Assembly (NCBI RefSeq): GCF_002975205.1
Contig: NZ_PCOC01000002.1
Span: 62,001-126,000 of the forward strand
From: Ochrobactrum vermis
GTDB taxonomy: Bacteria; Pseudomonadota; Alphaproteobacteria; Rhizobiales; Rhizobiaceae
Direction: 5' to 3'
DNA length: 64,000 nt
Shown here: positions 1-64,000 of the stretch, piece by piece
Numbering within the stretch: the stretch's first letter is position 1
Layout: each line of letters starts with the position of its first letter
Position numbers and translations under genes: made by a program
The notes under the pieces: model-generated
What the model saw: the letters and a program-made list of their open reading frames with translations, nothing else
The model's database searches: none
Told to the model about the DNA's origin: nothing

Positions 1-1406
1 CCGACAATCCAGAATATATTACCGGCATATTCCCCCGCGGCTGAACGCGCAAAGCCGACAGGCATAAGGCCAATAATCGTTACGAGTGTGCCAGACAGCA
101 TCGGTGCAGCGGTATGGCTCCAGGCATAGGCAGCAGCCTTGATACGATCCATACCTTCTTCCATCTTGACGACCATCACCTCGATCGCGATGATGGCATC
201 GTCGACAAGCAAACCGAGCGCAAGAATGAGCGCACCGAGCGTGATACGGTCAAAAAAACGGCCCGTCTCCAGCATTATGAGGAACACCACGGCCAGCGTC
301 AGCGGAACAGCCAGTGCAACAACGATTCCTACCCGCCAACCAAGACTGACGAGGCTGACGAAGAGAACCACGCCAAGTGCCATGGCAAATTTCAGCATGA
401 ATTCACCGACGGCAGCGTCAATGTTCACCGCCTGATCGCTCACCTTGTCGAGCGTCATCCCGAGAGGCAGAGACTGCGCAATCGTTGCCGAGCGATCTTC
501 TAATACCTTTCCAAGGTCAAGTCCGTTCCATCCCTGCTGCATGACCACGCTGAGCATGATTGCGGGTTCGCCCTGATGACGGATCAGATAGGTCGCCGGT
601 TCCTCATAGCCGCGTCTTACTTCTGCAATATCCGACAGCTTTAATGTACGTCCAGCTGCAACAATCGGGGTTTCAGCAACAGACTGGATGCTGCTGTAGG
701 CCCCATCAAATCTTATGAACACCTGAGGCCCGCGTGTATCGATGGAACCTGCCGGCGTGACCGCATTTTGCCGTTGCAAAGCCGTCGCTATATCCTGTGC
801 TGTGATACCAAGTGTGGCCAGCTTCGCGTAAGAAAACTCGACAAATATCTGCTCGGGACGCTCGCCAAGGATATTGATTTTCTTGACGCCCAGAACGTGC
901 AGCAGATCCTGGCGAATTGTTTCTGCCTGACGCACGAGGTCGCGCATAGGCATTCCTTTGGCTTTCAGCGCATAAAGGGCGAAACTGACATCAGAATATT
1001 CGTCGTTGACGAAGGGGCCAAAGATGCCTGCAGGCAGATTGCGCGCTTCGTCACCCAGCTTTTTGCGGGCCTGATAAAACTCTTCCTCAACTGCACTTGC
1101 GGGCGTGTTGTCTTTCAACGTAACGGTCAGATATGCGTATCCGGGGCGCGTTGCTGTTTCGACCCGATCATACCACGTCAATTCCTGTAATCGCTTTTCA
1201 AGCGGTTCTGCGACGAGATCCTGCATTTCTCGTGAAGTTGCGCCTGGCCACACCGCTGTGACGGTCAAGGTCTTGATCGTAAATGAGGGGTCTTCTGCAC
1301 GGCCAAGGCTGAGAAATGCGTAAACACCTGCAGCCGCCAGCAATATGATGAAGAAGAGAGTTACGGCACGCTCACGCACCGCTAATGCAGACAGATTGAA
1401 GCTCAT
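1..1406 (-). CDS. RND efflux pump inner-membrane permease (C-terminus missing at window edge)
   Basis: This reads on the minus strand from an ATG at 1406 and is still open at base 1, so only about the first 468 residues are present. The translation starts MSFNLSALAVRERAVT, followed by the first membrane segment (FFIILLAAAGVYAF) and RAEDPSFTIKTLTV, the usual start of the AcrB/HAE1 superfamily. The stretch around WPGATSREMQDLVAEPLE and the later membrane segments with LALGLLVDDAII are also RND hallmarks. It would be the proton-driven exporter of a tripartite pump. Its ATG overlaps the stop of the upstream adaptor gene (ATGA), so the two are translationally coupled. No outer-membrane channel gene is visible; it may lie to the left. 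The substrate cannot be told. Confidence 0.9.
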   Translation of the reverse strand, partial: MSFNLSALAVRERAVTLFFIILLAAAGVYAFLSLGRAEDPSFTIKTLTVTAVWPGATSREMQDLVAEPLEKRLQELTWYDRVETATRPGYAYLTVTLKDNTPASAVEEEFYQARKKLGDEARNLPAGIFGPFVNDEYSDVSFALYALKAKGMPMRDLVRQAETIRQDLLHVLGVKKINILGERPEQIFVEFSYAKLATLGITAQDIATALQRQNAVTPAGSIDTRGPQVFIRFDGAYSSIQSVAETPIVAAGRTLKLSDIAEVRRGYEEPATYLIRHQGEPAIMLSVVMQQGWNGLDLGKVLEDRSATIAQSLPLGMTLDKVSDQAVNIDAAVGEFMLKFAMALGVVLFVSLVSLGWRVGIVVALAVPLTLAVVFLIMLETGRFFDRITLGALILALGLLVDDAIIAIEVMVVKMEEGMDRIKAAAYAWSHTAAPMLSGTLVTIIGLMPVGFARSAAGEYAGNIFWIV

Positions 1407-2515
1407 TGGTTTGCTACCTTCAACTGTTGCTCGGTTCGAACAGCGTCACCTTCGTTGAGGAGGTGCGCGCCGAGAGCAACGATCTGCTGTCCGGCTTCGA
1501 CACCAGAGACGAGAGCATTCTCCTGACCTACCTCTTCTATTGTCACCGGAACCAGATGGACTGTGGAGGTAGCCGAATTAACGACCCACACCCCAGTTCT
1601 GTTTCCGTTGTCCAGAACGGCGCTGATGGGCACAGAAATACCAGTGGCGTGACTGCTATCCGAAACCTCGACCGTAACCGTTGACCCAAGAGGCGCAGAC
1701 GCGGCGGCCCCTTCAAGCACATAGCGCGCTTCATAGGTTCGGGTTTGTGCGTCTGCCGAATCCGATATCTGACGAAGGCGCGCGTTACCGCCGCTTTCGC
1801 GATTTCCATAGATATTTGCTCTGGCAACCGATCCGAGCTGGGGCCTCAATGTCTCAGGCAACCAGACGACTGCCTCACGCGGACCATTGTGAGCAAGTTG
1901 AACCACGGTCTGACCCGCGGCGACAACCTGTCCCGGTTCGCCCAGAGTGTTTACGACCGTACCGTCAGCATCTGCGGTAAGAACCGAATAGCTGGCTTCG
2001 TTTTCTGCAACACGGGCTTCTGCCTCTGCGGCTGATAGCTGAGCCGCAGCCGTGTCTAGAGCAGCCTTAGCCTGTTCGTAACGCTGTGGCGTCGCTGCCA
2101 GTCCTTTTCTAACCAGAATCGCATAGCGTCGTTCGTCCGCCTGAGCCTGTACGAGGAGTGCCCGTGCGGCATCAACTGCATTTCGCTTCGCAGTCAATGC
2201 CAACTGCAAATCTGTCTCATCAATGCGCATAAGGGCTTGTCCAGCCCTGACTTGTTGTCCGACGTCCACCATGCGCTCAACAATTTTCCCCGGCACACGA
2301 AACCCGAGATTGCTCTGGATTCTTGCTTCGACCGTACCGGTAAATGAACGCGTCTGGGTGCCGGCTGCCTGTGCAGCGACCAGTCGAACCAGCGATGGTG
2401 CAGTACGTGGATCGGCATCGGTCCGTTCATGGCCGGAGACTTCAAATAAGATGAACGCAGCGACACCCAATGCAGCAATGCCGCTGCCTAATGTCAAAAC
2501 GTGTTTGCGCTTCAT
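1403..2515 (-). CDS. RND efflux periplasmic adaptor (HlyD/MFP family)
   Basis: This is a 370-residue membrane fusion protein. An N-terminal signal/anchor (about residues 5-25) is followed by the barrel-sandwich half motif with GFRVPGKIVERMVDVGQQV, an alpha hairpin rich in Ala/Gln (about 105-175), the second lipoyl half (VLTADADGTVVNTLGEPGQVV) and a C-terminal beta-barrel region. It would bridge the RND permease and an outer-membrane channel. It is the first gene of the pump operon, coupled to the permease by ATGA, and is divergent from a TetR gene with operator-like repeats in between. That layout suggests repression by that TetR (inference). Confidence 0.9.
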   Translation of the reverse strand: MKRKHVLTLGSGIAALGVAAFILFEVSGHERTDADPRTAPSLVRLVAAQAAGTQTRSFTGTVEARIQSNLGFRVPGKIVERMVDVGQQVRAGQALMRIDETDLQLALTAKRNAVDAARALLVQAQADERRYAILVRKGLAATPQRYEQAKAALDTAAAQLSAAEAEARVAENEASYSVLTADADGTVVNTLGEPGQVVAAGQTVVQLAHNGPREAVVWLPETLRPQLGSVARANIYGNRESGGNARLRQISDSADAQTRTYEARYVLEGAAASAPLGSTVTVEVSDSSHATGISVPISAVLDNGNRTGVWVVNSATSTVHLVPVTIEEVGQENALVSGVEAGQQIVALGAHLLNEGDAVRTEQQLKVANQ

Positions 2516-2551
2516 AGCAGGTGGACCTTCTAAACGGACAGATGCGATTTA

Positions 2552-2604
2552 TTTAGATTGCGATTAAAATCTAAACCTGTTATAGATGTCAAATGAAATC
2601 TAAA
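2552..2604. promoter_or_regulatory. Two tandem TetR operator-like inverted repeats
   Basis: Between the divergent pump and TetR genes sits TTTAGATT (2552-2559), 8 bases, AATCTAAA (2568-2575): a perfect 8-bp inverted repeat. A second, imperfect copy follows with the same 8-base spacer: TATAGATG (2581-2588) and AATCTAAA (2597-2604). The right arm of the second copy runs into the ribosome-binding site of the TetR gene. The copies are offset by 29 bp. Function as the TetR site is inferred from symmetry and position. Confidence 0.6.
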
Positions 2605-2615
2605 GGAGACGGCAA

Positions 2616-3218
2616 ATGAGAGTCAGCCGAGCGCAGGCGGAAGCCAATCGCGAGACAGTGATCGATGTTGCAAGCAGGCTTTTCCGGCAGCATGGATTTG
2701 ATGGCATCGGACTAAAGGACTTGATGAAGGGTGCCGGGCTGACACAGGGGGGATTTTATAAGCAGTTCGAATCCAAGGATGATCTTGCGGCCAAAGCATC
2801 ACGCCGCGCGATGGAAGGCGCTACTCGCAGGTGGGCCGACGCTGCTGCGGGCAACGTCGTCCAATTGGAAGCGATTTTGAATCTCTATCTCTCCCTCGAC
2901 CATCGGGATGAAATCGGAGATGGATGCCCTCTAGTGGCGCTTGGCGCCGACGTTGCACGCCAAAGCCCGGATGTGAAAGCTCCCTTCGAGGATGGTATCC
3001 GAGGCCATCTGGCCGTTCTCAATGAACTGCTCACAAGCACACCATCACAAGAAAGAAGCGACAGAGCCATGGCGCTGCTCTCCATCATGGTTGGAGCCGT
3101 TACGCTTTCTCGCGTTGTGAACGATAAAGACCTATCCAGACGATTTCTCGATGCTGCAGCTGCCGAAGCAAGACGAATGAGTGGTCTGGCTGGCACGCCT
3201 TCGGAATTAATGGATTGA
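2616..3218 (+). CDS. TetR/AcrR-family transcriptional repressor
   Basis: A 200-residue regulator. The N-terminal helix-turn-helix is clear (about residues 14-60: ASRLFRQHGFDGIGLKDLM, then GLTQGGFYKQFESKDDL), followed by an all-helical ligand-binding half. The start is supported by AAAGGAGA ahead of the ATG. It is divergent from the RND pump and lies 16 bp upstream of the ketosynthase gene, so it probably heads an autoregulated operon. The TTTAGATT/AATCTAAA repeats just upstream are the likely binding site. The ligand is unknown. Confidence 0.88.
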   Translation: MRVSRAQAEANRETVIDVASRLFRQHGFDGIGLKDLMKGAGLTQGGFYKQFESKDDLAAKASRRAMEGATRRWADAAAGNVVQLEAILNLYLSLDHRDEIGDGCPLVALGADVARQSPDVKAPFEDGIRGHLAVLNELLTSTPSQERSDRAMALLSIMVGAVTLSRVVNDKDLSRRFLDAAAAEARRMSGLAGTPSELMD

Positions 3219-3234
3219 AATCGGAGTTTTCGTC

Positions 3235-4509
3235 ATGCGTCGTATCGTTGTGACAGGAATGGGGGCAGTCAGTCCCCTTGCAGCCAATGTGCCGGTAACC
3301 TGGTCCCGTTTGCTTGCCGGTCGTTCGGGCGTGAAACGACTTTCCGATGACATTGTGGGTGATTTGCCATCGAAAGTCGGCGGTGTGGTACCATCAATAT
3401 CGGAAGACGCTGAGGCTGGTTTCGATGCCGATAGTATTCTTGCTCCAAAAGATCAGCGCAAAGTAGACCGTTTCATATTGTTCGCCCTTGCAGCCGCTAA
3501 AGAAGCGCTGAACCAGGCTGGATGGAAACCGGTTTCGGAAACCGAGAAAGAGCGCACTGCTACAATCATAGCATCCGGCATTGGCGGTTTTCCCGCAATT
3601 ACCGCAGCTGTCAGAACCGTTGACCAAAAAGGTGCCCGTCGTCTTTCACCGTTCACCGTTCCGTCGTTCCTCGTCAATCTGGCGGCAGGACAGGTGTCTA
3701 TTCGACATGGTTTTAAAGGGCCAATTGGAGCACCGGTAACCGCCTGTGCGGCTGGCGTTCAGGCAATCGGAGACGCCGCACGCCTCATCAGATCCAACGA
3801 AGCCGATATCGCGATATGTGGCGGGACCGAAGCCTGCATCAACGAAGTCAGCCTGGGCGGATTTGCAGCCGCACGATCATTGTCAACGGGGTTCAATGAT
3901 ACTCCGGAAAAAGCCTCTCGTCCGTTCGACACACAACGCGACGGGTTTGTTATGGGCGAAGGTGCAGGCATCCTTGTGATTGAAGCTCTCAGTCACGCCT
4001 TGGCGCGCGGTGCCAAGCCGCTGGCCGAGCTTGTGGGTTACGGCACATCTGCCGATGCACATCACATCACGTCAGGGCCCGAAGATGGAAGTGGGGCGCG
4101 ACGGGCGATGGAGCTTGCCGTATCCCAAGCAGGCATTTCCTATGACGATGTCGCGCATATCAATGCGCACGCGACTTCTACCCAGATCGGGGATCTGGGC
4201 GAAATGACGGCCATAAAATCCGTATTTGGAGGCCGGGCCAACCTGGCAGTCAGCGCAACCAAATCGGCGACTGGCCATCTCTTGGGCGCAGCCGGGGGGC
4301 TTGAAGCAATTTTTACCATCCTCGCTCTGCGTGACCAGATCGCACCTCCAACCCTTAATCTCGAGACACCGGATATTGCTGGTGAAGGTCTCGGGTTCGT
4401 GGCGAAAGAAGCCCAGTCGAAAGTCATGGAATATGCACTTTCCAACGGTTTCGGCTTCGGAGGCGTGAATGCCAGCGTGCTTTTCCGTCGCTGGAACGAC
4501 GAGATTTGA
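3235..4509 (+). CDS. FabF-like beta-ketoacyl-ACP synthase (KAS II type)
   Basis: A 424-residue condensing enzyme starting RRIVVTGMGAVSPL. The thiolase-fold active site is complete: nucleophile Cys171 (VTACAAGVQAIGDA), His312 (NAHATST), Lys343 (ATKSATGH) and His348. It would condense an acyl chain with malonyl-ACP. It sits in a TetR-led run with an SDR and an NADP-type reductase and no acyl-carrier protein, so it is probably an accessory copy rather than the housekeeping fabF (inference). A role in making or modifying a lipid linked to the adjacent efflux pump is possible but unproven. Confidence 0.88.
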   Translation: MRRIVVTGMGAVSPLAANVPVTWSRLLAGRSGVKRLSDDIVGDLPSKVGGVVPSISEDAEAGFDADSILAPKDQRKVDRFILFALAAAKEALNQAGWKPVSETEKERTATIIASGIGGFPAITAAVRTVDQKGARRLSPFTVPSFLVNLAAGQVSIRHGFKGPIGAPVTACAAGVQAIGDAARLIRSNEADIAICGGTEACINEVSLGGFAAARSLSTGFNDTPEKASRPFDTQRDGFVMGEGAGILVIEALSHALARGAKPLAELVGYGTSADAHHITSGPEDGSGARRAMELAVSQAGISYDDVAHINAHATSTQIGDLGEMTAIKSVFGGRANLAVSATKSATGHLLGAAGGLEAIFTILALRDQIAPPTLNLETPDIAGEGLGFVAKEAQSKVMEYALSNGFGFGGVNASVLFRRWNDEI

Positions 4510-4575
4510 AACAGAAACAAAATCCGGACAGACAGGCTTACTGCCGTCAGTCGTGAAACACTGAGGACCGCCCCC

Positions 4576-5391
4576 ATGAATCGCTCAAAACCTGATGTTG
4601 CTATGGTCACCGGAGCATCTTCCGGCATCGGCCTGGCCACGGCAAAAGCATTGCTTAACGCCGGATACCGTGTATTCGGGACAAGCAGACGCGCAAATTA
4701 TGAAAATGTCGACGGCATTACCATGGTGCCTTGCGATGTCACTGATGAGACGTCGGTGGGAAAGCTGGTCGAGACTGTCTTGAAGGAAGCTGGCTCGATT
4801 GATGTGCTGGTAAACAATGCCGGCATTGGCCTCCTGGCCGGGGCGGAAGAATCCTCAATCGCTCAGGCGCAAGCGTTGTTTGATGTCAATGTTTTCGGTG
4901 TCATCCGTGTTACGAACGCAGTTCTACCCGTAATGCGGAAACAGAAGTCAGGCCGCATTATAAATTTGAGCTCAGTACTCGGTCTCATCCCGGCGCCTTA
5001 CAACGCGCTTTATGCCTCAACCAAACATGCAATCGAGGGCTATTCGGAATCTCTCGATCACGAGGTTCGCACGTTCGGAATTCGGGTGGTTCTGATCGAG
5101 CCTGCCTATACTCGCTCCGCCTTTGAGGAAAATGTACTGAAGCCCGACCAGCCTATCGGCCTATATGAGCCGATGCGCTTTACGATGTCGGAGCACTTGC
5201 GTGATCAGATCGCTGTCGGAGATACCCCTGAAACGGTAGCGTCTACAGTTGTCGCAGCTGCAACTGCGACCTCTCCCAAGCGCCGCTACACCGCCGGAAA
5301 GCTCGCTGGAAAAATACGACTACTGCGTCGGCTGGTACCTGAAGCGGCATTCGATAAAAGCCTGCGTAAACAATCGGGCCTACCGGTCTAG
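4576..5391 (+). CDS. Short-chain dehydrogenase/reductase (classical SDR)
   Basis: A 271-residue Rossmann oxidoreductase. The cofactor loop TGASSGIG is at residues 12-19, NNAG near 80-83, and the catalytic Ser132/133-Tyr146-Lys150 set lies in LSSVLGLIP...YASTK. A GTSRR stretch after the second strand suggests NADP preference. The C-terminal part is longer than a FabG and resembles the SDRs that act on larger hydrophobic substrates. It follows the ketosynthase by 66 bp on the same strand, so the two may work on the same acyl compound, but the substrate is not known. Confidence 0.85.
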   Translation: MNRSKPDVAMVTGASSGIGLATAKALLNAGYRVFGTSRRANYENVDGITMVPCDVTDETSVGKLVETVLKEAGSIDVLVNNAGIGLLAGAEESSIAQAQALFDVNVFGVIRVTNAVLPVMRKQKSGRIINLSSVLGLIPAPYNALYASTKHAIEGYSESLDHEVRTFGIRVVLIEPAYTRSAFEENVLKPDQPIGLYEPMRFTMSEHLRDQIAVGDTPETVASTVVAAATATSPKRRYTAGKLAGKIRLLRRLVPEAAFDKSLRKQSGLPV

Positions 5392-5425
5392 CTTGGCAGT
5401 TAGCCCGTAATTTAAGGTGTTTCAT

Positions 5426-6160
5426 ATGAGAATCGGTATCATTGGCGCTGGCAATATTGGTGCTACCCTCGCAAGGAAGCTGGCAGCTTCCGGCCATGAA
5501 GTTAAAATTGCAAACTCAAAAGGTCCGGAATCTCTTCGCGCGCTGGCACGGGAACTTGGCGCAACGGCAGTTTCAAAAGAGGAGGCATCGGATGACGTCG
5601 AGGTTATTATCCTTTCTATTCCATTTTCGAGCTACCGCGAGCTAACCTGTCACTTTCTCAAGGTTTCACGAGGCACAATAATCGTTGATACGTCCAACTA
5701 TTATCCATTCCGCGACGGTACGATTTCAGGGATCGATGGTGGTATACCTGAGAGCGTCTGGGTCGAACTGCAACTTGGACTTCCAGTTATCAAGGCCTGG
5801 AATGCTGCATTGGCGACCACTCTGGCTGAACGAGGCCACACGAAGGGAACAGCGAGCCGCATAGCGATACCTGTGTCCGGTGATGAGCCAGCTTCCAAAT
5901 CAATCATTATGAGACTCGTCGAGGAAACTGGTTTCGATGCAGTCGATACCGGAGTTTTATCGGAATCCTGGCGACAACAACCCGGAACGCCCGCTTATTG
6001 CACGGAGCTTGCCAAGGACGAATTGATCGAGGCACTGGAATCGGCTGACAGGTTCAAAGCACCGGTTAATCGGGAACACCTGATCGAAGAGCTCATGCAG
6101 TCTCCAAGTGGCAGGACACATGATGAAATAATTGCGCGGAACAGATCCTCAACTGCTTAG
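5426..6160 (+). CDS. NADP/F420-type oxidoreductase (NADPH-dependent F420 reductase-like)
   Basis: This is about 244 residues from the ATG at 5426, chosen because AAGGTG (5414-5419) lies 6 bases upstream; an in-frame GTG 9 bases earlier is less likely. The N-terminus MRIGIIGAGNIGATLARKLA is a Rossmann dinucleotide site and IANSKGPESL follows the second strand, as in the F420-dependent NADP reductase/YrdA-like fold. Brucellaceae do not generally make F420, so it probably uses NADP with another partner (established family knowledge plus inference). It is the last gene of the TetR-KS-SDR run. Confidence 0.75.
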   Translation: MRIGIIGAGNIGATLARKLAASGHEVKIANSKGPESLRALARELGATAVSKEEASDDVEVIILSIPFSSYRELTCHFLKVSRGTIIVDTSNYYPFRDGTISGIDGGIPESVWVELQLGLPVIKAWNAALATTLAERGHTKGTASRIAIPVSGDEPASKSIIMRLVEETGFDAVDTGVLSESWRQQPGTPAYCTELAKDELIEALESADRFKAPVNREHLIEELMQSPSGRTHDEIIARNRSSTA

Positions 6161-6261
6161 GCTTTTCTCAATGTAGTAACGACTGCTAAAATGTTCACCA
6201 AGGCATTTTGACAGTCGTTATTGCTCGCAAGTCGCACTTCAAGTTAGAACCCGCCTCCGGG

Positions 6262-6945
6262 TCAGAGATTGGCTTGCGGCTCCATGAGCCGATATTCCGC
6301 CAGAAGGCTGCGGCGGGGTCGTGGCAGAGGGTCTGGCAACTCTTGACGCTCTACAATGCGGTCAATGCGGAAATGGCGAAAGGCGTCTCGAGTTTCACAC
6401 CATGCTGCCAATATTTCTGCTTGGTCAAAACAACTCAGTGCTACAGGCCAGACAGTGCGGTTGAGCGTGCCCTCCTCACCAGCTCCACACTTGATCAGCA
6501 ATTTCTTCTGGTTTCGCATTGCCGCGCGTACCGTCGCCAGTTCTGTCAGTTTGCCGCTGCCGGAAGGCCCCACAGTGAGGCCGTTGGAGCGCATTTCCGC
6601 TGCGACAGCATCTCCCATTCCATCAGCAATCTTGGCCAATGCGGTGTCGGCCGCCGCCACGATGCTTTCGTCGCGGCGCATCGAGACTAACCGAAGTCCC
6701 AACAAGACTGCATCGGCCTCGATCTGGGACAGCGCCATCGGAGGAAAAAAGAAGCCGGGGCGCAAAATGAAGCCGATTCCCGCTTCGCCTTCCACCAAAA
6801 CACCTAGCTCTACCAGCGTTTGCATATCTCGATAGATCGTGCGTTCGGACACGCCGAACAAAGTGGAAAGCATCTGGGCTGTCACTGCCGTACGCCGCTC
6901 CCGTAGCACCTGAAGAAGTCTAAGAATTCGGCCAGAGCGTTGCAT
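6262..6945 (-). CDS. YafY-type transcriptional regulator (HTH_11 + WYL domain)
   Basis: A 227-residue regulator. A DeoR-like winged helix occupies about residues 1-60 (LRERRTAVTAQMLSTLFGVSERTIYRDMQTL) and a WYL-type effector domain follows. The C-terminus (CETRDAFRHFRIDRI) is typical of the family. It is divergent from an SDR gene at 7185, the common layout for a YafY regulator and its target. The 240-bp gap holds no striking palindrome that I could see. Confidence 0.85.
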   Translation of the reverse strand: MQRSGRILRLLQVLRERRTAVTAQMLSTLFGVSERTIYRDMQTLVELGVLVEGEAGIGFILRPGFFFPPMALSQIEADAVLLGLRLVSMRRDESIVAAADTALAKIADGMGDAVAAEMRSNGLTVGPSGSGKLTELATVRAAMRNQKKLLIKCGAGEEGTLNRTVWPVALSCFDQAEILAAWCETRDAFRHFRIDRIVERQELPDPLPRPRRSLLAEYRLMEPQANL

Positions 6946-7184
6946 AATGTTTTAAAGTACCAGTTTTCAGGCGTCGTGAAAAGCTGTGTTGTATAGCGTG
7001 AGTCCAGTTCGGATATCCGGAAACTTCGAGCAGGGCGTAAAACAGCCCCGAAACTGCCGAAGGAGTTCCCCCAGGGGCATCTATGCCGGGATAGTACAAA
7101 TTAATTTGAAAGCAAAAAACGGGTGGCCGCACCATCTGCCGCGCCGTTAGACAGCCATGATACAATGTTCAGGAGAGACAAGTC

Positions 7185-7943
7185 ATGGAACTGGAAAGTA
7201 AAACTATCATCGTCACCGGCGCGAGCAGCGGGATCGGCGCGGCCGCGGCGCGGCTGTTCGCATCCGAAGGGGCCAATGTGGTTCTCGGCGCGCGCCGATC
7301 CGGGGAGCTTAAAGTCGTTTCGGAAGCAATCACGCAAGCCAATGGTAGAGCCGTAGTTTTAGCCGGCGACGTAAAAGATGAGGGCTACGCCGATGCACTT
7401 GTTGACCTCGCGAGAAAGGAGTTCGGTGGGCTGGACGGCGCATTCAACAATGCCGGCATCGTGGGTGCGATGCACCCCGCTCCGGATATGGGTCTCGGTA
7501 ATTGGACCGATGTGATTTCGGTCAACCTAACGGGTGCCTTCCTGGCCGCCAAGGCGCAGATACCGGCAATGAAGGTACGCCAGCAAGGCTCGATCGTTTT
7601 CACCTCGTCATTTGTGGGTTTTAGTAATGGTGGCATGCCGGGCATGGGAGCCTATGCGGCATCCAAGGCAGGGTTAATTGGTTTGGTGCAATCGCTGGCA
7701 TCGGACCATGCCGTCGATGGCATACGCGTGAATGCACTATTGCCGGGCGGCACGATCACGCCAAGTGGGGGGGAAGGAAACCCAACCGCATTGGAACTCA
7801 TCGCCGGCTTGCATCCCATGAAGCGTATGGCGGACCCCAAGGAGATCGCGCAGGCAGCCTTGTTTCTTCTTTCTGATCGATCCAGTTTCATGACGGGGAG
7901 TCCGATGATCGCAGATGGCGGAATATCCGTTCGGTTGACATAG
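7185..7943 (+). CDS. Short-chain dehydrogenase/reductase
   Basis: A 252-residue classical SDR. TGASSGIG is at residues 11-18, FNNAG at 87-91, and the Ser141/142-Tyr157-Lys161 active site is in FTSSFVGFSN...YAASK. The C-terminal DGGISVRL resembles the usual D-G-G ending of FabG-like enzymes. GARRSG after the second strand suggests NADP. It is probably controlled by the divergent WYL regulator. The substrate is unknown. Confidence 0.87.
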   Translation: MELESKTIIVTGASSGIGAAAARLFASEGANVVLGARRSGELKVVSEAITQANGRAVVLAGDVKDEGYADALVDLARKEFGGLDGAFNNAGIVGAMHPAPDMGLGNWTDVISVNLTGAFLAAKAQIPAMKVRQQGSIVFTSSFVGFSNGGMPGMGAYAASKAGLIGLVQSLASDHAVDGIRVNALLPGGTITPSGGEGNPTALELIAGLHPMKRMADPKEIAQAALFLLSDRSSFMTGSPMIADGGISVRLT

Positions 7944-8157
7944 CAACCGCAAGAGTGAGCTCTGAATAGGACCGCCATTCGGAGCTAATTTCACGGAACA
8001 TCGCTGCTTCAGTGAAGCGGCGCAGCCTCAAGTCCAAGCAGTTTAGGAAAATTGGCGGTCATGATCTTGGCTGGTTCGTCGGCGCTGGGACACAGCACCC
8101 CCAACCGTTATCCTTGACGAAATGTTTACAACGAAACTATTCAGGGATGCGTTAGAT
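7944..8157. other. Short gap, no gene seen
   Basis: Only fragments without recognisable products were found between the SDR gene and the left end of the IS6 remnant. Confidence 0.5.
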
Positions 8158-8611
8158 GGCTGTGTTGCAAAAATCAGTTCAGCTCGTAGCGAGTCTTAAC
8201 TCCGGACACACTTATGCTGCGAGAGCTGCGAACTGTTGTTTGAGCGCAAGCGACACCATTAAGGCGAAGGTGCCTTGCTGTTGTGGATCATATGAACGAG
8301 TTCGACGCCGGAAAGCGTGATGATGGCTGCAACTTCGGACTTGAAACCGAGCATGGATCGTATTCTTCGTTTTTGGGCTGAAATGCAAAACCCAGCGATG
8401 CACGGTCGAATGGTCGATAGCAATGCCACACTCGACTATTATCTCCTTCAAATCACGCAAGCTCAGATTATAGTTCAGGTACCATCGCACACACAGAAGG
8501 ATAACGGACTTATCGAAATGGCGGCCTTTGAACATCGAACAATCCAGCTTTCAGAAAGCTAGAAATCTATATCGTGGGGGGGGGCATTGAAGAAACGTTT
8601 GCAACCCAACC
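8158..8611 (-). mobile_element. Internally deleted IS6-family element
   Basis: The left end GGCTGTGTTGCAAA (8158-8171) and the right end TTTGCAACCCAACC (8598-8611) are inverted repeats matching at 12 of 14 positions, in the style of IS6/IS26 ends. Between them is a shortened transposase gene on the minus strand. At 454 bp the element is about half the usual IS6 size. No 8-bp target duplication is seen at the two flanks, so rearrangement followed insertion. Confidence 0.75.
8212..8535 (-). pseudogene. IS6-family transposase remnant
   Basis: The N-terminus MFKGRHFDKSVILLCVRWYL...LSLRDLKEIIVE...IDHSTVHRWV is the IS6 DNA-binding region. After about 50 residues it jumps straight to C-terminal sequence, which continues in another frame as SMLGFKSEVAAI and VELVHMI. 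The DDE catalytic core is deleted. It cannot be an active transposase. Confidence 0.8.
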
Positions 8612-9093
8612 AAATTAGGAAAGAAGGTGTCTACAAATTTAGGGGCGGACCAAGCCCTATCGCGAACCATAGAGTTTTTCAAATTCTGTATAGATAAGTA
8701 AAAATATCTGAACTGATAGTAAAAATATTCCTAAACAAAGAAGAATTTCCCTTTATATTTCGAAGCAAGATTCTATCTATACTTCGATTCTTTATTACAA
8801 CACAAGATATCAATAATAGTATTAAAACACGACATTCCAACGCGCCCGCCTATCCGCCAAAATTTTATTCACATTTATTTATATTTTTTTGGGTGGACTT
8901 TGATTTGATAAAAATATATTGAGGATTTAAATTAATCCAGCGGGCAATCTCAAGTCTGCTTATAGGCCTATTACATACGGGCCACGTATTCGGCAAATCA
9001 GCCGCCTTCGAAACAGTTCGTCTGAACGACGACTGATTTTCATTGCGTGTATTCTGTCGAATATTATCATTAACAAGAACGATAACAGGTCAA
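8612..9093. other. AT-rich upstream region of the symporter
   Basis: About 480 bp without a gene. Bases 8680-8950 are strikingly AT-rich compared with the flanks. This may reflect imported DNA or a regulatory region for the downstream transporter. Confidence 0.5.
8905..8933 (+). promoter_or_regulatory. Possible sigma-70 promoter of the symporter gene
   Basis: TTGATA (8905-8910, 5 of 6 to TTGACA), 17 bases, then TAAATT (8928-8933, 4 of 6 to TATAAT), about 160 bp before the symporter ATG. Matches in such AT-rich DNA arise easily by chance. Confidence 0.3.
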
Positions 9094-10740
9094 ATGGATA
9101 TTCAACAGTTAGGAACTCCACTTACATTATTACTTCTTTTGGTTTTTTTTGGCGGAACATTTTTCATATCCCTATCAATCAGCAAGAAGGAGGAGAACGC
9201 CGACAGCTACATGACGGCAGGTAACAATGTCGGATTCGGTATTTCAGCCGCTTCGATGACCGCAACTTGGATCTGGGCGTCATCTCTCTACGCATCGGCG
9301 TCCTCGGGTTACACATACGGCGTATCAGGACCCATCCACTACGGTCTGTGGGGCGCCCTAATGATACTTTTCATCTACCCATTTGGAAAACGGATCCGTT
9401 TTCTGGCACCCAAAGCACACACTCTCGCTGAGATTCTTCACGCCCGACACGGGCAGTCAAGCCAGATGATATTGGCTGGCTCGAACATTCTGGGCAGCCT
9501 CCTGAGCCTGACCTCGAACTTTATTGCCGGTGGCGCGCTCATATCGATGCTCTCACCCATCAGCTTCAGCGTCGGCATCCTGATTATCGGAAGCGGCGTG
9601 CTTTTATATACACTCTGGTCCGGCTTCCGGGCGTCGGTGCTCACCGACTTCATCCAGGTCTGCGCCATGCTGGGGGCGGTGATCATCATAGTACCTGCTG
9701 TCTTCTTTGCTGCCGGCGGTATGGACATCTTCGTTACCGGAGCCAAGAACCTGACAGTTGAACAACGTTCATTCTTTTCTTCAGATGCATTCTTAAATCA
9801 AGGTGCGCCTTACATTGCAGCGGTTCTTGCCTATGCAATTGGTAACCAGACGATCGCGCAAAGACTGTTCGCCGTGCGTGAAGATATGATCAAGCGTACT
9901 TTCATCACGGCAACAGTCGGCTATGGCGCAACTGTCATCGGAGTCGGCATACTGGGAGTGATCGCGCTCTATCTCGGTTTACAGCCTGATGGCGGAGACG
10001 TTAACAACCTTATCCCCCAGCTCGCATCAACGTATCTTGGAACGGGGCTGCTCTGCATCTTCTTTATCATGGTAATCGGCTCGTTGGCTTCGACAGCCGA
10101 CTCGGATTTGGCCGCGCTTTCGTCCATCGTGATGACCGATTTTTACGGCAGAGGCGTTTTCAAAGCGTCGAAGGCCAACCTTCGTCTGATGCTTTTTATC
10201 GGGCGGATCACAATGATTGCGGCAACGGCTCTGGCTCTGTTCTTCGCCAGCAATCAGTTCAACATTCTGGACCTTCTGGTTCTGGTTGGTGCAATCTGGG
10301 GCGCGCTGGTCTTCCCCGTGATTGCCAGTTTCTACTGGGATCGGGTGACGAACAGGGCATTCACCACCGCCGTCATCGTTGCGCTGCTGGCCTTTTTCCC
10401 GGTTCGCTTTGGTTACATTCCTCTCGTCGGAACAACGGCCATTATAGCTGACATACTGGCAACCTTTGGCATTGGGGTTGTTGCCGGATTGATGGCTTTT
10501 GGGTTCTTCGGAATCAGAGTGGCTTTGGTCATCGGCGCCATCGCATCGCTAATCGCCACACCATTCGCCGTCGGTTCGATCAGCCAATACACCGTTCTGA
10601 CAGCTTCGCTGCTGGCTTATGCCGTCAGCACCCTGCTCTGTGTCGGTATTTCATGGGGCAACAAATCCCGTTTCGATTTCGCGACCATCGCGATGAAAAC
10701 GGGGCAGTTTGATGACTGCACAGAAACAAATAAAATATAA
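9094..10740 (+). CDS. Sodium:solute symporter (SSS family)
   Basis: About 548 residues from the ATG at 9094, preferred over an upstream start because AACAGG precedes it closely. It has roughly 13-14 hydrophobic segments. The sequence SMTATWIWASSLYASASSGY near the N-terminus and GFRASVLTDFIQ in the middle mark the SSS fold, closest in flavour to urea/amino-acid-type members. GSLASTADSDLAALSSI carries the Ser/Thr residues of the second sodium site. A 43-residue membrane protein follows 11 bp downstream, as often seen for this subgroup. The transported substrate cannot be assigned from sequence alone. Confidence 0.9.
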   Translation: MDIQQLGTPLTLLLLLVFFGGTFFISLSISKKEENADSYMTAGNNVGFGISAASMTATWIWASSLYASASSGYTYGVSGPIHYGLWGALMILFIYPFGKRIRFLAPKAHTLAEILHARHGQSSQMILAGSNILGSLLSLTSNFIAGGALISMLSPISFSVGILIIGSGVLLYTLWSGFRASVLTDFIQVCAMLGAVIIIVPAVFFAAGGMDIFVTGAKNLTVEQRSFFSSDAFLNQGAPYIAAVLAYAIGNQTIAQRLFAVREDMIKRTFITATVGYGATVIGVGILGVIALYLGLQPDGGDVNNLIPQLASTYLGTGLLCIFFIMVIGSLASTADSDLAALSSIVMTDFYGRGVFKASKANLRLMLFIGRITMIAATALALFFASNQFNILDLLVLVGAIWGALVFPVIASFYWDRVTNRAFTTAVIVALLAFFPVRFGYIPLVGTTAIIADILATFGIGVVAGLMAFGFFGIRVALVIGAIASLIATPFAVGSISQYTVLTASLLAYAVSTLLCVGISWGNKSRFDFATIAMKTGQFDDCTETNKI

Positions 10741-10751
10741 GGAGTATTAGA

Positions 10752-10883
10752 ATGACACCTGAATTAATGACAGCGTATGTATTGATCTGGCCTGTAATCG
10801 TTGCATGTGTTCTTTTCTATCTTCTAAAAGCTTTCTTCTCCGAGTGGATTGATGCAAAACGGGCGAATAAACCTTTGATCTGA
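10752..10883 (+). CDS. Small membrane partner of the SSS symporter
   Basis: A 43-residue protein with one membrane span (about residues 9-29, AYVLIWPVIVACVLFYLLKAF) and a basic, soluble C-tail (AKRANKPLI). AAGGAG at 10739-10744 lies 7 bases ahead of the ATG. Its position 11 bp after the symporter fits the small accessory subunits found next to similar SSS transporters. The exact role is not known. Confidence 0.7.
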   Translation: MTPELMTAYVLIWPVIVACVLFYLLKAFFSEWIDAKRANKPLI

Positions 10884-11083
10884 CTATAGGATAAGGAAAT
10901 CGGCCCCATCCCTCGCCCGGTTTGAGACCCTCTGCTGCTTTGGTTAGTCATGTACTCCAATGATGGTTTGACGTCGACGACTGCCCGTCTGCAGATGAAC
11001 GCGATCACCCCTTGCGTGGTGGTCGCTTCGTTGGTTTCTGTCACATTGATTAGTCGTCAACGTGTCTGCGGTATTTGAGTTTC

Positions 11084-11508
11084 ATGAGTAAGCAGGCCCT
11101 GACATACAAAAATCATCGCTTTCCAATCTCGATCGTGGCTCGTGCAATCTGGCTGTATTTTCGCTTCAATCTCAGCCTGCTTAACGTTGAGGAAATGATG
11201 CTTGAGCGTGCCGTTAAGGTTTTTTACGAAACGATCTGTCGATGGTGCCGGTAGGATGGCTCTCTGTTCAACGCGCGATTGCGCAGCAAGCCGCCTTCGG
11301 CCAATGATGTTTGGCATCTTGATGAAGTCGTTGTTAGTATCGGTGGCAAGAAATGCTGGTTGTGGCGCGCTATTGATCAAGATAGTTATGTGCTCGATGA
11401 GATTGTTCAAACCCGCCGCAACACCAAAGTAGCAAAGCGTTTTCTTGTTCGGCTTTTTGAAGAAACAAGATTTTGTCCAAAACGTATTGTCACCGATAAC
11501 CTTGCTTA
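11084..11508 (+). pseudogene. Decayed IS6-family transposase (second copy, different type)
   Basis: In shifting frames the plus strand reads TYKNHRFPISIVARAIWLYF, VEEMMLERAVK, then LRSKPPSANDVWHLDEVVV, SIGGKKCWLWRAIDQD and ETRFCPKRIVTDN. These are in order the N-terminus, the first catalytic Asp (HLDE) and the second (TDN) of an IS6 transposase. There are at least two frameshifts and a stop near 11515; the third catalytic residue is lost. It differs from the remnant at 8158, so two separate IS6 events are recorded here. Confidence 0.8.
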
Positions 11509-12113
11509 AAATTCACTTGCCCGCTTCAGCCCACGCCCACATCAAACAATGTGGTAGCACCGGCGCAAGTTATCTGCAGTTATTGACGAGCCGAGCGTCG
11601 CGGTTGATGCCTCCGCGAGGAGCACACAGCCAAGGTCTTGTTCAGATTGCCAGTCAGAATCTGGCTGGCGAAAGACGCGGTATCCCGGCGCTAGTTAGAG
11701 CTCAGAACCGATACCTCATATATGTGGGATGAACTTGGAATCGGCGGGCCTGTCGTCGAGCAAATGACCTTCACTCGGCATGCATCGCATAGGCATCTTT
11801 TTTGGGTGGAATAGGCGCGGTTCAAGAGCGTCATTTTTGATGGCGGCTCGCTTCTCCGCAAAAGCACACTCACTTTTGCCATACCCAGCGAAAGAATATA
11901 AATCAACAGAACTGCTTATCTCGATGCAATCTCCATCATCCCCTCTTTTTCTAAAGTACTACTACGTGTTAGCGACATTTGAAGCAGCTGGACCAGGAGC
12001 ATTTTTATCCCATAAACAAGTGATGACTTCGCGTATGACTTTTGTTACGCTTTTAATTGGGAGATGCGTATGGATCAGGGCGGGATCCATGAGCAGATAT
12101 TATGGGAGAACCC
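11509..12113. other. Intergenic region upstream of pilus operon
   Basis: About 600 bp without a convincing gene. The first part is probably more IS6 debris. It includes a variant of the dispersed repeat, GATTGCCAGTCAGAATC at 11645-11661. The promoter of the pilus operon should lie in the last 200 bp, but I could not fix it. Confidence 0.5.
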
Positions 12114-12611
12114 ATGGCGAAGGCTCTGAAACTAGCTGCACTTGTCGCAGGATTGCCGCTCACAGCCCTAAATCCCGCACTGGCCGCGACTGCCACAGGC
12201 AATATGAATGTGCGTATTACTATCCAGGCCGAATGCAAAATTGTGACGTCCACCGACCTGGATTTCGGCACGAAGGGTGTTATCGACGCGAATGTCGATC
12301 AGACAAGTACAATCTCTGTCCAATGCACAAATGGCACACCATATACAGTGGGATTGAGCGCCGGCGGTGGCGCGGGCGCCACAGTTGCCGTGCGCAAAAT
12401 GACGGGTCCTGCTTCAGCGACAATCAATTACACAATATATCGTGATGCCGCCCGCACGCAGGTCTGGGGCGTGACTGCTGGAACCGACGTGGCATCTGGA
12501 ACTGGTAATGGGAATGCGCAAAGTTTGACAACTTACGGCAGAGTGCCCGCGCAGACCACTCCCGCAGCAGGCGTCTATTCCGACGTGGTGTCTGTTACGG
12601 TCACTTACTAA
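12114..12611 (+). CDS. Csu-type pilus major subunit (spore coat U domain)
   Basis: 165 residues from the ATG at 12114 (GGGAGA just upstream; an in-frame ATG 12 bases earlier is possible). A signal peptide ends at about residue 25 (NPALA-ATA). The mature part shows the SCPU fold: CKIV near the start, DLDFGTKGVI, then VQCTNGTPYTVGLS, and a C-terminal TPAAGVYSDVVSVTVTY donor-like strand. It would be the main pilin, assembled by the chaperone and usher encoded next. The second SCPU gene of this locus ends with a very similar strand. Confidence 0.85.
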   Translation: MAKALKLAALVAGLPLTALNPALAATATGNMNVRITIQAECKIVTSTDLDFGTKGVIDANVDQTSTISVQCTNGTPYTVGLSAGGGAGATVAVRKMTGPASATINYTIYRDAARTQVWGVTAGTDVASGTGNGNAQSLTTYGRVPAQTTPAAGVYSDVVSVTVTY

Positions 12612-12633
12612 TACTACAAATCTGGAGATTATC

Positions 12634-13350
12634 ATGCGTTCCATGCTGAAAAGCATTGCCGCTGCCGCTCTGCTTTTGCTCGGCAGCATATCCGCCCATG
12701 CGGCTTCTTTGCGTTTAGCACCAACAACCGTCGAATTGCTTGCACCAGATAGCGCGGCAGTACTCAACTTGCGCAACGAAGCCAAGCACCCTCTCAATGT
12801 CCAGGTACGTGTTTTCCGCTGGAGCCAACAAGGCGGAGTTGAGCAGCTAGAGCCTACGAACGACGTCGTTGCCAGCCCTCCCTCAACGAGCTTACCGCCA
12901 AATGCCGACTATGTTGTGCGCGTTCTGCGAGTGAACAAAACACCCCTCAAAAGGGAGGAAAGCTACCGTGTTGTTGTGGATGAGCTTCCTGACCCTTCGC
13001 GTCGGAAAGCCGGAACAGTCAGTCTGGTAGTCCGGCACGTCATTCCTGTCTTCTTTCGCACACCGGACGCTGGGGCACCTGAAGTATCGTGGAGCTTATC
13101 CCGATCCGGCGGAAGTCTGATGCTGGTCGCAAGAAACGCGGGCGGCACGACGATGCGATTGTCCGATGTCCGGCTTTCACAAGGTGGAAAAGCTGTAGCG
13201 TCGCGCAAGGGACTGGTGGGCTACGTTCTTGCCGGGGCAACTATGCAGTGGCCGATTGGCAACGCAAAACGGCTCGGTAGCGGTCCGGTTAAACTATCGG
13301 CGCAAAGTGCTTCCGGTCCGGTCAGCACGAGTGTTTCGGTCAACCGCTAG
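12634..13350 (+). CDS. Pilus periplasmic chaperone (PapD/CsuC type)
   Basis: 238 residues: signal peptide to about residue 24 (ISAHA-ASL), then the two immunoglobulin-like domains of pilus chaperones. SLRLAPTTVELLAP begins the G1-side edge; EESYRVVVDELP and GTVSLVVRHVIPVFFRT are the conserved middle strands. It caps pilin subunits in the periplasm and passes them to the usher. It lies 22 bp after the pilin gene and overlaps the usher start. Confidence 0.88.
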   Translation: MRSMLKSIAAAALLLLGSISAHAASLRLAPTTVELLAPDSAAVLNLRNEAKHPLNVQVRVFRWSQQGGVEQLEPTNDVVASPPSTSLPPNADYVVRVLRVNKTPLKREESYRVVVDELPDPSRRKAGTVSLVVRHVIPVFFRTPDAGAPEVSWSLSRSGGSLMLVARNAGGTTMRLSDVRLSQGGKAVASRKGLVGYVLAGATMQWPIGNAKRLGSGPVKLSAQSASGPVSTSVSVNR

Positions 13351-15733
13351 GCTGTTGCTGGCGCTGGGTATCTCGCCCTTGGCCTCTTCTTCGTCAGTGG
13401 CGCAGGTACAGGCACTTGATATAACCGACCCGACCCCGGCACCGGCGGCAGAGCGCACCTTATATCTCGAAGTGTTCATTAACGACGCTTCGATGAAACT
13501 TATCGGGAACTTCAAGCAGTTGTCTGACGGTGGCCTGGCAGCCACGCCTGAGGAGCTGACAGAAGTCGGACTAAAACCGATCGATTCTGCGCGCGCTGAC
13601 GATGGACTGGTAAGGCTCGACCGACTGCCTAACGTTTCTTACAAAATCGATGAACAGGCTCAGCATCTCTACATTACAACCGAGAACAATGCCCGCGCCG
13701 CAAAGGTCATTGATATTGCTGGTAACAACAAAGTGGATCGGCTGACGCCAGAATCTGGCGTTGGCGGTGTATTGAACTACACCTTGTTTGCAAGCTCCAA
13801 CACATTGTTTGACGACGATGTAGAACTTTTTCAAGGAGTTTCAGGCGGTTTTGACGCACGTATATTCAGTTCCTTCGGGACGTTCAGCCAATCTTTTATT
13901 TCCGGGTACAGCAACAACGAACTGGACGCGTTCACCCGACTGAATTCCACCTGGAGCTACTCCGATCCCAAAAGACTCGTCACGTATAAAGCCGGTGACT
14001 TCATCACTGGTGGAACAAGCTGGACACGACCGGTTTATCTTGGTGGCTTGCAGGTTTCACGGAATTTTTCGCTCCGCTCTGATCTTGTAACGCTGCCACT
14101 TCCGTCGTTTGCCGGCACGGCTGCGGTCCCCTCCACATTGGAAGTCTATACGCAGAACGCACGGACTTATACCGGGACGGTGGGCGCAGGGCCATTTCAG
14201 GTAGTCAACCTGCCCGCATTCACCGGTTCGGGCGAAGCGCGCGTCGTCCTCAGGGATAGCCTGGGCCGTGAAACCGTTGCTACGCTGCCGTTTTATGAAT
14301 CGAAGATGCTTTTACGTAAAGGACTGTTGGATTTTTCTGCAGAATTCGGATTTCCGCGCCGGAATTTCGGCATTGAATCGAACGATTATGATGATCGTCC
14401 GATGGGTGTTGCGACAGCGCGTTACGGCTTGACCGACTGGCTGACACTGGAAGGGCATATCGAAGGCGGCGAAGATCTTTTTAATGGCGGGATGGGTGTA
14501 GCGTTTCCTCTCGGCCCTCTCGGCGCAGCCTCTTTCGCCGCAGCTGGCAGTTACTCCAATGGTCAGGCGGGCTCACTCGTAAATGCTAGTATCGAACTCA
14601 GCTACAAGGACTGGACCCTTTACGGTCGCATTCAGCGGGCTTTCGGTGATTATCAGGACATAGCCGCAATCAGCGCCGAGCGTTCGTTTGACAACAACGG
14701 CCTGCCGACATTTAGCGCTGGCGTTCCGCCCGCGCTCGACCAGGTTTCGGTGGGGGTGCCGATGCCATTGGACATGTCGAGCCTTAATCTGTCTTACACC
14801 CACCTGACCGACGCGGATGGAGAACGCAGCAGCATCGTCGGCTTGTCCTACAGCCAGCAAGTGTTCAAACGCAGCACGATCTACGCCACCGCCTTTACGG
14901 ATCTTGAAGAAAAGGACAGTTTTGGTGTTTTTGCAGGATTATCCATTCCCTTCGATAACAATATTACGGCCTCGTCAGGCGTCGAATCCGACCCGGATGG
15001 AACAAACGTTGTTGCTGATATCGTGAAGTCCGAACGTCTGGAAAATGGTAGCGTCGGCTGGCGGTTACGGACCTCAGAAGGACGAGTGGCCAATCGTTCG
15101 GCCTCTGCCAGCTACCGGTCGCCATTCGCACGATTTGAGGCTGGCGTTCAACAGGTCGACGGCGATGTTCGCGCCACAGCACAGGTTGATGGGGCAATCG
15201 CGGTAGCCGGCGGTGGTGTGTTTGCCACCAATCGTATCGACGATGCTTTTGCAGTGGTGGACGTCGGTGCGCCTGATGTCGATGTTCAATACCAGAACCG
15301 GCCCATCGGAAAAACCAACAGTCGCGGCAAAATTATCGTATCAGACATGCGTTCATACGAACCGAACACGGTATCTATCGATCCAAGCAATTTGCCGGTC
15401 GATGCCGAAATTCCACAAACCAAGGAGACGATCATGCCGGCAGATCGCAGTGGGGTTGTCGTCAAGTTTGGAGTTTCCCGAGGTTCGGAGGCTGCACTTG
15501 TTTCTTTTGTGGATGTAAGCGGAACGTTTCTTCCCGTCGGCCTTACCGGAAAGCTCGACGGAAATGGAGAGACTTTCGCAATCGGCTATGACGGCGAAAC
15601 TTATATTCGGGGGCTTCAGTCTTCGAATGTCGTTGTGATCAGCCTGGATGACGGCAGTACATGTCAGGCCGCTTTTCCCTATCGCCCAACCCCTGGACAA
15701 CAGGTGGCGATCAGGAAGGTGGTATGCCAATGA
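13331..15733 (+). CDS. Outer-membrane usher (FimD/PapC-like, CsuD type)
   Basis: About 800 residues. I place the start at the GTG at 13331, because the next residues form a signal peptide (FRSTARLLLALGISPLASS); other non-ATG starts upstream at 13307 and 13229 are open. It has an N-terminal chaperone-binding domain, a long beta-barrel (about 130-650) and C-terminal domains. ERTLYLEVFIN near the N-terminus, and RPIGKTNSRGKIIVSD with YEPNTVSIDPSNLPVDAEI near the C-terminus, are typical of ushers. It overlaps the chaperone gene by 20 bp or more and the next gene by a few bases, so the operon is tightly coupled. Confidence 0.88.
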   Translation: MFRSTARLLLALGISPLASSSSVAQVQALDITDPTPAPAAERTLYLEVFINDASMKLIGNFKQLSDGGLAATPEELTEVGLKPIDSARADDGLVRLDRLPNVSYKIDEQAQHLYITTENNARAAKVIDIAGNNKVDRLTPESGVGGVLNYTLFASSNTLFDDDVELFQGVSGGFDARIFSSFGTFSQSFISGYSNNELDAFTRLNSTWSYSDPKRLVTYKAGDFITGGTSWTRPVYLGGLQVSRNFSLRSDLVTLPLPSFAGTAAVPSTLEVYTQNARTYTGTVGAGPFQVVNLPAFTGSGEARVVLRDSLGRETVATLPFYESKMLLRKGLLDFSAEFGFPRRNFGIESNDYDDRPMGVATARYGLTDWLTLEGHIEGGEDLFNGGMGVAFPLGPLGAASFAAAGSYSNGQAGSLVNASIELSYKDWTLYGRIQRAFGDYQDIAAISAERSFDNNGLPTFSAGVPPALDQVSVGVPMPLDMSSLNLSYTHLTDADGERSSIVGLSYSQQVFKRSTIYATAFTDLEEKDSFGVFAGLSIPFDNNITASSGVESDPDGTNVVADIVKSERLENGSVGWRLRTSEGRVANRSASASYRSPFARFEAGVQQVDGDVRATAQVDGAIAVAGGGVFATNRIDDAFAVVDVGAPDVDVQYQNRPIGKTNSRGKIIVSDMRSYEPNTVSIDPSNLPVDAEIPQTKETIMPADRSGVVVKFGVSRGSEAALVSFVDVSGTFLPVGLTGKLDGNGETFAIGYDGETYIRGLQSSNVVVISLDDGSTCQAAFPYRPTPGQQVAIRKVVCQ

Positions 15734-16686
15734 TGCGCCATTTGAGGTACGCAGTTCTTATTCTCATCGGTCTGACCGCGACTGTTCTGCCGACGGTCGT
15801 GCGGGCGCAGAACTGCTCCTTCGGGGTCTCAGCGTTGAATTTCGGGCAAATCGACACTTTAGGCGGCGCACAGACCACCAGTACGGCTACGTTAAGTGTG
15901 AGCTGTACCGGCACGCCCTTGGCCCGCATTCTGATCTGTCCAAATCTGGGGAGTGGAACCGGCGGCGCAACGGCCTCGTCGCGCCAGATGTCGTCAGGTA
16001 CAAACACGCTCAATTATCAGCTTTTTGCTGATTCAGCGCGTAGTCTAGTTTGGGGATCATATAACTGGCCCTACCCATCGCGCGCGCCTGCACTGGCAAT
16101 GAGCCTGGGAATCCTGGGATCGGGAACCGGCAGCACGACAATATACGGCGCAACGCCTGGAAGTCAGGGAACCGCTTCCCCGGGCAGCTATCTGTCTACA
16201 TTTTCGGGCGCACACGCGGAGTTTCGCTATCTCTATTCAGCCCAAAGCACATGTAGCACCGGCACGGGTACAATTGCCAGGCCCAGTTTTAATGTGACAG
16301 CAACGGTGGCAGCGAATTGTCTTATTGCTACACAGGACGTTGATTTCGGATCCGTTGGCGTGTTGACCTCAAATGTCGACACGACCGGTAGGGTATCCGT
16401 AACTTGCACGCCTGGCACGAATTACACAGTTGGACTGAGTAACGGGAATACCGGTACGTCACCCACCGCGCGACGAATGACGCTGGCCAGTCAAGGCATC
16501 ACATATGGATTGTTCCAAGACAGCGGTCGCAGCCAACCTTGGGGAAACACGGCTGGCACCAATACTATTGCGGGAACCGGAACAGGAACAGCTAAGAATC
16601 TGACGGTTTACGGTCGGGTTCCGCCACAAACGACGCCTGGTCCCGGTGTTTACTCCGATGTCGTTGTCGTAACTGTGGTATATTAA
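15724..16686 (+). CDS. Csu-type pilus tip/adhesin with two spore coat U domains
   Basis: About 320 residues. It starts at the ATG at 15724 or 15730, both preceded by AGGAAGGTGG and overlapping the usher stop. A signal peptide (ILIGLTATVLPTVVRA) leads to a first SCPU domain (CSFGVSALNFGQIDTLG, SVSCTGTP) and a second (CLIATQDVDFGSVGVL, VSVTCTPGTNYTVGLS). Two domains and last place in the operon resemble CsuE, the tip adhesin of archaic pili. The second domain is close to the single-domain pilin at 12114, which suggests duplication (inference). Confidence 0.8.
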   Translation: MPMMRHLRYAVLILIGLTATVLPTVVRAQNCSFGVSALNFGQIDTLGGAQTTSTATLSVSCTGTPLARILICPNLGSGTGGATASSRQMSSGTNTLNYQLFADSARSLVWGSYNWPYPSRAPALAMSLGILGSGTGSTTIYGATPGSQGTASPGSYLSTFSGAHAEFRYLYSAQSTCSTGTGTIARPSFNVTATVAANCLIATQDVDFGSVGVLTSNVDTTGRVSVTCTPGTNYTVGLSNGNTGTSPTARRMTLASQGITYGLFQDSGRSQPWGNTAGTNTIAGTGTGTAKNLTVYGRVPPQTTPGPGVYSDVVVVTVVY

Positions 16687-17280
16687 GTTTGTCAAAAGTA
16701 GCACATATCATCAATCGCAGACGCTGCTAGTTTATCCGTGGTATAGCCTTTGAGAAAATTCTGTCTGGCGCGGGATATTCGCGGCTTGAAATAGCAAAAC
16801 CAAACAATCTATGATTGTCAGTCAAGATACGCGTGCATTTGCGACCAGGAGTATGGTCATCGCTGGAGCTTGTACTTCCTACAACCACTGTTGAGTGTCT
16901 TGAAGATAGGATGAAGGTCAAGGTGTGAAGATCACCGCCATGCAGTATTTGTAGAAGAAATCCAGCGACGCATCTTTCATCGGTCAGAATGCTTTGCACA
17001 TGTTACATGAGGGTCGTTCAGAAAAGCCTGGACGAACACAAACATTTTGATGCAATTGCACTGGACCGAAGCATCGAGAGGCAAAAGCTGGACGGTCTAT
17101 TTACCGGGGAAATGGCGCGGACGTATCTCGGCTCTATATCTCAGGCAAATCAGACGCAAAGTCACGTTTAAACATGAAAAAATTTGTCAAAATCATGTTT
17201 TTTTGAAGAACAGGGGTGCCGTCGGGCGCTTATCCCGGTTACGTTGTATATAACTAAGATATGTGGAACAGGAGAGGAAG
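16687..17280. other. Intergenic region after the pilus operon
   Basis: About 590 bp. It holds only short open frames of unlikely composition and a variant of the dispersed repeat, GATTGTCAGTCAAGATAC at 16813-16830. No terminator with a clear T-run was found. Confidence 0.5.
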
Positions 17281-17520
17281 TTGAAGATTTATCATTTGAT
17301 GTTACCCGCGGTTTTTATTGTGGCAAGTACTCTAGCGGGCTGTCAGTCGCTCGACGAACTTGACCGGGAAGCTTATCAACGCGCTTGCGATAATCTCGAC
17401 ATTCCACGCAGCACGCCTGAATATTCTCAGTGCATGCTGCAGCAACAGCAGATGGATAACGATAATTTCCAGCGTTCCATGGATCGCCAGACGGAAGAGC
17501 GTCTTATCACGAAGATGTAG
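17281..17520 (+). CDS. Small lipoprotein
   Basis: 79 residues from a TTG at 17281, chosen because AGGAGAGG (17270-17277) lies directly upstream; an ATG at 17299 is the alternative. A hydrophobic segment ends in the lipobox LAGC, so the mature protein is a lipid-anchored peptide. The mature part is polar and Gln/Asp-rich (CMLQQQQMDNDNFQRSMDRQ), likely helical. It precedes the channel-like gene by 71 bp. The function is unknown. Confidence 0.7.
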   Translation: MKIYHLMLPAVFIVASTLAGCQSLDELDREAYQRACDNLDIPRSTPEYSQCMLQQQQMDNDNFQRSMDRQTEERLITKM

Positions 17521-17591
17521 AAGGTTAAATCGGCGTGTGCGTTACCCGTGCAGGCCGTACTCCCTGAAATGAATGAATCAACCATGAGATT

Positions 17592-18692
17592 ATGAGATTT
17601 TCCAAAACAAATAGCCTGCTTTCCGCGTTTGTCATTCTGACCCTTTTTCTCAGCGCGATCGGCAGCAGCGTGGCTAAGCAACAGGCCACCCCTTCCCGCC
17701 CGTTGATCGTTGGCGTCTATGTCAGCGCGCCATTTGTAACGAAGGATGGCGATAGCTATTCGGGAATGGCGATTGAGCTATGGGAAAAATCGGCAAAGGC
17801 TCTGGGGCGTACATACGAATATCGCGAATATCCCTCTTTTGAAGCGCTGATTGCAGCCGTCGAAAATGGCGAGGTCCAGGTCGCGATATCGAACCTGACA
17901 ATCACAAAAGAGCGCGCCGCCCGAATACTATTTTCTCAGCCCTGGTACGATGCCGGATTGAGAATAATGGTCGCCAATGAGAATAGCGGTGGTTTTTGGC
18001 AGGTGATCAACGGTCTTGAAAATGCAGGCCATTTGCGCGCCATGCTGTGGCTTATGGCATTTATTGTTTTAGCGACGATCTTTCTCGCGTTTTTCTATCG
18101 GAGGTTTGACAAATCTTTTCCGCGAGAGTGGCACGTCGGATTGGCCGAAAGCTTCTATGATGTCATGTCAGTCACGACATCGGGAAAGATCACGCGGCCA
18201 AATGTGCTTGGCTGGCTAGGTCGTATTTCAGGTGGTCTTTGGATGGTGTGCGGGGTGGCGGTCATTGCCTATGTAACATCGTCCGTTACCAGTGTGATGA
18301 CGGCTCTTTCGCTCACGCACCAGATCAACTCCATTGCAGATCTACCGGGACGAACAGTTGGTGTGCTTGGTGGAAGCGTAGCGGAGATTTATGGCCGTGG
18401 ATTACGGCTTGATGTTAGAAGCTTTGCGGCGACACAAGACGCTATTGACGCTCTTGATAATGGAGAAGTTGATGCGATTGTCGGAGATGCGCCAGTGCTT
18501 GAATATTACGTGCACTCGAATCCGGGGACTGCATTTTCGGTCGTAGGCGCGATTTTCCATCCTGACAAATACGGTTTTGGCTTTCAGCATAATGATCCCA
18601 TCGGCCATGAGGTGACTTTGCAGATATTAGCCCAACAGGAAACCGGAGAACTTGGAGTTCTCCGTCGCAAATATTTTGGAAGTCAACAATAA
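17592..18692 (+). CDS. GluR0-like ligand-gated ion channel (binding domain with inserted pore)
   Basis: 366 residues. A signal peptide (about 1-28) is followed by the first half of a solute-binding domain (about 38-135, with LTITKERAARILFSQPWY), a membrane helix M1 (about 150-169), a pore-loop region (about 182-200, ESFYDVMSVTTSGKIT), a helix M2 (about 211-238), and the second half of the binding domain (about 245-360, with VDAIVGDAPVLEYY). This S1-M1-P-M2-S2 order is that of prokaryotic ionotropic glutamate receptors such as GluR0. At the filter the potassium signature TVGYG is replaced by TTSGK (195-199). The ligand, probably an amino acid, is inferred from Arg108 and Asp300 at the usual positions. 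Ion selectivity is uncertain. Confidence 0.8.
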   Translation: MRFSKTNSLLSAFVILTLFLSAIGSSVAKQQATPSRPLIVGVYVSAPFVTKDGDSYSGMAIELWEKSAKALGRTYEYREYPSFEALIAAVENGEVQVAISNLTITKERAARILFSQPWYDAGLRIMVANENSGGFWQVINGLENAGHLRAMLWLMAFIVLATIFLAFFYRRFDKSFPREWHVGLAESFYDVMSVTTSGKITRPNVLGWLGRISGGLWMVCGVAVIAYVTSSVTSVMTALSLTHQINSIADLPGRTVGVLGGSVAEIYGRGLRLDVRSFAATQDAIDALDNGEVDAIVGDAPVLEYYVHSNPGTAFSVVGAIFHPDKYGFGFQHNDPIGHEVTLQILAQQETGELGVLRRKYFGSQQ

Positions 18693-18783
18693 TCGAAGGA
18701 GGGTAATGAACTGGTAATCCCCCCGCCAAATAACGGACTTCAAAAGTAGAATTTTCTCGGGCTATATGATCGAGGAGATTTTG

Positions 18784-19047
18784 ATGAAGACGAGCAGATT
18801 CATCGAACCGCAAATCCTTGCCATCCTTCGCCAGGCGGAAGGCGGCGTTCCTGTACCCGAGTTATGCCGGGAACATGGAATGAGCACTGCGTCATTCTAC
18901 AAATGGCGATCCAAGTACGGTGGCATGGATGCCTCGATGATCAGCCAGATGAAGGCTCTGGAGGACGAGAACCGTCGCCTGAAGAAGATGTATGCGGAGA
19001 TGAGCATGCAGGCGGAACTGCTCAAAGAGGCTCTTGGAAAAAAGTGA
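18784..19047 (+). CDS. IS3-family transposase OrfA
   Basis: 87 residues from the ATG at 18784, with GAGGAG 5 bases upstream. It has a helix-turn-helix ([37 protein letters not shown]) and a C-terminal leucine-rich coiled coil ([20 protein letters not shown]). Near its end the A_AAA_AAG heptamer (19038-19044) sits in the frame that allows a -1 shift into orfB just before the TGA at 19045. This is the standard way IS3 elements make the fused transposase. Confidence 0.92.
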
Positions 19048-19871
19048 CGCGGCCATCTCAACGCCGGGAGATGGCCGGGAAAGCAGTGGCGTTGCGAGGG
19101 GTGAGCGTTGCGCTTGCCTGCCGCACCTTCGAGGTCAGTGAGACATGTTATCGTTACAGCGCCAGGCTGAACGACGAGAACGAGCAGATTGCCGATCTCC
19201 TGATCGGACTGACGCGGGCAAAGAAGACCTGGGGCTTCGGTCTGTGTTTCCTTTATCTGCGCAATGTCCGGGGGCATCACTGGAACCATAAACGCGTTTG
19301 CCGCATCTATCGTGAGCTTGAATTGAACCTCAGGATCAAGCCGCGCAAGCGGTTGAAGCGGGACAAGCCCGATGCTCTGACCGTGCCAGATGCGCCGAAT
19401 ATGGTCTGGTCCATGGATTTCATGGCCGACCGGCTGGAGGATGGAAGGCAATTCCGGCTGCTGAACGTCCTGGACGACTTCAACCGCGAAGGTTTGGGCA
19501 TTGAAGTAGACTTCTCGCTGCCTGCTGAACGCGTCATCCGCAGCCTCAACCAGATCATCGAATGGCGCGGCAAACCATTCGCAATTCGTGTTGATAATGG
19601 GCCGGAATACGTCAGTGGCAACCTGATGGAGTGGGCTGCCAACCAAGGCATCGCCTTGAGCCATATCCAACCCGGCAAACCACAACAGAATGCGTATGTC
19701 GAGCGCTACAATCGCACCGTTCGGAATGAGTGGCTCGACCAATACATCATCGAAAGCATTGAGGAGGCGCAGGAATTTGCCACGCAGTGGCTATGTTGAG
19801 GTGGACGGCTCCCGGCGGCATCGAATGTGCCAGAATGAGTTCGTTGAAATCTCAATCGAGGGAGACCGCCC

Positions 19872-20906
19872 GTGGAACAGATTATCCGAATCGGCATGGA
19901 TACGTCAAAAAGCGTTTTCCAACTGCATGAAGTGAACGTGATGGAGCAGCCCATCTTGCGGAGAAAACTTTCGCGCAAGGAGATGCTGAAGTTCTTCGAA
20001 AATACACCGCCAACCACCGTTGCGGTGGAAGCATGCGGTGGTTCTCACCATTGGGCCCGATTGCTAGGTTCGTTTGGCCATGATGTGAAGCTAATTGCTC
20101 CGCAGCTCGCCAAGCCTTATGTCAAGCGTGGCAAGAACGACGCTGCAGATGCCGAAGCTTTGTGTGAGGCGATGAGCCGCCCGACGATGCGGTTCGTTAC
20201 CGTGAAGACGGCCGATCAGCAGGCAGCTTTGATGCTGGTCGGAGTCAGGCAGAGACTACTGCACAATCGCACCCAACTGGCCAATGCCATTCGTGGTTTT
20301 GCTATGGAGTTTGGGGTCGTCGCGGCGAAGGGTATGTGCCGAATAGAACCCTTGTTGGAGCGCCTTGCAGCAGATGGATCCCTCCCGGAATTGGCGCGCG
20401 AACTGTTCGCCATGCATGGAGAGGAGCATCGCGAATTGCTTCGGAAAATTGAAGTAGTCGATGAAAAGCTGATGAAGTTGCATCGCGCTGACGAATGCAG
20501 CAAGCGCCTGGCCGAAATCCCCGGTGTCGGCCCGGTGGGGGCTTCACTTCTGATGATGAAAACTCCAGATCCGCGGATGTTCAAATCCGGTAGAGACTTC
20601 GCAGCCTGGATTGGTCTAACACCGAAGGACCATTCCACTGCCGGAAAAGTGCGACTCGGGGTAATCACTCGAGCCGGAGATGAGATGCTGCGAAGCGTAC
20701 TGGTTGTCGGGGCAACATCTCTTCTTCAGCATGTTAGATCAGGTCGAAGCAGGCATGCCTCCCCATGGCTCCTTGGGCTTCTGCAAAGAAAGAGACCAAA
20801 GCTTGTGGCCGTAGCGCTCGCCAATAAGATCGCGCGAATCGCGTGGAAGCTCATGATCAGTGGTGAGACCTACCAGCGGGCAGAGGGCCAGAGGCAGACA
20901 GCATAG
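19872..20906 (+). CDS. IS110-family (IS1111 group) transposase
   Basis: 344 residues from a GTG at 19872 with GGGAGACC upstream. The N-terminal RuvC-like DEDD domain shows GMDTSKSVFQLH (Asp9), VAVEACGG and KNDAADAEALCEA. The C-terminal Transposase_20 domain holds IPGVGPVGASLLM and FAAWIGLTPKDHSTAGK with the serine region conserved in the family. These enzymes recombine DNA with the help of an RNA encoded in the noncoding part of the element, here downstream. The frame is intact and the element probably active or recently so. Confidence 0.93.
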   Translation: MEQIIRIGMDTSKSVFQLHEVNVMEQPILRRKLSRKEMLKFFENTPPTTVAVEACGGSHHWARLLGSFGHDVKLIAPQLAKPYVKRGKNDAADAEALCEAMSRPTMRFVTVKTADQQAALMLVGVRQRLLHNRTQLANAIRGFAMEFGVVAAKGMCRIEPLLERLAADGSLPELARELFAMHGEEHRELLRKIEVVDEKLMKLHRADECSKRLAEIPGVGPVGASLLMMKTPDPRMFKSGRDFAAWIGLTPKDHSTAGKVRLGVITRAGDEMLRSVLVVGATSLLQHVRSGRSRHASPWLLGLLQRKRPKLVAVALANKIARIAWKLMISGETYQRAEGQRQTA

Positions 20907-21174
20907 GAGATTAGCCATCATGGCAAGCGGTGACGAGGTCGCTGCCGTGCTGAGCTGATGCTGTGAACTTGCAACAGAAGAGCAGATGATGCGATCGGAG
21001 GATCCAAGACGTGTAAAATCCGTTAGGTCCAATGGCCCTCAAAGGCCGAGGCTATGTTAGGAACACGCGTTGCGGAGATCATCTTGGCCAGTGGTCATGT
21101 GCGACCACATCGAAAGGCCGCACATATGGAAGCAAGCTATCCGCTCGAAATTATCTGAAAAAATGCTTGCAAGT
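20907..21174 (+). ncRNA. Putative bridge/seek RNA of the IS1111 element
   Basis: This is the noncoding segment between the transposase stop and the right subterminal repeat. It contains TAGGTCCA (21024-21031), a hairpin GGCC-CTCAAA-GGCC (21034-21047) and GGCTATG (21050-21056). TAGGTCCA is the complement of the right half of the insertion site (TGGACCTA) and GGCTATG equals the left half. A second hairpin, GTGGTC-ATGTGC-GACCAC (21091-21108), enclosed by GGCC/GGCC, is followed by CACATATGG (21121-21129), which matches the right end of the element across the junction (21185-21193). The layout of target and donor loops is as expected for IS110-type guide RNAs. The transcript ends are not known. 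Confidence 0.75.
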
Positions 21175-21430
21175 GGGAACCGTCCACATATGGACCTACA
21201 ACAACGAACGTCCCAATATGGGCATCGGCGGCGTAACGCCCGCACAGAAACTGAAAATGGCCGCGTGAATTCTACTGACGAGCCCCGTTAAAAACGGGGG
21301 GATTACCACCTGTCGTGGCGGCGAGTTTAACGCCCGCGTTGTCTCGAGCGCCGGGTTTCTACGCGAAATTTATAACTGTGACATTGTTGGTAACGATTGC
21401 CGATACGAGCGACCCAGAAATACGTCGTAG

Positions 21431-21688
21431 TCATATTTTACGCCGTGCGATGAAGTGTAAGTTAAAAAATTTATTGAATCCGTTCACGACCGTGGAGCCC
21501 CCTGTCCAGACAGAGTAGTCGGTCGCGTTGCTTTCACTTACGTCTGGATATTCGCAGGTTACCGAAAATGAGGGCAGGACACTTCGCCCCCCATTGTTGA
21601 TCGCGCCAATTCGCACGCCGCCTGCATATGCGGAAGAAAGCATTGCACCAAGAGTTATCATTGTGACCGATGCAACGACTAACACCAT
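21431..21688 (-). CDS. Possible small exported protein
   Basis: A doubtful 85-residue frame whose first 22 residues look like a signal peptide (MVLVVASVTMITLGAMLSSAYA). The rest has two Cys-poor polar stretches and no family I recognise. No good ribosome-binding site was found. It lies in the otherwise empty 690 bp after the IS3 element. Confidence 0.3.
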   Translation of the reverse strand: MVLVVASVTMITLGAMLSSAYAGGVRIGAINNGGRSVLPSFSVTCEYPDVSESNATDYSVWTGGSTVVNGFNKFFNLHFIARRKI

Positions 21689-22001
21689 GACGAAAGGCCA
21701 TTCTAAACTCCAATTTGATAGGAGGAGCCATCGACCAAAACGCAACAGGGCGCAGATCAATCTCCCCCTTCGACGTTGGCTCGTTTATTCTCACAATAAA
21801 ACATCGCAGATGACTGCCTCAATCGTATAACGCATTCCGACATAGAATAAAATCGACTTTCTCCACAGAAGTTCACGGGATTTAATTTCTCTTTGTCAAA
21901 TATATTTTGACACAGGTCTGGTCTGGACTGGTGACTTTGGATAGAATTATTTCGTAGATGTTGGCTTGCGATAAGATAATGGATCGACGGAGAAAAATGT
22001 G

Positions 22002-22496
22002 ATGAGGATACGGAGAACGTACATTGGCTGCCTGCTCGCAGCCATGGGCCTGAATATCGCGCCCGTCGCGGCTGGTCCCGATATGGGATTTGACGTCATC
22101 GTCTCGTTGTCCGACAAAGCGGCGGCAAAGTTGACCACAGATCATGAAACGATCATTGCATTCGCTAGCTACTATGGCGATCCGAAGAAGAGCGCCGCAA
22201 AGCATGTCGATGAAGTCGGGCAGATCGATCTTTCCCCAAGTGATGAAACAGTCGAGATTTCCGGTGCAGGTGGCAAGCTGCATATCTCTGGCGACAAGGT
22301 CGAAGCAAAGCGTATCGACTGGGTGAATGGGCCTGTTAAAGTCAATCTGAACGTCGCCTCGGGGCGCAAGGCTGGACCTGACAATATTCTGAGTTGCGAC
22401 TTCATTGACGGCGCTCTTTCACAGGTGAGAAAAAGACCAATAAAGCTCCACTGCTCGCTTATTGTCGAAAACGTCGAGAATAAACTTTTTCCGTGA
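22002..22496 (+). CDS. Hypothetical secreted protein
   Basis: 164 residues. An ATG at 22002 is preferred to the GTG directly before it. A signal peptide (RTYIGCLLAAMGLNIAPVAA-GPD) is followed by a soluble beta-rich domain with DVIVSLSDKAAAKLTTDHETIIAFASYYGDP and two cysteines at most. I do not recognise the family. It stands alone between the IS-rich zone and a DUF3011 gene. Confidence 0.65.
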   Translation: MRIRRTYIGCLLAAMGLNIAPVAAGPDMGFDVIVSLSDKAAAKLTTDHETIIAFASYYGDPKKSAAKHVDEVGQIDLSPSDETVEISGAGGKLHISGDKVEAKRIDWVNGPVKVNLNVASGRKAGPDNILSCDFIDGALSQVRKRPIKLHCSLIVENVENKLFP

Positions 22497-22626
22497 ACCC
22501 TTCCGACGAATACCCTTCAACAGGAGCCGTCGCGTGACGAACAGTTAGTGTTCTTGGTGAACGTGGGCGGAGATCTATGGCCGTCCCGCAACTATTTTGG
22601 AAACCAGTAATAAGCGGAGAAGCGTA

Positions 22627-23247
22627 ATGATTAGAACTATCGTGGCGGCTAGTGTCGCCCTTTCTGGGGCAATGTTCGTTCCGGAGTTTGTAGGGGAAGC
22701 ACAGGCACAAAACACGGTGGAATGCAGATCACGTAACTATCAATATGATGAGTGCTACGCAGGCCCACTTTCCAAGCCGCAACTAATTCACCAAACATCG
22801 GGGTCTCCCTGCATTCTCAACAAGACGTGGGGCTATAACCCCAACAGCAAGTATTTGTGGGTGGCGCAGGGTTGTTCTGGGGTGTTTGCCGATGTTGGCG
22901 GCTATCACCATGGCCGGGGGGATAGTTTCGATCCCGGCGCGCGGATGTATGATCACCGGGGACATGATGTTGGCGGCGTTGTCGCTGGAGCCGTGCTTGG
23001 CGCAATTATCGCGGGCGTGGCGGAAGACGACAAGCACAAGCATCGTCACACGACCAGTAACTATCGCGATGACGGCGGCTATAATGGCTGTCACGGCATC
23101 GGATGCACGGTCGATAATCCCGACGATGAAATAGATGATCGCCCACAGTACGACAAAAACGGCGAACCGAATTTCGATACAAAGGGTAATTACATCGGCT
23201 GTCATGGGGTCGGTTGCTTGGTCGATGATCCAGACAATCCGGACTAA
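22627..23247 (+). CDS. DUF3011-domain exported protein
   Basis: 206 residues. The signal peptide ends near residue 28 (EAQAQ-NTV). The DUF3011 domain follows (about 30-85: ECRSRNYQYDECYAG, ILNKTWGYNP, LWVAQGCSGVF), and then a Gly/Ala-rich membrane-like stretch (VGGVVAGAVLGAIIAGVA). The C-terminal part carries two similar units, GCHGIGCTVDNPDDE and GCHGVGCLVDDPDNP, each with a Cys-His-x-x-Cys pattern and an acidic tail. A metal-binding role of these units is a guess. GGAG lies ahead of the ATG. Confidence 0.75.
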   Translation: MIRTIVAASVALSGAMFVPEFVGEAQAQNTVECRSRNYQYDECYAGPLSKPQLIHQTSGSPCILNKTWGYNPNSKYLWVAQGCSGVFADVGGYHHGRGDSFDPGARMYDHRGHDVGGVVAGAVLGAIIAGVAEDDKHKHRHTTSNYRDDGGYNGCHGIGCTVDNPDDEIDDRPQYDKNGEPNFDTKGNYIGCHGVGCLVDDPDNPD

Positions 23248-23261
23248 GCGGAGGCCGGTTC

Positions 23262-23607
23262 ATGGCGTCGCCGTCAGGTACCAACCGTTTCGGTGCGGCA
23301 GCATCGCCGGTTGATTTTATCATTGCGATCAAGAAATTTTTCGCCTGATATTTCGACTTCAAAGGCCGCGCCAGCCGCTCCGAATATTGGTACGCGATGC
23401 TGTTCTATGTGGTGATGCTATTCGTGCTTGCTCGGCTGAATCTGACCGACTCCGTTGCCGCAATTATTCTGCTCGTTAAAGCGGTACTTTTTCTCTACCA
23501 TGCGCAGGTTGCATGATACGAACAGGAGCGATTGGTATCAGCATGTCTCTTGGATTATGCCCATCGGTACGATCGGGGCAGTGTTCTGGCTAAAAGAACC
23601 GGTATGA
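23262..23607 (+). pseudogene. Broken DUF805 membrane protein gene
   Basis: The first part, GTNRFGAAASP, looks like the C-terminal tail of one DUF805 protein. It runs into KKFFA, an in-frame TGA, and then YFDFKGRASRSEYWYAMLFYVVMLFV, the N-terminus of another. After a second stop, a different frame gives DWYQHVSWIMPIGTIGAVFWLKEP. The region is best read as two neighbouring copies fused by deletion and further damaged. Confidence 0.6.
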
Positions 23608-23741
23608 GATTAGAACCAAATTAGTACACGCTGTTGAAAATTCAGCGGGGCGGTAGGGGACCCGATCAGATCGGGTACATTCTATTTAAAGTGCAACATT
23701 CCAATGAATTCATGAAGATATCCATGGAAGAAGTTGGATAT

Positions 23742-23923
23742 TAAATTGCTATTCACAAATCACATTAGCCGAGCGTCGCAGACTGTTTGAGCTAAAGCAG
23801 CAGAAAGTCCCTCTCGGTGATATTGCACGACTGATGGGCCGTCATCGCTCGACAATCTACCGGGAAATCAAGCACAACGGCTTTCTTGACATTGACTGTA
23901 AGATGGACGAGGTCGAGTCATAG
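23742..23923 (+). pseudogene. IS30-family transposase N-terminal fragment
   Basis: The frame reads SQITLAERRRLFELKQQKVPLGDIARLMGRHRSTIYREIKHNGF, the helix-turn-helix of IS30 transposases, then ends at TAG (23921-23923). No start codon is in frame and the catalytic domain is absent. Confidence 0.8.
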
Positions 23924-24050
23924 CGGCTTAAGTTTGCGCTCCACGACCCTTAAGGTAAATCCCAGATCCGCAATCCAGCCGCATTTGGTGCGTCCCGGGA
24001 ACTGGGCTATCCTCCTACATTGAGCATTCTGGGAATTGTCTTCTTGGATT

Positions 24051-25148
24051 CTAGTCACCTGAATCTGAAGTTCGGTTCATTGTTTTCTGGCAGAAACGCT
24101 TGACCGACGCGAGGATTTGATCGGCAGATTTAACCCATTTGTAGGGTGTGGGGCTTTCGTTGTGTGCTTTGATGAAGGCATTAATGTCAGCCTCGAGTTC
24201 TGCTGTTGAACGGTGTGCGCCACGCTGTAACTGCTTTCGCGTCAGTTCTGCAAACCAACGTTCGACCTGGTTAATCCAGGATGCCGACGTAGGTGTGAAG
24301 TGAACATACCAATGAGGTCGCCGCGCGAGCCATGCTTTGATCTTAGGTGTCTTGTGGGTTGCATAGTTATCCATCACCAGATGGACGTCTGGCCCGTCGG
24401 GCAATTCGGCGTCGATCCGTTTTAGAAAGTCAAGAAATTCAGCGGCTCTGTGACGCTTGTAGCAACGACCGATTACCGCGCCAGTGGCAACGTCGAGCGC
24501 GGCAAATAGGGAAGTTGTGCCATTGCGCACATAAGTATGCGTCCGCCGTTCAGGGATACCCGGTGCCATTGGCAGAACTGGCTGCTCACGATCCAGCGCC
24601 TGGATTTGCGACTTCTCATCTACGCATAGAACAATCGCCCGATCTGGTGGCGACATATAAAGCCCAACAATGTCCTGGACCTTGTCAACAAACAGCGGAT
24701 CGGTGGACAGTTTGAATGTCTCCGATCGATGTGGTTGCAAGCCAAAGGCTCGCCAGATCCGCCGGATAGTGGTGTGCGAAAGCCCGCTATTGGCTGCCAT
24801 CGAACGGATGGACCAGTGCGTGGCATCTGTGGGTATAGTGTTCAACGTACGCTCAACAACCTGAGCAACCTGCGCATCGGAAACCGTTCGTGGTCGACCT
24901 GCACGATACTCATCTGTCAGGCCTTCAATGCCATCCTGTGCAAACCGGCGGCGCCACTTACCAACAGTATGTTCGTGAACACCCAGGCGTTCGGCAACCT
25001 CCTTGCTGTGCAGACCCTGAGCGCACAGTAAAATCATCTGGCAACGATCTGACAAGGAACGTGGCGCTTTATGCTTACGCACCTGGGATTCAAGGAACTT
25101 CTTATCCGCCTCGTTCAGAACGACGAGGTCCGCTGGCCGGCCAATCAT
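24051..25148 (-). CDS. IS630-family transposase
   Basis: 365 residues. The N-terminal part has paired helix-turn-helix regions ([42 protein letters not shown]). The DDE catalytic core has [19 protein letters not shown] and [11 protein letters not shown]. Both the length and the motifs look complete. Its TAG stop codon is formed by the CTAG at the very end of the element, so the target TA is part of the stop. Confidence 0.92.
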
Positions 25149-25215
25149 GATAAAAACTCCTGTTCCTCTGACAGAAGCTAAACAATATGAGGCTTACTTT
25201 AGTTCCACCTGACTA
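24052..25215 (-). mobile_element. IS630-family element
   Basis: The ends are imperfect inverted repeats: CTAGTCACCTGAATCTGAAG from 24051 and, on the other strand, CTAGTCAGGTGGAACTAAAG from 25216 (15 of 20 match). TA is present at both tips (24052-24053 and 25214-25215), as expected for insertion at TA. The one transposase gene is intact. Confidence 0.85.
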
Positions 25216-25631
25216 GAGCACGATTGTCTTCACCTACAGCGACGGCGGCCCTGATGCGTTCCTGCGCCGTCATACGGCAGTTTCAAAATGGCAGAGCAAA
25301 GAGACGGCGGTATTCGCTACCCTTGGGCGTCAGGCTGGGCTCTCAGCCGCGACGACGTCTTATTCTTTGACCGTATCCTTCTCGCCAACATTCCGTATTC
25401 CAGTAATAGACAGGACGAAGGGGAGTAATGCGAAGGTACAAGCAAGCCCCGCTTATTCTCTGAAGCTCGAGCCCTCAGATTCACATAATGCCAGTGAGCT
25501 GCATCTCTAAATCGCCAAAACGATTTGTTGCTAAAGGAGCGGAACAGGTTCACAGTATCTATTCCAGCAGCCATTTTACGGGCGTTGCTGTTTGAGGGTT
25601 GATTACCCTGGCCCCAAGCGAGGAGGACACC
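25216..25631. other. Intergenic region after IS630
   Basis: About 415 bp. One 46-codon frame (25288-25428) is present but without a convincing ribosome-binding site or family, so it is not called. Nothing else was seen. Confidence 0.4.
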
Positions 25632-25751
25632 ATGTCTTCCCTATTTCATTATCCGAAGAAACCCGAATACGCGACCATCGCCGGTTACGTCTTATCAGCA
25701 GCCAGCCTTGCCATGATTGCCTACATCCTGGGCGAGGGATTGTTTCGATAG
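25632..25751 (+). CDS. Small single-span membrane protein
   Basis: 39 residues with one hydrophobic span (about 16-36, TIAGYVLSAASLAMIAYILG) and a short basic end. A very strong ribosome-binding site, GAGGAGG, lies 6-7 bases ahead of the ATG, which is the main reason for the call. A 95-residue gene follows 36 bp downstream. The function is unknown. Confidence 0.6.
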   Translation: MSSLFHYPKKPEYATIAGYVLSAASLAMIAYILGEGLFR

Positions 25752-25787
25752 GCCAAAGCAAGGACGGCCAGAAAGGCGGTACTCGAA

Positions 25788-26075
25788 ATGACCGAAAGGA
25801 CCACGGAAACCGAAATCACATTCACGCATCCGTTTCATTTGAAGTCCCTTTCGGAGCCTTTGGAAGCTGGCACGTATCGCGTGGTCGTTGACGAAGAGTT
25901 GATAGAAGGCCTGAGCTTCACGGCGTATCGGAGAGTTGCGATTCATCTTGAGCTTCCAGCGATCTCAGTCGCAATGACCCGCCGCCAGTTCCTTCAGGTA
26001 TCATCGGCGGAGATCGATGAAGCATTGGCACGTGATGCAGCTAATATGGATGCTGGCCCCAGCGACATCTCCTGA
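25788..26075 (+). CDS. Hypothetical cytosolic protein
   Basis: 95 residues, soluble. The central part, PLEAGTYRVVVDEELIEGLSFTAYRRVAIHLELP, reads like a small beta domain of the kind found in many rhizobial genomes with no assigned role. It follows the small membrane protein on the same strand. The start is likely because MTERTTETEITFTHPF is well placed, although the ribosome-binding site is modest. Confidence 0.6.
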   Translation: MTERTTETEITFTHPFHLKSLSEPLEAGTYRVVVDEELIEGLSFTAYRRVAIHLELPAISVAMTRRQFLQVSSAEIDEALARDAANMDAGPSDIS

Positions 26076-26427
26076 TCAGGAGATTGATTGTGCATCGGCA
26101 AGCTTCACGTATGGACACCAAGCTTGCGTTAAGTTCCGGGGCGCCATGCTTAATTCCGTTGAGTGCGGGGCGTGACTGCTGTAGCCGCCTTGATGACCAT
26201 CTTTTTCACCATGCAACGCTTCGGACAGGTGCCGGCTGCCTCAGAGAAAAGCGAACACTCAACCTCGACATTATTGCCGACAGCACAGGATACCTCCTGC
26301 TTGCCTTCGCAACGCTGTGACAGATGGTCTTTCCGATCATGCTTCTTCTTGCAGAAGCGGCGTTTCACGTGCCGATGGGAGAAAAGGCCCCAAGTAAGGA
26401 AGCTCAGGGCCGGGGTTCGATCGGCTA
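26076..26427. other. Gap without a supported gene
   Basis: About 350 bp. Short frames on both strands have no recognisable product. Confidence 0.4.
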
Positions 26428-27174
26428 TCAGACTTGTGCGGTTCCGCCGTCAACGAAGACCTCACTGCCGGTCATGAAGCTGCTTTCGTCTGAGGCAAGG
26501 AAGAGCGCCACCGCTGCCGTCTCCTCGGGGCGCCCGATACGGCCGAGCGGTATTTGCGCGGCGAAACCTTCCAGGAATGCATCTTCCTCTCCGGGTTTTA
26601 CCAAGCCCTTGAGTCCCGGCGTCTCCGTGGAGCCGGGAGAAAGTACGTTCACACGGATGCCGGCCCCCTTCAGATCCAGTGCCCAGCTTCGGGCAAAATT
26701 GCGGATTGCGGCCTTGGTCGCACTGTAGACGCTGAACGCGGGCGTTCCCATGGAGCCCGTGGTCGATCCGGTAAGGATGATTGATCCGCCGGTCCGCATA
26801 AGCGGTAGTGCCTTTTGCACTGTGAATAGCGTTCCTTTGACGTTGACGCCGAACGTCAAATCGAACGACGCCTCGTCGATAGTGCCCAGCGGAGCAAGTG
26901 TTCCGAGCCCCGCATTGGCGAACAGAACGTCTATCCGTCCACTCTTCGCGTGCACCATCGCAAACAGCCGGTCAAGGTCCTCCAGACGCGAAACATCGCA
27001 CTGCACCGCCGTTACGCCGGAGCCGATCGCGTCTACCGTCCTGTCCAACTCCTTCTGGCGACGACCGGCGATAAAAACCTCAGCGCCTTCTGCCACAAAC
27101 CGTTTGGCGGTCACCAGACCGATGCCGCTGTTGCCGCCGGTTATGACGGCGATTTTACCTTCAAGTCTGCCCAT
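26428..27174 (-). CDS. Short-chain dehydrogenase/reductase
   Basis: A 248-residue classical SDR: TGGNSGIG at 12-19, FANAG at 85-89, active-site Ser137, Tyr150 and Lys154 (SVYSATK), and a C-terminal MTGSEVFVDGGTAQV. GRRQKEL after the second strand favours NADP. It is divergent from an HxlR regulator, the common arrangement for a quinone/electrophile-responsive SDR (family knowledge). The substrate is unknown. Confidence 0.87.
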   Translation of the reverse strand: MGRLEGKIAVITGGNSGIGLVTAKRFVAEGAEVFIAGRRQKELDRTVDAIGSGVTAVQCDVSRLEDLDRLFAMVHAKSGRIDVLFANAGLGTLAPLGTIDEASFDLTFGVNVKGTLFTVQKALPLMRTGGSIILTGSTTGSMGTPAFSVYSATKAAIRNFARSWALDLKGAGIRVNVLSPGSTETPGLKGLVKPGEEDAFLEGFAAQIPLGRIGRPEETAAVALFLASDESSFMTGSEVFVDGGTAQV

Positions 27175-27272
27175 ATCGATCTCCTAGAGTATGTTGATTG
27201 TTTCGAAATAGGGGCTTGCTTTTATTTCATCCAGTATGCACATTTTGGTAAGTGCCTATTGGAGTATGCGAA

Positions 27273-27638
27273 ATGAACACAACTGGCTTTATCTGCGGAC
27301 TGGACGCCGCATTGGCTGTCATCGGGGGCAAGTGGAAGCCTTTGATCCTGTTCCATCTTTCCCACGAAGCCCGACGCTATGGTGACCTGAGGCGCGCCAT
27401 CGGCAGCGTCAGTGACAAAATGCTCATCCAGCAACTGAAAGAACTGGAGGCCGATGGCATCGTCGATCGGTTTGACTTCAAGGAAATACCGCCGAAAGTC
27501 GAGTATTCCCTCACTGCGTTCGGTCAGACACTCGCCGGAGCCTTGAAGCCGCTCTGCGCCTGGGGCACAGAACATATGATCGAAGTTGAGAAACTTATGT
27601 CACAGCGCGGCACGTCCGCGGCGGAGAACGCCGCCTGA
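27273..27638 (+). CDS. HxlR-family transcriptional regulator
   Basis: 121 residues from the ATG at 27273 (an upstream in-frame start at 27252 is less likely). It has the HxlR winged helix: CGLDAALAVIGGKWKPLILFHL, YGDLRRAIGSVSDKMLIQQLKELEADGIVDR and PPKVEYSLTAFG. Cys9 ahead of the domain is the residue often used for redox or electrophile sensing in this family. A GCAC-N10-GTGC inverted repeat at about 27237-27254, between the divergent genes, is a possible operator. Confidence 0.87.
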   Translation: MNTTGFICGLDAALAVIGGKWKPLILFHLSHEARRYGDLRRAIGSVSDKMLIQQLKELEADGIVDRFDFKEIPPKVEYSLTAFGQTLAGALKPLCAWGTEHMIEVEKLMSQRGTSAAENAA

Positions 27639-27854
27639 CTTCGCGAGTATCTTGCCGGCAAGCCATGGGATGCGTCAGGTGACTATAGCGCAGACACACC
27701 GCCCATCTTCATCGCCGACCGACATCAGGCGCGTTAGCGCCGAAGCTCCTTAATCAGATGAAAGGCCGCTTTCCAGCATAGTCGCTCGAAACTTGCCAGT
27801 CCCTCTTTCACTCATTCTCAGGCATTGATGCAGGATAAGCGCAACGACCGATTT

Positions 27855-27872
27855 GATTGCCAGTCAAGAATC
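27855..27872 (+). repeat. Dispersed 18-bp repeat, copy 1
   Basis: GATTGCCAGTCAAGAATC, identical to 47950-47967 and partly to 56221-56237. It lies downstream of the HxlR gene, between convergent genes. Confidence 0.6.
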
Positions 27873-27908
27873 GCCGTCGTGGCTTTGTTCCCTCGATTGG
27901 CCGTAATG

Positions 27909-27953
27909 AAACATCCCCATTGCCTGGATAACTCAGGCATAGGGATGTTTTTT
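27909..27953. terminator. Bidirectional intrinsic terminator
   Basis: AAACATCCC (27909-27917) pairs with GGGATGTTT (27942-27950), with an inner GCCTG/CAGGC stem and a run of T after it on the plus strand. It lies between the convergent HxlR and etfA genes and can serve both, though the T-run is weaker for etfA. Confidence 0.75.
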
Positions 27954-27960
27954 GAGTGTA

Positions 27961-28890
27961 TCAAAGAGCCTTCTGCAGCTCCGGCAGCACGGTGAAGAGA
28001 TCGCCGACGAGGCCATAATCAGCCACCTGGAAGATCGGCGCTTCTTCGTCCTTGTTGATGGCGACGATGACGCGTGAGTCCTTCATGCCCGCCAGATGCT
28101 GGATCGCACCGGAGATACCGACGGCGATGTAGAGATCCGGTGCAACCACCTTGCCCGTCTGGCCGACCTGCCAGTCGTTCGGCGCATAGCCCGCGTCGAC
28201 AGCCGCACGGCTGGCGCCGACCGCAGCACCGAGTTTGTCTGCAACCGGCAGGATCACTTCCTGGAACTTTTCAGCCGAACCAAGCGCACGACCACCCGAG
28301 ATGATGATCTTGGCCGAGGTCAGTTCTGGACGGTCCGAATCCGAGAGCGCGTTGCCCACGAAGCTCGACAGCGCCGGATCGACCGCTGCATTGACGCTTT
28401 CAACTGCAGCCGAACCACCGTCACCCGTTGCCTGGAAAGAGGCGGTGCGGACCGTGATCACCTTCTTGGCGTCGGTGGATTGTACCGTCTGGATCGCATT
28501 GCCCGCATAGATCGGACGCTTGAACGTATCCGCCGACACAACTTCCATGATTTCGGACAACTGCATCACATTGAGAAGCGCTGCAACGCGCGGCAGGATG
28601 TTCTTGGCCGAGGTCGTTGCCGGTGCGATGACCGTGTCATAATTGGCTGCCAGTGCCACGATGAGTGCTGCCGTCGGCTCGGCCAGACGGTTTTCCAGCG
28701 CATCGCTTTCAGCCAGCAGAACCTTGCGTATGCCCTTAAGCTTGGAGGCGGCATCAGCAGCAGCCTTCGCCCCCTTGCCTGCAACCAGAACATCCACGTC
28801 GCCGCCGATCTGGGCAGCTGCCGTCAGCGCCTTGGCCGTCTGGTCCGAAAGGGTTGCATTGTCGTGTTCGGCAATAAGAAGAATAGCCAT
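27961..28890 (-). CDS. etfA: Electron transfer flavoprotein, alpha subunit
   Basis: 309 residues. The C-terminal FAD domain is complete: [66 protein letters not shown] and [23 protein letters not shown]. With the beta subunit it takes electrons from acyl-CoA and related dehydrogenases and passes them to ETF-ubiquinone oxidoreductase. It lies 23 bp after etfB. Codon use and GC look like chromosomal core genes, unlike the IS-rich DNA on the left. Confidence 0.95.
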
Positions 28891-28913
28891 TTATTTCGTC
28901 CCTTCCGATTTCT

Positions 28914-29663
28914 TTAAAGTACGCCGTCGGCCTTGAGCTTCTCGACCAGTTCAGAGACTGAACCGACCTTTACGCCAGCCTTGCGTCCACCCGGCTCTTC
29001 GGTCTTCAGGACCTTGAGGCGCGGCGCAATGTCGGCGCCGAAATCGGCAGGCGACTTTTCGTCGAGCGGCTTCTTCTTGGCTTTCATGATGTTCGGCAGC
29101 GATGCGTAGCGCGGCTGGTTCAAACGAAGATCGACCGTAACGATAGCCGGGAGCTTGACGTCGATGGTCTGGAGACCGCCGTCAACTTCGCGCGTCACCT
29201 TGGCCGAACCGTCGCCCAGTTCCACCTTCGAGGCAAAAGTTGCCTGGCTCCAGTTGAGGAGCGCCGACAGCATCTGGCCGGTCTGGTTCGAATCGTCGTC
29301 GATGGCCTGCTTGCCGAGGAAGACGAGGTCCGGCTTTTCCGCATCGACCACGCCCTTCAGCACCTTGGCAACACCGAGCGGCTCAACCGTTTCATCGCTC
29401 TTCACAAGGATCGCGCGATCGGCGCCCATGGCGAGCGCCGTGCGCAGCGTTTCCTGTGCCTGAGCAGGACCGACCGAAACCGCTATGATTTCCGTCACCT
29501 TGCCCGCTTCCTTCAGTCGGATCGCTTCTTCAACTGCGATCTCGTCGAACGGATTCATCGACATCTTGACGTTCGCAAGCTCAACGCCCGAACCGTCTCC
29601 CTTTACACGGATCTTAACGTTGTAATCGACAACCCGTTTCACTGCGACAAGGACTTTGTTCAT
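28914..29663 (-). CDS. etfB: Electron transfer flavoprotein, beta subunit
   Basis: About 249 residues from the ATG at 29663 ([15 protein letters not shown]); an in-frame start 18 bases upstream is less likely. The ETF signature is seen in [23 protein letters not shown] and in [25 protein letters not shown], which binds AMP. It forms the ETF heterodimer with the next gene. Confidence 0.95.
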
Positions 29664-29708
29664 GATTTCTCTCATATGCAATTTACGTAAATCAGTTTGG
29701 CAAGCGTC

Positions 29709-30368
29709 TTACCCAAGATGTTTGCCAAGTCTCCGCTCCGTTCCGGCCACAAGCCAGCCAAATGGAATTGTCACGACCAGATAAAACAAACCTGCGAGGA
29801 TCAGCACATCAAGGTAAAGATAGGTCGCGGCGCCAACGCGATAGGCTCTCGCGAGGAGTTCCGGCACGGAGATGGTAAATGCAAGTGCACTTGCCTGAAA
29901 GATCAGAATAGCAAACCCCATAAGTGCGGGTACAGCAAAAAGCACGCCCTGTGGGATGACCACAAATCGCATAATGTCTGCGTTTGTCATGCCGAGTGCT
30001 AAACCCGCTTCGAATTCCCTTTGAGGAACTGCGTTCAAACCCGCACGTAGAATTTCACTTGTATAGGCGGCAGTAGTTAATGCAAGAGCAACAGCTGCTG
30101 CGATGAAGGCACTGGTGTTGATGCCTGCCGAAGGCAGTCCATAATAGACCATTTGGAGCACAACCAGTGCCGGAGCACCGCGGCCAATCTCGACTAGCAG
30201 TATCGCCATATAACGCGGCAAACGCATTTTCGTCATCGAAAGGAGGGCAAGCAGCAATCCAAGAGGAAGCCCCATGAGGAGGGCCAATCCTGTTAGCTGC
30301 AGGCTCACAACGAGGCCCGCGAAGAGCTGAGGCGCCCATTCGACAAAATTTGCGAGGGTTTCCTTCAT
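29709..30368 (-). CDS. Amino-acid ABC transporter permease (HisM/GlnP family)
   Basis: 219 residues with about five membrane segments. The EAA loop lies in AAYTSEILRAGLNAVPQREFEAGLALGM. It is the polar-amino-acid permease type. Its ATG overlaps the end of the other permease gene (ATGA). It is the last gene of the catabolic operon read leftward from 36047. Confidence 0.9.
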   Translation of the reverse strand: MKETLANFVEWAPQLFAGLVVSLQLTGLALLMGLPLGLLLALLSMTKMRLPRYMAILLVEIGRGAPALVVLQMVYYGLPSAGINTSAFIAAAVALALTTAAYTSEILRAGLNAVPQREFEAGLALGMTNADIMRFVVIPQGVLFAVPALMGFAILIFQASALAFTISVPELLARAYRVGAATYLYLDVLILAGLFYLVVTIPFGWLVAGTERRLGKHLG

Positions 30369-31006
30369 CGCGAGAGCCTCCTGCGAAGCCTTTCGTCCAA
30401 TACACGAGACATAAAGGCGATAGGAATGGACAAGAGAATGTAGATGAGCGCAGCAATGAGGAAGGGAGCAAAGCCTCCCGCCTGAGCTTGTGCCGCCTGG
30501 GATGTATACATCATAATGTCACGGACGCCGATTGTTGAGGCCACCGTGCTATCCTTGAGTAGGCTCACAAAGAACGTGGCCATTGCAGGTATAGATACGC
30601 GCAAAACCTGGGGTGCGGATACAAACCTTAAAATGTCACTACCCCTCATTCCGAGAGCAGTTGCTGCTTCAGTCTGCCCGCCTGGCAACGAAAGAAAGCC
30701 GCCACGATAAATCTCGGCCAGATAGGCTGAAGATACCAACCCCAGTCCGATAATACCGGCCTGTAGCGATGTCAGCCGGATGATGCCGGTTCCCAAACCA
30801 AAAAATATTATGAAGAGCCAGACAACAGGTGGAATTCCGCGAGCAACGTCGATAAAAATCCGCGCAAGACCGCTAACCGGTCGAGATTTTGAACGACGTA
30901 ACAATACCAACGGCACTCCGAGTACCGCTCCCACGGCAAAGCCGCCAACCGTCAAAGCAATTGTTGCGGGAAGGCCTTTGAGCAGATTGAGAAGTAAATC
31001 CGTCAT
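30365..31006 (-). CDS. Amino-acid ABC transporter permease (HisQ/GlnP family)
   Basis: 213 residues, the second membrane subunit. The EAA loop is in SSAYLAEIYRGGFLSLPGGQTEAATALGM. It overlaps the ATPase gene by one base and the next permease by four, so all three transporter subunits are translationally coupled. The importer is heterodimeric. Confidence 0.9.
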   Translation of the reverse strand: MTDLLLNLLKGLPATIALTVGGFAVGAVLGVPLVLLRRSKSRPVSGLARIFIDVARGIPPVVWLFIIFFGLGTGIIRLTSLQAGIIGLGLVSSAYLAEIYRGGFLSLPGGQTEAATALGMRGSDILRFVSAPQVLRVSIPAMATFFVSLLKDSTVASTIGVRDIMMYTSQAAQAQAGGFAPFLIAALIYILLSIPIAFMSRVLDERLRRRLSR

Positions 31007-31767
31007 CAGTGTCGATCCACAATGGCTCGGAAGAATTTTTGCGTCCGCGGAGAAGACGGATGACGGATAACCTCCGACGGTTTTCCTTCTTCAATGATCT
31101 GACCGTCCGCCATCACGATGAGCCGATCAGCGACTTCCGTAGCGAAGGCAATTTCATGCGTGACAACGATCATTGTCATACCGTCCTGAGCCAGCTCGCG
31201 CATTACAGCGAGAACCTCCAGACCGAGTTCAGGATCAAGCGCTGAGGTAGGCTCATCGAAAAGCATAACCTCGGGGTCAAGTGCCAAAGCTCGAGCTATC
31301 GCGATGCGTTGTTGTTGGCCGCCCGAAAGCCGAGCAGGATAAGCATCGCCCTTGTCTGCTAGATGCACCCGCTCTAGCAACTGTGTAGTGCGGGCATCGG
31401 CGTCATTTTTGCTTCGTCCCAGCACGCGCATCTGAGGCAAAGTAATATTCTTACGCACCGACATATGGGGAAAGAGATTGAATGACTGGAAAACCATACC
31501 GGTCGAACGTCGCAGCTTCAGCAATTGATCATTCGTCAGCTTGCTGTCGAGGTCAAATTGAAACGCCCCAACTTGCAGTGTTCCAGATACTGGTTGTTCG
31601 AGCATATTGATCGTGCGCAGGAAGGTACTTTTCCCCGCGCCACTCGGGCCAACAATGGCAACAACCTCACCCTTTTTAATGTCAAGCGTGACGTTCCTGA
31701 CAGCATGATAATTACCGTAACGAACATTCACGTCCTGCAAGCGGACAATTGGCTTATTCTGAGACAT
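31006..31767 (-). CDS. Amino-acid ABC transporter ATPase (GlnQ/HisP type)
   Basis: 253 residues. Walker A GPSGAGKST, Q-loop, signature LSGGQQQR, Walker B VMLFDEPTSALD and the switch His (VVTHE) are all present. It powers the importer with the two permeases that follow. Confidence 0.93.
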   Translation of the reverse strand: MSQNKPIVRLQDVNVRYGNYHAVRNVTLDIKKGEVVAIVGPSGAGKSTFLRTINMLEQPVSGTLQVGAFQFDLDSKLTNDQLLKLRRSTGMVFQSFNLFPHMSVRKNITLPQMRVLGRSKNDADARTTQLLERVHLADKGDAYPARLSGGQQQRIAIARALALDPEVMLFDEPTSALDPELGLEVLAVMRELAQDGMTMIVVTHEIAFATEVADRLIVMADGQIIEEGKPSEVIRHPSSPRTQKFFRAIVDRH

Positions 31768-31849
31768 CTTTCACCCCGTGTTGATGACGGTGTTCTGTTC
31801 TTGACTTCCCGGCGTTCCCCTCAGGGAAAGGCAGCACCTTTCCCAAGTT

Positions 31850-33001
31850 TTATGCCGCCGGAGCATATCGCGCAGCGGCCGGCCGCAATTGTTCGGTTCC
31901 CGGAGCAGATACCGGTGCACCATGAAGTGCCCAATCAGTGGCAATCTGACCGATCACTGGCGAAAGCTGGATGCCGTAACCGCCTGCGCCAGCTGCCGTG
32001 ACAAGAGTCGGTTCGGACGGATCAATAGGGCCGACTAATGGACGCTTGTCGTAGGTCATAGGATAAAGCCCAGCCCAGCCGCGCCCAAGGCGTGCACCGG
32101 GCAGATCGGGAACTCGTTCCAAGAGGAGTTCCGCGAGCTCGATACGCGATTGTTCTTCGCACTGATCATTATAAAGATCTGGATTTTCCGGCTCCGAATT
32201 CGTCACTTTATGAACTTCAGCGATCAGCTCGCCTGCTTTCTCGTGCCTGAAGTTAAGCCCGGTGCCCTCACCGTTAACGAGGTCCATCACCATGGGCATC
32301 GTGTAATCGAGCGGCTGGTCTAGAAGGATGGTAATGGCTTCGTGCCGCTCAGGCTTGACCTGAAGCGTCTGCCCGAAGAGTGCCGCTACCTGTGACGCCC
32401 AGGCACCCGCAGCATTGATCACCATATCGCACTCGATTTGGCCTTTAGTGGTTTCGAGCCTATATCCTCCGGCGATCCTCGCGACGCCTTCAAGTTTGCA
32501 GAACTGCCTGACCGCACCACCGGCTTCGCGCACCTTCGCAGCCAGCAGTGTGCACAGCTCGTGCGGATCGATGAAACCGTCATCGGGTCCGAAAATTGCG
32601 CCAGCCAGACCGTCCGGGTTGAGGTGAGGGATAAGATTGTTCAGTTCGCCAGCTTGATAAACTTTGGAACGGAAACCGGCCTTTTTCTGCATCTCAACTG
32701 ACTGACGAAAGAGTTCCATTTGCTCGTCAGTTCTGGCAAGTCGTAAATATCCGATGTGATTGATCTGCAATCCCTGGCGCTCAAATTCCTGGAACTGTCG
32801 CATTGAATGTTGCCGCAGGAGGATCTCGAAAGGATCGGTAAACTGGGTACCAATTACGCCAACTGATCGTCCACTTGAACCGGACGCGATGGCATTGGCA
32901 TCGATGACGGTCACGCGGGCGCCTTGCCGGATAAGGTTAACCGCCGAACACATTCCTAAGGTGCCAGCGCCAATGATGACGACATGGGGAGAAGTGGTCA
33001 T
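31850..33001 (-). CDS. FAD-dependent amino-acid oxidase/dehydrogenase (DAO family)
   Basis: 383 residues. The N-terminal FAD motif is VVIIGAGTLGMCSAVNLIRQGARVTVIDA. The middle has INAAGAWASQVAALFG and the C-terminus GAGGYGIQLSPVIGQI, the usual glycine/D-amino-acid oxidase fold. It would oxidise an amine or a D- or N-methyl amino acid to the imine. It is in the operon with an aminotransferase and an aldehyde dehydrogenase, so it likely acts on the imported substrate or a product of it. Confidence 0.85.
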   Translation of the reverse strand: MTTSPHVVIIGAGTLGMCSAVNLIRQGARVTVIDANAIASGSSGRSVGVIGTQFTDPFEILLRQHSMRQFQEFERQGLQINHIGYLRLARTDEQMELFRQSVEMQKKAGFRSKVYQAGELNNLIPHLNPDGLAGAIFGPDDGFIDPHELCTLLAAKVREAGGAVRQFCKLEGVARIAGGYRLETTKGQIECDMVINAAGAWASQVAALFGQTLQVKPERHEAITILLDQPLDYTMPMVMDLVNGEGTGLNFRHEKAGELIAEVHKVTNSEPENPDLYNDQCEEQSRIELAELLLERVPDLPGARLGRGWAGLYPMTYDKRPLVGPIDPSEPTLVTAAGAGGYGIQLSPVIGQIATDWALHGAPVSAPGTEQLRPAAARYAPAA

Positions 33002-33120
33002 TTCAATTCCTGCTATTGTTTTCGCTGAACCGATATCGGGTTAGAAGTTACGAACCCGATCTGTTCATTTTGCATGCCGCGCTCAATATGACGGGTTGCG
33101 TTTCGTAATGTGACACCGTG

Positions 33121-34440
33121 TCAAGACTGCGAGGCGATGTGTTTGAAAGTGTCATCGATAGCAACAAGTATGGTATACGCATCGGCTTCAGCCATGGGCG
33201 TGGATAGGGCGAAAAGCCCGTAGCTCGCAGACAACACTCCTCTATCGAGGAGACCCTTATGGAGAAGGTTGAGCTTGTGACGATCACCTGCGGAAGGATA
33301 GACCGAACGATAATCGACGATGTCATTGTCGGTGAAGTGAATCTTGAACAATGATCCGAGCCCCACACAACGACCAGACAATCCCGATTTTCGGAAAATT
33401 TCGTTTGTACCGTCTCGCAATATCTCGCCCAGTCGATCCAGATGACGGAAAGATTCTGGCGTCAGTGCTTCCATGGCTGCCAGACCAGCCCGCATCGTCA
33501 CGGGATTTGCCGTAAAAGTGCCGCCGTGCGGCAGAGCGGGTTTTCCCTTCGTCGGATCAAATACAGCCATCACCTCTGCGCGGCCGGCAACGGCACCCAC
33601 CGGAAAGCCACCACCGATGATTTTTCCAAGCGAGGTCAGGTCGGGCGTAATGCCCCAAAGCCCTTGAGCGCCGGAGTATCCCAGGCGGAACGAAATCACT
33701 TCGTCGAAAATCACAAGCGATCCCGATTGATGTGCCGTTTCGACCAAAGCTTCGAGATAATCTTTTCGCGCCGGAATAAGCCCGGCCCGGTTTGGCATCG
33801 GATCAATCAGTACACCGGCAATTTCGTGCCCGTGCACGCGGAAAACAGCGTTTATTGCTTCAATGTCATTGAAGGGGACTGCAATGACATCATCCAGAAC
33901 CCCTTGGGGCGTCCCTTTTGCATAAGCGGTCGATGCGGGCATATCCCCCCAGTTGCCCGGCGTGCTGTCTAGACTAACTTCGGCGAAATCATAGGATCCG
34001 TGATAGGCGCCTTCGATTTTGACAATCTTCGGACGGTTGGTAAAAGCGCGCGCTGCTTTGATCGCCATCATGACGCCTTCTGTACCGGAATTCGCGAAGC
34101 GAATTTGATCGACAGAAGGCAATCGCTCGACCAGGAGTTCGGCCAATTCGATCTCACTGATCGTCGGAGCGCCAAAAGCCGTACCAAGAGGAAGCTGCTC
34201 GTTTACCGCGTTAATCGCTGCCGGCTGGGCATAGCCATGTATCATGGAGGTGAAGTTGTTGATGCAATCGTAATAGATATTGCCGTCAACATCACGCATT
34301 CGGCATCCCTCACCGCTCTGCGCATAGATCGGAAAGGGGTCCATGTAGACGGTCGTGCGCGTATTGCCTCCTGGCATTACCTTTTGTGCACGATCAAAGA
34401 GTGCTTGGGACTGAGCGCAGGATTCTGGATACTGTGTCAT
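33121..34440 (-). CDS. Class III PLP aminotransferase (glutamate-1-semialdehyde aminomutase-like)
   Basis: About 439 residues from the ATG at 34440 (MTQYPESCAQS); a longer form to 34503 is possible. The fold II.3 signature is seen in MPGGNTRTT, the GTEGVMMAIKAARAFT cofactor loop, LVIFDEVISFRLGY and the PLP lysine in LGKIIGGGFPVGA. It resembles HemL but the context is catabolic, so an omega- or beta-amino acid substrate is more likely than heme synthesis (inference). Confidence 0.85.
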   Translation of the reverse strand: MTQYPESCAQSQALFDRAQKVMPGGNTRTTVYMDPFPIYAQSGEGCRMRDVDGNIYYDCINNFTSMIHGYAQPAAINAVNEQLPLGTAFGAPTISEIELAELLVERLPSVDQIRFANSGTEGVMMAIKAARAFTNRPKIVKIEGAYHGSYDFAEVSLDSTPGNWGDMPASTAYAKGTPQGVLDDVIAVPFNDIEAINAVFRVHGHEIAGVLIDPMPNRAGLIPARKDYLEALVETAHQSGSLVIFDEVISFRLGYSGAQGLWGITPDLTSLGKIIGGGFPVGAVAGRAEVMAVFDPTKGKPALPHGGTFTANPVTMRAGLAAMEALTPESFRHLDRLGEILRDGTNEIFRKSGLSGRCVGLGSLFKIHFTDNDIVDYRSVYPSAGDRHKLNLLHKGLLDRGVLSASYGLFALSTPMAEADAYTILVAIDDTFKHIASQS

Positions 34441-34499
34441 GAGGTTAAAACTTCGAAAAGGAGGAACTGCGGAGCGTTCTCCGCTCCGCACCAAATGGC

Positions 34500-36047
34500 T
34501 CAACGTGTCATGATCGTGTGACTTTGTTCGCGCATAAACTGGGGCAGGAAATATGCACCTAGTCCCCCCTTGCCACTTACGCCGGTTCCCTTCCAGCCAC
34601 AGAATGGCTGCGCGCCTGGCCAGGCGCCGGTAGTCGCGCCGCTCGCGCGGTTAGCGTACAGAACGCCCGCCTCTGCATAGTTGAGGAAATGTTGAAGCTC
34701 GTTCTGGTCGTTGGTGAAAATACCTGCTGCAAGACCATAGGAAACGTCGTTGCCTTCCTTCAGACCGGCCTCAAGGGAGTTCACACCACGCACCACCACA
34801 AATGGCATAAACAATTCATCGCGCGTAAGACTGGATGGACCCGACGTTTCAACAATAGCGGGAACAAAGTAGTTCTTCGGCAAGCCCGCGATTTGTTCAC
34901 CTCCGAAATGTACGGTACCTTCTGCTTTTGCCTGTCCAACCGCATTGATAAACCGGTCGACTGTTGCATCATTGTAAAGTGGGCCCATGAAGACATCACG
35001 CTTGCGCGGATCGGCAACGACAAGTGCCTTCGCAAACTCGGTGCATCGCGCGATGAATTCGTCTTTCACGCTATTATCAACATATACCACCGAGCACGCG
35101 GAACATTTCTGACCTTGGAGACCAAAAGCCGAGCGTACCACCCCCTGAGCAGCACGAGCGATATCAGCGTTTGCCGTGACATAGGCCGGGTTCTTGCCGC
35201 CCATTTCGGCAATTACGGGCTTCATCCACGGCGAAAGTGCCATGTGCCTGAAGATGCTCATTCCGGTCTTGTGAGAACCTGTAAATGCGACGCCATCAAC
35301 ACCCTTATCTTCGATAAGATTTTCACCGACATCGCCACCACCGAGCACCACATTGAAAACACCTTCAGGCAAACCTGCCTTACGTATGGTCTCGGCAATA
35401 AGAAGACCGGTAAGTTGGCATTCTGGCGAGGGTTTAAATACCACCGCGTTACCTGCAAGCAATGCGCCCGTAATCATGCCGATAGACAATGCGAGCGGAA
35501 AGTTGAACGGCGCAACGACCGCGAAAACGCCATAGGGACGCAAAATGCTCGTCGCAGTCTCGTGGTCCACAAGTTGGTTCATAGGGCGCACAAATCCGTT
35601 GTTTGCCCTCAGTTCTGACGGATAATAGTCGAGCATATCGACCGCTTCTTCCGCCTCGCCTATGGCTTCCATACGCGATTTGCCGACCTCGAAGAGTGCG
35701 GCTAGTCCCAACTGGTATTTCTCTTCGGCAAGTACGTCCTTCCAGCGTGCAGCGAATGCGAGCCGTTCATCCAGGCTCGCCGCATTCCAGACTAATGCGC
35801 CTTTGCGAGCGGCAACAACTGCTGCACTAACATCGCTTTTCGTGGAAGCGGGAAAAACGCCTAACGTAATTGCGGGATCGATGGGGCTCGCAACGTCTTT
35901 TGCCTCGCCCGTCGCAAATGGCGTGGACCATGCCTGACCCAACTGGTTTGCTTCGAAAATTGGCAGGATTTTATCTAGGTGATCATGAACGGGTGAGAAA
36001 TCGACGCCGATGTTCGAATAGGTGACGCGGGGTAATGGCTGAGTCAT
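34500..36047 (-). CDS. Aldehyde dehydrogenase (glutamate-semialdehyde/P5C dehydrogenase-like)
   Basis: 515 residues. The catalytic Cys is in GLQGQKCSACSVVYVD and the general-base Glu in PVIAEMGGKNPAYV; the NAD loop is FTGSHKTGMSIF. The C-terminal GAYFLPQFMREQSHTIM is close to the end of P5C dehydrogenases. It would oxidise the semialdehyde made by the neighbouring aminotransferase. It is the first gene of the leftward operon. Confidence 0.87.
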   Translation of the reverse strand: MTQPLPRVTYSNIGVDFSPVHDHLDKILPIFEANQLGQAWSTPFATGEAKDVASPIDPAITLGVFPASTKSDVSAAVVAARKGALVWNAASLDERLAFAARWKDVLAEEKYQLGLAALFEVGKSRMEAIGEAEEAVDMLDYYPSELRANNGFVRPMNQLVDHETATSILRPYGVFAVVAPFNFPLALSIGMITGALLAGNAVVFKPSPECQLTGLLIAETIRKAGLPEGVFNVVLGGGDVGENLIEDKGVDGVAFTGSHKTGMSIFRHMALSPWMKPVIAEMGGKNPAYVTANADIARAAQGVVRSAFGLQGQKCSACSVVYVDNSVKDEFIARCTEFAKALVVADPRKRDVFMGPLYNDATVDRFINAVGQAKAEGTVHFGGEQIAGLPKNYFVPAIVETSGPSSLTRDELFMPFVVVRGVNSLEAGLKEGNDVSYGLAAGIFTNDQNELQHFLNYAEAGVLYANRASGATTGAWPGAQPFCGWKGTGVSGKGGLGAYFLPQFMREQSHTIMTR

Positions 36048-36086
36048 CGATAAGTTCCACTTATTGGTATTATTCCCGTATTGTGG

Positions 36087-36219
36087 TCGGAACTATTTCC
36101 AATTGTCAACAGTCCCATTAAACGAAATTAAATCTTATTATCGGAACTCCAAGCCGCTTGACAAACTTTTATAATCGATATTAGTTCCATTTTCGGAGAT
36201 TAGTACCGATATTCGGTAC
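36087..36219. promoter_or_regulatory. Operator-rich divergent control region
   Basis: Between the ALDH and binding-protein genes: GGAACTATTTCC (36089-36100), the 8-mer TCGGAACT at 36087-36094 and again at 36141-36148, and a perfect 7-3-7 palindrome GTACCGA-TAT-TCGGTAC (36203-36219). These are candidate sites for the IclR regulator encoded at 37458 (inference). Confidence 0.5.
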
Positions 36220-36332
36220 ATAAAATCGGAGGGATATGACGAGCTCCGAGGCAGAGGGCTGCTCACAGAAAATCGACTTCTCAGTCGAAGGTGCACAACA
36301 ATTCATAAAACGACAATCCAGAGGTTAAAGTA

Positions 36333-37142
36333 ATGAAAACTATGCGTTATTTGATAGCATCGGCAGCGATCGCCTTAGTGACGGCTTCGACGGGGGCAAA
36401 GGCCGACACATGCGAAACGAAGTTCAACTTCGAACCGATCAAAGCAGGTGTCCTAACTGTGGCGTTGACGAACACCCCACCCTACTCGGTAGAAAAGGAT
36501 GGCGTTTCCGGCATCGACGGTGACCTTCTTCAGAAATTTGCGAAAGATAATTGCCTGAAGATCGAGTACGAGATCTTCAGCTATCCTGCCGCAGTTTCGG
36601 CGGTGCAGACAGGCCGCGCCGACATTGCTATTGGAGGTTTCTACCGCACCGCTGCTCGTGCAAAGGTGGTAGCGCTCAGCAACGCGGTTTATCTCGACCA
36701 GGTTTCGGTAGAGTCCAAAGAAGGTTTCGAGACCGTCGACCAACTCAAGGGCAAAAGTGTGGGAACCGTAGAAGGCTACTCTTGGGTCGGCGATCTGGAA
36801 AAGCTTTATGAAAATGTAAAGACCTATCCGTCTTCGCTCAATCTGGCGCAGGATGTTCAGGCCGGGCGTATTGATGCTGGCATTGAAGGTTTTGGCGCCG
36901 CCGCTGACCTAACCAAAGGCACCGACGTCAAAGTTAAGCTTTACCAACCGGATCCGCGCGTAAAGGCAACCACCCTGCCTACTCAGACTGCGTTTTTGAT
37001 GTCCAACAGCAATGCCCCCTTTGCGAGTGCAGTGAATGAAAGCCTCGAGAATTATCGCAAAGCTGGCGCTATTGCCGAAGTACTGACGAGTTACGGTCTT
37101 CCGACTTCCGCGGCCGATGTGGGCGACAACAAAGAATATTGA
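36333..37142 (+). CDS. Amino-acid ABC transporter substrate-binding protein
   Basis: 269 residues. The signal peptide ends at about residue 25 (TGAKA-DTC). The mature part is a type II binding protein (SBP_bac_3) with VALTNTPPYSVEKDGVSGIDGDLLQ, QTGRADIAIGGFYRTAARAKVVALS and VQAGRIDAGIEGF. It works with the importer encoded divergently at 29709-31767. It is separated from the permeases by the catabolic genes but shares the control region. Confidence 0.9.
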   Translation: MKTMRYLIASAAIALVTASTGAKADTCETKFNFEPIKAGVLTVALTNTPPYSVEKDGVSGIDGDLLQKFAKDNCLKIEYEIFSYPAAVSAVQTGRADIAIGGFYRTAARAKVVALSNAVYLDQVSVESKEGFETVDQLKGKSVGTVEGYSWVGDLEKLYENVKTYPSSLNLAQDVQAGRIDAGIEGFGAAADLTKGTDVKVKLYQPDPRVKATTLPTQTAFLMSNSNAPFASAVNESLENYRKAGAIAEVLTSYGLPTSAADVGDNKEY

Positions 37143-37147
37143 TAAGC

Positions 37148-37181
37148 GGGACCTGTGGCTGCTTCTGCGGCTACAGGTCCC
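37148..37181 (+). terminator. Strong hairpin after the binding-protein gene
   Basis: GGGACCTGT (37148-37156) pairs perfectly with ACAGGTCCC (37173-37181). No T-run follows, so it may be a processing or stabilising hairpin rather than a full terminator. Confidence 0.5.
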
Positions 37182-37457
37182 AATGCACATTGGCAGGAGC
37201 GTTCCTTTACAGCCGAAAGCTGAAACCTTATTCTAAAACGAAACGCTCTCGTCTCGATGAGACAACACATTTCAGCACCTGACCAGCATAGTTTGCGGGC
37301 ATCGCACCCGAAGTATGAATTTCCTGCTGTCAAGAATCGGTCTTTAAACAGTATTATCGATCCTGCGGGCTTCTGCACTTTGCTCACCAGCAAAATTTAC
37401 CTAGCCTCAAACGGAACCGAAATTGACACGTCACCCAGGGCACAGAAGATTGAACGA

Positions 37458-38279
37458 ATGACCGATGCTACGCAAAAAGATAGTCCGCTCGAACGATATA
37501 TTGCTATTATGGAAACCGTCGCACCGTTTGCCGAGGGACTTACAGCCGTCGAGTTGGAAACGGCACTCGATCTTCCCAAAACGACGGTGAATCGCTTGCT
37601 TCACACTTTGATTTCAAGCGGGATGATCAGTACGCAGAATTCACGGAACCGAACATTCAAGCTCGGCGAGCGACTCCTGAAACTACTTCACACCTCTCCC
37701 GATACGGGTTGGCTTGTGACGCTGGCGCAAAAACCACTGCAAATATTGGCCGAGAAAACCGGTCAGTCGGCGTTTATATCAAAGTTCGATGGCAGGGACA
37801 TTCGTTCGGTAACGTGTGTCGCTCCGGACACCCCGGTTCGGACCTATGTGATGCCCGGCATGGCTATGCCTATCAATGCGACCGCATCAGGTAAAGCAAT
37901 CATGGCCTTTCAGTCACCTGAAACTATCCAGCAACTCCTCACTCGAAATCTGGTGCAATTCACAGATCAAACGAAAATCGGCCCGGAAGCTCTTTTGGCG
38001 GAATATGCCGATATTCGTGAACGCGGTTTTGCAACAGATCTGGCAGAGCATGTGGCTGGTCTGGGAACTATAGCATTTCCTATTCGTCTTGCACGCGCCC
38101 CGGTGGTTTACGCTGTCGGCGTAACAGGACCATATCGCGCCGTCATTGAAGAGGATTTCGATGGTCATTGTCGGGCAATTAGTGACACCGCACAGCGGCT
38201 CGCCAAGCTGATGCAGCTTCGTGGTGCGGAACTGCACGACCTTCGCATCAACGAATTAGAAGATGAACAGAGTTCATAA
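37458..38279 (+). CDS. IclR-family transcriptional regulator
   Basis: 273 residues from the ATG at 37458, where family similarity begins; an open frame upstream to 37257 is likely untranslated. The winged helix is VAPFAEGLTAVELETALDLPKTTVNRLLHTLISSGMI, and the effector domain has YVMPGMAMPINATASGKAIMAF. It lies downstream of the binding protein and probably controls the divergent uptake and catabolism genes. Confidence 0.87.
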   Translation: MTDATQKDSPLERYIAIMETVAPFAEGLTAVELETALDLPKTTVNRLLHTLISSGMISTQNSRNRTFKLGERLLKLLHTSPDTGWLVTLAQKPLQILAEKTGQSAFISKFDGRDIRSVTCVAPDTPVRTYVMPGMAMPINATASGKAIMAFQSPETIQQLLTRNLVQFTDQTKIGPEALLAEYADIRERGFATDLAEHVAGLGTIAFPIRLARAPVVYAVGVTGPYRAVIEEDFDGHCRAISDTAQRLAKLMQLRGAELHDLRINELEDEQSS

Positions 38280-38397
38280 ATCTCCGACCCATCGCTGGCT
38301 CAATGTATCAGCGATGGGCTGGACTAACCGCGTCGGCTTGAAGCAATGTTGCGTCATGCCTAGCGTCCGAATTCCAACGGACACCCGCCAGAACCGT

Positions 38398-39162
38398 TCA
38401 ATGCGCGTAAGATGGATCCCGCTCGTCAAGAAGCCGACACATCTCGGAGAAATGAGCAAATGGCATTTCCCTGTAATCTTCCCATTCCAGGGCGGTTTTT
38501 TCGGCGAGTTCATCAGGCATGATATTAAGCGGCTGATTTGTGGAGTAGGCCAGGATCAACGTTTTGCAGGACCTCTCCAGAAAATAAAGTTCATCATAGG
38601 CTTCAGCGACCGTCGCCGCAGTTACCAATATGCCGTGATTGCCCATTATCATCGATCGTTTGTTCCCCAACGCCTGAACAAGCCGCTTGCCCTCTTCGAG
38701 GTCGTCCGCAATGCCACCGAATTCAATGTCGATAGCGATGCGATTGAAAAAGCGTGCCGTATTCTGGTCGATCGGCTTGATTTGTGGATCAGCGAGAGCG
38801 GCAAGCGCTGTCGCATAGGTCGAATGTACGTGCAGGATGCAACGAGCATCAGGGCGAGCGGCATGTATGCAGCCATGGATCGTCCAGGCAGAAGGATCCG
38901 GAGCATCACTACGCGCCATCGTTTGCTCATCATCGACGTTGAGGACTAGCAGATCAGAAGACTTGACCCTAGAAAAATGACGCCAGCGAGGGTTCATAAG
39001 AAATCGTCGGCCATCGTCAGAGAGTGCCAAGCTGAAGTGATTAGACACGCTTTCATGCCAGTCATTCAGCGCAGCAAGACGGAACGCTGCGGCAAGCTCT
39101 ATTCGCAAAGTCGCTTCATCCTTTTTTTGCCATTCGTTACCGATGTTCGAGTGTAGCGTCAT
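38398..39162 (-). CDS. Class II aldolase/adducin-domain protein
   Basis: 254 residues with the zinc-binding histidines in ILHVHSTYATALAAL and IMGNHGILV, and RFLMNPRWRHFSRVKSSDLL at the front as in many class II aldolase relatives. It may be an aldolase or decarboxylase on a sugar-acid or short keto-acid. It is divergent from a LysR gene at 39286, its likely regulator. Confidence 0.85.
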   Translation of the reverse strand: MTLHSNIGNEWQKKDEATLRIELAAAFRLAALNDWHESVSNHFSLALSDDGRRFLMNPRWRHFSRVKSSDLLVLNVDDEQTMARSDAPDPSAWTIHGCIHAARPDARCILHVHSTYATALAALADPQIKPIDQNTARFFNRIAIDIEFGGIADDLEEGKRLVQALGNKRSMIMGNHGILVTAATVAEAYDELYFLERSCKTLILAYSTNQPLNIMPDELAEKTALEWEDYREMPFAHFSEMCRLLDERDPSYAH

Positions 39163-39285
39163 GTCTCTTTGTCCTGTTGATCAAACGAAATGTAATTCTG
39201 GAAGTGTCGATGGAGACAGGATTAGACGCGTCACAAACTCACGGGAAACGAAATACCAACATAGTGAACATGACGGAACATCATC

Positions 39286-40170
39286 ATGACCGCATTTAGA
39301 GTTCCCAGTATAGAACTGCTTCAGACGTTCATCGCGGTCTTCCAATGCAGAAACTTTTCAACGGCGGCTGAGAAACTGCATCTGACTCAATCTGCTGTGA
39401 GCCACCGCATAAAACGCCTGGAGGACGAGCTTGACGTGGTACTATTTGATAGATCCCCGCATAACGTTAACGCAAGCGAAGCGGGAGATAGACTATACAG
39501 CGATATTCATTCTACATTGAACACGCTCGAAAATGTCTTCAGCAAAATTCAGCAAAATGCCAACCACACGCGTCTGGAAATCGAAGTCGAACCGGCTTTC
39601 GGAACGAAGTGGCTCGCACCGCGCCTGAAATCGTTTCTGTTAGAACATCCCCACCTGAAACTTCAGATAAACCTGTCAGACAAAAAACTGGAATTCTCTG
39701 GCAATACAGAGATTGCGATAAAATGGGGTCATAAAAACAGCTGGCCTGGGTTTTATTGCGAACCACTAATGGATCTGACCTTTACCCCAATGTGCTCCCG
39801 TTCATTTTTGAACGAGCATGGTCAAGTAACGATAGAAAATTTGGCTCGCTTTCCTTTGCTTCACGATCGAGACTACGGCGAGTGGGCAAGATTAGCCGGA
39901 AGCCTTGATCTGGCGGCTCTGGACTTCCGAAAGGGACATATAATTGGCGATACCGCTTTATTGGAGCAGGCGGCTATCGAAGGCAATGGGATTGCTCTCT
40001 GCGCTCTGGAATTGACTGAGAACGCCGTTCAGCGTGGTGATCTTATCCCGCCCCTACTCGATTTGAAGATAAGAAGCGACAAGTCATACTATCTGTTGCG
40101 GCATCAGTCGATTAAACCCACTATCATCGGCGCACAGTTTTCCGAATGGCTTCATCAAACGGTGACTTGA
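39286..40170 (+). CDS. LysR-family transcriptional regulator
   Basis: 294 residues. The N-terminal HTH is QTFIAVFQCRNFSTAAEKLHLTQSAVSHRIKRLEDEL, and the effector domain follows in two lobes (EPAFGTKWLAPRL onward). It is of the GcvA-like branch. It is divergent from the class II aldolase gene by 123 bp and convergent with the MFS gene. Confidence 0.9.
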   Translation: MTAFRVPSIELLQTFIAVFQCRNFSTAAEKLHLTQSAVSHRIKRLEDELDVVLFDRSPHNVNASEAGDRLYSDIHSTLNTLENVFSKIQQNANHTRLEIEVEPAFGTKWLAPRLKSFLLEHPHLKLQINLSDKKLEFSGNTEIAIKWGHKNSWPGFYCEPLMDLTFTPMCSRSFLNEHGQVTIENLARFPLLHDRDYGEWARLAGSLDLAALDFRKGHIIGDTALLEQAAIEGNGIALCALELTENAVQRGDLIPPLLDLKIRSDKSYYLLRHQSIKPTIIGAQFSEWLHQTVT

Positions 40171-40274
40171 ACATGATGCCTAAATCCTTCGCCTTGAAGG
40201 GATGTGAATCTGAGGCCCGTTATTTTCATACTCTATGTGCAGAAATTTTAATTTTTTGCAGAGACTTAGCAGTT

Positions 40275-41597
40275 TCATTCGTTAGTTGCGGCTCGCCGCT
40301 CCTTCGCCAAAACCGGCTGCCTGTTTGTAAAACCAGCGATCTTGATGAGTGACGCTAGCAATCCAACCAGCGCTAAAGCACTTGCCGGTACCAGCATAGC
40401 CGCGACAGGCGTCCCGACCGCATCTGCAACCCACGGCATGAGATTCTGGGCAATGAACCCGCCGAGATTACCGATTGTACTGATCGCTGCGATAGCCATG
40501 GCCACGCGCTGCCCGGAGAAGAATAGTGACGGCAGGAACCAAAGACAAGGAAAGAGCAGTGATATGCAGGGCGTGCCGATGGACATCGCAACCATACGCA
40601 TCCAGTTCTGAGGGAGCGTGGTGCTGAGATAGAAGCAGATAAGTCCGAGGCACGAAATGGCGACCATTGCGGTGAGCACCGTCCTTTCCTTACGCAGATG
40701 ACGTGGCACCAGAACCAGAGCAAAAGCTCCGATAACCCATGGAATCGCGCTAAGAAGACCGTTTTCTGTTCCCGATACGCCAAATCCCCGTACCACAGTT
40801 GGTAGCCAATAGATCACACCGTAGAGCGATGCCAAGATGAGCATGTAGATAATGGCAAGCAGAAGCACTCGCCGGTCCCAGATCACAGCAAGCGGATTAC
40901 CGTGCTGTCCATCTGGGGTTTCATTTCCGAGCCGTTCCAGCAACCACTTTCGCTCCTTGGTGGAAATAAACTTTGCATCGTCGGGGCCATTCGGCAGATA
41001 GATAAGGACGAGTGGGGTTAACAGGACTGCCGGCAGCCCAGTGGCGAGAAATACCCACTGCCACCCAGCAAAACCGAGAAAGCCATTGAGATCGAGCAAG
41101 AAGCCGCTGACGATAGAACCAAACAGGTTGCCGAATGCACTACCCAAGGTCAGAAAGCCAAGAACGCGAGCGCGGTATTCCTTGGGAAACCACAAGGTGA
41201 AGTAATAGATTATCCCCGGATAGGCTCCCGCCTCAGCACATCCGATCAGAAAGCGGAAAGCCGCAAAAAGGCTACCCGACGTTACCCAGGCCGTGGCAAT
41301 TGTTAAAAGTCCCCAGGTCAGAAGAATTCGCGCCAGCCACAGCCGCGCCCCAAAACGGTTGACCGCGTAAGCACTTGGAATTTCAAGCGCCAGATAGCCT
41401 ATGAAGAACAAAGACGAAGCAAGTCCATAGAGTTGTTCTGTCATGTCCAGTGCGGACACCATCTGCAGTTTTGCGAAGCCTACATTGGCGCGGTCAATAA
41501 TCGCGATTAGATAAATAAAGACGACGAGCGGCACGATCCGCCAGGTAATTCGCTGAAAAAGCTTCTTTTCGTTGGCGGTGTATATCGCTTGTGTCAC
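40275..41597 (-). CDS. MFS transporter (anion:cation symporter family)
   Basis: About 440 residues from a GTG at 41597 preceded by GGGGAGAG; a GTG at 41642 overlapping the previous gene is the alternative. It has 12 membrane segments with YLIAIIDRANVGFAKLQM in the first and the RFLIGCAEAGAYPGIIYYFTLWFP stretch typical of the ACS group (phthalate, tartrate, glucarate type). It is the last gene of the six-gene operon. Confidence 0.88.
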   Translation of the reverse strand: MTQAIYTANEKKLFQRITWRIVPLVVFIYLIAIIDRANVGFAKLQMVSALDMTEQLYGLASSLFFIGYLALEIPSAYAVNRFGARLWLARILLTWGLLTIATAWVTSGSLFAAFRFLIGCAEAGAYPGIIYYFTLWFPKEYRARVLGFLTLGSAFGNLFGSIVSGFLLDLNGFLGFAGWQWVFLATGLPAVLLTPLVLIYLPNGPDDAKFISTKERKWLLERLGNETPDGQHGNPLAVIWDRRVLLLAIIYMLILASLYGVIYWLPTVVRGFGVSGTENGLLSAIPWVIGAFALVLVPRHLRKERTVLTAMVAISCLGLICFYLSTTLPQNWMRMVAMSIGTPCISLLFPCLWFLPSLFFSGQRVAMAIAAISTIGNLGGFIAQNLMPWVADAVGTPVAAMLVPASALALVGLLASLIKIAGFTNRQPVLAKERRAATNE

Positions 41598-41638
41598 GCT
41601 TACTCTCCCCTTTCCGTTCGCGTCAGTGTGTGGGCGGA

Positions 41639-42688
41639 TCACCGTGGGATATGATTGCGCCAGTTGTCTCGACGTTCCTGCATCTGTGCGAAAGTCTTGC
41701 GGTTGTCGGCAGCTTTGCCGACGAGTTCTTGCGCGGTTAATCCCTTTCGCTTCAGATAATCCTCAAGCTCCACCACTGCATTCGCCAACACACTGTATCC
41801 CCGCAGCATGACCTGCGACGACATTTCGATGGCAGAAGCGCCCGCCAACATCATCCGTGCTATATCAAGGCCGGACTGGGCGCCATTTGTGCCAATCAAA
41901 GGCTTGCCGTCACCAAGCTTGTGGCGGGTGAGAGCGAGCCAATGACAGGTCAATGGCAAATGCCAGGTTCCTCCGACCCCAAGTGTGGTATCGAGGACAG
42001 GTTTGTGCGTTTCAAGGTCGGGAATCAGTCCAAGAAGTCGTCCCGCCATCACCACAGCATTACCACCCGCGTCAAAGGCCGCGTCTGCAAGATTTGGCAC
42101 ACGCTCACTTTGTCCGGTGATTTTTATCCAGAGCGGAATGGATATGGCCGAACGCACAGTATCGACGATTTGTTTAATGCGCGCCGGATCGAGTTCGGTA
42201 GACACCGCGTCCTTGGCCGCCTGACTGGCGTAAGGTGTACCGATGTTAAGCTCCAGCACGCGTACGCCTGCGGCTTCTATCTGCTTTGCCATGGTAACGG
42301 CGTGTTCTAGATCGGCGAGAATTATGCTCGCGACAACGATAGCATCATCCTTGCTAGCTTCATGATCAAGCCGGGTAGTTTGTTCAAGCCAGGCGTCGAA
42401 GGGTTGGGGCGTCAGACCGGAACGACAAGCTATAAATGCATTTCGCGGAGCTGCTGCGTTCCAAGCAATACGCTCCCAGTTTTCATCAAGGACCGCATAT
42501 TCGGCCTGTTGTAACTGCAAGCGGGCGGCAAGAGATTCATTGGTGGATTTGACGACAACCGCGCTCGCTCCCGCCTTGATTGCGCGTCGAACGCCATCAG
42601 CGTCAATCAGGTGTTCAGCCGATCCTGCGATGACCGGGTTCTTCAACAGAACTGAACCAATCCGCGTTTCCAGTCGTGCGTTTGCCAT
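41639..42688 (-). CDS. Dihydroorotate dehydrogenase-like flavoprotein
   Basis: About 349 residues from the ATG at 42688 (MANARLETRIGSVLL). It is an FMN TIM barrel: LKNPVIAGSAE, VLELNIGTPYASQAA, IPLWIKITGQ, KPLIGTNGAQSG and SAIEMSSQVMLRGYSV are the expected FMN-binding strands of the PreA/PyrD group. The active-site base is not certain. In this catabolic operon it more likely reduces or oxidises a ring compound than makes pyrimidines (inference). Confidence 0.82.
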   Translation of the reverse strand: MANARLETRIGSVLLKNPVIAGSAEHLIDADGVRRAIKAGASAVVVKSTNESLAARLQLQQAEYAVLDENWERIAWNAAAPRNAFIACRSGLTPQPFDAWLEQTTRLDHEASKDDAIVVASIILADLEHAVTMAKQIEAAGVRVLELNIGTPYASQAAKDAVSTELDPARIKQIVDTVRSAISIPLWIKITGQSERVPNLADAAFDAGGNAVVMAGRLLGLIPDLETHKPVLDTTLGVGGTWHLPLTCHWLALTRHKLGDGKPLIGTNGAQSGLDIARMMLAGASAIEMSSQVMLRGYSVLANAVVELEDYLKRKGLTAQELVGKAADNRKTFAQMQERRDNWRNHIPR

Positions 42689-42759
42689 GACTTTCCATTT
42701 CTTTTTGCCGCCCACCACTATTTCCAGGATAAAAGGTAGACATACCGGGAATGCGTTCC

Positions 42760-43671
42760 TCAGCTCTCATTTTGCGGTAGCGGATAGTCGTCCGCGTTGA
42801 GGACCCAACCGGTTTTGAGCGAAAAATCCATCCGAGGCGGGCAAAAAATATCCACAAGGTCATTCTGGTCCTCGCTCGTCGCTCTGGTCGTGTGAATGAC
42901 CGGAGGCGGAATGACGAGCGCCGAAGGCGAACTGACCTCGATTGCCTTGTCCCGTCGCCAATCGTTCATGTCCGTAGTCCAAGGCCAGCGCAAATGGTGG
43001 GTGAAGCGCCCAGCCATTGCAAGAGAACATTGTTCGAAATCATCGTGATGATGCGGTGACATCTTTGCAGGATCGCGTGGCCCAATCTGAGCTGGAAGAG
43101 CATTGACCATGAATGTCGTGCAGCGAAAAATTCGACCAAAGCGGCCCGGTTCATCGGGAACGTCCAATGAATAGGAGCGCACTTTCCAACCGCCAGCAGG
43201 CTCGGGCCAGGACTGGAAGGGCGGAATATGGTCCCGGGGCGTGTCGTAGGCGTGCGTATTTGGCGCCATCGCTACGAGGTCTTTAGACGCGACTGTGAAG
43301 AGCCGCACCGCGCTTCCGCCCATAGGAAAGGTGATGCGACTGTCGCCCGGTGGAATAAATGCGATAGAGTTGCCTGCTACCTCCGTTGTCACCCCATTCC
43401 ACTCAACCGTGGCGGTGTGCTTCTGATCTGCGAGATAAAGGACATACTCGTCGGCTTGAGCTTCGCGTGCGACTACCGTTCCCCGTTCAAGCTCGGAATA
43501 GGCGAGAACAAAGTTGCATCCACGCAAGAACAATGTTCGCTCGCCGGGAGCCGTATGATCAGGAGACGAGTTATAAAACTCCGCCAGCTGTTCTTCGGCG
43601 ATAAGACCGGTGGGGTTCGGCTTGGATGCGGCAGCAAAAAGGTCTGCTCGCGGATCCTTGTCCTTAAACAT
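42760..43671 (-). CDS. Two-domain cupin protein
   Basis: 303 residues from the ATG at 43671, with AAAGGAAAT just upstream. The second cupin domain keeps its metal ligands: PHHHDDFEQCSLAMAGRFTHHL and later PPVIHTTRA. The first domain (about 60-140, LYLADQKHTATVEWNG, GNSIAFIPPGDS) lacks the His pair. It may be an isomerase or dioxygenase on an acidic intermediate. It sits between the aldolase and the DHOD-like gene. Confidence 0.75.
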   Translation of the reverse strand: MFKDKDPRADLFAAASKPNPTGLIAEEQLAEFYNSSPDHTAPGERTLFLRGCNFVLAYSELERGTVVAREAQADEYVLYLADQKHTATVEWNGVTTEVAGNSIAFIPPGDSRITFPMGGSAVRLFTVASKDLVAMAPNTHAYDTPRDHIPPFQSWPEPAGGWKVRSYSLDVPDEPGRFGRIFRCTTFMVNALPAQIGPRDPAKMSPHHHDDFEQCSLAMAGRFTHHLRWPWTTDMNDWRRDKAIEVSSPSALVIPPPVIHTTRATSEDQNDLVDIFCPPRMDFSLKTGWVLNADDYPLPQNES

Positions 43672-43682
43672 TGGATTTCCTT

Positions 43683-44465
43683 TCATTCCCTGGCTGTTGC
43701 CAGCATTTGCGCTGCTGATTTGCGCAACAGCGCCTGATCTGATCCGCACACGAAGACGGTGACGCCAAGCTTGTGCCAGCGCGGAATATCAGCGGCATTA
43801 CCGACAAATAGTCCGACAGCAACGCCGGCCTTCTTACCAGCGTGGATAACCCTTTCGATGGCCGTATCAAGTTCCGCTGACGGAAAACCCGCCCCCATGG
43901 ATTGCGACAGATCGGCAGGGCCGACGAAAAGAACATCGACATCCGGTTCCTGGGCGATGTCATTCAGTCGATCCAGCGTCGCTTGATCTTCGATTTGCGC
44001 CATCACTACGTTTTGCGCATCACAATGGGCTCGATATTCGGCGATGCCATACCCTCCATAGTTGCCAGCGCGTGGCGAAGGAGAAAGGCCGCGTTTGCCC
44101 CGGGAAAAGCGGACAGCATCACAGACAGCGGCGGCCTGCGCCGCATCCATGACATGAGGAACCATGACGCCTTCAAGGCCGAGATCGAGAAGCGGCGCAA
44201 TCCAGTCGGTGGAGTCACCCCACCGACGAGAGAGAAGCGGTAGACCGGCAGCACGTCCGGCTAACGCCAGAATATCCATCTGGGCAATGCTTATCGGGGC
44301 ATGTTCCTGATCGACGACTGCGAAATCGAGGCCCGCAAAGCCGAGAATCTCAACGATATGCGGTGCGGGCGTCTTGATGAAACTGCCTATCAGCAGTTCA
44401 CCGTGCCGGATACGAAACCGTAAGTTGGGTTGTGTTATATCTGAAGGCTGTTTCACCTGACACAT
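43683..44465 (-). CDS. HpcH/HpaI-family aldolase
   Basis: About 260 residues from the ATG at 44465. It is the class II HpaI fold: LIGSFIKTPAPHIVEILGFAGLDFAVVDQEHAPIS, GVMVPHVMDAAQA, VVMAQIEDQATLDRL, VDVLFVGPADLSQSMG. It would cleave a 4-hydroxy-2-oxo acid to pyruvate and an aldehyde. It starts 3 bp from the end of the MFS gene upstream. Confidence 0.87.
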   Translation of the reverse strand: MCQVKQPSDITQPNLRFRIRHGELLIGSFIKTPAPHIVEILGFAGLDFAVVDQEHAPISIAQMDILALAGRAAGLPLLSRRWGDSTDWIAPLLDLGLEGVMVPHVMDAAQAAAVCDAVRFSRGKRGLSPSPRAGNYGGYGIAEYRAHCDAQNVVMAQIEDQATLDRLNDIAQEPDVDVLFVGPADLSQSMGAGFPSAELDTAIERVIHAGKKAGVAVGLFVGNAADIPRWHKLGVTVFVCGSDQALLRKSAAQMLATARE

Positions 44466-44467
44466 CC

Positions 44468-45778
44468 TCAAATTGTTTGTGTTCCGGCGGCGCCGCCAAC
44501 AGTGCTGTCTTCTTTTCCGGCAATCGGCTGCTCTTCCTCGAAACTCAGGTCGCGACCGTTGGTTTCGGGAAGAAGTGCGATGGCCACAAGGACGAAGATG
44601 TAGGCTAGCATGGCGCACAGAGCCATTGCGTCGCGCAGCGGCAGGAAACTGCCGGTCGCCATCATGCCGACAATTGCGGGGCCGAAAGCACCTGCAGCGC
44701 GTCCGAAATTGTAACAGAATGCCTGTCCGTTACCGCGGATGGTATTGGGGAAAAGCTCCGTGAAATAGGGTCCAAGTGCGGCATAGATTCCAAGCAGTGA
44801 GAAGCCGAGCATGAAATTGATGACGAGAGAGAGCACGCCCATCGGTGGGGTATAAAGAAAGATCGGAATGATGATCCAGTTCAACACAGCGAACAGGAAG
44901 AAATTGCGGCGTCGTCCGATCAGATCGCAAAGATAGGCCGCAATGATATAGCCGACGAACGAGCCGAAGGTCATGACAAAAACGTAGTAACCAACGGTGA
45001 CCGATGAAATCTGGTAATGCGACTTGAGGAAGGTCGGCAGCCAGATCAGGATGGAAAAACCTCCGCCCTGAATGCCAAGCGCCAGCAATGAACACAGGAT
45101 CGTTGTCTTCAGATAGCGGGGGTGGAAAATCACAAATGGGCTGATTTTCTCTCCACGATCGGCAAGCGCCTTGCGTGTCTTGAGAAAAACTTCAGGTTCC
45201 TCGACGCCACGCAATCCCCAGAACACCCAGAATGCTGGGAGCGCGCCGATCCAGAACATCCAGCGCCAGGCATTTTCAGGTGGCATGGTTGCAAACAGGA
45301 CTGACGACAACAATGCGGCAAAGCCATAGCCCACAGCGTAAGCGCTTTGCACATTGCCAACCGCTTTGCCGCGATAGGCAGGTCGGATCACTTCGCCCAT
45401 CAGCACCGCGCCAGCTGCCCACTCACCGCCAAAGCCGATGCCTGACAGAATGCGGGCGACAAGCAATTGTTCGTAGGAGTTGGCGAAGCCACTGGCAATC
45501 GTAAAGACTGTGAACCAGGCAATAGCAATCTTCATGACGGTGACGCGGCCGATACGGTCGCACATAATACCAGCGATCCATCCGCCTATTGACGAGGAAA
45601 TCAGAGCCGATGTTCCAAGCCAGCCAGCCTCACTGTTGGTAATTGCCCATAACGCTACCAGTGTCGGGATCAAAAAGCTGAAGAGCTGTGTGTCGAGAGC
45701 ATCCGTTGCCCAGCCGACATAGCAAGCGTGAAAGGTCTTTCGTTCGGGAGCATTAAGCTCGCGATACCATTGAAACAT
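44468..45778 (-). CDS. MFS transporter (aromatic/sugar acid type)
   Basis: About 436 residues from the ATG at 45778, with GGGAGGACAAC upstream. The first segment holds YVGWATDALDTQLFSFLIP, and GGEWAAGAVLMGEVIRPAYRGKAVG is the signature loop of the MHS/sialate-like group. The 12 spans end in NGRDLSFEEEQP. It likely imports the substrate of the operon. Confidence 0.88.
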   Translation of the reverse strand: MFQWYRELNAPERKTFHACYVGWATDALDTQLFSFLIPTLVALWAITNSEAGWLGTSALISSSIGGWIAGIMCDRIGRVTVMKIAIAWFTVFTIASGFANSYEQLLVARILSGIGFGGEWAAGAVLMGEVIRPAYRGKAVGNVQSAYAVGYGFAALLSSVLFATMPPENAWRWMFWIGALPAFWVFWGLRGVEEPEVFLKTRKALADRGEKISPFVIFHPRYLKTTILCSLLALGIQGGGFSILIWLPTFLKSHYQISSVTVGYYVFVMTFGSFVGYIIAAYLCDLIGRRRNFFLFAVLNWIIIPIFLYTPPMGVLSLVINFMLGFSLLGIYAALGPYFTELFPNTIRGNGQAFCYNFGRAAGAFGPAIVGMMATGSFLPLRDAMALCAMLAYIFVLVAIALLPETNGRDLSFEEEQPIAGKEDSTVGGAAGTQTI

Positions 45779-45878
45779 GTTGTCCTCCCAAAGCCCGGGC
45801 TTACTGCACCCGGCTTTTCCCAAAGGCGAATATTGTCCCTAATCCTCTTTGTCAGGGCTGGCTGGAGCAATCGATTGC

Positions 45879-46802
45879 TCAGCCGTTCAGTCCGAGAACA
45901 TCGGCGGCGTTTTGCGCCACCATGTCGTGGATGTCTCCATCGCGATAGCCAAGCTCAAGGCAAGTCGCGACGCCACGGCGGAAGCCTTCCAGGGGGCTAT
46001 AGGTTCCAACCTGTCCAAGGTCCGAGCAAAGAATGGTGCGAGAGGTACCGACTGCGTCGATATGCGCCCGGAAATCCTGCCTGTCGCGTGTCTGGAATTT
46101 CGAACCGTCGAGGAAGAAGGCCAGCGAATGTTCGACATAGGCTCCCATGTCCGCAATCTCGCGGGCATCGTCGGGTGTAGCGCCGACGATGTCTTCAGGA
46201 TGGGTGAAGACCAGGCGTTTGACGCCACGTTTCAACGCCTCTGCGAAAACGGTTCTGGTTTCCGACACATGAATATGGCCGCTTGCAAGCACCATGTCGT
46301 TGGCCGCAACAACATCAAGGACATCGAGAAGTTCGGGAAGCATTTTGCCGTCGGCGCCGAAAAGCGGCACGGCGGTTGCCGGGCGCATTTTTTGGGTAGA
46401 GGCTGGGTGCGCCCAGCCGGAAGTCTTTTCCCAACGAAGATGATTTTCTGCGGCCAGTGTGGGAAGCCATACGATTTTCCCGCCAAGTGCTGCGGTATGC
46501 TCGACCGCATAGGGATTAAGCCCGCCAACCACATTGTTGAGCACAATGCTCGAATAGATCTTCGTTGTTAGTTCCGGGTGGTGTTTCCGGATCATCTGTG
46601 CCGCAACGACACCGGAATAATCGTGATCCTTGGTAACAGCCGCAATGAAGCCGGCTTCTGACAACTGGCGCGCCAGTTCGAGATGATCCAGAGCTCTTGG
46701 GGCAATTGACGGACCGCTATGGACATGGGGATCAACGCCGCCACACAGAATATCACTGATCTGATGGTGAAGCTCATCGGCGGCTGTATCGGCGGTCGTC
46801 AT
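45879..46802 (-). CDS. Metal-dependent hydrolase-like protein (DUF6282 type)
   Basis: About 307 residues from the ATG at 46802, with a strong GAGGAGGAT upstream. The N-terminal CGGVDPHVHSGP is the His-x-His of an amidohydrolase/PHP-type barrel; KDHDYSGVVAA, LASGHIHVSE, FTHPEDIVG and CSDLGQVGTYSP supply further likely metal ligands. It would hydrolyse an amide, lactone or similar bond. It is the first gene of the operon. Confidence 0.75.
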   Translation of the reverse strand: MTTADTAADELHHQISDILCGGVDPHVHSGPSIAPRALDHLELARQLSEAGFIAAVTKDHDYSGVVAAQMIRKHHPELTTKIYSSIVLNNVVGGLNPYAVEHTAALGGKIVWLPTLAAENHLRWEKTSGWAHPASTQKMRPATAVPLFGADGKMLPELLDVLDVVAANDMVLASGHIHVSETRTVFAEALKRGVKRLVFTHPEDIVGATPDDAREIADMGAYVEHSLAFFLDGSKFQTRDRQDFRAHIDAVGTSRTILCSDLGQVGTYSPLEGFRRGVATCLELGYRDGDIHDMVAQNAADVLGLNG

Positions 46803-46894
46803 TTCATCCTCCTCATTCCAAAAAGCTACGTCAGCTGAAATCCAGGCTGTTCGGGCCCGGCGGCGTTTCACGACGCTGTTTGCAGAAACCGCAT

Positions 46895-46911
46895 GTTCCG
46901 TTCAACGGAAC
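46895..46911. promoter_or_regulatory. Perfect 17-bp palindrome, likely IclR operator
   Basis: GTTCCGTT-C-AACGGAAC: 8-bp arms around one base, 92 bp before the hydrolase ATG and about 200 bp before the IclR ATG, between the divergent genes. Short palindromes of this kind are used by IclR-type repressors (family knowledge); the assignment here is inference. Confidence 0.6.
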
Positions 46912-47111
46912 GTTGTTCTGATTTTTATCGCCCAATCGTTTATCAGTGTCAAGCGATATGATTGGGCGAACCGTTCGCTTGAGGCGGGAGGAACGGGAAA
47001 CGCATGGAAGACAGGAACGCGGCGGAGCCACCAACATTCCCTGTCACGGTTGTTTTCACGATGAGAATCGCTCTGTATAAACGCGCAAGGAACATCGATT
47101 GAGGATCTGGC

Positions 47112-47897
47112 ATGGTTGATGACGAGGAAAAAGACGGTGGTAACCTCCAATCCGTAGTTCTAACAATGCAGGTATTGGAGCAGGTCGTCCGCACACCTAA
47201 AGGCGTCGGTGTCACCAGCCTTGCAAAAGCCTTAGACACCAGCAAAAGCCGCATTCATCGGCATTTACAAACACTCGTGCGTCAGGGTTATGTGTTTCAG
47301 CATGAGGATTCGGAGCGATATGAAGTCGGTCACAGACTAGTTTCATTGGTGCAATCCGTGTCTGATAACGCAGGCATGGTGCACGCCGCCTACGATCCAC
47401 TTCTCGAACTGCGTGATGCGCTTGGCCATTCCGCGGTCGCTTCTCAGCTCACCCCCGATGGCATGCTAGTCATTGCGACGGTTCCCGGTCGCTCACCGAT
47501 TGAAATTGGCGTGCGTGTCGGATCGCTGTTGTCGTTTCATAGCTCTGCGCAAGGTAAGGTCGCCGCAGCATTTTCGTCCGAGGCCTTTCAATCCCGCGTA
47601 CTCGCGGGGCAGCTCCAAGCCTTCACGCCCTCAACGATCATTGAACCCGCCATTTTGGAAAAGGAATTCGTCGAAATCAGGCGTCAGGGTTGGGCAGTTG
47701 CACCTCATGAAACGGCTCTCGGGTTGAACACGCTTGCAAGCCCCGTGTTCGACGCATCGGGCATAGTGTGTGGGGCAACCGGCATTGTCGACATGGTGCA
47801 GTCAATCGGCGCAGCGCCAACGGAAGAGCAAATAATGAGAACTGTTGAGGCGGCTCGCAAAATCTCGAAGCGCCTCGGGTATCAGGTAAAACATTAG
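47112..47897 (+). CDS. IclR-family transcriptional regulator
   Basis: 261 residues. The HTH is VTSLAKALDTSKSRIHRHLQTLVRQGYV and the effector domain contains VGSLLSFHSSAQGKVAAAF and RRQGWAVAPHETALGLNTLASPVFD. It is divergent from the six-gene operon (46802 to 40275) and most likely controls it through the palindrome at 46895-46911. Confidence 0.9.
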   Translation: MVDDEEKDGGNLQSVVLTMQVLEQVVRTPKGVGVTSLAKALDTSKSRIHRHLQTLVRQGYVFQHEDSERYEVGHRLVSLVQSVSDNAGMVHAAYDPLLELRDALGHSAVASQLTPDGMLVIATVPGRSPIEIGVRVGSLLSFHSSAQGKVAAAFSSEAFQSRVLAGQLQAFTPSTIIEPAILEKEFVEIRRQGWAVAPHETALGLNTLASPVFDASGIVCGATGIVDMVQSIGAAPTEEQIMRTVEAARKISKRLGYQVKH

Positions 47898-47949
47898 GGA
47901 TTTACACAGAAACATACTCGAACAACCCTACAACGGGAACTCACTATCT

Positions 47950-47967
47950 GATTGCCAGTCAAGAATC
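47950..47967 (+). repeat. Dispersed 18-bp repeat, copy 2
   Basis: GATTGCCAGTCAAGAATC, identical to 27855-27872 and also just downstream of a regulator gene, between convergent genes. Confidence 0.6.
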
Positions 47968-48034
47968 TAACAGTTGACCGGAACCATGACTACTTCGTCT
48001 TGAAGGGATTGACCCCGCTTATTGAAAAGCGAAT

Positions 48035-49285
48035 TCAATTGGCTGCTACCACCTCCTTCACAGCAGCTCGGTTTGCTGCCATGGTAATGATGATCGCAGC
48101 GATGATGCTTGACACGGCACTGGCGGCAATCGGAATGAAATAGCTGTGGCCAACATCATATATGAAACCTGCCGCGCTCGGTCCAACAAGGGTTCCTATG
48201 GCAACGCTCGTATAGAGCACGCCAATAACACGGCTGGCTTGTTGTGTGCCGAACAGGTCGGCAACTACGGCTGGAAGGATTGCGACCCAACCTCCATAGA
48301 ATACTCCGAATAAAACAGCGAACAGGGCGAGCGGGTAGAATGATGAGCTAGCCGCCCATATTACGAGAGAGGCAGCCATACCGATATACATGGCAACGAG
48401 GAACCGTTCCCGACCTACCTTGTCGGCAATGCCGCCGAGAAAGAAGCGACCAACCGTGCTGCCGATGCCTATCACACCGAGCAGCCACACTGCAATTGTC
48501 GGGGTAACCCCATGATCGATCGCGTAACGCGTAAGATGAACAAATGGGACGAACACGCCAAGTGAGCCAACGAGGGATGCGATATATAGCTGGATGAAAC
48601 GCCGTGTCCGAATGATCCGTGCTACCAATAAACTCGACGGCGGGGAATGTATCTGCAGAGTGGGTGCGTCGCGTGCGCCGTCCGGCTGCTGTCCTCGTTT
48701 CGCTGGGTCATCCTCCATCAGTGATGCTGCCAGAAGCCCGAGTACGATCGCGATGAGGCCGAGCACCGTGTAGGCGCTGCGCCATCCGACGGTCGAGATC
48801 AGCCAAATTGCAAATGGCGGCATAACAAGCGTCCCAACTCCGATGCCGCTGACCGCAAGACCGGAAGCAAAGCCGCGACGAATGACAAACCATCGCTGCA
48901 CCGCGCCAAGAGCAGGCACATAGGCACTACCAACGCCAAGGCCGATGCCAATGCTATAGGCCGCATAGACCTGAATAATGGATTGCGCCCGCCCGGCCAA
49001 GATAAGCCCTGCGCCCAAGAGGATCATCCCGACCGCAGAAAGAACCTTCACACCGTACCGGTCGGCGAGCGGCGCGGACACGATACCAAGTCCGAAATAG
49101 AGAAAGCCCGCGAGTGAGAAGACAAGTGACACCGATCCGCGCGACGCGCCGAACTCGTGCTGAAGTGGTTCAACAAACGAACTGAAGGTATAGGCACTTC
49201 CGAAACCGACGAAGGTTATGGTAAAAGCTGCCACGACCACGAGCCAGCCATAGAAAATTATGAACGGCTGCTTCCTGGAGATCAT
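48035..49285 (-). CDS. MFS transporter (monocarboxylate/oxalate-formate type)
   Basis: 416 residues with 12 spans. YGWLVVVAAFTITFVGFGSAYTFSSFVEPL is the typical first segment of OFA/monocarboxylate porters. Its ATG overlaps the stop of the thioesterase gene (ATGA). It may import the substrate of the amidase. Confidence 0.88.
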   Translation of the reverse strand: MISRKQPFIIFYGWLVVVAAFTITFVGFGSAYTFSSFVEPLQHEFGASRGSVSLVFSLAGFLYFGLGIVSAPLADRYGVKVLSAVGMILLGAGLILAGRAQSIIQVYAAYSIGIGLGVGSAYVPALGAVQRWFVIRRGFASGLAVSGIGVGTLVMPPFAIWLISTVGWRSAYTVLGLIAIVLGLLAASLMEDDPAKRGQQPDGARDAPTLQIHSPPSSLLVARIIRTRRFIQLYIASLVGSLGVFVPFVHLTRYAIDHGVTPTIAVWLLGVIGIGSTVGRFFLGGIADKVGRERFLVAMYIGMAASLVIWAASSSFYPLALFAVLFGVFYGGWVAILPAVVADLFGTQQASRVIGVLYTSVAIGTLVGPSAAGFIYDVGHSYFIPIAASAVSSIIAAIIITMAANRAAVKEVVAAN

Positions 49286-49707
49286 ATTAGCCCTCCATTA
49301 TTTCGATGGAGCAGCGTTGGCATGCAACGTAACAGGACGGTAATTCGGCCCGCTTTTTCGATGCGTATTTCCGTGTTCCAGACTTGTGTGGTGCTTCCCG
49401 CATGAACTCGATGCACTTCCCAACATATGAAATGGTTGCGTACAGCTCCGATGAAGTTAGTCTTCAGTTCTACCGCCGCGAAACAGGGCGCGCCGTCGGG
49501 CAAGAACGACAGACAGCCAGATTCGCGCGCGGAGCCAGTCAATGTGGCCACAGTTGCACCATTTAGTCGTCTGTGAGGAGAAAGGTGCTTCGGCATTACT
49601 TCGACTGGTCCACGAACCGAGCTCTTGCGAACTTCAAGCCGTTCAAGATCGAGTATGCCTTCGAGGCAGCCTCCGAAAGACGCCAAGACTTGCTCGAGCC
49701 GGTTCAT
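49282..49707 (-). CDS. PaaI-type hotdog thioesterase, diverged
   Basis: About 141 residues from an ATG at 49707 that overlaps the amidase stop (ATGA). The hotdog pattern is seen in PKHLSPHRRLNGATVATLTGSA, PCFAAVELKTNFIGAVRN and AGSTTQVWNTEIR. The usual His-Gly-Gly of the active-site helix is replaced by Leu-Asn-Gly, so activity is doubtful. The double ATGA coupling to amidase and MFS shows it is translated. Confidence 0.6.
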   Translation of the reverse strand: MNRLEQVLASFGGCLEGILDLERLEVRKSSVRGPVEVMPKHLSPHRRLNGATVATLTGSARESGCLSFLPDGAPCFAAVELKTNFIGAVRNHFICWEVHRVHAGSTTQVWNTEIRIEKAGRITVLLRCMPTLLHRNNGGLI

Positions 49708-51143
49708 CGCTTCGTTTCCGCAACACAAAAGCCAGCCTCATTTCCACCAAGGTCCGGGTGGCGGCGATGCCAGTCCGTTACACTCTGGAACGCTGCACCA
49801 AGACTAAATAGAGTGCTTTCATCGAATGAGGCTGATACCAATTGCAGACCGATCGGCAACCCCTCCGTCGAGTATCCCCCGGGAAAAGCAAGTGTCGGGT
49901 GCCCGCTCATGTCGAATGGGCAGGTGTAGCGTTGCAATTTCGCGATCAGTTCAGGTTGTTCACCCAACGTCGCGATCGTCTTTAGTGTGAGAGGGGCAAA
50001 GGGATGGATCGGTGTCAGCACGGCGTCAACGCATAAGAGCAGCGTTTCGACGTCCCTCCGAAACACTGCTCGGCGCAGCAATATCTTTTGATACTCTATA
50101 CCGGAAATGACCATTCCGGCTTCGATCACCGATGATAAGACGGGCCCATATTGCTTTCTATGGACTGGGTAGGACGCTTGATGGGCTACAGCTGCCTCGA
50201 CCGCGCAATTTGGCGTCCAATCGGCCACGATCTGCTGAACATCGGGAAATGACACCTCAACAAGCTCCACGCCAAGGCCGGAGAAGACCCTACAAGCTTT
50301 AGCCAACGCCGTCTGAATCTCGGGATTGACGTCTTCGCTATTCCAGCGTCGATCTACTCCGATACGTTTACCCCGCACATTGGCGCACGTATCGGCAAGG
50401 AAATCGTCAACTGGACGAAGACTTGTTGTGGGATCATCCTCATCATGCCCTGCTATTACCTTGAGCATGGCTGCGACGTCGACCACGCTTCGGGCGATCG
50501 GCCCAAGATGATCCAATGAAGGTGCTAGCTCGAACGCTCCGTAACGACTGACACGGCCCCAGGTTGGTTTGATGCCGCTTACGCCGTTAGCAGCCGAGGG
50601 CCAGCGAATGGAGCCCCCGGTGTCGGAGGCAATAGATCCGAAGCATAGGCCCGCTGCGGAGGCGACGGCCGAGCCACTGGAAGAAATACCCGCCCAATAC
50701 TCGCGATTCCAGGGATTACAAACCGGGGGTATCGAAGGATGATAATCCGAATAAGCCCCTTCGGTAAGTTGGGTTTTGCCGATCAGCACTGCGCCCGCTT
50801 CTTTCAGTTTTCGGACTACGGTCGCGTCGCGTGTCGGAACAAAATCTCTATGAACCACGGTTCCGGCTGCAGTAGGGGCGCCCTCGACCCAGCAGAGGTC
50901 TTTCACGGCAATGGGAACACCGTGGAGCGGCCCTCGATGTATTCCTTCCGCGATCTCCCGATCTGCCGTTTCTGCCTGGAGGAGTGCGCTGTCGCTCAAA
51001 ACGCACGCATACGCGTTCAAGCCGCCATCTATCCGTTGAATACGCTCCAGAAGTCCTTCAGTCACTTCGACAGAGGTTAGTACTCTCCTTGCGATAAGCC
51101 CACCAACATCGATCAGATCACGGAATTCTACCTCGAAAGTCAT
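49704..51143 (-). CDS. Amidase (amidase-signature family)
   Basis: About 479 residues from the ATG at 51143. The Ser-cisSer-Lys triad is intact: GVPIAVKDLCW (Lys), GISSSGSAVASAAG (Ser) and ASDTGGSIRWPSA (nucleophile Ser). It hydrolyses an amide to acid and ammonia or amine. It is the first gene of an operon with a thioesterase-like protein and an MFS, divergent from a LysR. Confidence 0.92.
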   Translation of the reverse strand: MTFEVEFRDLIDVGGLIARRVLTSVEVTEGLLERIQRIDGGLNAYACVLSDSALLQAETADREIAEGIHRGPLHGVPIAVKDLCWVEGAPTAAGTVVHRDFVPTRDATVVRKLKEAGAVLIGKTQLTEGAYSDYHPSIPPVCNPWNREYWAGISSSGSAVASAAGLCFGSIASDTGGSIRWPSAANGVSGIKPTWGRVSRYGAFELAPSLDHLGPIARSVVDVAAMLKVIAGHDEDDPTTSLRPVDDFLADTCANVRGKRIGVDRRWNSEDVNPEIQTALAKACRVFSGLGVELVEVSFPDVQQIVADWTPNCAVEAAVAHQASYPVHRKQYGPVLSSVIEAGMVISGIEYQKILLRRAVFRRDVETLLLCVDAVLTPIHPFAPLTLKTIATLGEQPELIAKLQRYTCPFDMSGHPTLAFPGGYSTEGLPIGLQLVSASFDESTLFSLGAAFQSVTDWHRRHPDLGGNEAGFCVAETKR

Positions 51144-51322
51144 TCGTCTCAGGCCCTTCTCACCATGCATGCGCGACAGTCCGCACTATCTTATGATTTA
51201 GATAATATAGACACCTCTCTAGCCGGAGCTGCGTTGACGTGTCTGATAAGAGACATTAATCTCTCATTGCGTTGTTGAACAAACCAGAAGACTTAAACCA
51301 CAAGAGTTAGATTTACTAATTC

Positions 51323-52198
51323 ATGATCCGTCGACTCCCCCCTCTCAATGCGCTCAAGGCGTTCGAGGCCGCTGCCCGTCACCTGTCGGTCAAGCTAGCC
51401 GCAGAGGAGTTGTGCGTGACACCGGGAGCCGTCAGTCAGATGCTCAAGGTTCTTGAGGAGAGCCTGGGGGTAAGGCTTTTTGATCGTGTGACGCGGGGAA
51501 TCTATTTGACCGACGCTGGCCGCGACTATCTCCCTTCTATACGCAATGCGTTCCGTCAGATCGCCGATGCGTCCGAGCGTATAGCGGCCCAGGCCGACTC
51601 CGGTCTACTCACCGTTGGCGCCACGCCTTTTTTCGCATCCGCTTGGTTAGTCCCGCGATTAGCGTCCTTTCGCGAAGCGCAGCCTGACATCGATCTCCAG
51701 ATTGTCACAAGCAACGCACTCGTCGATTTTTCTCGCTCGGAGGTGGATGTTGCCATCCGGCACGGGATGGGCCGTTATCCCGGACTTCGCAGCGATCGCG
51801 TGTTGGCGATCGAGGTGATTGCTGTGGCGACAGCTGATCTGGTGAAGGAGTTGGGTATTCCAACTCAACCATCTGAACTCGCACGCTGGCCACAAGTTCA
51901 CGATGCCGAGCGACAGGGTTGGAGTCGTTGGTTTGAAGCGCACAACGTATCCGAGCGGATAGCAGCACGCGGCCCGTCTTTCAACGACAGTGGACTGTTG
52001 CTCAAGGCGGTTCTTTCTAGTCAAGGCGCAGGACTTTTGCCCGCAGCCCTGGTCGAGGACGAACTGACGAATGGACAATTGATCCAATTGCTCCCCGCCA
52101 CGAATATGGAGCAATTCGCTTACTATCTCGTCTGTCCCGATAACAAACAGCACGCGCCGAAGATTGCCGCCTTCCGCGATTGGATACTGAGTGCATAG
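51323..52198 (+). CDS. LysR-family transcriptional regulator (GcvA-like)
   Basis: 291 residues starting MIRRLPPLNALKAFEAAARHLSVKLAAEELCVTPGAVSQ, the GcvA-type HTH, followed by the two-lobed effector domain. It is divergent from the amidase operon, its likely target. Confidence 0.92.
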   Translation: MIRRLPPLNALKAFEAAARHLSVKLAAEELCVTPGAVSQMLKVLEESLGVRLFDRVTRGIYLTDAGRDYLPSIRNAFRQIADASERIAAQADSGLLTVGATPFFASAWLVPRLASFREAQPDIDLQIVTSNALVDFSRSEVDVAIRHGMGRYPGLRSDRVLAIEVIAVATADLVKELGIPTQPSELARWPQVHDAERQGWSRWFEAHNVSERIAARGPSFNDSGLLLKAVLSSQGAGLLPAALVEDELTNGQLIQLLPATNMEQFAYYLVCPDNKQHAPKIAAFRDWILSA

Positions 52199-52712
52199 GC
52201 CCGACTTGGTCAGCGCTTTCGCTACACTCGGCATAATCAACCAAATCTGAAATGACGGTATCGACGTCACCTCGCGAGACGACCGCTTTGAGGCAAAGAA
52301 TTACTTCGCTTCTTGTCCGACATTGCACACAAACCCGCATCAACGAGGAATCGAATGTCGCGCCATGCGTTGGTGCCGTTGCGAACGGCCCAATCCAGCT
52401 GCTCGGCGGCTTTATCGTCGTGACAAATATTGGTTGAGAACCACATATCGACAAGGTCCGTCTTGTCGTGAAACGCTCCCGAATCCGTAATATTCTTCTG
52501 ACTGTAAAGCTGCCAACTACCCTAACCGAGAGCGTATCGCGCAGATGCCCTGGCACGAACGGGTCGATCTGTCGCCGACCGGTCATACAGCGATACCCAA
52601 ATATTTCTAATGCCTGCTTCGAGATATCGTCGTTTGTCGGGCGAGCACATAGCTATTACGCCTCTCAACCACGCGGTTTATGTCCGTCAACATCTGAGAG
52701 AAAGATTTAGAT
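52199..52712. other. Degenerate region without a supported gene
   Basis: About 510 bp. Minus-strand frames contain stretches such as MWFSTNICHDDKAAEQLDW that look like broken coding sequence, but I do not recognise the product. Confidence 0.4.
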
Positions 52713-53567
52713 ATGAGAAAAATATCGGTATCGGTGCTGGGATTGGCTTTCGGCATGATCGGCAACTCGATCGACGCTCATTCCACACCAGTTGACTGGA
52801 GCGAAGCGACAGAGACGTTTAAGATTACCGACCACGTCTATTATGTCGGTACGCGCGGCCTGGCTTCCTACCTGATTGTCTCGAACCAGCAGGCAATCCT
52901 ACTCGACGGAACGCTGGCAGAGAATGTCAAGCCGATCGAAGACAATATTGAAGCCTTGGGGTTCAGCCTTAATGACGTGAAGATTATCCTGAGCAGCCAC
53001 GCGCATTACGATCACGTCGCAGGAATCGCGCAGTTAAAGCACGATACAGGCGCGACATTCATGGCCATGGAGCAGGACGTTCCCGCGCTTGAAACCGGCA
53101 TACCGGAAGGCGACACCAACTATGGCGTGGTCCGGTTCCCTGCGATCAAGGTGGACAAAACACTGCATGACGGCGACGTCGTCACGCTTGGCAACCTTCG
53201 TATGACCGCCACGCTAACGCCCGGTCATACGAAAGGCTGCACGACATGGTCGCTGATGGACACCGATGCGGGCGCGAAGCGGCGGGTCATTTTCCCCTGT
53301 AGCGTCAGTGTTGCGGGCAATGCTCTTGTCAGCAACAAAGGCTACCCGAATATTGTGCAGGATTTCCGCACCAGCTTTCAACGGCTCGACGCCATGAAGG
53401 CCGACATTGTACTGCCCTCACATCCGCAAGTGACCAACCTGTTCGAGCAAAAAGCCGGGAGAGATGACGGGGACATCAACGCCTTTGTCGAACCCGGCCT
53501 GCTTCAGAAGATCGTGGAGCAGTCGCGCCTCGCCTTCGAGAAAGAACTCAAGCTCCAACAGAATTAG
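52713..53567 (+). CDS. Subclass B3 metallo-beta-lactamase-like enzyme
   Basis: 284 residues. The signal peptide is weak (about 1-22). The zinc ligands of subclass B3 are all present: His96-x-His98-x-Asp100-His101 (SSHAHYDHVAG), His172 (TPGHTKGCTTW) and His237 (LPSHPQ). The length and the GHTxGxxxW motif fit B3 enzymes, which hydrolyse beta-lactams; some family members have other substrates. GAGAAAGA precedes the ATG. The gene stands alone, with no integron or IS next to it. Confidence 0.85.
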   Translation: MRKISVSVLGLAFGMIGNSIDAHSTPVDWSEATETFKITDHVYYVGTRGLASYLIVSNQQAILLDGTLAENVKPIEDNIEALGFSLNDVKIILSSHAHYDHVAGIAQLKHDTGATFMAMEQDVPALETGIPEGDTNYGVVRFPAIKVDKTLHDGDVVTLGNLRMTATLTPGHTKGCTTWSLMDTDAGAKRRVIFPCSVSVAGNALVSNKGYPNIVQDFRTSFQRLDAMKADIVLPSHPQVTNLFEQKAGRDDGDINAFVEPGLLQKIVEQSRLAFEKELKLQQN

Positions 53568-53667
53568 AATTATTGGCAAAGCGGATATATACCATGAATC
53601 GGCATCGCCCTCTTGAAGTGGTCGATGCTGATCCAAACGAGAAAATGCGAAAAGTTGGGGTTCGGCG

Positions 53668-54066
53668 ATGAGTGGCGGTTTGAAGGCACCCCTGATCGCG
53701 ATTGTACTATACGCAAGCAGCACTCTGGGGATTACTCAGCCAGTGTTCGAAGAAGACGGTCCCTTTCGCGAAGCCGAGGGCTTTGGCATCCCGGCGACCT
53801 GCGAGACAATCGATAACTGGATCAATCGCATGCCGGAGTATACTGGCCGTATTACTATGGTCATAAAGGGCGCCATCGAGGAAAGCCATTGGGACGGTGC
53901 CCTGGCCTATCTCATCATGTGCAAGCCGGAAGGAATTCAGGTTATGTGCGTGACCTATGCAGAGCGAGAGGCATCACCTCAGTTTGTTCTGTTCGCGGGC
54001 GGCTACAGCCGTGTCGGCGAACGCCAGATCGTGCTCGATCCATGCCTGGTATATCCGGTAGATTAA
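53668..54066 (+). CDS. Hypothetical secreted protein
   Basis: 132 residues. The first 22 residues (LKAPLIAIVLYASSTLGIT) look like a signal peptide. The mature part has four Cys and a well-formed globular composition (ETIDNWINRMPEYTGRITMVIKGAIEES). I do not recognise the family. It lies 100 bp after the beta-lactamase gene, perhaps in the same transcript. Confidence 0.6.
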   Translation: MSGGLKAPLIAIVLYASSTLGITQPVFEEDGPFREAEGFGIPATCETIDNWINRMPEYTGRITMVIKGAIEESHWDGALAYLIMCKPEGIQVMCVTYAEREASPQFVLFAGGYSRVGERQIVLDPCLVYPVD

Positions 54067-54463
54067 TCGACGTGTTCGAGCGTTCTAACGTTCGAATTGA
54101 CCGCGGTTGCTGTTGCTGGAGCTCTCTGCCCCTTAGGTGCTTGGTGTTGGCCCGTGCACCTACGGACCTATTCCTCGCACGGCCGTCGCCGGTTCGATAC
54201 AACGTATAGCCTTCCTCCAACACGCGGCTATGGCTATCGTATCTCGGTCTGAAAGCAATAAGAACTGTCTGCTGGGACTCCGACCGCTTTCGCTCAACAA
54301 AATCCTGAACTTTGCCTGCCACACTGTTGGGCTGCCGGCATCACCACTGATCATTTCGGCAGTACCCTCCGCTCAGCCCATCCGGTTCATTTGGTATTGA
54401 ACGTCGAACCTAGCTGTGTTCGCGTTAGGTCAAAGTGGTTCACCGTTGAGCGGTCCTAACTGG
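54067..54463. other. Intergenic region
   Basis: About 400 bp between convergent genes with no gene that I can support. Confidence 0.4.
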
Positions 54464-54871
54464 CTAAATTCCGAACGTCGATTGACAGAAAGACTTTCTG
54501 TTAATCCACCCTTCTTCGACGGTTTTAATTTTGGTGATGCGGCCATTTTCATATAACACATCAATAACGCAGCTAGCGGTTTCATAATGCGCCGGCTTAT
54601 TCACACGCATCGACATATTACCCATTGATTGATAATAGAGTTGCGACGGAACCCAGAATGGAGCGGACGTTTTCTCCCACCGCAGATGCGTAGATTTTTC
54701 GCTAGGCGCTCCAAATCGAGCTTCGAATGACCCGATTGTTTGCCCTTTCCATTCCTTGTCGAGCCTGTTCGACTCTGCGATGAGTCTAAGGCCATCCCCA
54801 TCACCGCTTACACATCCTGCCAGCGAAACCGCACATAGCCCAACCGATAGTGCGCGCTTTAGAATTCTCAT
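54464..54871 (-). CDS. Hypothetical lipoprotein
   Basis: About 135 residues from the ATG at 54871 (GACGAGGGC upstream). The signal ends in the lipobox LAGC (VGLCAVSLAGC). The mature part has a Trp-Lys-Gly and SFEARFGAPSEKSTHLRW motif resembling small outer-membrane lipoproteins that pair with a peptidoglycan or beta-barrel partner. The function is unknown. Confidence 0.7.
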   Translation of the reverse strand: MRILKRALSVGLCAVSLAGCVSGDGDGLRLIAESNRLDKEWKGQTIGSFEARFGAPSEKSTHLRWEKTSAPFWVPSQLYYQSMGNMSMRVNKPAHYETASCVIDVLYENGRITKIKTVEEGWINRKSFCQSTFGI

Positions 54872-55404
54872 GCCCTCGTCCTTCAACTCGTAATTCCCCC
54901 ACCATCGTTTGATCCACCATCGGCGTAGCGGTAGTTTCATAGACCGATAGTCCGCTGACTTCAGCAGCCGAGTGCCCCCGCTGCGCGGACAATATTGCAC
55001 TTTCCGTTTCCTGCCATCAGAAAGCTAAATCCACAAGCGGAAGCGTGCCTAAGCGCTTTCGTTCTGAAAAAACGGTTTTCCAGCCTTGCTGGAACCTTCC
55101 GTTTTTTATGCTGACACCTTGCGGTTTTTCCTTCCGGCGAGGTTACGACATAGCAGTCCGAAAACGTGAGCGGGAAGATGTTTTTGATCTTACTATCGAG
55201 CGCATCACCGCACGCTTTCCCAAGCGACAAACCTAATTGAAAATTAGCAATCAAAATAAAGCTCTTCTCAAGGCTCTATGCTCTATGACGCATGATCGCC
55301 AGTCAAGCTATCGATTGTAATTGGGGCCGAAAGCTGAATGCCCGGTTCTGATGAATAAACCGAGAAAGCGGTCATAAATGTGTGCCGGGAACAGAACTAA
55401 GAAA
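54872..55404. other. Intergenic region
   Basis: About 530 bp. Contains a dispersed-repeat variant at 55294-55307. An inverted repeat around 55059-55100 (AAAAAACGG and CCGTTTTTT) is a possible bidirectional terminator. Confidence 0.45.
55294..55307 (+). repeat. Dispersed repeat variant, left of vapBC
   Basis: GATCGCCAGTCAAG, one mismatch to GATTGCCAGTCAAG. Confidence 0.4.
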
Positions 55405-55806
55405 CTAATCGGTCCAGTCTTCTACTCGTAAGCCAGGAACACGATCAAACTCCCTGCGATTATTCGTAACGATAATCAGACCACGTGAGCGAGCGTGGCC
55501 AGCAATCAACTGATCGTATGGGCCAATAGGAGTTCCACTGCGGGCCAATTCAGCACGTAATTGGCCGGTGTGGTTTGCTGCCGCTTCATCATACGATAAC
55601 ACCTCGAGGCGAGCTGCGAACCCCTCCACGACTGCAAGGTTCTTTTCAGGATGGACAGACTTTTCCGCGCCGTAAATCAATTCCATCAAACTAACCGAGC
55701 TGATGCACAGTTGATCGTGGAAGCGGTTGAACGCCTCACGCACTTGCTGCGGTCGGTTCTTGATCGTGAAAATGCATATATTGGTATCCAGCATGTACCT
55801 CAGCAT
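55405..55806 (-). CDS. vapC: VapC-type PIN-domain toxin
   Basis: 133 residues. The PIN acidic residues are seen: Asp7 (MLDTNI), Glu42 (LMELIYG), Asp97 (GPYDQLIA) and the IIVTNNRREF region near 111-119. It would be an RNA-cleaving toxin neutralised by the antitoxin encoded just upstream; the two genes overlap by one base (TAATG). Confidence 0.9.
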   Translation of the reverse strand: MLRYMLDTNICIFTIKNRPQQVREAFNRFHDQLCISSVSLMELIYGAEKSVHPEKNLAVVEGFAARLEVLSYDEAAANHTGQLRAELARSGTPIGPYDQLIAGHARSRGLIIVTNNRREFDRVPGLRVEDWTD

Positions 55807-56036
55807 TAAAACGCCTCGCGTTCCTGTGAAGCAGGCTGATCACGCTCATTCATGAAGTCAGATGTCGCCTCTAAGCCATCAAACCAGCTATCCCAGACCT
55901 CACCAGCGGGTGCTATAATTCGAGTGCGCCCCACAGCAACGATATCGACACGCTTCACATCAGCAGGCAAAGCTACTGCCTTTGGCAAGCGGATAGCTTG
56001 GCTTCGATTGTTCTGGAATACTGCTCCCTGTTCCAT
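55806..56036 (-). CDS. vapB: VapB-type antitoxin (AbrB/SpoVT fold)
   Basis: About 76 residues from the ATG at 56036 (GGGAG upstream; a GTG 9 bases earlier is possible). The N-terminal swapped-hairpin DNA-binding domain reads VFQNNRSQAIRLPKAVALP, and the C-tail (WFDGLEATSDFMNERDQP) is the toxin-binding part. It should also repress its own operon. Confidence 0.88.
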   Translation of the reverse strand: MEQGAVFQNNRSQAIRLPKAVALPADVKRVDIVAVGRTRIIAPAGEVWDSWFDGLEATSDFMNERDQPASQEREAF

Positions 56037-56220
56037 CTGCGTCACTCCCGATTGTATTCACGGTGATATGACATAAATAGTTCGTCAATTGGGATATGTC
56101 AATGGGATATACACAATGGGGCTTGATCAGACGAACAATCGATTTGGCTATAAGAAACTTAAGGCTACCGGCCATGACAAGCGGCGTTGCGTTAGGCACA
56201 TAAAGCCAACTCCGTGTTCA

Positions 56221-56237
56221 GATTGCCAGTCAAGATC
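56221..56237 (+). repeat. Dispersed repeat, right of vapBC
   Basis: GATTGCCAGTCAAGATC; the first 15 bases equal the copies at 27855 and 47950. With the variant at 55294, it brackets the vapBC pair in the same orientation. Confidence 0.55.
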
Positions 56238-56412
56238 GAAAATATTGAAGGCTTCTCGTTTCGCTCAGGCATGGAGTCAAATCTTCGAAAGGCACCCCGG
56301 CGACCAAGAATGATTGACGATACAGCCCGCTAAACGGAGCGGACGGTGGGTCATTCACTACCTTGGTCGCTCGAGCACTTTGCTCAATTTGTTTTACCGA
56401 TGCTGACCGCCC

Positions 56413-58443
56413 CTAATGCGAACGCGTGAGGAAGGGCATTTGCGCATTTTCCTTCCAAAGCCGCCTAATGAATTCAGGTGTAACGGAGGATGGTGCTCCG
56501 CCTAATCCCGCAACTCTGTCCATCAGTGCTTGCTTTGCAAACGGTCGGGCATATATCGGCAAGGTCGATAGGATTGTTCCTAGTGCCTCATATGCTTGCA
56601 CCGTCCATGTCGCCTCGTGGGCCAATCTGGCCTCGCAGAACGTGAACGGGTCGGCTTGTGGCGGACGCACCTGCCGGATCGTTTTCCGCTTATTGTTGGT
56701 GGCAGCAAGATCGGCCTGGTTGATGCCGTCTTGGAACACGACACCATAGACCTCCTCGGCTTCAGCTTTACTAACAAAGCCAAAGGCGAGATCCTCAGCC
56801 ACCTTTTCTGGTGCTCGCAATAGAGGATCTCCGTAGCCGCCTCCACCGGCAGTGGCGAACTCGATCAAGTCCCCAGGTGAAAGACGTACAAAATCCGAAC
56901 TCTTGGGATGAACGATCTCGTTGGGGCGTCCAGGGTTTGTCCGCAGTTTCCTGGTAAGGCCTCCACATCGCCCACCGAACGCCCCCCACGGAGCAAAGCG
57001 CGTCCGCTCCATACCCCGGACTGCCACCGTTGTATCCGCGGCAGTCACTTCCGCTCGCAAGCCAACTCCGAGCCCGCCCCTGAACTCTCCTGCACCGCCT
57101 GAATCTTGAACGTATCCATAAGAATGAACCAATACGTCCATATCTGTCTCAATGACTTCAATGGGCGTGTTCTTCATGAACCCCAGCGAATAGTGCGTGC
57201 CGTCGTAACCATCTGCTCCGGGCCGCGCGCCAGTGCCTCCAATCAATGGCTGCAGGATATTTACCTTGCGGCGGCCACTCTCCATATCGGGCATCGAGAT
57301 CACCGGTAACAGCCCTTGCCCGCTTCCAGCCGCCGGGACCTGACCTGGGAGAGCCTGGATGAGGGCACCGAAAGTTGCGTCCATCACACGAATGCCGCTG
57401 ACGGCTCGGCCACCAAGTGCCGCTGGCTCCACCGCATGGACAATTGTACCAACCGGTGCGTGAACAGAAATAGGGCGCAATACACCGCCATTAACTGGAA
57501 TTTCCGGATCAGCTGTCAGCAGAAATTGAAGGATCCCCACAGTGAGCCAGGTGTGAGCCTTCTTTCCCGCAGTAGCGAGGTTGATCGCAGCCATTACCTG
57601 CGGATCGGTGCCGCTAAAATCCACATGTATCTCGCTGCCAGCCTTGTTCAGCGCCAGACATATCCTCACCGGGTGCGGAGAATTTATATCGTCGTCGAGA
57701 TAGTCGACGAAGCTATAAACACCATCGGGGATGGATTCGATTACAGTGCGTGCTTTCACCTCTGCATATGAAATACACTCGTCGATCAGCTCGTTGGTGC
57801 GCTCCAGCCCATATTTGGTGAAAAGCGCCACCAACCGATCGCCCGCGACATGAAACGCGGACACCATCGCCTGCAGATCACCCCAAAGCTGGTCCGGCAC
57901 ACGGACATTGGTGACGATGAGGTTATAGAGATCTTCGTTGAGCTTTCCCGCCTGATAGAGTTTGGTCGGCGGAATTCGCAATCCCTCCTGAAACACCTCC
58001 GTGAAAGACGCGGCCAGGCTGCCCGGTACAGCACCGCCGACATCGGAGGAGTGCAGGAAACTCCAGCGAAAAGCGACGAGCTGGTCTTCGAAGAAGACCG
58101 GGGCGATCATCGTCACGTCCGGCGTATGCGTGACCATGCCGCCCGAAAGATACGGATCATTCGTCAGGAGAATGTCACCGGGTTTCCAGGAAGTAATACG
58201 GGCCAGGACGTCATCCATCGGCAACGCGACCGCGGTCGGCACGCCGGAGCGCCCGGGGAAAGCGAAAAAGGTCCCATCCGACTTCGCGAGAGCGACTGAA
58301 AAGTCCTCGGCCTCCTTGATAAAAGTTGTATAGGCGGTACGAGCGAGTACACCACACGCCTCTTCCGTGATCGCGGTGACGAGATTGCAGAATACCGAAA
58401 GCTCGAACCTGTCTTTTGGGCAGAATTCGCTTCTGCTAAGCAT
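56413..58443 (-). CDS. Hydantoinase B/oxoprolinase family protein (HyuB-like)
   Basis: 676 residues, full length for the family: LSRSEFCPKDRFELSVFCNLVTAITEEACGVL, DILLTNDPYLSGGMVTHTPDVTMIAPVFF, and the C-terminal VELATAGGGGYGDP-like stretch (IEFATAGGGGYGDPLLR). It forms an ATP-dependent ring-opening or carboxylating enzyme with HyuA. It overlaps the HyuA gene by 8 bp. Confidence 0.9.
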   Translation of the reverse strand: MLSRSEFCPKDRFELSVFCNLVTAITEEACGVLARTAYTTFIKEAEDFSVALAKSDGTFFAFPGRSGVPTAVALPMDDVLARITSWKPGDILLTNDPYLSGGMVTHTPDVTMIAPVFFEDQLVAFRWSFLHSSDVGGAVPGSLAASFTEVFQEGLRIPPTKLYQAGKLNEDLYNLIVTNVRVPDQLWGDLQAMVSAFHVAGDRLVALFTKYGLERTNELIDECISYAEVKARTVIESIPDGVYSFVDYLDDDINSPHPVRICLALNKAGSEIHVDFSGTDPQVMAAINLATAGKKAHTWLTVGILQFLLTADPEIPVNGGVLRPISVHAPVGTIVHAVEPAALGGRAVSGIRVMDATFGALIQALPGQVPAAGSGQGLLPVISMPDMESGRRKVNILQPLIGGTGARPGADGYDGTHYSLGFMKNTPIEVIETDMDVLVHSYGYVQDSGGAGEFRGGLGVGLRAEVTAADTTVAVRGMERTRFAPWGAFGGRCGGLTRKLRTNPGRPNEIVHPKSSDFVRLSPGDLIEFATAGGGGYGDPLLRAPEKVAEDLAFGFVSKAEAEEVYGVVFQDGINQADLAATNNKRKTIRQVRPPQADPFTFCEARLAHEATWTVQAYEALGTILSTLPIYARPFAKQALMDRVAGLGGAPSSVTPEFIRRLWKENAQMPFLTRSH

Positions 58444-60460
58444 TGGTGGTCTCCTTAGTCAGATGCAGGGTGCCATAGTCATCGACCTCGGCGTGCCAGC
58501 CACTGGTGACGACGCAGGTCGTATCTGCCTGGTCGATGAGGAAGGGGCCGGTCGAGCGCCAACCTGGATTCAGCGTTGACCGTTGAAAGACGGGAACGTT
58601 CAGAGCGCCGCCGCCAAGAAGTATCTCGCGACAAATGTTTGTGTCGGGAGAGTCGACGGATTTCCGGATTGACAGTGGGGGGTGTGTACGACACCCAACC
58701 ACCGTGGCTCTGAAGGCGATGATCTCCACTGGAGCGTGGCCATGCTGAGAGCCGTAGCGCTTCGCATATTCGGCACGGAAGTTATCATCAATGTCATCAA
58801 TCGTGGTAAAGGGGATTGAGATTTCAAATCCCTGACCTGCATAGCGCACATCGGCTGTGCGAATGACCTCGAACGTCCGGATGCGATCCCCGACATCGCT
58901 CAGAGCCAAACGGGCTTGGTCCTCCTGAGCAGCAAACCAGGCTTCGACATCGGCTTCCAGAAGCGTGCTGAGCAAACCGTAGACGGTACGGACATAATCC
59001 AACCGGAAATCGGCGTGCGCAGCGCCGAATGCGCAGAACACGCCTGGCGCGGCGGGAATGACAATTTTGCGGATCTGTAACTCATCCGCCAGAAGGCATG
59101 CTTGAGTTGGTCCGGCGCCTCCAAAGGGCAACAGTGTGAAATCGCGAAGATCAATTCCCTTCTTTGCAGCAAGACGCGTCAACTCTGCAACCTGAACGGA
59201 GGTCGTGATCTTGATAATGCCCATAGCAGTTTCCGTGACCGTCATACCGAGCGGACTGGCGATGGTTTCGATGGCTGCCAGCGCACGATCGAGGCTTAGA
59301 TCAATTTCGCCGCCGATGAAGTTTTCTGGATCTATGAACCCGCTGACGAGATAGGCATCCGTCACCGTCGGGCTCGTGCCGCCACGTCCATAAGCAGCAG
59401 GCCCCGGATTGGATCCCGCGCTGTGTGGACCAACCCTGAGGAGCCCAGCGTTGTCCAGAAAAGCAATCGATCCACCGCCGGAGCCTATCGCCGAAACGTC
59501 GACATACGGCATGATAACCGGCAATCCTTGGATTTCCTGCCCCCAGGCATATGGAATGTTCTCTTTTTCCAGAACACATATGTCCGCGCTCGTCCCACCC
59601 ATGTCGAAGGTTATTGCACTGGGGATGGAGCTGCGGCGCATTAGTTCAACTGCGGCGACGACCCCTGCCGAGGGTCCTGACAACAGGGTCGAGATCGGTC
59701 GCTCAAGAGCCTGCGATACTGGCACCAACCCGCCGTTCGAAGCGGACACATAGACGGGACATTTGATGCCCAAACGCTTCTTTTCAGTTTCGATCGCGGT
59801 AAGGTAGCTCCGGGTCTTGGGCAATATGTAGCTGTTCATGGCCAAAACGGTAGCGCGTTCATATTCCCGCAGTTGCGGCCACAGATCGCTTGAAATTGCA
59901 ACATCCAGTCCTGGAAACGCTTTCTGGAGGCTTTCCTTGGCGATACGCTCGTGCTGTGGGTTCCGATAGGAATGCAGGAAAAGGAGGGCAATCGTCTGCG
60001 CACCCATGTCAACTAGCTCTCGGGTTGCCGCGACGAGCTGCCGAGTGTCTAGCGGCTTGATGACAGCGCCTTGCGCGTTCAGCCTTTCTTCGACGCCACG
60101 TACCCAGTTCTTCCGGATCAATGGGGGACGACGTACCTCCTTCAGGCTAAACACATTGGTCATCTTGACCCGGCCAAGTTCGAGCATGTCTTCAAAGCCG
60201 GCGGTAACGAGAAACCCGACTGGCGCGCCCTTGCGCTCGATGATCGCGTTCAGCCCTACAGTCGCGCCGACAATCAGCTCCACGCAGTCGGCGGCGGCGG
60301 CACCCGCCCGCTCAAGGGCGATCTCGATACCGCGGATAACCCCGGTCTCCGGAGACAAAGGCGTCGAGGGCGTCTTGAACACCAGCGCGCTTCCGTCGTC
60401 GCGCAAAAGGCTGACATCGGTGAATGTCCCACCGATGTCGATTCCAATTCGGACTGTCAT
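58436..60460 (-). CDS. Hydantoinase A/oxoprolinase family protein (HyuA-like)
   Basis: About 674 residues from the ATG at 60460; two more starts lie up to 12 bases upstream. The ATP-binding ASKHA-type start is RIGIDIGGTFTDVSLL, with AITFDMGGTSADICVL and SIGSGGGSIAFLD-type motifs (VSAIGSGGGSIAFLDN) further on. It works with HyuB; the substrate could be a hydantoin, 5-oxoproline or a related lactam. Confidence 0.9.
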   Translation of the reverse strand: MTVRIGIDIGGTFTDVSLLRDDGSALVFKTPSTPLSPETGVIRGIEIALERAGAAAADCVELIVGATVGLNAIIERKGAPVGFLVTAGFEDMLELGRVKMTNVFSLKEVRRPPLIRKNWVRGVEERLNAQGAVIKPLDTRQLVAATRELVDMGAQTIALLFLHSYRNPQHERIAKESLQKAFPGLDVAISSDLWPQLREYERATVLAMNSYILPKTRSYLTAIETEKKRLGIKCPVYVSASNGGLVPVSQALERPISTLLSGPSAGVVAAVELMRRSSIPSAITFDMGGTSADICVLEKENIPYAWGQEIQGLPVIMPYVDVSAIGSGGGSIAFLDNAGLLRVGPHSAGSNPGPAAYGRGGTSPTVTDAYLVSGFIDPENFIGGEIDLSLDRALAAIETIASPLGMTVTETAMGIIKITTSVQVAELTRLAAKKGIDLRDFTLLPFGGAGPTQACLLADELQIRKIVIPAAPGVFCAFGAAHADFRLDYVRTVYGLLSTLLEADVEAWFAAQEDQARLALSDVGDRIRTFEVIRTADVRYAGQGFEISIPFTTIDDIDDNFRAEYAKRYGSQHGHAPVEIIAFRATVVGCRTHPPLSIRKSVDSPDTNICREILLGGGALNVPVFQRSTLNPGWRSTGPFLIDQADTTCVVTSGWHAEVDDYGTLHLTKETTNA

Positions 60461-60499
60461 AAGCATATCCAATACATTAACATTTTCATGATGATTTTA

Positions 60500-61012
60500 C
60501 TAATCGATATGGCTAAAGCGGAGCTTCTCGTCGACCGCTCCGGCATACCATAGGTCGTTGCAAGCGGCTGCGAACTCCTGGAGCCCTTCAACGATAGTAG
60601 CAAAGACGCTACCCGGCCCCGGCCCCAGTGGACCAAACAGAAAGTTGTTGCGCCCGTAAAAGATACCCAAGTCAGCAAGCCCAGTCTGGGGCGCAACCTC
60701 ATAAAGCTCGGGCGGTAAATGCTGTTTCAACGCGGTGACATAGTTCACGACCTTAACCGGCGGCAGGTGAAAATAGGCGATGTCGCCGGGGATGGGAAAG
60801 ATGGTCGCGTTTTCCGGCATCGGTTCACCGGTTCCAAATGGAGCCGCAAGTGTATAGATTTCGTTATTGGATCGCTTGGCGTGGAACACGGGCCCCTCGA
60901 TCGGCAGTGCCGACCATATGAGATCAGCGAGTTTGGGAGCCGCTGTTTCCTGCATCTGGGCGATTGCGGAAACGCCGCGTCTAGTCAATGACACTTTGAA
61001 CTGTCTGCTCAT
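60500..61012 (-). CDS. DUF3830 family protein
   Basis: 170 residues from the ATG at 61012, with AGGAGGTATCC upstream. Family traits are APKLADLIWSALPIEGPVFHAKRSNNEIYTL, a cyclophilin-like beta-barrel signature, and GIFYGRNNFLFGPLGPGPGSVFA. It sits between the ABC and HyuA genes and may help act on, or bind, the imported compound. The role is unknown. Confidence 0.8.
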   Translation of the reverse strand: MSRQFKVSLTRRGVSAIAQMQETAAPKLADLIWSALPIEGPVFHAKRSNNEIYTLAAPFGTGEPMPENATIFPIPGDIAYFHLPPVKVVNYVTALKQHLPPELYEVAPQTGLADLGIFYGRNNFLFGPLGPGPGSVFATIVEGLQEFAAACNDLWYAGAVDEKLRFSHID

Positions 61013-61032
61013 CGGATACCTCCTGTGAAGAG

Positions 61033-62034
61033 TTAGTTGCGGAAATCGAGAAAACATGCGGACCATTGTCCCAGCGTGACCTCGCGCAAAGGCGGGCGCT
61101 CCAGCGCGCATCGAGCCGTGGCGTGCGGGCACCGCGGATGGAAATGGCAGCCGCTCGGCGGAGCAAGCGGGGACGGAACCTCACCGGAAATCGCGCCGTA
61201 AGTCTGGCGCCGCTGATCCAGGCGCGGCGCGGCGGCGAGGAGGGCTTCCGTGTAGGGATGGTGAGCCCTTGAGAAGATATCCTGCGTGTCCGCAAGCTCG
61301 ACGATGCGCCCCAGATACATGACCGCCACGCGGTCGCTAATGCGCTCGACCACGGAAAGGTCGTGGCTGATGAACAGAAATGACAACGCGAGCGTTTCAC
61401 GCAGATCAAGGAACAGGTTCAGGATCTGAGCTTGTACTGAGACATCAAGCGCTGAGAGCGCTTCGTCGCAGACCAGCACGTCGGGTTGCACAGCCAGAGC
61501 GCGCGCAATGCCGACGCGCTGGCATTGGCCACCCGAAAGTTCATGCGGAAAGCGAGATTTCATGCTCGAATCGAGACCGACCGCCCTCATCAGATCGTCT
61601 GTGTAGGCGGCTGCTCGCGCAGGCGTGGTAAAGCCGTGGCGAAGCGCAGGCTCAGCTAAAATTCGGTCAACGCGCATGCGCGGATTGAGCGCCTCGCGCG
61701 GGTTCTGAAACACCATCTGAACCGCCAACCGCTGTTGTCGAGCGTAGTGCCCGCGCAACGTCGACAGCGGCTTGCCCGCATAGCGCACCTCACCACCAGA
61801 GGCTGCAATCGCTCCTGCCGCGATGCGGCCCGCTGTGCTTTTCCCGCAGCCGGATTCGCCAACCAGCGCCACGATCTCGCGATGGCCCAATGATAGGGAA
61901 ACGGCTTCGAGTGCCTGCAAAGTCGACGCCACAGGCTTTCCCGTGATCCGTGCCGCCAGCTTGCGTCCAAGCGAGGCAGGGATTTGGAAATGCTTGGAAA
62001 TGGAGGCAAGTTCAAGTGGCGTGACGGTCTTCAT
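61033..62034 (-). CDS. Dipeptide/oligopeptide-type ABC ATPase (DppF type)
   Basis: About 333 residues from the ATG at 62034, which overlaps the stop of the previous gene (ATGA). Walker A GESGCGKST, signature LSGGQCQRV, Walker B VLVCDEALSALD and the C-terminal oligopeptide-type Cys-rich tail (GCHFHPRCPHATARC) are present. Confidence 0.92.
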   Translation of the reverse strand: MKTVTPLELASISKHFQIPASLGRKLAARITGKPVASTLQALEAVSLSLGHREIVALVGESGCGKSTAGRIAAGAIAASGGEVRYAGKPLSTLRGHYARQQRLAVQMVFQNPREALNPRMRVDRILAEPALRHGFTTPARAAAYTDDLMRAVGLDSSMKSRFPHELSGGQCQRVGIARALAVQPDVLVCDEALSALDVSVQAQILNLFLDLRETLALSFLFISHDLSVVERISDRVAVMYLGRIVELADTQDIFSRAHHPYTEALLAAAPRLDQRRQTYGAISGEVPSPLAPPSGCHFHPRCPHATARCALERPPLREVTLGQWSACFLDFRN

Positions 62035-63056
62035 CCTGTTACTCCGCATTCCGGTTCCAACGGCAGCTTCGTCGTGACATGGTGGCAGCTCACCCTGCGC
62101 TCTTCCTCGATAAGCCTCGATTGCGGCGCAGAGCGGCAAAGTTCCGTCGCCTCACTGCACCGTGGCGCGAACCGACAACCGGGCGGCAACTGTTCAAGCT
62201 TCGGCGGTAGTCCGGGGATTTGGAAGAAACGTTTCTGCTCGCGATGTGGCCCGGTGGCGGAAGCGATAAGGCCGCGCGTATAGGGATGGGCAGGCCTATC
62301 GAGGACCTGATCGACACTCCCCTGCTCCACGATCTTTCCTGCATACATAACTGCAAGACGGTCGGCGAGACCCGCCACGACCGCGAGATCATGCGTGATC
62401 CAGATAAGGGCCGTACGCTGCTCGGAGCACATATGGCGCACCTCGTGCAGGATCTGCGCCTGCACGGTTACATCGAGCGCCGTTGTCGGTTCGTCCGCAA
62501 TAATGAGGCTCGGCCGATTAAGAAGTGCCGTGGCGATCACGATCCGCTGGCGCATACCGCCGGAGAACTGATGCGGATAGGCTGCCATTCTTTCCTCCGG
62601 CGAGGGTACCCCCATCCGCCCCAGCGCGTCGCGCGAGCGTTTCCAGGCATCCTTCCTCGACACAGTCTCATGTGCCAATATGGCGTCGATCATTTGGTCG
62701 CCGATACGAAGCGTCGGATTGAGAGCAGACATCGGGTTTTGAAGAACCATCGACATTTCCGCGCCATGCATGCGACGCAACTCCTGCGCCGGCAATTCCA
62801 GCAGGTTGCGCCCGCGAAAATCGACATTTCCCCCCGCAATTCGCATCGGCGGCTCCAGCAGGCCGAGAACGGCAAGACCAGCCGTTGATTTCCCCGAGCC
62901 AGACTCCCCGACCAAACCAAGGATTTCTCCCTCGTCGAGATCGAAGCTCACACGGTCGACGGAAATCAGTCCTTTTCCCGAGAGAACGATATCGACCGAA
63001 AGGTCCGTAACCTTGAGCAATTGTTGTTTGCGATACATCACAGCACTCTTCATCAA
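62031..63056 (-). CDS. Dipeptide/oligopeptide-type ABC ATPase (DppD type)
   Basis: 341 residues. Walker [10 protein letters not shown], signature FSGGMRQR, Walker [13 protein letters not shown], and the C-terminal tail [17 protein letters not shown] are complete. It overlaps the permease before it and the ATPase after it, both by four bases. Confidence 0.92.
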
Positions 63057-63922
63057 TTGGTGTGACGGGGATTGAGGATGGTACGCAACCGATCGCCCAC
63101 GAGGTTGACACTAGCCACAAGGATGAACAGCACCGCACCGGGATAGAGGCTGAGCCAATAATCTCCGCTCAACACGAATGAATAGCCATTCGCTATCAAT
63201 AACCCCAGGGAAGGCTCCGTAACCGGAACACCGGCTCCAAGGAAGGAAAGGGCTGCTTCCAGCGCTATCGCGCTTGCCACCTCGACTGTAACCACCACAA
63301 AAAGTGGAGCCGAGCAGTTCGGTAGGACGTGGCGGAACATGATGCGAATGGCGCCAAGTTCGAGGCATCGGGCGGCTTCGATGTAGTCGCGCGCGATCTC
63401 CGTCTGCGCAGCGCTTCGCACGGTTCTGGCGTAGTAGGCCCACTGCACCATGACCAACGCGATAACGACCTTATCCAGACCCGGACCGAACACCGCGAGC
63501 AAGATCAAAGCGATCAGGATAGAGGGAAAGGATAGCTGGATATCGACAATACGCATAACGATCGCATCAAGGGTTCCGCCAGCATAGGCTGCTATCATGC
63601 CCGCCGACGCACCTATCGCCACCGCAATCGCCCCGCTTAGGAACGCAATGCCAATGCTGATGCGCAGTCCGTAGAGGATCGCGCTCAACACGTCCCTGCC
63701 TTGGTCATCGGTTCCCAACAGATAAAGCATGGCATCTGATCCGCGCGTCATCGGCGGCAGGCGACCATCGAGGAGGTTCAATTGGGCGAGATCGTAAGGG
63801 TTTTGTGGCGAGATGAGCGGCGCCAGCAGTGCTATGATCAGCAGCAACAGGAACATACCCATGGCAACAACGGCAATACTACTGTTGCTATACAGGGTCA
63901 GAAATTGGCTCAAACGTTTCAC
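63053..63922 (-). CDS. Dipeptide-type ABC permease (DppC type)
   Basis: About 289 residues from a GTG at 63922 that overlaps the stop of the upstream gene (GTGA). It has six spans; [25 protein letters not shown] and [26 protein letters not shown] (EAA loop) are the family signatures. Confidence 0.92.
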
Positions 63923-64000
63923 TGGCGCGCCCTCGCGATACGCAGGCGAGGATCGATAAGCGCACACACCAAATCGGTCACCAAATTGATCATCGTGAAC
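63919..64000 (-). CDS. Dipeptide-type ABC permease (DppB type), C-terminal end only
   Basis: Only the last 26 or so residues are in the window: [22 protein letters not shown] and a TGA at 63919-63921. The VNLxVDLxYAxLDPR-like ending is typical of DppB. The rest of the gene, and probably the binding protein, lie to the right. Confidence 0.85.
   Translation of the reverse strand, partial: FTMINLVTDLVCALIDPRLRIARARQ

What the first reader, a model, noticed from the sequence alone, without database searches (positions are those of the whole stretch)
20907..21192. Guide RNA of an IS1111 element whose target-binding segments match its own insertion site
Seen in sequence: the empty site, rebuilt from both flanks, reads CAGTGGCTATGGACCTACAA. 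The noncoding region after the transposase contains GGCTATG (21050-21056), identical to the left half of the site, and TAGGTCCA (21024-21031), the complement of the right half (TGGACCTA). They flank a hairpin GGCC-CTCAAA-GGCC. A second hairpin region (21086-21119) is followed by CACATATGG (21121-21129), identical to the element's right end plus junction (21185-21193). Established knowledge: IS110-family elements, including the IS1111 group, use an RNA with separate target and donor loops to choose their site. Inference: this is the bridge/seek RNA, and the element's specificity can be read from its loops. A partner for the other donor guide was not firmly found.
Basis: partly seen in the sequence, partly recalled or inferred. 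Interest (0 to 1): 0.85.

Follow-up and report, generated by a model that had tools for sequence, protein, structure and literature searches.

The report
Guide RNA of a jumping gene
A bacterial jumping gene carries an RNA whose short guide stretches spell out the place where it sits (inside another jumping gene) and, it seems, its own ends; related elements that sit elsewhere carry matching, changed guides, so targets can be read from sequence.

Summary
Observation confirmed; interpretation supported and extended. Window 19794-21190 (1397 bp) is an IS1111-group element inside an IS3-family transposase gene; two uninterrupted copies of that IS3 in the same genome carry the exact empty site. The noncoding region after the transposase encodes a two-domain RNA with covarying stems. 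Over 103 elements, RNA 21024-21031 follows the right flank (complement) and 21050-21054 the left flank; 46 held-out elements repeat this, and IS5075/IS4321 fit by eye. The missing partner is most likely 21079-21081, complementary to the left end; it covaries over the whole set, but not in the few recent changes (0 of 5 sister pairs), so it is less sure. Donor bases had been predicted by eye for three IS1111 elements in print; I found no covariation test of them in the papers searched. Weaker signals suggest 'handshake' bases in mirror image to IS621. Verdict: new member of a known kind, useful as comparative evidence that links the 'seekRNA' and 'bridge RNA' accounts.

The parts
18766..19047 (+). 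orfA of the host IS3-family element
   Evidence: PF01527 HTH_Tnp_1
18864..19793 (+). 5' part of the IS3 orfB (DDE transposase) that the IS1111 element interrupts (ORF start as listed mechanically); its 3' part runs to about 21268
   Evidence: PF00665/PF13683; two uninterrupted copies in the same genome
19794..21190 (+). whole IS1111-group element, 1397 bp
   Evidence: sTIRs plus 7/3 bp extensions; boundaries fixed by uninterrupted copies L165 and L164
19794..19800 (+). left extension TGTTGAG (LE1-LE7), beginning with the core TG
   Evidence: covaries with RNA 21055-21057 and 21079 over the whole set
19801..19813 (+). left subterminal inverted repeat GTGGACGGCTCCC
   Evidence: 12 of 13 match to the right arm
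19872..20906 (+). DEDD transposase, 344 aa, intact frame
   Evidence: PF01548 and PF02371 above cut-off; closest named relative in the listing ISRsp4, 86%
20907..21174 (+). noncoding region that encodes the guide RNA
20983..20999 (+). 5' arm of the long-range stem that closes the guide RNA (pairs with about 21140-21157)
   Evidence: duplex -18.4 kcal/mol in the window; mean -20.4 in 52 clade elements (window included) against -9.8 (sd 3.2) with shuffled 3' arm
21004..21075 (+). target domain: outer and inner stems around an internal loop that holds both target guides
   Evidence: helices 1-3 (91.4, 99.3 and 99.2% of cells paired); all 10 pairs of helix 1 have double changes
21024..21031 (+). 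right target guide (RTG), complement of right flank +1 to +8
21033..21048 (+). apical hairpin between the target guides
   Evidence: helix 3, 99.2% of cells paired
21050..21056 (+). left target guide (LTG): same sense as left flank -5 to -1 plus core TG
21057..21057 (+). candidate target-loop handshake base, same sense as LE3
   Evidence: 92 of 103 (expected 42); held-out 40 of 46 (expected 37); no LE3 change in any sister pair
21079..21081 (+). probable left-end donor guide (RDG), complement of LE6-LE4
   Evidence: LE6/21079: 91 of 103 (expected 64), held-out 39 of 46 (expected 23), 0 of 20,000 permutations; against: 0 of 5 sister-pair changes concordant; LE5 and LE4 almost invariant
21085..21120 (+). 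donor-domain hairpin (stem 21085-21089/21116-21120 and an inner stem)
   Evidence: helices 4 and 5, 100% and 98.7% of cells paired
21121..21128 (+). right-end donor guide (LDG) CACATATG, same sense as right end plus core
   Evidence: RE-2/21125: 102 of 103 (expected 42), held-out 46 of 46 (expected 18); 6 of 6 sister-pair changes
21129..21130 (+). candidate donor-loop handshake bases, same sense as right flank +3 and +4
   Evidence: +3: 55 of 103 (expected 28), held-out 23 of 46 (expected 14), sister pairs 5 of 25; +4 sister pairs 1 of 24
21167..21172 (+). TTGCAA, -35-like half of a promoter completed when right and left ends join (-10-like TATGTT across the junction, 16 bp spacer)
   Evidence: fixed-register score 7.7 over 149 elements against 4.1 (sd 1.4) shuffled
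21175..21187 (+). right subterminal inverted repeat GGGAACCGTCCAC
21188..21190 (+). right extension ATA

Best explanation
This is an IS1111-group insertion sequence with its guide RNA. The transposase mRNA and RNA are probably made from a promoter formed when the excised element closes into a circle (inferred). The RNA folds into a target domain and a donor domain. [quoted passage not shown] The DEDD transposase, loaded with this RNA, aligns target and circle junction and exchanges strands at TG without duplicating bases. This copy is set for a codon stretch of an IS3 transposase gene and sits in one. Shown here: anatomy, boundaries, uninterrupted sites, guide-flank and guide-end covariation, RNA stems. 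Inferred: transcription, protein binding, strand exchange, present activity.
For: Exact uninterrupted sites in the same genome. sTIRs, 7/3 extensions and downstream noncoding region as defined for IS1111 (against PMC11187229). Own flank against foreign flank: 27 of 41 perfect 8-nt complements, 0 of 10,000 permutations. Position by position, 103 elements (window included): LF-3/21052 97 of 103 (expected 31), RF+8/21024 80 of 103 (expected 27), RE-2/21125 102 of 103 (expected 42), LE6/21079 91 of 103 (expected 64); held-out 46: 41 (14), 25 (11), 46 (18), 39 (23). In 63 disjoint sister pairs, when LF-3 differs both members match their own guide in 27 of 33, RF+8 in 18 of 35, RE-2 in 6 of 6 (null means 2-3%). 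RNA stems: 132 double-change cells against 34 (sd 4.7) in shuffles. Close relatives (85-87% transposase) have other targets and correspondingly changed target guides: L170 and L169 (ISRsp4), L003, L172. IS5075/IS4321 and a Klebsiella element show all four segments, by eye, under the same rules.
Against: No RNA, protein or transposition was measured. One copy only in this genome. 34 of 150 loci with a transposase match gave no sTIR under my rule and were dropped, among them eight at 81-88% identity. RTG matches are imperfect in many elements (held-out 24 of 43 to 32 of 46 per position +3 to +8). The left-end guide: in sister pairs where LE6 differs 0 of 5 are concordant at 21079, and for LE7/21078 1 of 15, so its signal rests on older differences and could owe part to descent; LE7/21078 is a mismatch in the window (48 of 103 overall) and LE3-LE1/21082-21084 do not exceed expectation. 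Single-sequence folding gives z -0.80 and does not show the consensus fold.
Confidence: 0.88

Rival explanations
1. seekRNA-only model: the RNA reads the target alone; the ends are recognised by the protein through the sTIRs, and the donor-like segments are DNA-level repeats or leftovers without a guide role.
For: PMC11187229 reports that an 82-nt ISEc11 RNA with the target guides was sufficient for transposition in their assay, and describes no donor guide in the parts read. The left-end segment shows no concordant recent change: 0 of 5 for LE6. Right-end variation is small and mostly tied to subgroups.
Against: Both donor segments track the element ends over 149 elements, one by complement and one by identity, on the two sides of one conserved stem; RE-2/21125 changes together in 6 of 6 sister pairs; IS5075, IS4321 and L268 fit by eye.
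Confidence: 0.15
2. A second layer exists besides the guides: handshake bases after each 3' guide (21057 with LE3; 21129-21130 with RF+3/+4) pair with the partner DNA after strand exchange, as in IS621 but on the opposite strand.
For: RF+3/21129 55 of 103 (expected 28) and 23 of 46 held-out (expected 14, permutation p 0.002), sister pairs 5 of 25 (null 2.5%); LE3/21057 92 of 103 (expected 42), 40 of 46 (expected 37, p 0.014); corresponding register to IS621 positions 81 and 166 (passages).
Against: LE3 never differs within a sister pair, so descent alone could explain it; RF+4/21130 only 1 of 24 sister changes and held-out p 0.05; GTTNGGAAC can form a small stem tying 21057 to 21063 instead; L078 breaks the LE3 rule. 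RF+3/21129 is not among the three best columns for RF+3 in the held-out table.
Confidence: 0.35
3. Matches are chance or come from copying of flanking DNA into the element.
For: Each match alone is only 7-9 nt.
Against: 0 of 10,000 permutations; held-out replication; the flank is ordinary IS3 sequence in the uninterrupted copies.
Confidence: 0.01

Closest known systems
ISRsp4 (Sinorhizobium fredii NGR234 pNGR234a)
   Same: 86% identical transposase, same ends TGTTGAG...ATA, same RNA architecture and donor segments
   Different: Target guides and target differ (RTG TTAGGCCCA; a gene annotated as IS630 family transposase overlaps its right junction); a second TG lies at that junction
IS1111-group seekRNA (ISEc11, ISKpn4, ISPst6, ISPa11; PMC11187229)
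   Same: RNA downstream of tnp; top-strand complement 5' of bottom-strand match; sTIR with 7/3 extensions; natural retargeting between relatives (ISEc11/ISXne4)
   Different: Donor guides are not described in the parts of that paper I read (5 of 9 parts); here the right-end one is well supported and the left-end one probable
IS110-group bridge RNA (IS621; PMC11208160, PMC11208158)
   Same: Two loops with target and donor guides on opposite strands; core in the target guides and right-end guide; candidate handshake bases 3' of the second guide
   Different: RNA lies in the right, not left, end; guide order is reversed, so the 3' guides read the bottom strand
IS5075/IS4321
   Same: All four guide segments seen by eye under the same rules at a right flank TTCCGTTTTCTGAGACG; that this is the Tn21-family terminal repeat is recalled and agrees with a title in the reference lists
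   Different: About 39% identical transposase, other target, right flank begins TT
ISEc21 (IS110 group)
   Same: Also targets codons of IS3-family transposase genes
   Different: Different family, upstream RNA, other codons (around the second D of DDE)

Membership tests
IS1111 group | DEDD transposase with C-terminal PF02371 | tested here: met
   PF01548 43.4 bits, PF02371 75.3 bits, both above cut-off; DTSK, VAVEA, KNDAADA motifs found (assignment of the D, E, D, D residues recalled)
IS1111 group | GL-P----S(t)G motif, occasionally TA | tested here: met
   GLTPKDHSTAG, read as the TA variant named in PMC11187229
IS1111 group | Subterminal inverted repeats of 11-13 bp | tested here: met
   12 of 13
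IS1111 group | 7 bp left and 3 bp right extension, no target duplication | tested here: met
IS1111 group | Long noncoding region downstream of tnp with top-strand complement 5' of bottom-strand match | tested here: met
IS1111 group | Promoter formed by joined ends | tested here: met
   By sequence only: TTGCAA-16-TATGTT; activity not testable
IS1111 group | Circular intermediate; RNA co-purifies with transposase | not testable with these tools
   needs bench work
IS110-type bridge RNA | Target guides in one loop of the RNA | tested here: met
IS110-type bridge RNA | Donor guides for both element ends in the same RNA | tested here: inconclusive
   Right end met (102 of 103, 46 of 46, sister pairs 6 of 6); left end covaries overall (91 of 103, 39 of 46) but 0 of 5 in sister pairs
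IS110-type bridge RNA | Core dinucleotide contained in all four guides | tested here: not met
   Present in RTG, LTG and LDG; the left-end guide at 21083-21084 does not follow LE1-LE2
IS110-type bridge RNA | RNA in the left end, L-guide 5' of R-guide | tested here: not met
   RNA lies in the right end with the order reversed

The most novel reading that the evidence does not exclude
IS1111-group guide RNAs are mirror-image bridge RNAs. [quoted passage not shown] One conserved RNA-DNA geometry would then underlie both families despite the reported reversal of guide order.
Probability: 0.35. Interest if true: 0.65.

Novelty: new member of a known kind. Interest (0 to 1): 0.5.

Why it matters
On 149 natural elements it shows that IS1111 target choice can be read from sequence. 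It gives comparative support for a right-end donor guide, and probable support for a left-end one, in IS1111 RNAs (donor bases were predicted by eye for three elements in print, while another study found a target-only RNA sufficient). It turns the difference between the seekRNA and bridge RNA accounts into specific base changes that can be tested, and it shows retargeting among elements 85-87% alike.

Tried and rejected
Single-sequence folding: not more stable than shuffles. Rfam: no match. First sTIR finder picked wrong repeats in some loci; replaced by an anchored finder, after which L077 and L092 were removed as misdetections. First held-out run used only plus-strand matches and gave 16 elements; corrected (88 loci, 68 with sTIR, 22 dropped as duplicates). 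One search stopped with an index error after its main table; the remaining counts were run. An IS621-like handshake placement (21032 with RE-1) is not supported, 24 of 149. 21032 as complement of LF-1 (52 of 103; 23 of 46) could be an RTG extension or an RNA pair with 21054; the 17 discordant rows do not settle it (7 against 3). Transposase genes at insertion points: one stop-free stretch reaching the boundary was scanned for each of 30 hand-picked elements of the 52 in the clade (mostly long stretches); 10 hit a transposase family above cut-off, against 2 of 20 control stretches 2 kb away (20 of 38 listed); Fisher one-sided p 0.057: suggestive only, and the choice was not random. Dropped rows: 34 of 150 loci without detectable sTIR were not examined further, 4 more lacked flank or region length and 7 were duplicates. 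In one search I gave 48 of the 52 clade RNAs to the alignment (L169, L050, L079, L052 left out as near copies). Odds changed on checking: one search gave 0 of 5 concordant sister changes for LE6/21079 and 1 of 24 for RF+4/21130, so I lowered the best explanation (it includes the left-end guide) from 0.93 to 0.88, the handshake reading and the novel case from 0.4 to 0.35, and raised the target-only rival from 0.12 to 0.15.

Full report
What is there. Window 19794-21190 is a 1397-bp element: a left extension TGTTGAG, subterminal repeat GTGGACGGCTCCC, an intact 344-aa DEDD transposase (19872-20906; PF01548 and PF02371), a noncoding region, the repeat GGGAACCGTCCAC and the extension ATA. It interrupts orfB of an IS3-family element between ...CAGTGGCTA and TGGACCTAC.... 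Two uninterrupted copies of that IS3 in the same genome (L165 at C2:311738 and L164 at C1:598746) carry the exact site, so the boundaries are direct observations. The TG at the junction can be assigned to either side. The noncoding region has one match in the genome. The genus contains a genome whose match and contig length equal those of Ochrobactrum quorumnocens plasmid NZ_CP022605.1, and a contig of the same length as a Brucella thiophenivorans contig; from this I infer that the window belongs to the GTDB genus Brucella. The species is not known to me.

Relatives. The closest named relative in the listing is ISRsp4 of Sinorhizobium fredii NGR234, 86%. I collected relatives from genus, family and order, genome and viral contigs (the former kept the best 80 of 578) and plasmids. 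Of 150 loci with a transposase match, 116 gave subterminal repeats; 34 did not and were dropped. After removing two misdetections, four without enough flank or region and seven duplicates, 103 elements remained (window included), 52 of them at least 58% identical in the transposase.

Target guides. In an earlier set of 41 elements with different flanks, the reverse complement of the own right flank (8 nt) is found perfectly in the own noncoding region in 27, against 0.7% for foreign flanks; mean 7.49 against 5.90, 0 of 10,000 permutations. For six left-flank bases plus TG (40 elements) the mean is 6.88 against 5.98, 0 of 10,000. Column-by-column analysis without assuming positions puts each left-flank base -5 to -1 on RNA 21050-21054 (same sense) and right-flank bases +3 to +8 on 21029-21024 (complement) as the best-scoring pair, both in the 52-element clade and in all 103. 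In 46 held-out elements from class and phylum searches the same pairs rank first: 32, 41, 41, 43 and 42 of 46 for LF-5 to LF-1 (expected 12-14), and from 24 of 43 (+7) to 32 of 46 (+5, +6) for the right flank (expected 11-13). Among 63 disjoint sister pairs, where left-flank base -3 differs both members match their own guide in 27 of 33 (null mean 2%). Elements 85-87% alike point at different sites: the window TAGGTCCA/GGCTATG, ISRsp4 type TAGGCCCA/ACCATG, L003 TAGACTCA/CGTTATG, L172 CCAATTCCA/TGCCGTG.

Donor guides. Across the group 21122-21126 follow the right end: RE-2/21125 102 of 103 (expected 42) and 46 of 46 held-out (expected 18); RE-4/21123 46 of 46 held-out (expected 23); where RE-2 differs in a sister pair both members follow in 6 of 6. 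Variants include ACATATG, ACATCTG, ACACATG, ACAGAAG, ACACAAG, ATAGATT and ATACGTT. The partner most likely lies just before the first GGCC of the donor hairpin: 21079-21081 is complementary to LE6-LE4. LE6/21079 matches in 91 of 103 (expected 64) and 39 of 46 held-out (expected 23; 0 of 20,000 permutations); LE7/21078 in 48 of 103 (expected 26) and 23 of 46 (expected 14; p 0.002). By class: LE ending TGCT, TGCC or TGCA has G at 21079 in 13 of 13, TGAG and TGAT have T in 8 of 9, but TGAC 0 of 4, TGTC 0 of 3 and TGAA 1 of 3 fit. Against it: in sister pairs 0 of 5 LE6 differences and 1 of 15 LE7 differences are concordant, LE7/21078 is mismatched in the window, and LE3-LE1 show no signal. So I hold the right-end guide at about 0.85 and the left-end guide at about 0.7. 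IS5075, IS4321 and a Klebsiella element, 39-42% identical, show all four segments by eye at the same places.

Structure. RNAalifold on 48 clade RNAs gives two domains. The counted structure has 96.5% of cells paired (shuffles 86.1%), 18 of 28 pairs with double changes and 132 double-change cells against 34 (sd 4.7) in shuffles; slid versions reach at most 22. The structure came from the same alignment, which favours it, but the margin is large. A long-range stem (20983-20999 with about 21140-21157) closes both domains: mean -20.4 kcal/mol in the 52 clade elements against -9.8 (sd 3.2) with the 3' arm shuffled. The predicted lengths, about 72-90 and 175 nt, resemble the short (70-100 nt) and long (145-170 nt) seekRNAs in PMC11187229. 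A promoter-like pair TTGCAA-16-TATGTT appears across the joined ends, as described for circles of this kind.

Handshake signals. In IS621, bases 3' of the second guide of each loop pair with the partner DNA next to the core after strand exchange (PMC11208158, passages). Here the base after LTG plus core (21057) has the sense of LE3 (92 of 103, expected 42; held-out 40 of 46, expected 37) and the base after LDG plus core (21129) has the sense of RF+3 (55 of 103, expected 28; held-out 23 of 46, expected 14, p 0.002). This would be the mirror image of IS621. It is suggestive, not proven: LE3 has no change within sister pairs, RF+3/21129 has 5 of 25 and RF+4/21130 1 of 24 (null about 2%), RF+3/21129 is not among the three best columns in the held-out table, and a local stem could explain 21057.

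Mechanism. Most likely the transposase-RNA complex holds the joined ends of the circle in the donor domain and the target in the target domain and exchanges strands at TG. Shown: anatomy, boundaries, covariation, stems. Inferred: everything that needs an experiment. That this is an IS1111 guide RNA that sets the target I hold at about 0.93; the statement with both donor guides at 0.88, lowered.

Known or new. PMC11187229 (parts 1-5 of 9 read) established target guides for IS1111 and found an 82-nt RNA sufficient for ISEc11. PMC11208160 (section 12 read, passages elsewhere) predicted a guide RNA in 93.0% of IS1111 elements and, by manual inspection of six elements, three of them IS1111, base pairing with target and donor; it notes potential donor-binding bases in a multiloop in many IS1111 orthologues. 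The kind is therefore known. My searches (listings, with passages of PMC12859917 and PMC12045711) showed no covariation test of IS1111 donor guides and no handshake claim for IS1111; the library holds only open-licence papers and no preprints, so this does not show that none exists.

Targets. Of 30 boundary stretches scanned, 10 hit a transposase family above cut-off (IS3 rve, IS66 five times, DDE_Tnp_1, Mutator, IS240, ISL3), against 2 of 20 control stretches 2 kb away (p 0.057). The 30 were hand-picked from 52. Guides may often be set on other mobile elements, as known for ISEc21, but this sample does not establish it.

Noticed in passing
window 17592-18692 (+): 366-aa protein with a solute-binding domain (SBP_bac_3) whose match spans a ligand-gated ion channel match (Lig_chan just below cut-off; Lig_chan-Glu_bd above): looks like a prokaryotic ionotropic glutamate receptor.
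   Followed up: partly
window 24051-25148 (-): 365-aa DDE_3/HTH transposase, IS630-like by recall.
   Followed up: no
window 15661-16686 (+): Protein with two spore coat protein U (SCPU) matches.
   Followed up: no
L169 right junction (about 2520): ISRsp4 in NGR234 has an extra TG between its right end and the target, as if the core were doubled.
   Followed up: no
L050, L051, L079 (Microvirga sp. VF16 pMVF16-2): Copies of one relative with the same noncoding region sit at three similar sites in one plasmid, all with a right flank lacking the usual TG; a natural multi-copy test of guide tolerance.
   Followed up: no
L059 right end: The right end is doubled in tandem.
   Followed up: partly
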